This document shows, piece after piece, positions 1 through 25,510 of a DNA stretch of 25,510 nt. The stretch spans positions 1-25,510 of the IMG/VR virus record IMGVR_UViG_3300023180_006811; one strand, given 5' to 3'. The notes beneath the pieces were generated by a model. That model ran no database searches and was not told the origin of the DNA. It saw only the letters and a program-made list of their open reading frames with translations. Both the position numbers and the translations under genes were made by a program. Source of the stretch: a virus. Positions within the stretch are counted from its first letter, which is position 1. Each line of letters begins with the position of its first letter.

Positions 1-64
1 CTGTTGGCTCTTTATTTACTGCCTCGTCGTGAGACAAAAGTTTCTTGATTATACGCCTAATCAT
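1..64 (-). CDS. N-terminal fragment of an unknown protein (runs off the window)
   Basis: An ATG at 64-62 opens a frame with no stop before the left edge, giving 21 residues that begin MIRRIIKKLLSHDE, a basic amphipathic start. It begins 3 nt after the stop of the membrane-protein gene at 68. A GGGG run six nt upstream of the ATG can serve as ribosome binding site, so it is probably the next gene of the same transcript. Too little is present to assign a function; it is called from spacing and RBS alone. Confidence 0.5.
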   Translation of the reverse strand, partial: MIRRIIKKLLSHDEAVNKEPT

Positions 65-67
65 GTT

Positions 68-475
68 CTACCCCTTTTTTGTTAAAAACTCAAATACTGT
101 TTTTTTGTTTTTGTTTAGAAAAACCATCGCACCATCCCAATCTTCATAATCAACAATTTCACTGAAATAGTTGCCATGTGTGTCGATAATGTTTTTAACA
201 GCTTTCTTTTTGAAAAACTCAACTTCTTTTTCGTGCTGCTTCTCAAAAGCAACAATGTTATCTTTTTGTCCCTCTCCTTCTTCCATGCGAATAACAGCAT
301 AATTTTTTGCATAAGCAAAGTCTTCAAGACTTCTAGCAATAATAAATAGGCTGATAACCTGTGATACTCGCAATAGTTGCAGGCTTTTTCTTACAGATTT
401 TAGAAAATAGAACGTTTGACAGGTAGAATACCCGAAAATGAAAAACAAAAAGTAAAATAACCAAGGGTGTTCCAT
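68..475 (-). CDS. Small membrane-anchored phage protein, unknown function
   Basis: A 135-residue protein with one strongly hydrophobic N-terminal segment (about residues 4-24, rich in Phe, Leu and Tyr). A charged, largely helical C-terminal part carries Lys/Glu-rich stretches around 65-95. The expected topology is an N-terminal membrane anchor with a cytoplasmic domain. The pattern GYSTCQTFYFL followed by a helical LLRVSQ segment resembles, from memory, a conserved hypothetical family of marine T4-like cyanophages; that is not verified. The ATG at 475 has a GAGG four nt upstream. The gene is the first after the combined promoter/terminator at 485-548, so it probably starts a transcription unit that continues into the gene at 64. 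No enzymatic motif is visible. Confidence 0.75.
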   Translation of the reverse strand: MEHPWLFYFLFFIFGYSTCQTFYFLKSVRKSLQLLRVSQVISLFIIARSLEDFAYAKNYAVIRMEEGEGQKDNIVAFEKQHEKEVEFFKKKAVKNIIDTHGNYFSEIVDYEDWDGAMVFLNKNKKTVFEFLTKKG

Positions 476-484
476 AGTACCTCA

Positions 485-518
485 AATAAAAAAACCATCA
501 GAGTCACCCCTGATGGTT
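485..518 (-). terminator. Rho-independent terminator, minus strand
   Basis: Read on the minus strand, AACCATCAG (518-510) and CTGATGGTT (501-493) form a perfect 9-bp stem with an 8-nt loop, followed by a T tract from 494 to 488. It lies 35 nt past the stop of the acidic protein gene (553-1188) and would end that transcript. There is no T tract on the plus-strand side, so it acts in one direction only. Confidence 0.85.
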
Positions 519-519
519 C

Positions 520-548
520 ATTATAACACCTCGTAAAGATTATGTCAA
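520..548 (-). promoter_or_regulatory. Perfect sigma-70 consensus promoter abutting the terminator
   Basis: On the minus strand TTGACA (548-543), a 17-nt spacer and TATAAT (525-520) match the bacterial housekeeping consensus at 12 of 12 positions, with an extended -10 (TGT). Initiation about 7 nt downstream would fall near 513, inside the 5' arm of the terminator stem. It should drive the membrane-protein gene at 475. Confidence 0.8.
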
Positions 549-552
549 GAGT

Positions 553-1188
553 TTATTTGTTAGCGAGACGATTGAAAATACGCTCTGTAAGGGCATCAAT
601 GTTAGAAGCCTTCTTGTTCTCTGCCATAAGACGCTGAGCAACGCGAGCGGCGATACGATTGACGCGAGCCTCCATGAGGTCCTCGTCTCCTGGCTCCTCG
701 TCGTCCATGCTCATGTCCATTTCCATGTCACCCTCTGGGGCATCCATATCCATGTCCATCTCCATGTCAGCCGCTTCGTCATCACCTCCCTCGTCGGCTT
801 CCATGTCCATATCGGTGCTAACTTCCTCACCGGTGACATCCTCAAGAGCAGACTCAAGAGCGGAAAGGAAATCATCTAAATTAATCTGAACACCTGCACC
901 TGCACCCATGTCCATGTCCATCTCAGGCTCGTCCATTGGCTCCTCAGCAGGCTTATCCATATCCATTGGCTCCTCTTCGGCAGCCATGTCCATCTCAACC
1001 TCTTCCTCTTGCTCTTCAAGAGACTTACCGGCAGGATCTTCGTCCTGAACGTTCTCGTCGTCCTCATCGCGAGCACCAGGAGGCATTCCATACATCTCTT
1101 CGAGACGCTCCTGACCAACTGGCTTCACGTTTGCAAGTTTCATGAAGCGACGAATCTCGGATTCGTTTAAAAGTGTCTTACGAGCCAT
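553..1188 (-). CDS. Highly acidic Met/Asp-repeat phage protein (possible scaffold)
   Basis: A 211-residue protein with three parts. The N-terminal helical segment (1-40) contains RRFMKLANVKP. A long acidic low-complexity middle (about 40-170) is dominated by Asp, Glu and Met, with many MDMD units and almost no basic residues. A basic amphipathic C-terminal helix pair follows (about 172-211, RVNRIAARVAQRL). Repeated ATG-GAC codons make the DNA itself repetitive between about 700 and 980. The N-terminal motif resembles, from memory, proteins of uncultured marine phages. Possible roles are internal head scaffold or a disordered DNA-mimic protein; neither is shown by the sequence. An AAGGAG ribosome site lies upstream of ATG 1188. 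The gene ends at the strong terminator at 485-518, so it closes its transcript. Confidence 0.8.
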   Translation of the reverse strand: MARKTLLNESEIRRFMKLANVKPVGQERLEEMYGMPPGARDEDDENVQDEDPAGKSLEEQEEEVEMDMAAEEEPMDMDKPAEEPMDEPEMDMDMGAGAGVQINLDDFLSALESALEDVTGEEVSTDMDMEADEGGDDEAADMEMDMDMDAPEGDMEMDMSMDDEEPGDEDLMEARVNRIAARVAQRLMAENKKASNIDALTERIFNRLANK

Positions 1189-1246
1189 TATAATTCTCCT
1201 TAAAAAATAAACTCAAATGTAAATAGTAAAATTATTAGATAAATAC

Positions 1247-1492
1247 CTAAAAAGTTAAATTGTTTTTCTTTATATGTTTTCTTATCTTTGTAAGAGCACT
1301 GCTTTCAATTTGTTTTACTCTTGCATAAGAGATGCCCATGCGCTCTGCGACTTGTCGTAAAGTCATGGGTCCGTTAATATAAATAGAAATCAAAGTACAA
1401 TTCTGCTCTTTTTTATAATCTAGCCAATGCTTGCAATCTTTTTCATCACAAGGAGTGGCTGTGTCCATGCATCGTGTAGCACATTCTCTCAT
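1247..1492 (-). CDS. Sigma-70 region 4-like small DNA-binding protein with Cys-rich N terminus
   Basis: An 81-residue protein. Residues about 42-72 (TLRQVAERMGISYARVKQIES) match the helix-turn-helix of sigma-70 region 4, which contacts the -35 element and the RNA polymerase beta flap in bacterial sigma factors. Regions 2 and 3 are absent, so it cannot be a complete sigma factor. The N terminus holds cysteines at about 4, 8, 14, 20 and 31, a possible metal site. Its ATG overlaps the stop of the upstream gene (ATGA), implying coupled translation. It may be a phage transcription regulator, a split sigma or a co-activator of the late-factor type. The region 4 similarity is clear; the role is inferred. 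Confidence 0.75.
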   Translation of the reverse strand: MRECATRCMDTATPCDEKDCKHWLDYKKEQNCTLISIYINGPMTLRQVAERMGISYARVKQIESSALTKIRKHIKKNNLTF

Positions 1493-1812
1493 AAATCTGG
1501 AAACTCCTGCTCGATCATATCAAAGATATCTTCAACATCACCTTCGGAGAGTCCGTAATCTTTTAGGTTTTGTTGTCCTTCTCTTTGTGCTTTTTCTGCT
1601 TTATTCTTTTTAGTTTTACTAGTAATCGCAATTTCATTCGTAAATTCAATAATTCTTGGATCGTCATTGATAAGCCCTGAAATAATGTGACGAAAGAAAG
1701 CGGCTTGTGTAAGTCGTAGGTATTTTAGTTTCAATACCATCTGTGCGTGTCTATGATCGTTTTCCATAAACACAACACGTTTTTCCATATGCCCGTAGTT
1801 ATCATCAGCCAT
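1489..1812 (-). CDS. Putative ribbon-helix-helix-like regulator, unknown
   Basis: A 107-residue protein from ATG 1812, which shares one base with the TAA of the upstream gene (TAATG) and has an AGGAA six nt upstream. A GTG at 1818 is possible but less well placed. The N-terminal part reads as a short strand (KRVVFMEND) followed by two helices with a LTQAAFFRHIISGLI pattern, reminiscent of ribbon-helix-helix DNA-binding folds. The rest is a charged Lys-rich linker and an acidic tail. No specific family is recognised. Its stop overlaps the start of the sigma region 4-like gene, so the two may form a regulatory pair. The fold suggestion is weak. Confidence 0.65.
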   Translation of the reverse strand: MADDNYGHMEKRVVFMENDHRHAQMVLKLKYLRLTQAAFFRHIISGLINDDPRIIEFTNEIAITSKTKKNKAEKAQREGQQNLKDYGLSEGDVEDIFDMIEQEFPDL

Positions 1813-2840
1813 TACCACTTCCTGTTTACGATGTGTGTTTGGCTCTCGATAAGTCCGGCAGATGTCTGGCAGATAAACTTTGAAAGAACATAAAGATCGG
1901 TAAGATCTCTTGCCCCTGAATAACTAAATCCAGAACGAATGCCTCTCTCAAGGTCTGCTAAAACACTACTTACGGGTCCACGGCAAGGAATACGAGAAGT
2001 TACACCCTCATAAGAGTTATAAGTGCCCTTCCAGTCTACTTGTGCTTCCTTGCTTGCCATGCCCCTATAAACCTTCCATAGGCGACCATCAGGGTCCTCT
2101 AGTGTCTTTCCTGGTGCCTCTTCTGTTCCTCCTAGTAAAGAGCCACACATTACAGCATCAGCACCAGCAGCAAGCAACTTTACGATGTCTCCGCTAGTTC
2201 TAATGCCACCATCAGCAATAAGGGCAACATTATACTCGGAAGACACCGGAACACAATCTAATACAGACTGGAATGTAGGAATGCCGTGACCTGTTTGGAT
2301 TCTCGTGCTGCATATGCTTCCTCCACCGATGCCGACACGAATACTATTGGCACCCCACTCTGATAGATCTCGGAACGCTTCTGCGGTTGCTACATTACCT
2401 GCCATAATGTGAGGCTCATCGCCAAGAGTATCACGGATGGCTTTGATAGCATCCCTAACTTTCGTATGATGTCCGTGAGCAACATCAATACAAAGAGCCT
2501 TCGCCCCAGCATAGTAAGATGCTTGTGCTCGGTCAAGGAAGTCCCCTGAGACGCCAACAGCGGCTCCAACTTGGCAACCTTTCTTTACACAATAATCTAC
2601 CCATTTGATTTGCTCTTCAATAGAAGCGTAACGATGAAGGATACCAAGACCACCAGCCCTGCTCATTTCAACAGCCATCTCTGGTCCCGTAACAGTATCC
2701 ATCGGAGATGAAACAATAGGGAGTTCCAGCAATAAATCAAGTGAGAGTTCAGTTGAAATGTCAATTTCAGATCTTGAATTGATAGATGAGAATCTTGGTT
2801 CAAGAAGAACATCATCAAGAGAAAGAGTTTTCTTATACAT
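1812..2840 (-). CDS. IMP dehydrogenase / GMP reductase family enzyme (no CBS domains)
   Basis: A 342-residue TIM-barrel enzyme. Visible family motifs are LDDVLLEP near the N terminus, SPMDTVTG (about 46-53), the catalytic-cysteine loop GGGSICSTR (Cys near 175), LIADGGIRTSGD (phosphate and ribose site), and YRGMAS. Full IMPDH has about 490 residues with two CBS domains; this protein lacks them and is the length of GMP reductase (about 345). The mobile flap after YRGMAS is short and lacks the Arg-Tyr pair that IMPDH uses to activate water, which favours GMP reductase (GMP + NADPH to IMP). The C terminus (AGLIESQTHIV) looks like the IMPDH potassium-site tail. Family membership is sure; the reaction direction is not. 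The ATG at 2840 shares its A with the upstream stop and follows AAGGAG. Confidence 0.9.
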   Translation of the reverse strand: MYKKTLSLDDVLLEPRFSSINSRSEIDISTELSLDLLLELPIVSSPMDTVTGPEMAVEMSRAGGLGILHRYASIEEQIKWVDYCVKKGCQVGAAVGVSGDFLDRAQASYYAGAKALCIDVAHGHHTKVRDAIKAIRDTLGDEPHIMAGNVATAEAFRDLSEWGANSIRVGIGGGSICSTRIQTGHGIPTFQSVLDCVPVSSEYNVALIADGGIRTSGDIVKLLAAGADAVMCGSLLGGTEEAPGKTLEDPDGRLWKVYRGMASKEAQVDWKGTYNSYEGVTSRIPCRGPVSSVLADLERGIRSGFSYSGARDLTDLYVLSKFICQTSAGLIESQTHIVNRKW

Positions 2841-3199
2841 TACTTCTTCTCCTTGTTGATAAAGTCTTCAATGTCCTTGGCAGTATACCAAGTCTTTTTA
2901 TTTGGATCGCTCGGCTCTGGCATAACTCTAATCTTTGGAATCCTCCCATCATTCTGAATGAAAATAATAGTTGGAACACCTTGAAAGCCTAGGATTTTTT
3001 CTAACTGCAAGTAATCTGCGATGTTGAAGGCAAAGAACATTACATCGTCAAACTTGTCTGAAAGAGCAGAGTATTGCTCCTTTAGTTCGTGGCAGTAGTG
3101 ACAGTTATTGCCATAAACCTTGACCACAGCAGCGAAAGGCTCTTTGGTTTTACCGCCCAGAAGTTTCTGGATTGCTCCTTTACTAATTCTACTAACCAT
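2840..3199 (-). CDS. Thioredoxin/glutaredoxin-fold protein
   Basis: A 119-residue thioredoxin-fold protein. The strand AAVVKVYGNN leads into a CHYC redox motif (Cys33 and Cys36), followed by a helix. A cis-proline motif GVPTIIF lies near residue 75, and a C-terminal helix follows. An upstream in-frame ATG at 3370 would overlap the zinc-protein gene almost entirely. The start at 3199 is chosen because AAGGAGAATAATAATG gives an ideal ribosome site there and only an 8-nt overlap. There is no signal peptide, so it acts in the cytoplasm. A likely role is reduction of the phage ribonucleotide reductase, whose C-terminal cysteine pair needs a thiol donor; that link is inferred, since the two genes are far apart. 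Confidence 0.85.
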   Translation of the reverse strand: MVSRISKGAIQKLLGGKTKEPFAAVVKVYGNNCHYCHELKEQYSALSDKFDDVMFFAFNIADYLQLEKILGFQGVPTIIFIQNDGRIPKIRVMPEPSDPNKKTWYTAKDIEDFINKEKK

Positions 3200-3446
3200 T
3201 ATTATTCTCCTTGATAACCTCTTGGGTAGTTCTGATACACTCTGGACAGAAAAGACTAACTCTCTCGCCCATAACAACCACCTTCCAAGAGAATACCATG
3301 TCCTTGCTCTGCTTGTCAAATGATTTCTGGCAAGCATTACATTGTTTAGGTAGTTTGCCAAACATAGCAATCTTATCAGTCATCGCTTGTTCTGGATCGC
3401 CCTTACGACGGCGAGCGGCGGCTGCTCTTCTTTCTTTCCTATTCAT
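3192..3446 (-). CDS. Small zinc-ribbon-like protein
   Basis: An 84-residue protein starting MNRKERRAAAARRRK, a very basic N terminus that could bind nucleic acid. Two cysteine pairs follow, CNAC (about 37-40) and CPEC (about 69-72), with spacing fit for one zinc ribbon. The C terminus is short and Asn-rich. It overlaps the end of the Dam-type methyltransferase by 8 nt and the thioredoxin-like gene by 8 nt, so translation is probably coupled through the cassette. No named family is recognised. A nucleic-acid-binding or transcription-modulating role is plausible from charge and zinc sites only. Confidence 0.7.
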   Translation of the reverse strand: MNRKERRAAAARRRKGDPEQAMTDKIAMFGKLPKQCNACQKSFDKQSKDMVFSWKVVVMGERVSLFCPECIRTTQEVIKENNNG

Positions 3447-3921
3447 TTGCTTTCATCATCCCCATAGCAGGAAAGCCAGGATCATTGCCGTTGAAAACAA
3501 CAACAGCAGAGGGGAAAGGAGCAGAGTTACCGCCATTACCAAACTTTAGACGACCCTTGACAAAGTAAATAGCCTGTGCCTTCATAACATAGTCGTGCCA
3601 GTATCGCGTATCAGTTCGAGCAGGAATAAGAGCAATAACAGTAGTATTATCCTTCTGTGCTTCCTCGTAAGCCTTCTTGATCCAATCCTTGATAACACGA
3701 CCATAAGGAGGGTTCATAAATACAAGATGCCCACCCCAGTCTTGTGAAAGCCCATCATCCTCTTCGGTAAAGTGATTACGAACCTTGTAGTTTGAATTAT
3801 TAGAACAAGGGTCAAGAGTAAAAGTTCCAAACTTATCTTCCAGCCTGTGAAAGAAATGCTGCGGAGTTCCCCACTCCAAATCCTTTGAACTAAACATAGT
3901 TTCGCGTGTAGTCTTATCCAT
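3439..3921 (-). CDS. Phage-type DNA N6-adenine methyltransferase (Dam family)
   Basis: A 160-residue enzyme that transfers a methyl group from S-adenosylmethionine to adenine N6. It shows the order typical of the phage Dam family: WGTPQHFFHRLEDKFG at the start, TLDPCSNN (S-adenosylmethionine side), then FMNPPYGR (catalytic NPPY, near residue 69), and a helix KDWIKKAYEEA. The length fits the single-domain phage family. ATG 3921 is chosen over ATG 3933 because GAGG lies eight nt upstream of it. This start leaves the gene clear of the upstream stop at 3930. It sits beside a second, unrelated adenine methyltransferase. Likely roles are protection from host restriction or marking of phage DNA; the target site cannot be read from the sequence. 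Confidence 0.88.
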   Translation of the reverse strand: MDKTTRETMFSSKDLEWGTPQHFFHRLEDKFGTFTLDPCSNNSNYKVRNHFTEEDDGLSQDWGGHLVFMNPPYGRVIKDWIKKAYEEAQKDNTTVIALIPARTDTRYWHDYVMKAQAIYFVKGRLKFGNGGNSAPFPSAVVVFNGNDPGFPAMGMMKANE

Positions 3922-3929
3922 TGTTATCC

Positions 3930-4976
3930 TCAATTATCAATTATAATAAAATATTCTTTTAAGTTTGTGGCTCTTTTTATTTGTTTTTTAGATTGCGTGC
4001 AAATCCTGTGTTCTCTATCTTTAATTGCGACTTTGCCATAATCATTGCAAACTTTAATTAATTCATCGATAGAAATAAGATTTCTAGGAGCATCAGAGTA
4101 AGATAAAACAATTCTGGCTGCTTTATGTGTCTCTAGTAAATGATTAAAGTCATTCTTGATTGTCTTTTTACTGTAAAAAGCATCTGGCGGGCTTCCTTTA
4201 AAACATGCCCTTGAGGGTCTTGGGACTGCGTAGGAATAATTTAAATTTGGCTTGTCCCACAACGCTAAAGAATCATTAAGATGATAGCATGATTTATAAA
4301 GCACCCCACCAGTGTAAGGGGGATCAAAATAAATCATATCAGCATCAATATTTTTTAGAGAAAAAACATCTCCTTTATATTGTGTTCCAACAATGCCATT
4401 GATCAAAGTTGGAGCACTAAATAAAACATCCTTTTTAGATTTTTTGCTCCATTCTTTAAAGGAACTTTTTTGATCATTTGAATTATTAAACACACTGTCA
4501 CATCCTAAAATTACGCTAAATATTAGAGCGTTTTTGTTTTGTTCAGTAACAGAATGTAATTCTTGAATGTAATCTCTAGCGGCGTCAATTTTTAATGCAT
4601 TTTTAAGTAACAAGCCTAATGGTCTTTCCTGCAGCTCACTAACATTTTTAACCTTTCGGACAACGGTGCCAGCATAATTTTCAGAAACCCATCCGGCTTT
4701 CAAAGGTAAACTATTGATTTTGTTTAAATGATAATCAACTATCTCCTTATCATAGCCCTCTAGAAAAACCTTGCCATACAAAAACGAAGATTCGTTTAAA
4801 TCGTTTGCAAATACCTTAAAGCCAGAATTTCTTAAATTAGCACTAACAATTCCAGTTCCAGAAAATCCATCAAAAACAGATTTCGCTGAAATTTCTTTTG
4901 CAAAATCCACAATTTGAGAAACTAATTTTCTCTTACTGCCCTTGTAGGCTACTGTTCTAACTTTTAAATTGCTCAA
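3930..4976 (-). CDS. D12-class (FokI/DpnM-like) adenine-specific DNA methyltransferase
   Basis: A 348-residue enzyme. The N-terminal YKGSKRKLVSQI and FDGFSGTG (about 36-43) are the target and S-adenosylmethionine motifs of the D12 class; VFANDLN follows. The catalytic DPPY lies near residue 218 (MIYFDPPYTGG), with a C-terminal target-recognition-like region after it. The start is TTG at 4976, overlapping the end of the preceding 130-residue gene by 20 nt; no ATG lies near the start of the conserved domain. The gene and its two upstream neighbours appear more AT-rich than the flanking dUTPase and Dam genes, which suggests separate acquisition. No restriction endonuclease is recognisable nearby. 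It could be an orphan protective methyltransferase or the remnant of a restriction-modification set. Confidence 0.87.
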   Translation of the reverse strand: MSNLKVRTVAYKGSKRKLVSQIVDFAKEISAKSVFDGFSGTGIVSANLRNSGFKVFANDLNESSFLYGKVFLEGYDKEIVDYHLNKINSLPLKAGWVSENYAGTVVRKVKNVSELQERPLGLLLKNALKIDAARDYIQELHSVTEQNKNALIFSVILGCDSVFNNSNDQKSSFKEWSKKSKKDVLFSAPTLINGIVGTQYKGDVFSLKNIDADMIYFDPPYTGGVLYKSCYHLNDSLALWDKPNLNYSYAVPRPSRACFKGSPPDAFYSKKTIKNDFNHLLETHKAARIVLSYSDAPRNLISIDELIKVCNDYGKVAIKDREHRICTQSKKQIKRATNLKEYFIIIDN

Positions 4977-5349
4977 GGTAGTCTCTTTGTGCTTGGGCTT
5001 TAAATTTTTTATAGGAAATTTGGTTTTCCGAATCTTTAACTTTTATTTCTGATGGTCTTTTTATAAAGGTTAGTTCAGACGTTGGAACTTTTAAAGTGAC
5101 GCCATCTTTAGAAAAATCAAGCCAATCACTTTTAATATCACACTTGTTAATCAAAGCACTTGAAAACGAATCAACACTTCCAGTATCTACAATCAGGAGG
5201 GCGTCAAACCTTAAAACATCCTCAACACTTCTTTTGGAAGCGTCACCAAGGCTATTCATAATCTTAATGTTGCCACTATTCTTTTTTAAATTACCTTTCT
5301 TAGTGTAAAGGCAGAATTTCTGTGATTTCATCTCAACATTCAACTTCAT
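4957..5349 (-). CDS. Unknown protein preceding the D12 methyltransferase
   Basis: About 130 residues from ATG 5349; ATG 5367 and ATG 5331 are alternatives and the start is uncertain. The protein is Lys- and Ser-rich with alternating strand-like segments (ALLIVDTGS, VTLKVPTSELTF) and a charged C-terminal helix. No motif of a nuclease or known family is visible. Its 3' end overlaps the methyltransferase start by 20 nt and its 5' end overlaps the 70-residue gene upstream, so the three look like one acquired block. A partner of the methyltransferase, such as a specificity, inhibitor or degenerate restriction component, is a guess from position only. Confidence 0.6.
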   Translation of the reverse strand: MKLNVEMKSQKFCLYTKKGNLKKNSGNIKIMNSLGDASKRSVEDVLRFDALLIVDTGSVDSFSSALINKCDIKSDWLDFSKDGVTLKVPTSELTFIKRPSEIKVKDSENQISYKKFKAQAQRDYLEQFKS

Positions 5350-5545
5350 GATCCCATCCAATCTCATCGACCCACTTTACACACTTCTGGGAACATTCTT
5401 CTAGAGAATATTCAAATAAATCTGACTTATCAAAACGATCTTTTCTTCCGTTTAAGTCATCACCGATATTTTTCACAATGGTGAAAAACATATCCCAATT
5501 AACATCACTTTGCATCGTTTCGCATAAAAGATTAATGTTATCCAT
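5333..5545 (-). CDS. Small acidic unknown protein
   Basis: A 70-residue protein from ATG 5545, which lies inside the last codons of dut and has GGGAGC ten nt upstream. A GTG at 5572 would give a 27-nt longer overlap and is less likely. The protein is acidic and helical (LFEYSLEECSQKCVKWVDEIG) with Cys residues near the end. No family is recognised. It overlaps the next gene by about 17 nt and belongs with it and the D12 methyltransferase in the AT-rich cassette. Confidence 0.5.
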   Translation of the reverse strand: MDNINLLCETMQSDVNWDMFFTIVKNIGDDLNGRKDRFDKSDLFEYSLEECSQKCVKWVDEIGWDHEVEC

Positions 5546-5993
5546 CAGTGCTCCCAAGTGCCCCGTCACCACGATTACTAATGGTCATAGGAAAATCATA
5601 AAGGTTATCAGTATCAATCTCAACAGGTCGGAAATGAACAACAGGAATCAAAACAACTTGTGCAATCTTGGTCCCCGGATCAATCAATTGAGTCTTGTTG
5701 CCAACATTGTGAAGGTTTACAAAAACCTCCCCATCATATCCGGAATCAACAACACAGGCACCCACAAGAAGGGATCGCTTTGAAGCATTGCCTGAACGAT
5801 TCTTTACCTCAAGCATGTATCCATGGGGAATACCAAACTTCAAGCCAGTTTGGAAAAGCGCAGTCTCTCCTGGCTGAAGGTAGATACCCTCACCATCAGA
5901 AGGGCAGAAGAAAAGATCTAATCCTGCATCTGACGGGTTAGCCCTATCGGGCGTGATTACATCATCACGAGTCTTGTAATATTGAATAATCAC
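5538..5993 (-). CDS. dut: dUTP diphosphatase (dUTPase), trimeric type
   Basis: A 151-residue enzyme that hydrolyses dUTP to dUMP and pyrophosphate. This keeps uracil out of phage DNA and supplies dUMP to ThyX. All five trimeric dUTPase motifs can be read: PSDAGLDLFF (20-29), RSGNAS (66-71), VVDSGYDGE (catalytic Asp83), GTKIAQVV, and the C-terminal lid RGDGALGSTDG (about 141-151, usually RGxGGFGST). The start is GTG 5993, overlapping the stop of the upstream gene (GTGA). Its ribosome site GGAGGTGAAGA is inside that gene, so translation is coupled. Length and motif order are normal and it should be active. Confidence 0.95.
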   Translation of the reverse strand: MIIQYYKTRDDVITPDRANPSDAGLDLFFCPSDGEGIYLQPGETALFQTGLKFGIPHGYMLEVKNRSGNASKRSLLVGACVVDSGYDGEVFVNLHNVGNKTQLIDPGTKIAQVVLIPVVHFRPVEIDTDNLYDFPMTISNRGDGALGSTDG

Positions 5994-6235
5994 TCTTCAC
6001 CTCCATTTCCAATGATAGTATTGTAACTTTCAAGCAACTGATCAATATCTACGTTGCCCTTGATCAGGCGATAAGCCTTCACTGCGGCACGAATCTCATC
6101 AGTATCAAGCCATCCATTATCCTTGAACTCTTGACGAAGGGCTCGCTTTTGCTCCTTGTAAGGCTCCATGGCTTCCTCAATAGCACCAAGGGAACGGATG
6201 TATTGCTTGATATACTCTTGCTTCTCTTCAGACAT
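5990..6235 (-). CDS. Small helical phage protein, perhaps DUF2312/GapR-like
   Basis: An 81-residue, almost wholly helical and charged protein (SEEKQEYIKQYIRSLGAIEE, then DEIRAAVKAYRLIKG). The heptad-like first half suggests a coiled coil. The layout, a coiled coil followed by a short helical module, recalls the DUF2312/GapR group of DNA-binding proteins that encircle overtwisted DNA, but key residues cannot be matched confidently. The ATG at 6235 has AAAGGAG six nt upstream. It is the first gene after the promoter at 6261-6289 and overlaps dut by 4 nt. The family suggestion is weak; being a real gene is likely. Confidence 0.7.
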   Translation of the reverse strand: MSEEKQEYIKQYIRSLGAIEEAMEPYKEQKRALRQEFKDNGWLDTDEIRAAVKAYRLIKGNVDIDQLLESYNTIIGNGGEE

Positions 6236-6244
6236 AGGTAACTC

Positions 6245-6285
6245 CTTTGATTACTTTATAATCTTACCAAATGCGATGATCAAAG
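6245..6285 (-). repeat. Seven-base inverted repeat overlapping the ribosome site
   Basis: On the minus strand CTTTGAT (6285-6279) and ATCAAAG (6251-6245) are exact inverted copies 27 nt apart. The second copy runs into the AAAGGAG ribosome site of the gene at 6235, while the first lies in the promoter spacer. The first copy would be absent from RNA started at the 6261-6289 promoter but present in read-through RNA from purA. Read-through RNA could therefore mask the ribosome site. This may also be chance. Confidence 0.3.
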
Positions 6286-6289
6286 TCAA
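6261..6289 (-). promoter_or_regulatory. Sigma-70-type promoter upstream of the dut/methyltransferase operon
   Basis: Minus-strand TTGACT (6289-6284), a 17-nt spacer and TAAGAT (6266-6261) with an extended -10 (TGG). It lies in the 50-nt gap after purA and in front of the genes from 6235 leftwards. The -35 matches 5 of 6 and the -10 matches 4 of 6. Confidence 0.55.
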
Positions 6290-7272
6290 ACAAATTCTGG
6301 TGAATCTGAAAAGAAAATCTCATCAACACAAGAAGGAACAGCAGAGCGAAGATAAGCCCTGATGGCCTCTTCGTCCTTGAAAGAGAGATTTGGATTATTT
6401 ACGCCCCAAGAAGCGACCTCTCTCAACACATCCATCTTGTTGAAAATCAACTTGTTTACACCATTCATAAGAATGGCTTGGTTTAGTTGCTGGAGGTTTA
6501 GCCAGTTACACTGACGAACGCGACCAGTGGTTGCTCCAAACTCTGCACCAGCCTGTTGAATGCGGTTGAATACAGGATTATTTGGCTGAAATTGCTTCTT
6601 GCCAACATAAGTCTCATAAATTTTTGCGATGCCCCAGACATTGCGTAGAGAGCGAGGATTAACGCCGTTAAGGAGCGCTGCGGCTACTCCACAGTGACTT
6701 GAAGTAACATAAGGATAATCACCCCAATCAGGGTCCAACCAGAAGCCTTGTGCCCCTTCCATAAGGATTACAGGCTCTACATCGCTGTTATGTAGTTCTT
6801 CATAAACATCAATAAGGAAAGGCTTTAGAAATGGAACATCAGCAGCACGAATACCGGTGCGAGCATACTTATCGCGGTAAGCAGGACCATTGCCAGATTT
6901 AGTGGTTCCAATCTTTTCATCCTTTGAGTCCTCTGCTACATGAGCATCAGTAATAATGTGAACATTGCTGGCAATCTTCAAGTTATCTTTTAGGTTGATT
7001 CCTCCTCTGGAAAGGATATCCATCTCTTCCATCAGTTTGTCTACATTTAGTACACAACCGGGACCAATAATAGATGGGATACCAAAAAATACACCAGCAG
7101 GAATATGGTGGGTAATAAATTTGGTTCCTTCGTGGTAAATCGTGTGACCGGCATTGCAACCCCCATTGAACCTGATACAATGGGTGTACTCACCACTCTT
7201 CAAAAGATGGTGGGTAACCTTACCCTTACCTTCGTCTCCGTGTTGAAGACCAATAACAATGTCTGTAATCAA
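6286..7272 (-). CDS. purA: Short-type adenylosuccinate synthetase (PurA/PurZ family)
   Basis: A 328-residue enzyme of the family that joins IMP and aspartate with GTP to make adenylosuccinate. Motifs: GDEGKGK (12-18) with catalytic Asp13, NAGHT with His43, IGTTKSGNGPAYRDK (IMP loop), EGAQG, PYVTSS, GATTGRVR (aspartate/IMP loop with both outer arginines kept), and NKMDVL (guanine contact). Bacterial PurA has about 430 residues; this lacks roughly the last 100, like archaeal short forms and phage PurZ. As I recall, PurZ (dGMP-using, 2-aminoadenine pathway) replaces the catalytic Asp; here it is present, so the IMP reaction is favoured. The TTG start at 7272 overlaps the upstream stop (TTGA) and follows GAGGAGG. 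Product processing would need host PurB. Confidence 0.92.
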   Translation of the reverse strand: MITDIVIGLQHGDEGKGKVTHHLLKSGEYTHCIRFNGGCNAGHTIYHEGTKFITHHIPAGVFFGIPSIIGPGCVLNVDKLMEEMDILSRGGINLKDNLKIASNVHIITDAHVAEDSKDEKIGTTKSGNGPAYRDKYARTGIRAADVPFLKPFLIDVYEELHNSDVEPVILMEGAQGFWLDPDWGDYPYVTSSHCGVAAALLNGVNPRSLRNVWGIAKIYETYVGKKQFQPNNPVFNRIQQAGAEFGATTGRVRQCNWLNLQQLNQAILMNGVNKLIFNKMDVLREVASWGVNNPNLSFKDEEAIRAYLRSAVPSCVDEIFFSDSPEFV

Positions 7273-7883
7273 GATTCCTCCTCAAAATTATAATTAAAAA
7301 GTTGTTTCATGAATTGTTTTATCAAGTTGTCTTTTGCCTCATCAGTCTCCGCTTCAGCAAACATGTAATTGTAACTTGATAATTTGGTTTCTAATTTCTG
7401 TCTTACAAGTTCTTTTTCTTTTAGCATCCATCTAGTTTGTTGTTTATAGTTTGTCGGCAAAGGAACGTTATATTTTTCTGCATAATCAATCAAGATAAAA
7501 TAACGTCTCTCCTCAAGTGCCACCTTTGACTCCTTGAATGCTATAATCATACCATCTTTTTCTTCTTGAGTCAAGTCTAAATTCATAACCTTATCAGGAT
7601 GCAGATGCATGGCTAGTTTTCTAAAAAGTTTAGAAAAAGTTTCATGCATTTCCGAGTCGTCTTTATCTTCAAAGCCTCTTTCTTCCTCCTCTTTAGTACC
7701 AGGATTTTGACTAAATTTATCATGTACTTGTTCAGCATTGTCTCTATTGAGAGCATTGAGATCGATACCATGCCTACGACAAAAGTCCTCATAATGACTT
7801 TGAAATTCTGGACCCATCTCATCAGCCATTGTTTTTACAATGTGAAGTTCCTCATAAAGATACCTCAACTGATTTACTGTCAT
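7269..7883 (-). CDS. J-domain protein (DnaJ-like co-chaperone)
   Basis: About 204 residues from ATG 7883; ATG 7910 is also possible but overlaps the 57-residue gene more. Near residue 93 the sequence LFRKLAMHLHPDKV contains the HPD tripeptide that J-domains use to stimulate the ATPase of DnaK/Hsp70, preceded by the expected basic helix II. A helix III-like segment follows (MIIAFKESKVALEERRY). No Gly/Phe linker or zinc domain is seen, so it is a specialised type C J-protein. N-terminal and C-terminal parts are charged coiled-coil-like helices that may choose the client. It would recruit host DnaK, perhaps to replication or assembly complexes. It overlaps purA by 4 nt. The J-domain call is good; the client is unknown. 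Confidence 0.8.
   Translation of the reverse strand: MTVNQLRYLYEELHIVKTMADEMGPEFQSHYEDFCRRHGIDLNALNRDNAEQVHDKFSQNPGTKEEEERGFEDKDDSEMHETFSKLFRKLAMHLHPDKVMNLDLTQEEKDGMIIAFKESKVALEERRYFILIDYAEKYNVPLPTNYKQQTRWMLKEKELVRQKLETKLSSYNYMFAEAETDEAKDNLIKQFMKQLFNYNFEEES
7546..7574 (-). promoter_or_regulatory. Possible intragenic promoter before purA
   Basis: Minus-strand TTGACT (7574-7569), 17-nt spacer, TATGAT (7551-7546), extended -10 TGG. It lies inside the J-domain gene, about 270 nt ahead of purA. Ten of twelve consensus bases match, but the site is within codons for LTQEEKDGM and may be coincidental. Confidence 0.35.
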
Positions 7884-8025
7884 CTTCCATTTCAATACTG
7901 ATGCGCTCATAACCCTGTGCCTTTACATATTCAGCAACAATTTGCTTGTTGTAATTAGACCAATCTTTTAGTTCATCCTCTGGAGGTAATTCCTGACCAC
8001 ATTTATCGCATTCTTCTACTATCAT
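7852..8025 (-). CDS. 57-residue Cys-pair protein between dnaE and the J-domain gene
   Basis: ATG 8025-8023 overlaps the TGA of the polymerase gene (ATGA) and opens 57 codons ending at TGA 7854-7852. The product begins MIVEECDKCGQELPPEDEL; CDKCG is one half of a zinc-binding knuckle. The rest is acidic with an amphipathic helix (YNKQIVAEYVKAQG) and a final strand. It fills what would otherwise be the largest gap between dnaE and the J-domain gene. The start overlap is of the same type as many others here, though no strong ribosome site is visible. Function is unknown; a polymerase-coupled accessory factor is possible from position only. Confidence 0.6.
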   Translation of the reverse strand: MIVEECDKCGQELPPEDELKDWSNYNKQIVAEYVKAQGYERISIEMEDDSKSVEVSL

Positions 8026-11000
8026 CCCAACAACCTAAAACTCTTACCAATGGCATAGGTTGAAAAACCCCACTGCTCATCATACTTTAGTTTAGACATA
8101 TAAGGTCGGTTCAAATAAATCTTATCTTTCTCTGGTCTGATACCCCAACAGCGGATCCTTGTAAGTTGGTTATTTGAATCAATAACCTCAACAATCCAGT
8201 AAGTCTTGCCTTTCTTGGTCTTCTTTACAGTGACCTTGCGAGGAATAAACCAACAAAGAAGAAGATCTGGATCAAACTCTGAAATAGGCGGTACGCCTTT
8301 CTCTGATAGACGCTCAATCGTTGCTTGGCTAATAACAAGATTCAGAGGAAACACTCCAGTCAGATCAGTCTTGAATTGAATGATTTCTTCCTCTGTAAAG
8401 TCTCCTTCTGGTCTGTAAGTTTCCATATTCACAGAAAGACGCTTTAGGTTCTTTGGTCGATCAACAATGCATGCAGACCAGAAATGCTTACGACCAGTAA
8501 AGCGATCATCAACAAGATTATCAAGAGCACCGCCACGACAAAGAGCATCGAGGGCTTTCTTGTTTAGTTTGCTGTATACAACCTCCTCTCTGAACAACAA
8601 GTCCTCTGCATTTAGGAACGGACGATTGTTTAGAATCTGCTCAATAGCCGATGCTCCAAGACCCTTGATAGAGGTTAGTGGCTGAATAAGAGTCTTTCCA
8701 TCCTCGCTAATCTCCCAAACACTACCGGACTTATTGATATCGAGTGGCGCAATCTTGAAGCCAAAACGCTTGGCGATGTTGATAGCCTTCTCTTTGCGGG
8801 TCTCGGGCTCCTTGTCCAAGAACGCAGCCATCCACTCGGCAGGATAGTATGCGAACAACCAAGCACACTGATAAGAGATAATGCTGTAAGAGACTGCGTG
8901 AGACTTGTTGAAACCATAGCCAGAGAAGAACTCAAACTTGTTCCAAAGTTGGCGGGCATCATCAGCATCGATACTCTTTTCAACACAGCCATCAATAAAC
9001 TTACGACGAAGTTTATTCTTCAAACTATCTTTACCAGTTCCCTTCTTGGTTAGAACCTTACGAAGGAGGTTGCCCTCATCAAGGGTCAAGTTACCAAGTT
9101 TGTGAGCCAGTAGAGCAATCTGCTCCTGAAAGATTAGGAAACCAAAAGTCTCTTCGGTAATCTCTTGAGCATCACCAGAAAGATACTGAATACGCTGCGG
9201 ATGCTCCATAGCATCAATATATTCCTCGTGAACATTAGCGGACAAAGGACCAGGACGATAGATAGATGTGATGGCGGAGATGTCAATAATGTTATTTGGC
9301 TTTACTCTCTTACAAAACTCTTGTGCCCCAGACTCTGTAAACTGGAAGATACCAGCCCACTTACCAGCATGGAAGATGTCTTTATAAACTTTCTTATCGT
9401 TGAGATCCAAAACATCAGGATGCAAGTTTTCATCATAGAACTTCTTGATGTCTGCGTAAGTTGGATTATCAATACCGTGATGGCGGCGAAGGATGTGCTC
9501 AATACTACCCTCCATCATCTTCAAAGTTGAGAGACCAAGCAAATCAAACTTAATGAAGCCCATAGGCTCCAAGTGACGAACATTCTGACCCTCTGACCAA
9601 GGCGTCTGACGAACACCACCAGAGTTGATAAGGGGCATGTATCTATCAAGGTCCTCGGCAATCACAACTCCACCAGCGTGACGAGAGCAAGAGCGAACCT
9701 GACCAACAAGACCCTCAACATGAGCCTTGACTTGTGGATACTTATTCAAGTATGTTTGTAGCGAAGAAGAGAACTCCATTACCTCTTCCCAGGTTGGAGT
9801 ATACATTCCAGCCTTCATCCCGTGCTTTTCTTTCGCGAGAGGCGTTGCTTCACGAATCATCACACTAGTAACGTTGTTTGCCTCCGTAAATGGAACGCCA
9901 TACAACTTTGAAATGTCTTTGATTAGTGAACGCAGTTGTAGCGTGTTCCAGTTAGAGATTGGAGCAACAGTATCTTTACCCCACATCTCAACCAACTTCT
10001 CTTTCAAAAGCATACTATCGGATACATCATAGTCAATGTCTGGATAGTCTTTCGCATCTGAACGCAAGAAGCGAGAGAACAGAAGATTATACTTGATAGG
10101 ATCAACCTGCGTAATACCAAGCACATAAGCAACAAGAGAACCCGCCGCAGAACCACGACCGGGACCAGAAAGCATCATCTGATTAGAAACATCACAGATT
10201 GCCTTCATCGTTAGAAAGTATTTACTAAAACCACGATCAGCAATAACATTTAGTTCGTGACGAAGACGATCTAGATACTCATTGTCGTTATGAAGATTTC
10301 GCTCTCGAAGACCTTCAAGCGTTGCGTTTACAAGTGCTTCATCTTCCGTATATCCTGCAGGGACAACAAACGATGGTAAGCGAACCGTATTATCCGGAAG
10401 GAATCGCTCGATGCGCTCGTGAGCAATCCGGTAACTCTCCTCAATAGATTCGAGGACAAGATCATCGTCATAATCATACCCATCAGAGTATGTTTTATAA
10501 GACTCCCACATCTGGTCCCCATTTTTAGGGTATAGTTCATAGCCAATCTCTTCTACTCCACTTGGCAACTCGGAGCCCTCTGCCCAAGAAGGAGTGCCCT
10601 TGCCAAGCCAGCCGAGACGTTTATACAACTCTCGGTCCTTCCAAGCATCCGGATTCGGATAATGACTATCGGCAGTTGAAAGCAGTTTTACGCCGAACTC
10701 TTGTGCTACCCTGATAATATAAGTATTCAGTTCATGCTGTTCCGGCACATTATTCCACTGAATCTCGCCATACCAACGATCACCGAAGATGCTTACCATC
10801 TCTCTTGTCGTCTCTCGCATGGCGTTTAGGACTGCTTCTTCGCCGTCCTCACGGTGCTCCCAATAGTTTCCGGCATATACTCCTCCAAGACATGCAGAAG
10901 AGGCGATAATACCCTCATTATACTTCTTCAAAAGTGCATAGTCGATACGAGGATACCTATAATAATTTTCAGGTAAATAAGACTCTGAAATCAATTTGAA

Positions 11001-11444
11001 GAGGTTGTTCAGCCCCTTTTGATTCTGAACTAACAAAACAAGATGCCTACGACGACGAAGAAGATCCTGTGTCTTCTTGCTGGCGTTCTCGTCCTCTACC
11101 GTAGCACCAGACTGGTCTTCTTTCTTGATCTTGCGGGCATTCTTCTTATCTGCCATCGCTTTCTGGTACTCATCTCGCCAATCATCAAGCGAAGGCAAGA
11201 AGTAAGCCTCACATCCAAAGATAGGCTTGAAATCTTTTCCCTCTGCCTGCATCTTCTTTGCGTGAAGGACCTGATAAGCAAGCCCATTCATGTTGCCGTG
11301 ATCGGTTAGAGCCAGGGCATCACAGCCATTCTCATAGGCAAAGTCCATATGAGCCTGCGGATACCCAAGGGCATCAAAAATAGAGCCTGCGACGCTATGA
11401 GCATGCAGTCCAACAAACTTAATTTTAGATTCAGTTCTGTCCAA
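8022..11444 (-). CDS. dnaE: DNA polymerase III alpha subunit (C-family replicase)
   Basis: A 1140-residue C-family polymerase that extends DNA at the replication fork. Order: PHP domain (LHAHS at 13-17, LTDHGNM) with metal-binding histidines kept; GPGRGSAAGS near 425; palm aspartates PDIDYD near 467 and KFDLLGL near 630; SRHAGG near 588; GFNKSHAVSYS fingers region; helix-hairpin-helix; and a C-terminal OB-fold strand pattern (TYWIVEVIDSNNQ). Length is close to E. coli DnaE (1160). The start is TTG 11444 with AGGAG seven nt upstream; no ATG is near. It is the phage's own replicase, working with the DnaB-type helicase encoded to the right. Whether it uses the host sliding clamp and loader is not visible. 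Confidence 0.97.
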   Translation of the reverse strand: MDRTESKIKFVGLHAHSVAGSIFDALGYPQAHMDFAYENGCDALALTDHGNMNGLAYQVLHAKKMQAEGKDFKPIFGCEAYFLPSLDDWRDEYQKAMADKKNARKIKKEDQSGATVEDENASKKTQDLLRRRRHLVLLVQNQKGLNNLFKLISESYLPENYYRYPRIDYALLKKYNEGIIASSACLGGVYAGNYWEHREDGEEAVLNAMRETTREMVSIFGDRWYGEIQWNNVPEQHELNTYIIRVAQEFGVKLLSTADSHYPNPDAWKDRELYKRLGWLGKGTPSWAEGSELPSGVEEIGYELYPKNGDQMWESYKTYSDGYDYDDDLVLESIEESYRIAHERIERFLPDNTVRLPSFVVPAGYTEDEALVNATLEGLRERNLHNDNEYLDRLRHELNVIADRGFSKYFLTMKAICDVSNQMMLSGPGRGSAAGSLVAYVLGITQVDPIKYNLLFSRFLRSDAKDYPDIDYDVSDSMLLKEKLVEMWGKDTVAPISNWNTLQLRSLIKDISKLYGVPFTEANNVTSVMIREATPLAKEKHGMKAGMYTPTWEEVMEFSSSLQTYLNKYPQVKAHVEGLVGQVRSCSRHAGGVVIAEDLDRYMPLINSGGVRQTPWSEGQNVRHLEPMGFIKFDLLGLSTLKMMEGSIEHILRRHHGIDNPTYADIKKFYDENLHPDVLDLNDKKVYKDIFHAGKWAGIFQFTESGAQEFCKRVKPNNIIDISAITSIYRPGPLSANVHEEYIDAMEHPQRIQYLSGDAQEITEETFGFLIFQEQIALLAHKLGNLTLDEGNLLRKVLTKKGTGKDSLKNKLRRKFIDGCVEKSIDADDARQLWNKFEFFSGYGFNKSHAVSYSIISYQCAWLFAYYPAEWMAAFLDKEPETRKEKAINIAKRFGFKIAPLDINKSGSVWEISEDGKTLIQPLTSIKGLGASAIEQILNNRPFLNAEDLLFREEVVYSKLNKKALDALCRGGALDNLVDDRFTGRKHFWSACIVDRPKNLKRLSVNMETYRPEGDFTEEEIIQFKTDLTGVFPLNLVISQATIERLSEKGVPPISEFDPDLLLCWFIPRKVTVKKTKKGKTYWIVEVIDSNNQLTRIRCWGIRPEKDKIYLNRPYMSKLKYDEQWGFSTYAIGKSFRLLG

Positions 11445-11466
11445 AATAGTTCTCCTGTTTGATTCT

Positions 11467-12339
11467 TTACTCTCCTAGTTTACCACAAGTGTAAGGTCCG
11501 GTCAAGGGTTTATACGGCTTTTCTATCACATTTTCTGAACCAAGAAAATTACGGTATTCACCCCAACTAGAAAGATCATAAAACCAATCAAGTTCTATTT
11601 TGGATGCGTTCTTTGTATTAACTTCGCTAAAGATCTGACTAAAATCAAACTTCCTTGCTGACCATCTTTGGTCCAAAGGTAGTTTTTGACTGGGATACTT
11701 TTCGCCTTGCAATGGAGGTAAATACTCCCGCGTTGTTGTTTTGTTTATCATTCTTCTGCATTTTATACAATCCTCTCCTGTTAGTGTAAATGGCAATGGT
11801 AAGTTGTTTTTTATATTTTTGTTTTTATAAGTTAGAAAAAAGTTACCTTTTTTATCAGCAATTTGTTTTCTATATTCTCTCAAAGAATAAATGTTGTATG
11901 CCGCCATCGGGAAGGATACAAAATACTTGTCAGGCGTTAGCCATTTCGAGATCTTGACTCCAACCCACCACGCAGAATTAACTCCGTGGATTACAGACCA
12001 GCCGTAAGAATCACGTTTATCGCAATCCTGAAGGCTGATTGGCACGTAATATATAGGTATCTCTCTTCTCAACTCCCTATGAAATTTACTCATGTTTCTA
12101 TTATAATATACAGGATCATGCACAAAATCACCAACAATTTTTCTGACGATAGGTGCTAAGTCTGGATTTGCTACGATCCATATGGTCTTACAGCCAGCCA
12201 AAGCACATTCAAAAACTGACTTCTGTATAGCCGTAAAGCCATCCTCTACCTGTAACAAAATAGGCGATACTGCTGTTTGATGCTCTGTTTGGATGTTTGC
12301 TACTGGAATAATGCCGGCAATGTTCGAACGTAAACTCAA
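11467..12339 (-). CDS. Unknown protein with nucleotidyltransferase-like N terminus
   Basis: A 290-residue protein. The first 70 residues alternate strands and helices (IIPVAN, FTAIQKSVFECALAGCKTIWIVANPD) in the way of GT-A/NTP-transferase folds such as IspD or MobA, but the usual Gly-rich loop and Lys are missing. The middle has many aromatic residues (GWSVIHGVNSAWWVG). A Cys pair DCIKC lies near 190. The C terminus is basic and has no recognised motif. I recall similar proteins in marine phages but cannot name a family. The start is TTG 12339 (GAGG five nt upstream), overlapping the upstream stop as TTGA. A sugar- or base-modifying transferase is possible; confidence in that function is low. 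Confidence 0.75.
   Translation of the reverse strand: MSLRSNIAGIIPVANIQTEHQTAVSPILLQVEDGFTAIQKSVFECALAGCKTIWIVANPDLAPIVRKIVGDFVHDPVYYNRNMSKFHRELRREIPIYYVPISLQDCDKRDSYGWSVIHGVNSAWWVGVKISKWLTPDKYFVSFPMAAYNIYSLREYRKQIADKKGNFFLTYKNKNIKNNLPLPFTLTGEDCIKCRRMINKTTTREYLPPLQGEKYPSQKLPLDQRWSARKFDFSQIFSEVNTKNASKIELDWFYDLSSWGEYRNFLGSENVIEKPYKPLTGPYTCGKLGE
11477..11505 (-). promoter_or_regulatory. Possible promoter for dnaE
   Basis: Minus-strand TTGACC (11505-11500), 17-nt spacer, TAAACT (11482-11477), extended -10 TGG. It overlaps the last codons of the upstream gene and lies about 33 nt ahead of the TTG start of dnaE. The match is 5/6 and 4/6. Confidence 0.4.
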
Positions 12340-13214
12340 AGATACCTCAAAAATCGATCATAGGAAAGTGTAGCATGTCGTAGATCTTTGTATAAATCTT
12401 GAATCTCGATTGCAGGAATCTGTATGTGATCTTTGTACTCTTTGAGTATTTCATTTTGTTGGATCTCCCTTCTTATGTGAGTGGTTTTGAAAGCATAATG
12501 TCTTGGATTTCCCGCGCTGTTGAACCCGTTTTGTTTACCTTTCATTCCCCTTTCTTTCATCTCATGCAACATCTTGAATCTAGCCATTGTCTCTGAATAA
12601 TCAAAATCCATCAGTTGACTATCCGTGAGGCAGGAAACAATACAAGCATCTTTTACTTTTGTCTTGCCATCAATGCGATCACTAGAGTAAAACCAGATGT
12701 CTTTTACAAAGTCATCTTCTGTATTGATAAAATCAACCTCGTGCTTGCCCCCAGAATTGAAGGCGATCCAATCATAGCAAAGATAACTTCCTTTATCAAT
12801 TTCTTTCTGATCAATGAGTCGATAGCAGTTATTATCGCCAAAATAATAACAAGTGTCAAAGGACACTTCTGCTATTTTTGAAAAGAAGTTTGAGAAGACT
12901 AGCGTTTCCCCATTATAACGCATTGAATCGCAGAAATCTGCTAATGGCGACTTTCCAACATAAGATAAAATAAACAAAAGTTTATTCCATAAGGCTTCTT
13001 GTGGAAGACCAACTTCTAATTCAGAGCCAATACCAGTAAGTTTTGTCTTTTTATTTTCAATAGAAAGAAAACTCAAATCTAAATCATAAGGAAGTTTCTT
13101 GAAAAATAAAGGTTTTTGAGCAGTCGAAAAAAAGATAGGAAGTTCATTTATATAAGCAAACATTACAGCCTTGAGAGAACTGCCAACTACAATCTTTTCG
13201 TATTTGATTATCAA
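12336..13214 (-). CDS. Unknown protein, Rossmann-like N terminus
   Basis: About 292 residues from TTG 13214, which follows the upstream stop after 2 nt and has GAGG five nt before it. ATG 13244 would overlap the aldolase-like gene by 28 nt and is less likely. The N terminus KIVVGSSLKAVMFAYINELPIFF has the strand-loop-helix-strand look of a dinucleotide-binding start, but the loop is GSS rather than GxGxxG. The remainder is mixed, with a basic patch (MKERGMKGKQNG) and an aromatic C terminus. It overlaps the putative transferase by 4 nt, and both sit beside the class II aldolase-like gene, so a shared small-molecule pathway is possible. No function can be assigned. Confidence 0.72.
   Translation of the reverse strand: MIIKYEKIVVGSSLKAVMFAYINELPIFFSTAQKPLFFKKLPYDLDLSFLSIENKKTKLTGIGSELEVGLPQEALWNKLLFILSYVGKSPLADFCDSMRYNGETLVFSNFFSKIAEVSFDTCYYFGDNNCYRLIDQKEIDKGSYLCYDWIAFNSGGKHEVDFINTEDDFVKDIWFYSSDRIDGKTKVKDACIVSCLTDSQLMDFDYSETMARFKMLHEMKERGMKGKQNGFNSAGNPRHYAFKTTHIRREIQQNEILKEYKDHIQIPAIEIQDLYKDLRHATLSYDRFLRYL
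12831..12859 (-). promoter_or_regulatory. Weak candidate intragenic promoter
   Basis: Minus-strand TTGACA (12859-12854), 17-nt spacer and GATAAT (12836-12831) inside the unknown gene at 12336-13214, about 490 nt ahead of the next gene. The match is 11 of 12, but there is no extended -10 and the region is coding. Confidence 0.25.
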
Positions 13215-13216
13215 TC

Positions 13217-13789
13217 TTACCTCGCTGCTAAAGCGATCTTGCAAATATGCTCTAATCTTTCAATATGCTCAAATGCTTCCCATGGATTTCTGCCAACAGC
13301 ACAAACACCGTGCTGTGCTTGTCCTACAATGTCAAATTTGATCTTTCCATTTACAGTCATTTTATCGAATGTATGTTTTGCCAACTCTGGGCTAATTGCT
13401 GGCAAAACAGGGACATTGTGGGCAACCTTGGTATATCTATAAATCTCTGGAAACTTTGTTGCTAATTCCTGTAAGTCATATCCTGCCATCATAGCAGCAA
13501 TAGTGTATGTTGGATGAAGATGTAAAACAGAGCGAGTGCTACTATGAGAATTTTGAAGTAACCAATGCATCTCTAATTCACCGGATGCTCTTTTGGAATA
13601 AAGCAACTCACCATTGATGATTGGAATACGAACAACTGTTTCAGGATGAATAATATTCTTTCTCACTCCTGACGGTGTAATATAAAGCATATCCTTGCTC
13701 TTTCTCTTCAAAGAACAATTTCCGTCTCTGGTGGTAATCCAGTTACGCTTATATGCTTCACGCATCACATCGCCAATCGCAGTAATCAT
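13217..13789 (-). CDS. Class II aldolase/adducin-family protein
   Basis: A 190-residue protein of the zinc-dependent class II aldolase family, which includes L-fuculose-phosphate aldolase, ribulose-phosphate 4-epimerase and related enzymes. Visible: NWITTRDGNCSLK (substrate loop), ITPSGVRK, ELEMHW with a possible acid-base Glu near 74, HLHPTYT near 88 (two zinc-ligand histidines), and QHGVCAVG near 157 (third histidine). Length matches the family (about 200). ATG 13789 overlaps the thyX stop (ATGA). Such an enzyme cleaves or epimerises phosphorylated sugars. In a phage it could serve surface-sugar or nucleotide-sugar chemistry with the two unknown genes downstream. The exact substrate cannot be read. 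Confidence 0.85.
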   Translation of the reverse strand: MITAIGDVMREAYKRNWITTRDGNCSLKRKSKDMLYITPSGVRKNIIHPETVVRIPIINGELLYSKRASGELEMHWLLQNSHSSTRSVLHLHPTYTIAAMMAGYDLQELATKFPEIYRYTKVAHNVPVLPAISPELAKHTFDKMTVNGKIKFDIVGQAQHGVCAVGRNPWEAFEHIERLEHICKIALAAR

Positions 13790-14484
13790 TTTCTAATTTC
13801 CCTATATGCTCCCACAGTCTCTGGATACAAATCAGTAGCAATATCTAAACAGGCTTCGGCTACTTTCTGAATTTCCCACTGTGCCCCCTCGTGAGTTCGA
13901 AGGTCGATAAACTTAAGTAGATTAGAAAGATTGCAAGTTCCATAATATTCGGTATACATTGTTTGAGGAAGAATGCCACGAGCCTGCTCTCGACATACAC
14001 CAACATTCAAAAGATCCTTGAAAAGTTTATAAGCAACTTCAGTGTGCTCCCTATACATCTTTGATGCTTCCCAGGATCCCCAAGCCATAATCGGATCGAT
14101 CAACTCATCTTCATTGCTAGCCTGACGATTTGATTTATGTTGAGTTCTGAACTTGTTGGGCGTATAGAATCTAATGTCAAAGTCCGTATATCTTCTAGAA
14201 ATTTCATTGTAAGACCAAGTTCTATGACGATGATGCTGGCTACGCACAAAAAGAGGTACGACAAAACGAAAAGTAATAACGTTATGTTCAAGAGTAGACG
14301 TGTGTCTGTGCTTGATGAGATATTTGATGAGTTTTCTGTCTTTTTCATCTATCTCCTCCTTTTGCTTTCCGAAACTAACGCGAGCACTATTAACAACTGT
14401 AAGATCGTCGCCCATATGGCTAACATAATCTACTCTCCCGATCTCGTCATTATACAGGTAAATAGTTTTTTCGTAATCTTTCAC
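13786..14484 (-). CDS. thyX: Flavin-dependent thymidylate synthase ThyX
   Basis: A 232-residue FAD-dependent enzyme that methylates dUMP to dTMP with methylenetetrahydrofolate and NAD(P)H. The diagnostic ThyX signature RHRTWSYNEISRRY lies near residues 82-95, and C-terminal RGILPQTMYTEYYGT with LRTHEGAQWEI form the dUMP and flavin site. Length is typical (about 220-250). The start is GTG 14484 with TAGGAG eight nt upstream, inside the short gap behind the PilY1-like gene; the ATG next to it is out of frame. With dut and nrdJ it completes a dTTP supply route independent of host ThyA. Confidence 0.96.
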   Translation of the reverse strand: MKDYEKTIYLYNDEIGRVDYVSHMGDDLTVVNSARVSFGKQKEEIDEKDRKLIKYLIKHRHTSTLEHNVITFRFVVPLFVRSQHHRHRTWSYNEISRRYTDFDIRFYTPNKFRTQHKSNRQASNEDELIDPIMAWGSWEASKMYREHTEVAYKLFKDLLNVGVCREQARGILPQTMYTEYYGTCNLSNLLKFIDLRTHEGAQWEIQKVAEACLDIATDLYPETVGAYREIRK

Positions 14485-14495
14485 ATAAACTCCTA

Positions 14496-17400
14496 TTAGA
14501 AAACTTCTCTTATCATCATAGTTTTTGTACCCTTAAAAGGGTCAGCAACAACAGACATCGTAGAGATCCCGTTGTTATCGTCAAAGTTGGAACTACCCCA
14601 GATTACTTCTCCTTGATCGGTGATTGTAATGCTGCTGGGGTATCCATCAGTCTCAATGTATTCAGCATTAGCCTGCCCATCACCGTTAGTATCTATTCCT
14701 CCTTCACAAGTATTATAACTCATTCCACGGATTTTTCCAAGCCCATTCTCACAACGATCTTCATTTGGCGTGTAAGTAGGGAAATACACTACACCTTGAT
14801 AGGCAATAGGGTTACCAGTAAGTCCTTCGCCCTCATCCATTTCAAGATAGCCGCCGGTGCAAATAGGCGTTGCTGTTGTGGGACAGGACATAGGGCTCTC
14901 ATCAATAAAGCCAAAAACATAGCCTGGATCGCTGTTTAGCCTATCGTATGGGCTGCCAGTTCCCCAATAAACACCTAAACTGCCGTCTGTATGCCAAGCA
15001 GTTGTAGAGGCATAATAAACCTCTTGTCTTGCCTCAACATAATCGTATGGATCAACAAACTCACACCATTCTGGGTTATCTAAATCGCTTGTATCAATAA
15101 CTGCTTTATAAAACCAAGTGTGTCCTGGATCAGCGATGTCTGATACTCCGCTTGATGGATCGTAACTAACTGTAACAGGAAAGTAAATAACATCGCTATC
15201 ACCGTCGGAATCAACATCAACAACGCTAACAGCACCAGAAATGTAGCCGTATTCATAAGAGCCGTCAGTATCTAAATTTACTGATGACCCTGGTTCTGGA
15301 TGAATGTTTATGCCTGCTCTATCAAAATCAACAGCATCGTAATAAGAGTTTAAATAATCATCGCTGATGTGATGAAAATAAAGGTTTGGCTCTGATGATT
15401 TATAGTAATCTGCGGAACTTGCGTATGGAACCGCTCTACCACTACCCCAAATAACCGTCCATCGGTCGTGTGGCTCGTTTTTATCATAAAGATTAGCAAC
15501 AACAGGACGAGAAACAGAATAACCCATAGCAGTATGATCTACATCATCATAAACTTGCGGCCCAAGGTGTTCCCATAGGTATTCTGGCTGGGCTGGAATG
15601 CTGATGTCCAAAGCCAAAGTCGTTGGTCCGCCTTTTCCTTGCTGAACAACAACAACACGATGCCACTCACAGTTAGTTGGAAAACTTTCTAATGAGCACT
15701 CTTTTACACCATCATTATCAGCGTCGATCCATACATCCTCCACGACAGGCGAGCCATCAAACAAAAAAGTTCGCCCATACATCATAAGGTCTGTAAATTT
15801 TCCGCTCCAATCCTCGGAGGTGTCGTTATAAAGGGCGTAACTCAAAGCCCAGCCCCAAAGTTCTTCACCTGCCTGCTCATCATCCTCATCAGTGCTCAAT
15901 GATGACGCAGGGCGGTCCAGGTAGTCTTCCAAGGCGAACGCATGGAGGATCCCGTCATTCGCTGGAATGAGAACAATGTTAGGATAGAGTTCAGGATAAT
16001 CGTCGTGAGCATCTTCAAGTCCTTTTAAAAATCTTCTGTATGTCACATCAGAAGAATAAGTGTTATTTCTGGCGGTTACTACCACCGGGGTTGCATGTGG
16101 AGAGTCTCCTAACTTCCAGTATCCTCTTTCTTGATCAAGATAACGGAAAGTTGCTGTTGGTAGTCCTCGCGTAAAATCAATAAGGTATTGTAAATCGTCT
16201 GTATCAACATCATCATCTTGATCAAAGTCGTGAGCAAGAGTAGATGTATCCAAATAAGTGTCTAATAAACCAAAGGTATCAACAGCATCAACAAAATCAG
16301 CATCTAAATCCATCCTTTTTGTGCTATTTGTCCCAGCAGGGTATCTTTCAGACCACACGGAGTCGCTTGGGCTTACATGTATTGCTAGTTCTTCACTAAA
16401 TGTAAAAATGTTTCTCTGACCGAAGCCATCAGGTAAATCAGGGTTTGTTTCTGATGATAACACAGGACGAGACACAAGCAAATCACCAGCATCCCAAATA
16501 GCACCACCAAACTGTGATGGTCCATCAGTTGTAATGTCACCATCTTCGTTGATGCCGTAGGCTCTAACGTGACCCTGTGCTAACGGCGATCCTCTCTCGT
16601 CACTTGTCCCTGTAAGACCAGCAATCTCATAGAAAGAATAAATAAGATAATCACCCTCTGCCGTAACGATTGGGGCAGACCTTGAATAGTAGCCTGCTCT
16701 GATGTCGTTGAGGACATACATAATCTTTGATAAGATCTCATCGCCTTCGTTTGCGACAAGATACATACCATCGCCATCAGTTGCTTCGGAAGCAGAGCCA
16801 AAAAGGTCTTCTGAAAGAGAAGAGCCATCTACTCTAATGCCAACCGTATGCGTCAGAATGTTTTGATCATCAGATAAGTCAGGGCGCGCATCAAACTCGT
16901 TATAAAGACTATAAACCACATTATCATACAAGCACCATTCATCAGTAGCACCGTAAGTATGCGATGAATCACAAGTAACATCTCTCGGCATTCCAGATGT
17001 AAGACTCAAATCTCCATCAATGTCGTCATCGTAAGAAGGAATACCCGCTGTAATGGTGACTACGTGGATTTGCTCACAATCGTAATCAATAACAGAGTTT
17101 CTGCCTCTGCGAGAAACATAATCACTTACAGATTGTAAAGTTTCAGCAAGGTTTCTTGTGTCCGTAGAGTGAGCAGATACAGAAGATAATGCGTTTGAGA
17201 TCTCGGAGTTGGATGAGCCAACAGGGGCAATCTCATAAAAATCAGTTTCTGACTCTGAATCAGATGTTCCAACTACGCCAAACTTTGCCCAGTCGTAATG
17301 CTGTGTTACTTGATCAATAGCATCAATCGTGTATTCTAAACAAGTTTTAGTGATAGCAGCATCAGCGATACCAGAATCACCATAAGCACCGCAATTGTCG

Positions 17401-17531
17401 CCCATTTCAGCAGATAAATCTACAAGAAAAACAATCGTAGGAGGGACACCCTCAATAGTTGATAAAAACTCGTCACCAGCACTGGTGCTAGCAGCACTGG
17501 CGATTGATTGCCCCAAGAGCAGATAAAGCAT
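14496..17531 (-). CDS. PilY1-like protein (type IV pilus tip adhesin homologue)
   Basis: A 1011-residue protein. It starts with a short hydrophobic segment ending SIASAAS, a weak signal peptide without a basic n-region. Residues about 30-290 look like a von Willebrand A domain (VFLVDLSAEMG, an imperfect DxSxS metal site). The C-terminal half reads as the PilC/PilY1 beta-propeller: ANDGILHAFALED, GEELWGWALS, HRVVVVQQGKGG, VIWGSGRAV. A calcium loop VDVDSDGDSDVIY (near 770) matches the DxDxDGxxD site of PilY1. PilY1 of bacteria is about 1100 residues and sits at the pilus tip, governing retraction and adhesion. A phage copy is unusual. It follows a secreted acidic protein by 1 nt. Alternatives: virion spike, or a bacterial gene picked up. 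Confidence 0.82.
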   Translation of the reverse strand: MLYLLLGQSIASAASTSAGDEFLSTIEGVPPTIVFLVDLSAEMGDNCGAYGDSGIADAAITKTCLEYTIDAIDQVTQHYDWAKFGVVGTSDSESETDFYEIAPVGSSNSEISNALSSVSAHSTDTRNLAETLQSVSDYVSRRGRNSVIDYDCEQIHVVTITAGIPSYDDDIDGDLSLTSGMPRDVTCDSSHTYGATDEWCLYDNVVYSLYNEFDARPDLSDDQNILTHTVGIRVDGSSLSEDLFGSASEATDGDGMYLVANEGDEILSKIMYVLNDIRAGYYSRSAPIVTAEGDYLIYSFYEIAGLTGTSDERGSPLAQGHVRAYGINEDGDITTDGPSQFGGAIWDAGDLLVSRPVLSSETNPDLPDGFGQRNIFTFSEELAIHVSPSDSVWSERYPAGTNSTKRMDLDADFVDAVDTFGLLDTYLDTSTLAHDFDQDDDVDTDDLQYLIDFTRGLPTATFRYLDQERGYWKLGDSPHATPVVVTARNNTYSSDVTYRRFLKGLEDAHDDYPELYPNIVLIPANDGILHAFALEDYLDRPASSLSTDEDDEQAGEELWGWALSYALYNDTSEDWSGKFTDLMMYGRTFLFDGSPVVEDVWIDADNDGVKECSLESFPTNCEWHRVVVVQQGKGGPTTLALDISIPAQPEYLWEHLGPQVYDDVDHTAMGYSVSRPVVANLYDKNEPHDRWTVIWGSGRAVPYASSADYYKSSEPNLYFHHISDDYLNSYYDAVDFDRAGINIHPEPGSSVNLDTDGSYEYGYISGAVSVVDVDSDGDSDVIYFPVTVSYDPSSGVSDIADPGHTWFYKAVIDTSDLDNPEWCEFVDPYDYVEARQEVYYASTTAWHTDGSLGVYWGTGSPYDRLNSDPGYVFGFIDESPMSCPTTATPICTGGYLEMDEGEGLTGNPIAYQGVVYFPTYTPNEDRCENGLGKIRGMSYNTCEGGIDTNGDGQANAEYIETDGYPSSITITDQGEVIWGSSNFDDNNGISTMSVVADPFKGTKTMMIREVF

Positions 17532-17532
17532 T

Positions 17533-18951
17533 TTATTCCACGATGTTTAGGTCAAAATCATAAGTCCAAGAAGATTCGCCGGTAGCAACCCTTCCGTTCT
17601 CGTCATCTCCAGCGGAAGAAACTGGCTCTCCAGCCTCGTTGATGCGTCCATCATTATCAACATCAGCATAAGCCCAAAGATAAGCAACAGTATTTGCTGG
17701 AACAATCATCTCATATTCAAGATCATCACTCTGAACCTCTGAAGGATTGAACGCCTCATAATCATAACCATCAACAAGATCACTAACGTTCACATCGCTA
17801 GTAGGACGATACTTGAGAGCACTAACATAAATAGATGTAGTCTCTGGCAACTCAACAAGAGTATTCACATAGCCACTGATACGAACAAAAGGAGTAAGGT
17901 CAAGACCATCGTAATCACCATAAGGAATTTGAACGTCTGCCTCTAGAGTAGCAACAGAAAGTTCAATAGGGTTTGCGCTCAATCCATCAACCATATAGAC
18001 GCCCCAAGTGTCACCAGCAGGATCGATAATTCCATTATAATTTGAGTCATAAGCACCAACCAAGTTCATCTGCGACGGATTATCGCAAAAAGTCATAGAA
18101 TAAGGACCAACAGCACCACCGCCACTCTCCTCCATAACAGACCAAACAGAATTGTAAGGTCCGTTCCCTTCAGTATCAAGCAGCATGGCGCTAGCATCAC
18201 CGCCGGCATAAGAGGTGGTGATAATCACTTCGCCAGTAAGGAGGCCAACATTGCAATAATCACCCCAACCTCCGCCATCATCACTGCCATAACCAGAACC
18301 ATAGCCCCAGCCACCATAGTTTGAAGAACCATCCCAGTAAGGAACAAGAATGTTGATGTCAATTCCGGTAATAATGTTGTAATCGTCGTTAGTGTCTGGG
18401 TCATAAATCACATCCGGGTAGTTGCCGATAGGATCAGCGGTTCCAATAATGCCATCATCCCAATAATCACTAGCAGCGTAAATCCTGATACCACTTACAT
18501 CATCTTCGTGGATCTCAAACTCAAACTTGTCACCATCGATGTCCGGGCTGGCGATAGAAACCTGATCTACATAAATCTCCTTGCCATCTTCAGCATAATA
18601 TGCTGCTACAAAATTAGAACCAAAAGGATAAAAACCATTATAAGCATCCCAATCAATATAAATGTATTCTCCATCTTGATCAAGCGTATAAAGGCTTACA
18701 GTCACAGTTCCTTGAACAATGGCGTGAAAGCCGCCGTCATCCTTGGTAAACTCGGTATCAATAGTCTTATCTTCCTCAACTACATAAGCAGTATCGTCAT
18801 CCTCTGGATTTTCAGAGGTTAGCCCATTGCCGCCATCAGTAAGTCCAGCAGTCTCCTGATCCAAGATAAGAAAATCACTATCACTACAAAGCGGTGCCAT
18901 CAAAAATGGCGAAGCAAAAATAAGTGGAACAATGTAGTTTTTAGTCTTCAT
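17533..18951 (-). CDS. Secreted acidic protein, possible lipoprotein
   Basis: A 472-residue protein from ATG 18951, preferred over ATG 18966 because GAGG lies six nt upstream and a good signal peptide (MKTKNYIVPLIFASPFLMAPLC) then begins directly. The Cys after APL could be lipidated, but the lipobox is poor. The mature part is very acidic, rich in Asp, Gly and Tyr, and predicted beta-rich. It contains calcium-type loops such as DSNYNGIIDPAGD and DVDNDGRINEAGE and a Gly/Tyr-rich stretch around 210-235. No family is recognised; Asp-loop proteins of this style are common in secreted proteins of Myxococcota-like bacteria. It lies between endolysin and the PilY1-like gene and may be a surface partner of the latter. 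Confidence 0.78.
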   Translation of the reverse strand: MKTKNYIVPLIFASPFLMAPLCSDSDFLILDQETAGLTDGGNGLTSENPEDDDTAYVVEEDKTIDTEFTKDDGGFHAIVQGTVTVSLYTLDQDGEYIYIDWDAYNGFYPFGSNFVAAYYAEDGKEIYVDQVSIASPDIDGDKFEFEIHEDDVSGIRIYAASDYWDDGIIGTADPIGNYPDVIYDPDTNDDYNIITGIDINILVPYWDGSSNYGGWGYGSGYGSDDGGGWGDYCNVGLLTGEVIITTSYAGGDASAMLLDTEGNGPYNSVWSVMEESGGGAVGPYSMTFCDNPSQMNLVGAYDSNYNGIIDPAGDTWGVYMVDGLSANPIELSVATLEADVQIPYGDYDGLDLTPFVRISGYVNTLVELPETTSIYVSALKYRPTSDVNVSDLVDGYDYEAFNPSEVQSDDLEYEMIVPANTVAYLWAYADVDNDGRINEAGEPVSSAGDDENGRVATGESSWTYDFDLNIVE

Positions 18952-19846
18952 GAATAACCTCATCAATTAGTTCGCCAATCTCTAAACCAGCACAATCAAT
19001 CTTGCCCTTATAGCAGTGGTAGTGACTAATGACACCCTCAAACTTACCATAAACAATCTCTTTCTCATACTTGGTAGAAACCTTGCCAAACTGGTTAAGT
19101 TTAGTCTTTAGTTTTACATTTGAAGCACTAGCAACCGCTTTCCAAAGGGCTTTTGCTGCTTCAATCTGCTCTGGGTAGAAACCCATAAACGGATCAAGTT
19201 TTACGCCATTTACCCAAGCATCTTCAACCATTGGGCGTTCGCCGTAGCCATTATTTACATACCAATCTTGATACTTCGGATAATAAGCATTGCTGATCTC
19301 GACGCCAACAGAAGCACGGTTTACACGCTCATTGCCAGCGTGCCAAGCACCATGCTGCATGTCCATTGTCTGATAGATAGTTCCATCGTTATCAATCAAA
19401 AAGTGAACAGAAATGCCGTTCTTGTTCAGAACATCGTTGCAACTTCTGGAGTTCAAACAAACATCCCAGTGGTTTACAAAAAGGCGAACATTTCGCTTTG
19501 GACGACCAGAATAATCATAATAATTTCCAGCAACAGCAGATAAGCCATCACTTTCAGACCAAAGAATAACCTTGTCCCACTCAATAGGCACAAAATTGCC
19601 ATTATACACAACGTAATTAGAGTAATTTGGGTTAGTCGGCTTGTAATCATCAATATTTGATTGACGCTCGGTCCAAACTCGACGATAAGTGGATGGACCA
19701 CACATGCCATCGGCGGTAAGGCTGTTTGCCTTCTGCCACTTTTTGATAGCCCTTACAAGTTTTTCATCAAAATAACGCTCTCCAAACCACGATGGTGCCC
19801 ATCCAAGTTTAGCAGCAGAGGCTTTATTATAAAAATTCTTATCCAT
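18941..19846 (-). CDS. N-acetylmuramoyl-L-alanine amidase endolysin
   Basis: A 301-residue enzyme that cuts the amide bond between MurNAc and the stem peptide for lysis. The N-terminal segment about 25-60 (LVRAIKKWQKANSLTADGMCGPSTYRRV) is a peptidoglycan-binding type 1 repeat. The catalytic amidase_2 domain follows, with VNHWD near 124 (zinc His), SVHFLIDNDGTIYQ, and GAWHAGN near 168 (second active-site His); a third zinc ligand is expected around HYHCYKGKIDC at about 276. No signal peptide is present, so a holin or other release route is needed; none was recognised here. The start ATG 19846 has AAGGAA nearby, directly after groES. It overlaps the secreted protein gene by 11 nt. Confidence 0.92.
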   Translation of the reverse strand: MDKNFYNKASAAKLGWAPSWFGERYFDEKLVRAIKKWQKANSLTADGMCGPSTYRRVWTERQSNIDDYKPTNPNYSNYVVYNGNFVPIEWDKVILWSESDGLSAVAGNYYDYSGRPKRNVRLFVNHWDVCLNSRSCNDVLNKNGISVHFLIDNDGTIYQTMDMQHGAWHAGNERVNRASVGVEISNAYYPKYQDWYVNNGYGERPMVEDAWVNGVKLDPFMGFYPEQIEAAKALWKAVASASNVKLKTKLNQFGKVSTKYEKEIVYGKFEGVISHYHCYKGKIDCAGLEIGELIDEVIHED

Positions 19847-19857
19847 AAAATGGTTCC

Positions 19858-20139
19858 TTAGTCTTCCAAAAGTCCTACTACATAATTATCAAGGATAATT
19901 GTAATAGTCTCATTATTTATGCTGATTTTTTCGATCATACTTTGATCAATTACAACTTTTGTCCCTTCTTTTAGTTGATAATGAAACCGAACATCAGTGG
20001 CAGATGAAACCACATCGGCAACAACATATCTCTCCTCCTTTGGACTATAGTCGTCCGGGAGAACAATGCCAAAGTCATCTAAATCCTGTTCTGGCTTTTT
20101 GATCTCAACATGAACATATCTATTTACTGGAACAAACAT
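19858..20139 (-). CDS. groES: Phage GroES-type co-chaperonin
   Basis: A 93-residue Cpn10-fold protein. The sequence starts MFVPVNRYVHVEI. A mobile-loop region ends DDFGIVLPDDY, where the hydrophobic IVL should bind the GroEL rim as in GroES and T4 gp31. The barrel strands EGTKVVIDQ and ITIILDNYVVGLLED complete the fold. ATG 20139 is preferred to ATG 20151 because GAGG sits four nt upstream and the gene then begins after the HNH stop. It likely remodels host GroEL cages for folding a large phage protein. It is transcribed from the promoter at 20169-20197 within the HNH gene. Confidence 0.88.
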   Translation of the reverse strand: MFVPVNRYVHVEIKKPEQDLDDFGIVLPDDYSPKEERYVVADVVSSATDVRFHYQLKEGTKVVIDQSMIEKISINNETITIILDNYVVGLLED

Positions 20140-20147
20140 TTTACCTC

Positions 20148-20861
20148 TCAAATTTCTTCATTTCTATTATTATACGCTATTTTCTTGCATAAGTCAATGA
20201 AATAATCTTGATCAAAAGTCCTTTTCATCATATTCACATCCTTATGAACCCACTGAACATTACCTTCTATATAACCCTTTGAACTATCAATGCGATCAAG
20301 TGAAGCAGTTTTATCACTATTGTTCTTTTGACCAAAGTAAATTTCAATACCTGAAATATTACACTTTCTATCTTGATCTAGAAACAAGCCCCACAAATAT
20401 TCAATTGAAACTTCAAAAGGAATCTTTTTTCTTGTTTGATGTTTGTATCTATTAGTAGCGGAGTTCTTGTAAGCATTATAAATAGATCTATGGATCTCAC
20501 CATAACCATCAAAATTGAAATGCTCGGATCCTGTTTTCTTATTCAAGCAGCCACAAGATCTAATTTTACCTGATACTAGGTGAGTTGCTAGCACCTGCTT
20601 TTCACAGCCGCAAGAGCACTCACAAAGATACCTTTTATGACCATTTCTAGTCGTTTCAAGGGGCTTCAAAACTTTTAGCATACCAAAAGTCTTACCGGAT
20701 AAATTACCAACCCTAGGGGTTTTCTTTGTAAGTTTTAGTGCTCTTGCTCTTGTATAAACTGAACTCTTTGACCTGTTCAACTCTTTCGCTATTTTATCAG
20801 CGGGTATCTTACCATAGTTTTCAATAATGAAAGTATCTTCTTCGCTTGTATAAAGGGCCAT
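20148..20861 (-). CDS. HNH endonuclease, free-standing homing type
   Basis: A 237-residue protein. Residues about 5-45 form a Myb/SANT-like helix-turn-helix (YTSEEDTFIIENYGKIPADK). Residues about 50-108 hold a Cys-rich strand module (CECSCGC, CGCL) common in phage intron and homing nucleases. The C terminus has an HNH core: CNISG, SLDRIDSSKGYIEGNVQWVHKDVN (Asp/Arg and the last His-Asn pair visible). Such enzymes cleave unmodified sister genomes to spread themselves. It lies immediately 3' of nrdJ, a gene often targeted by homing elements, after a 146-nt gap with repeats. An AGGAGG seven nt upstream supports ATG 20861. The stop touches the groES ribosome site. Confidence 0.9.
   Translation of the reverse strand: MALYTSEEDTFIIENYGKIPADKIAKELNRSKSSVYTRARALKLTKKTPRVGNLSGKTFGMLKVLKPLETTRNGHKRYLCECSCGCEKQVLATHLVSGKIRSCGCLNKKTGSEHFNFDGYGEIHRSIYNAYKNSATNRYKHQTRKKIPFEVSIEYLWGLFLDQDRKCNISGIEIYFGQKNNSDKTASLDRIDSSKGYIEGNVQWVHKDVNMMKRTFDQDYFIDLCKKIAYNNRNEEI
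20169..20197 (-). promoter_or_regulatory. Strong promoter for groES inside the HNH gene
   Basis: Minus-strand TTGACT (20197-20192), a 17-nt spacer and TATAAT (20174-20169), 11 of 12 consensus bases. It lies in the last codons of the HNH gene, 30 nt ahead of the groES start, and should drive groES, endolysin and the genes behind them independently of the HNH gene. Confidence 0.75.
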
Positions 20862-20941
20862 TTGCGTTACCTCCTATTAGTAAATAGTATGCTAACTCGC
20901 AAAAGTCCTTTTTTATTTACAATAACTTATGTTAGTTTAGG

Positions 20942-20959
20942 TGCGACATAAAAGTCGCA
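20942..20959 (-). other. Hairpin downstream of nrdJ
   Basis: TGCGAC and GTCGCA form a 6-bp stem with a 6-nt loop. No T tract follows on either strand, so it is not a standard terminator. It may stabilise or be a processing site for the nrdJ message, or belong to the HNH insertion. Confidence 0.45.
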
Positions 20960-21003
20960 TAAAGAAAATAAAAGTTGAAAGGTCGCAGAGTAAAGAAAAT
21001 AAA
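20954..21003. repeat. Tandem-like imperfect direct repeat
   Basis: On the plus strand, GTCGCATAAAGAAAATAAAA (20954-20973) and GTCGCAGAGTAAAGAAAATAAA (20982-21003) are near copies, the second with three extra bases. The first copy shares its GTCGCA with the hairpin arm. The pair lies between nrdJ and the HNH gene. Confidence 0.5.
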
Positions 21004-21007
21004 TCTT

Positions 21008-22981
21008 TCAGAAAGTTACTTCGCACGAATCATTTGAACAAAATTTCGTACCAGCACCGCCCTCATTAGTATCAAAACGCTGGACCGGTGTAATCTTTGC
21101 TGTCATCTCATCAAACTGCTCTTTGGTGATTGGCTCGTATGGTGCCTGCTCATAGCCGGTCTCCTCGTAACGAAGGAAAGAAACAGCCTTCAAGCGAGAC
21201 TCATACATCTCTAAGGCACTCTTGATATCCTCTGCTTCATCTGGCTTGAAAGTCACAGTAATGGAAACAGAGTTATCAGCCCAGTAATACTGGTATTGAG
21301 CAGCAATCTCTAACTGCTCCCAGATAGAGATATCTTTCTTGCTCTTCTTGAAGTATGGCTCATGCACAGGGAACTCCACACACATAGTGTTTGGTGAGTA
21401 CTTATCTACCTCTATATTATACCCTGCATTTGCGAGCGTGTCAAGCAATTGTGAGTCTGAGCCAAAACGAATTCTACGAATGTAATACTCTGACTCTGGG
21501 AAGTGAATACCAGGAGTAGAGCCGTTCAACAAAGATACAGTTCCTGATGGCTTGATAGAAGTCATGCGAACAGACTTTGGAATACAAAGCCAGTTTGAAT
21601 ACATATCATCAAGTTGCTTGATGTACTTATAAGCCGCATTACACCACTTATAAACCTCACGACGACCAAACTTATTGAAAGCCTGAACAACACCAGATTG
21701 AGAAAGTCCAATACGACGGTTCTTGAGCATCTTTGCGTTGGTCTCTGGCCAATGAGTATTAGAAAGAGTAATTGTCTTACCATAAAGATAAGCAATCTTC
21801 AAAGTCTTACAGTAGTCCTCATAATCCTCGTGCTTTGCTGGAAAAGTCTCAACAAGGCAACACAACTCGGCATCTTCTAACTGCTGCTCAACGCAAGGAT
21901 TGAAACCGGCAACGTTGATGTCATCATAACGCTTTGGATCCTTGAAGCGACCACGGGTTCTGGCGTTGTTTAGCCAGATATACCCAGGCTCGCCATTCTT
22001 CTGGCTTTGCTCTGCGTGCCAAGTATAATCCATACCAACAACAGCATTGAAGGAGTTATTTGAACCCCAGCGATGATGATAAAGTTTTTCTTGATCGTTC
22101 TTCATCTGAAGGTATTCACGATCATCGTATGCTCCCATAGCAAGAGCAGCCGAGCGGCGAACATTACCAGCAACAACACAACGACCAATAAGATTCTCTG
22201 TATCAACAATGTCTACCGAAGTAATGGTATCGCCAATCTTATCGCTAAAAAGAGCAGTAAGATTCTCGTGTAGTTCTAACAGAGGACCGTGACCAGAAGA
22301 TGTCCCGCCAAAGCCGCGAATAGGCTCCCCAGCACCACGAATAGCAGAGTAATCAAATCTAGGGACCTTTCCGCCAAGAAAGAATCCATCCAAGAGAATA
22401 TGTACCGAATCAACCCAGCCCTCCCTAGAATCATCAATAACAAGCGTGTCATTGGTGTATTTTGGCTCTTTGATAGTAATGGTTCCTGCACCCTCGGTAT
22501 CAAAACCAACACCGATGCCGACCATAAGAGCATCCATCATCCAAGCAAAGAGATAACCACCCTTTGTAGCAATGTCTCTGGTGGATCTAAAAGCACAATT
22601 GAAAAGACCGGCAGCAGTACGCTCCTCAACAAACTTGGTGCCCATCATCCAAAGACCACGACCCGGAGGAGTCCACTTTAGATTGAACAAGCGATCATAA
22701 GCATCTTTTGCTGTTGCTTGTGCTTTAGCGTCATTCCACTCTAAACCTAGGTGATAAACATGCTGTTTCTGCATGTCAAACATAGCATCAATAACACGGC
22801 GACAAGTTTGCCACCACTCTTCGGTGCCCTCAACGCCTGTTTCGAATTCACTCAACCTACGGGCGTATGTCCGCTTAAACGTAACATATCCCAAAGGACC
22901 CCAAGGCACTTCACGGTCCTTATAAGGCTCAATAAACGCATCTGAAAGTTTGAAACGTCTAATATTACTATGTGATCTCAT
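21008..22981 (-). CDS. nrdJ: Adenosylcobalamin-dependent ribonucleoside-triphosphate reductase (class II)
   Basis: A 657-residue class II reductase that makes dNTPs from ribonucleotides with coenzyme B12. Visible: NCAFRS near 127 (redox Cys), FNPCVEQQ near 359 with the radical Cys and Glu, a second catalytic-pair region with CC at about 373, PSGTVSLLNGSTPGIH (phosphate-binding loop), and a C-terminal CSNDSC (648-653). The last pair matches the shuttle cysteines, spaced five apart, of the Lactobacillus-type monomeric enzyme (739 residues). No ATP-cone is evident, so allosteric control may be reduced. It starts at ATG 22981, one base after the helicase stop, with AGAGAGG upstream. B12 dependence means the host must make or import cobalamin. 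It is the main dNTP source of this replication set. Confidence 0.95.
   Translation of the reverse strand: MRSHSNIRRFKLSDAFIEPYKDREVPWGPLGYVTFKRTYARRLSEFETGVEGTEEWWQTCRRVIDAMFDMQKQHVYHLGLEWNDAKAQATAKDAYDRLFNLKWTPPGRGLWMMGTKFVEERTAAGLFNCAFRSTRDIATKGGYLFAWMMDALMVGIGVGFDTEGAGTITIKEPKYTNDTLVIDDSREGWVDSVHILLDGFFLGGKVPRFDYSAIRGAGEPIRGFGGTSSGHGPLLELHENLTALFSDKIGDTITSVDIVDTENLIGRCVVAGNVRRSAALAMGAYDDREYLQMKNDQEKLYHHRWGSNNSFNAVVGMDYTWHAEQSQKNGEPGYIWLNNARTRGRFKDPKRYDDINVAGFNPCVEQQLEDAELCCLVETFPAKHEDYEDYCKTLKIAYLYGKTITLSNTHWPETNAKMLKNRRIGLSQSGVVQAFNKFGRREVYKWCNAAYKYIKQLDDMYSNWLCIPKSVRMTSIKPSGTVSLLNGSTPGIHFPESEYYIRRIRFGSDSQLLDTLANAGYNIEVDKYSPNTMCVEFPVHEPYFKKSKKDISIWEQLEIAAQYQYYWADNSVSITVTFKPDEAEDIKSALEMYESRLKAVSFLRYEETGYEQAPYEPITKEQFDEMTAKITPVQRFDTNEGGAGTKFCSNDSCEVTF
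21416..21444 (-). promoter_or_regulatory. Perfect-consensus candidate promoter inside nrdJ
   Basis: Minus-strand TTGACA (21444-21439), 17-nt spacer, TATAAT (21421-21416): 12 of 12 bases at ideal spacing, in the codons for LDTLANAGYN. It lies about 555 nt ahead of the HNH gene and could give HNH its own transcript. No extended -10; it may be coincidence. Confidence 0.5.
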
Positions 22982-22982
22982 T

Positions 22983-24365
22983 TTATTTTCCTCTCTTGGA
23001 TCTTAACTTGGTGTATTTATTTTTTAGTAGTTCACTTTGTTCTTTCGGTCCCAATGTTACAGGGTTTGTAACAACATTGTTGGTAGTTTGCATCTGCTTT
23101 GGTAGGATTTTGATGCTCACGTTTGATGTGTCCATATGAATAGGCATTACAATTCCATCAGGACCATTACGATTTTTAGCAATAAAAATCTTACCAGTGT
23201 TCTTCTGCTTATCTTCAATCGTTCTTGAAACAGACATGATGAAATCTGCTACGAAGCACTTGTTGAATGCTTCCGAGATTTGCTCCATTGTAATTACTTC
23301 TGCATTCAACCCCGAACGATTAGTTTGAGATGCGGTCCAGATAGGACAGGCAAACTCATTAGAGATGCCACGCAACTCTTCATAAATAGATTCTAGTTCG
23401 TTTCTTTTCTCTTTTCTTACAACAACTGGCTTTAAAAGATCGCCGTAATCTACGATTACCATACCGGGCTTGATGCCCCTTTTAACTAGTCTCGCGAGAT
23501 GCGATCTGATAGTATTAGAAGATGCCGATTTTGTTGGATATTCTTTGATAATTAGCGATCCTTCAAGGTCCTTTACAGTATCATAAATTTCATCTTTGAA
23601 GTTGATAATATCAGAAAGTGGATAACCAGTCAAACAACTATCATAACGACTAGCAACAACAGTATCTTGTAACTCCAAGGTGTAATGAACAACGGTTTTT
23701 CCTTCTTTTAGGGCTTGGGCTCCAAGATGAACAAGAACCATTGATTTACCAGCACCAGTAGGAGCAACAACCACACCCAACTCGTTTTTACCCAGTCCTC
23801 CTCCTGTAATCTTGTCCATGTCGCCCCAGCCGGTTGTGACAGGATTACGATGCTTAGGAATAAAACGACGCTCAAAATCTGCAAGATAATCATAACCAAA
23901 ATTGTTGTCCGAGCCTAATTTCAGGGCATCATTGATAGTTTTTGAAATCTCATCAAAAGAACAAGTCTGAAGAAGCCCAACAGACTTCAACATTGCTTCT
24001 TTTAGTTTTTGCTTTCTACAAAAATCAAGTGACTGTTCTTTGATAAACTCTACATCTGTAATCTCTCTTTTATGAATCTTATAAAAATAATCTTTTACTT
24101 GTGTTTGGATTACATCATCTTCACTCTCAAGTTCAGTTTTTAGAATAGTAGCAATCGCCTCAACTGAAGGATGACGATCATACTTTGATCTATAAGAAAT
24201 AACTTTATCAACAAAAATACGAAGATACTGAAGATCAAGAAAGTTGAGATCTAAAACTTCTGTAATCTGATCTGCAAAAGGGCGGTCCTCAAAGATAAGT
24301 TGAACCAAACCCTCTTGAAAGGCTTTTCCGTATTTGCTGAAACTTGCAACATCACTATTACTCAT
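22983..24365 (-). CDS. dnaB: DnaB-family replicative helicase
   Basis: A 460-residue RecA-fold helicase that unwinds DNA ahead of PolIII alpha. The N-terminal about 170 residues are helical (collar/primase-contact region). Walker A APTGAGKS lies near 200, a strand YTLELQD follows, Walker B VIVDYGD lies near 303, and WTASQTNRSG (sensor/motif 4) comes next. The C terminus has a basic tail with KLRSKRGK. Length equals E. coli DnaB (471). ATG 24365 has GAGGTGAA directly upstream. It is the first gene of the promoter at 24386-24415 and is followed by nrdJ with only one base between them. No separate primase was recognised in the window. Confidence 0.95.
   Translation of the reverse strand: MSNSDVASFSKYGKAFQEGLVQLIFEDRPFADQITEVLDLNFLDLQYLRIFVDKVISYRSKYDRHPSVEAIATILKTELESEDDVIQTQVKDYFYKIHKREITDVEFIKEQSLDFCRKQKLKEAMLKSVGLLQTCSFDEISKTINDALKLGSDNNFGYDYLADFERRFIPKHRNPVTTGWGDMDKITGGGLGKNELGVVVAPTGAGKSMVLVHLGAQALKEGKTVVHYTLELQDTVVASRYDSCLTGYPLSDIINFKDEIYDTVKDLEGSLIIKEYPTKSASSNTIRSHLARLVKRGIKPGMVIVDYGDLLKPVVVRKEKRNELESIYEELRGISNEFACPIWTASQTNRSGLNAEVITMEQISEAFNKCFVADFIMSVSRTIEDKQKNTGKIFIAKNRNGPDGIVMPIHMDTSNVSIKILPKQMQTTNNVVTNPVTLGPKEQSELLKNKYTKLRSKRGK
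23605..23633 (-). promoter_or_regulatory. Possible intragenic promoter in dnaB ahead of nrdJ
   Basis: Minus-strand TTGACT (23633-23628), 17-nt spacer, TATTAT (23610-23605) with extended -10 TGA. Ten of twelve bases match. It lies about 620 nt ahead of nrdJ, in coding sequence. Confidence 0.33.
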
Positions 24366-24385
24366 TTCACCTCTCTAGTTTTATT

Positions 24386-24415
24386 ATTATAGCAGATCTT
24401 TTGAGCAGAAGTCAA
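24386..24415 (-). promoter_or_regulatory. Strong promoter for dnaB-nrdJ
   Basis: Minus-strand TTGACT (24415-24410), 18-nt spacer, TATAAT (24391-24386), extended -10 TGC. It sits in the 60-nt gap after the exonuclease gene and about 20 nt ahead of the dnaB start. Confidence 0.77.
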
Positions 24416-24417
24416 GG

Positions 24418-24447
24418 AAAAAATGCTATTCACGATTTTCACGCGAA
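24418..24447 (-). terminator. Weak terminator at the end of the exonuclease gene
   Basis: On the minus strand TTCGCG (24447-24442) pairs with CGTGAA (24434-24429), one G-T pair, 7-nt loop. Five nt later follows a six-T run (24423-24418). It overlaps the last codons of the exonuclease and stands just before the dnaB promoter. Confidence 0.45.
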
Positions 24448-25388
24448 ATACGATTCAAGTTGGTTCGGAGGTCTTCCCAGTTCAACTCGCCAAAGCCATC
24501 CTCACGCATCATACGGATGATTTCTGTCTTATTGTAAGAAAAGTCAAAGTTTTCTACTGCGTCCTGAACAAAGATTTTTGATTGAACAGACATCTGCGGA
24601 GCATACAACTGCATCATCTTATAGTTATGCTCTACGATGTGCTTGTTCTCTGAAACATTCTTATAGAACTTTACCTTATCTGCAACATTATCACAGAAAT
24701 CAACAACCTCGTCAATAGAATAAGTTTTATCAGTAGAGAGGAAATTAAGACGCTTTGCTACGGTAGCAAAACCAGCACCACGAATACCTGGAAGATTATC
24801 GGAGGAATCACCGATAATAGCCCTTGCGAGAGCCATATTAGTAGGATGAATACCAGTCTGCTCTACAATACGCTGCTTATTGAGGATCTCATTCTTTACT
24901 GGTCTCAAAAGGACGGTCTCCTCATCACATAACTGCATAAAGTCTTTATCATTAGAAACAATAATCTTCTGCCAGCCCTTATAATAGGGCATAGTGGTCA
25001 GATACGAGATAACATCGTCTGCCTCAATCTCTGGTATGATCGTCTGAATAATGGGCATCTGGTTAAGATACTCCATAAGGCGGGCTTGCTGCCACATCTT
25101 ATTTTCTCTTGCTTCCTCATCTGAAAGGTTGTGATAAGCACGATTTAGTTTTAGCGGCTTCCTGCCATCCTTATAGTTTTTGTCCATCTTCTTTCGCTTC
25201 GCAGAGCCATTAGGACCATCCCAAATAACAGCAATCTGATCGGGTCTTGTCTCTCTTACAAGTTTCTGTAAGATCTTGATAAAACCTTTGATACCGCCAA
25301 TCGGCTGTCCGTGATGACTGATGCTGGGATCAACTATGTGCGCCCGAAGATAGGCATTCAAACCGTCAAGGATTAGTATTCTTTTCAT
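24426..25388 (-). CDS. 5'-3' exonuclease / flap nuclease (PolA N-terminal domain family)
   Basis: A 320-residue metal-dependent nuclease of the FEN/T4 RNase H/PolA 5'-nuclease family, used to remove RNA primers and flaps. Acidic motifs: LILDGLNAYLRA (Asp8), VIWDGPNGSAKRK, EIEADDVISYL near 120, VSNDKDFMQL near 144, IGDSSDNLPGIRGAG near 190 with the helix-hairpin-helix. A basic helical stretch (about 65-95) forms the arch. Length matches RNase H of T4 (305). ATG 25388 overlaps the stop of the preceding gene (ATGA) and follows AGGAGG. Without a polymerase I domain it is a stand-alone Okazaki-fragment processor. Confidence 0.94.
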   Translation of the reverse strand: MKRILILDGLNAYLRAHIVDPSISHHGQPIGGIKGFIKILQKLVRETRPDQIAVIWDGPNGSAKRKKMDKNYKDGRKPLKLNRAYHNLSDEEARENKMWQQARLMEYLNQMPIIQTIIPEIEADDVISYLTTMPYYKGWQKIIVSNDKDFMQLCDEETVLLRPVKNEILNKQRIVEQTGIHPTNMALARAIIGDSSDNLPGIRGAGFATVAKRLNFLSTDKTYSIDEVVDFCDNVADKVKFYKNVSENKHIVEHNYKMMQLYAPQMSVQSKIFVQDAVENFDFSYNKTEIIRMMREDGFGELNWEDLRTNLNRISRENRE

Positions 25389-25510
25389 TCTTTATATCCT
25401 CCTTCGTGTAATCTTGAACCTCCCGGTAAAACCGCACAACGATAAGAATAAATCCTTTCGCCGTCTTCTTCTCTCATCATAATTGGATCTCCAAAAATAA
25501 GATGTTTTCC
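25385..25510 (-). CDS. C-terminal fragment of an unknown protein (runs off the window)
   Basis: A frame open from the right edge encodes 41 residues ending at TGA 25387-25385, beginning GKHLIFGDPIMMREEDGE and closing LHEGGYKE. Its stop overlaps the exonuclease ATG (ATGA) and its last codons contain that gene's AGGAGG site, the same coupling as elsewhere. The start is outside the window. No motif is recognised. Confidence 0.6.
   Translation of the reverse strand, partial: GKHLIFGDPIMMREEDGERIYSYRCAVLPGGSRLHEGGYKE

Follow-up and report, generated by a model that had tools for sequence, protein, structure and literature searches.

The DNA analysed here (the window) is a stretch of 25,510 nucleotides from an IMG/VR record (IMGVR_UViG_3300023180_006811). 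The gene under study lies on its minus strand, between thyX on the right and, on the left, a gene for an acidic protein followed by an endolysin gene. The features to which the text refers are the following:

14496..17531, minus strand: PilY1-family protein of 1011 aa (bacteria-only PilY1 HMM, hhalign, Foldseek)
17493..17531, minus strand: signal-peptide-like N terminus MLYLLLGQSIASA, residues 1-13, read from the sequence
16680..17456, minus strand: VWA domain, residues ~26-284 (PF13519, alignment, predicted fold)
14532..16118, minus strand: PilY1 beta-propeller, residues ~472-1000 (profiles, alignment, predicted fold)
15936..15962, minus strand: PilY1 signature ANDGILHAF, residues 524-532 (23-row alignment)
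15192..15218, minus strand: calcium motif 1, DVDSDGDSD, residues 772-780, in register with the P. aeruginosa site
14499..14510, minus strand: C-terminal REVF, counterpart of bacterial PilY1 WRE(V/I) (alignment)
17533..18951, minus strand: acidic, exported-looking protein of 472 aa, likely starting at the ATG at 18951 (MKTKNYIVPLIFASPFLMAPLC...), within the ORF 17533-18966
18941..19846, minus strand: N-acetylmuramoyl-L-alanine amidase endolysin with a peptidoglycan-binding domain (PF01510, E 1.4e-17; phrog_1493)
13786..14484, minus strand: thyX, right neighbour of pilY1 (PF02511, E 2.6e-51)

The pilY1 ORF begins with an ATG, with no alternative start codon before the upstream stop. The sequence-only reading had described its product as a PilY1 homologue combining a VWA-like N terminus, a PilC/PilY1 beta-propeller and a DxDxDGxxD loop, and the comparisons bore out each of these points. 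A profile built from twelve bacterial PilY1 proteins and zero phage sequences matched residues 34-989 of the window protein with an E-value of 4.4e-63. Against 1,563 ORFs taken from the loci of related phages, the same bacteria-only profile matched the copy in a sister phage contig alone; the controls (50 shuffles, the reversed sequence and other window ORFs) were silent. Alignment to bacterial PilY1 with hhalign gave a probability of 100 (E 7e-43, 780 columns), and the single match of phmmer against solved structures was P. aeruginosa PilY1, 3HX6 (E 6e-4). The PF05567 match (E 8.8e-6) scored 18.1 bits, under its cut-off of 28.1. According to BLAST, the closest bacterial relative is L089, a PilY1 of 940 aa with ~25% identity, which adjoins minor-pilin-like genes.

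The N terminus is signal-like by reading alone: it is short, its n-region carries no positive charge, and its end matches, by eye, the signal/mature junction of L089. The VWA domain was matched by PF13519 (E 3e-4, residues 33-143, below the curated cut-off) and by VWA folds with Z ~18 over residues ~26-284 in the second of two structure aligners. Although the fold is matched, a full MIDAS (DxSxS, T, D) is absent from the domain: in D38-x-S40-x-E42 the third Ser is replaced by Glu42, T125 is kept, and TDG has become T161-A162-G163. In the propeller, ANDGxLHA is invariant across the 23-row PilY1 alignment. The calcium motif 1, Dx(D/N)xDGxxD, is present in many PilY1 members, not in all. Following its definition in PMC13190605, it is represented here by DVDSDGDSD, aligned with the P. 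aeruginosa PilY1 calcium site, and a second calcium-type motif, DADNDGVKE, begins at residue 603. At the C terminus, the near-invariant Trp is replaced by Ile (IREVF versus bacterial WREV); this near-invariance comes from our own alignment and is not a published criterion, and some bacterial rows also lack the Trp.

The AlphaFold model of the protein has a mean pLDDT of 60 and a pTM of 0.66. Its top Foldseek match is 3HX6 (E 3.7e-15), and the second aligner returned 3HX6_B with Z 19.9 over residues 482-1000 (379 aligned, 23% identity); the PilY1 propeller fold is therefore present in the model and the homology is not refuted by it. The input alignment of the model included bacterial PilY1s, so that this evidence is partly circular and not independent. 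Moreover, since other propellers score equally high in the second aligner, the fold alone cannot name the family, which is named by the sequence.

The sequence profile, the fold and the calcium motif place the product of 14496-17531 in the PilY1 family, as a full-length member. It departs from the family in the terminal Trp, in the MIDAS and in the absence of pilin neighbours; membership does not strictly depend on any of these. Operons of pilY1 with minor pilin genes are frequent, not universal; a motif search over 91 phage sources, covering the window and the related loci, yielded no prepilin-like ORF.

Two observations concern expression signals. At 17473-17503 (minus strand), inside the first pilY1 codons, lies a terminator-like hairpin of 12 pairs that carries a T-rich tail and could be an attenuator or a chance occurrence; the region has 11 terminator-like sites where 5.2 would be expected. 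The coding strand showed no T4-like late promoter (TATAAATA).

As regards the neighbours, the gene had been placed between thyX and an endolysin block. This was correct for thyX, which follows directly, whereas the endolysin gene is not adjacent, since the ORF 17533-18966 intervenes. The gene for the 472-aa protein ends one base upstream of pilY1, and the protein matched no known family; its predicted structure has a pLDDT of 27. Its interpretation as a lipoprotein was dropped, the lipobox being non-canonical (APLC). A third contig harbors a relative of 84-85% identity with the same start, beside the amidase gene. PilY1 and this neighbour are both unusually acidic (18-19% D/E and 3-5% K/R), and most window genes differ from them in this respect.

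Other genes of the window were recorded as well. A 211-aa protein (553-1188, minus strand), in which 32% of the residues are acidic and Asp-Met is repeated, keeps its position across the phage group. A guaB-like (IMP dehydrogenase) gene at 1812-2840 and a purA-like (adenylosuccinate synthetase) gene at 6286-7272, both on the minus strand, were recognised by eye; guaB occurs in 65 and purA in 10 of the fetched loci. An HNH endonuclease with a helix-turn-helix-like N terminus (20148-20861, minus strand) lies between nrd and the GroES-like gene at 19858-20151; a GroEL-like gene was located by eye in a 195-kb relative (L148:14548-16125).

A search with the DnaE polymerase retrieved at least 588 relatives, 80 of which were fetched for comparison. 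Their loci share a conserved gene order (exo, dnaB, nrd, groES, amidase, slot, p302, p290, dnaE, dnaJ, dut, trx, guaB), some of the related records reach 195-203 kb, and one 195-kb relative carries sheath-, terminase- and GroEL-like genes (ORFs read by eye). The genes flanking pilY1 are typical of this group. Furthermore, the sister contig contains the last 587 pilY1 codons at 94% identity and repeats the thyX junction, its order (pilY1-thyX-aldolase-p302-p290-dnaE) being the same as in the window, and the junction between the amidase and its neighbour recurs in the third contig. A misassembly or a segment of bacterial chromosome could be invoked on the grounds that pilY1 itself was found in two contigs only; given the repeated junctions and the phage-group flanks, we regard it as extremely improbable. 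The gene is phage-borne and not on a bacterial chromosome, in agreement with the phage-like block previously proposed. Over the sequenced overlap of the two phage copies, dN is 0.031 and dS 0.61 (dN/dS ~0.05), and pilY1 is under purifying selection in that overlap.

The gene is rare in the records searched. The bacteria-only profile matched the record of the window and that of the sister contig, and none of 13 other phage records, three of them of 195-203 kb; a mixed profile had no match in 28 phage records. Since the other group phage records examined are without pilY1, the gene is not generally needed in the group. The tblastn search of 50,697 phage records with the phage protein and Legionella PilY1 as queries retrieved no relatives, and scans of INPHARED revealed no other phage PilY1. 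In IMG/VR, scans with peptide patterns, a degenerate ANDGxLHAF DNA pattern and a bacterial PilY1 alignment retrieved the sister contig only; such scans depend on an exact match to a short motif, and divergent copies can escape them. Four further IMG/VR pattern matches were discarded, being in no PilY1 frame. In the papers and records searched we found no earlier description of pilY1 in this genome type, and no paper on a PilY1 encoded by a phage, which agrees with the sequence-only reading, which knew of none. Two literature matches were set aside: that for Mx9 is a mere reference-list mention, and that for an Alteromonas inovirus concerns host genes.

As to the donor, no close relative was retrieved by scanning bacterial genomes, and in two trees the phage branch, of 2.5-2.8 changes per column, has no supported neighbour. 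PilY1-family proteins of ~1,600 aa, branching apart, were observed in Pelagibacteraceae (L098, L100, L102-L106, L108-L110, L114-L116).

The amidase gene marks the left edge of a variable slot. Among 58 loci, which include near-duplicate contigs, the gap from the amidase to p302 is shorter than 300 bases in 29 and spans 552-2574 bases in the other 29. In the window the slot contains the genes for the 472-aa protein, PilY1, ThyX and an aldolase II; thyX is itself variable in the phage group, being present in 9 loci. The slot fillers of the relatives are often exported-looking. One type (L018:1197-1733 and similar) is a protein of ~178 aa that the matrixin family matches (PF00413, E 7.6e-6). Another (L082:3501-4691 and similar), of ~395 aa, starts with a signal-like stretch, contains a linker that is acidic and rich in DTG, and has a Cys-hydrophobic-Arg tail at the C terminus; in NCBIfam it is best matched by myxosortase substrates (E 0.0016 at best, 3 of 9 members), and TIGR03901 matched one member with E 0.083. 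A phage-borne cell-surface sorting signal, such as this MYXO-CTERM-like tail, would be notable by itself. PMC11980579 describes MYXO-CTERM as universal among the Myxococcota, and the presence of MYXO-CTERM-like proteins in the slot is a hint, no more, of a Myxococcota-like host for the phage group; none of the bacterial genomes searched for MYXO-CTERM proved to be Myxococcota.

The likeness to the matrixin-like and MYXO-CTERM-like proteins of the relatives' slot bears on the possibility that the phage PilY1 is an exported surface adhesin or envelope protein unconnected with pili, acting with the 472-aa neighbour at the surface or in release at lysis. The single base between the two genes, their common acidic make-up and the lack of prepilin-like ORFs in the 91 phage sources would fit such a role. 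The PilY1 members studied so far, however, act with pili (PMC13190605, PMC7541494), and the phage protein has kept the propeller signatures and the terminus; we hold this reading to be rather doubtful.

The same context weighs on the option, raised by the sequence-only reading, of a virion tip or tail spike whose PilY1/VWA head would bind receptors. Only the size and the adhesin-like make-up of the protein speak for it, and it appears improbable: the N terminus is signal-like, the company is exported, and the gene lies outside the structural module, in a nucleotide-metabolism and lysis block that in the 195-kb relative is ~10 kb from the sheath-terminase block. Moreover, pilY1 is missing from relatives possessing the sheath-terminase block, and the protein had no PHROG match.

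Most likely, the phage PilY1 is an exported cargo that joins or jams the tip of the host type IV pilus. In bacteria, pili are primed and tipped by PilY1 together with minor pilins (PMC7541494, PMC13190605), and some phages are known to exclude superinfection through proteins that disable type IV pili (PMC11436027). As no phage minor pilins are visible, the phage protein would have to use those of the host. In principle, we can depict the following sequence of events:

i. The phage PilY1 would be exported by Sec during infection and would fold around calcium in the periplasm.

ii. Its propeller would dock on the host's own minor pilins, and new type IV pili would be primed and tipped by the phage VWA head in place of the host PilY1.

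iii. The grip or the retraction of the pilus would change; pilus-using rival phages would be shut out, or the attachment of the infected cell would be altered.

That the pilY1 of this large phage was acquired horizontally, has long diverged and serves as host-surface cargo re-tipping the pili of its host is, in our estimation, just short of an even chance. The family match over both domains, the calcium motif in register and the conserved REVF argue for cargo, as do the purifying selection, the repeated gene order, the exported-looking slot and the shared acidity; the shortness of the signal-like N terminus and its uncharged n-region stand against re-tipping. The more specific proposal, in which infected cells extend pili primed and capped by the viral PilY1 and thereby re-target adhesion or block rival phages, is tentative and somewhat below that level.

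With a degenerate MIDAS and without the near-invariant Trp at its C terminus, the protein could be impaired in docking on the pilus. This leads to a dominant-negative variant, in which the phage PilY1 would enter the priming complex or the secretin and, for want of the Trp and of a full MIDAS, stall it, leaving no working pili; the result, superinfection exclusion, would resemble that of the known phage pilus inhibitors. Other phages do switch pili off (PMC11436027), and in M. xanthus pilus extension is blocked on loss of PilY1 or of the minor pilins (PMC7541494). The retention of the calcium motif, the VWA fold and the entire propeller is nevertheless more than a mere blocker seems to need, and the overlap of the two copies is under strong purifying selection; we judge such a decoy unlikely.

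If the preferred reading of an exported cargo at the pilus tip is compared with known systems, the phage protein shares the VWA head and the propeller, as well as ANDGxLHAF, LGD, calcium motif 1 and the terminal RE(V), with bacterial PilY1 (the P. aeruginosa 3HX6 C-terminal domain, M. xanthus PilY1.3 with its VWA, and the short L089 type). Unlike them, it is phage-borne, has no adjoining minor pilin genes, shows ~25% identity to the best relative found, and has a degenerate MIDAS, no terminal Trp and insertions in the propeller. The slot cargo of the relatives occupies the same position behind the endolysin, with proteins unrelated to PilY1. Type IV pili are also the target of known phage inhibitors (for example Tip and Aqs1, which act against PilB, and Pf phage proteins); the phage PilY1 would act on this host organelle too, and the outcome could match. 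The inhibitors disable the assembly machine from the inside, whereas the phage PilY1 is homologous to the tip protein itself, which is exported.

A phage with its own tip protein, if this is true, would represent a different strategy, in which the organelle is reprogrammed rather than disabled. The phage PilY1 is also a natural test of the features required for tip assembly, namely the calcium site, the MIDAS and the terminal Trp.
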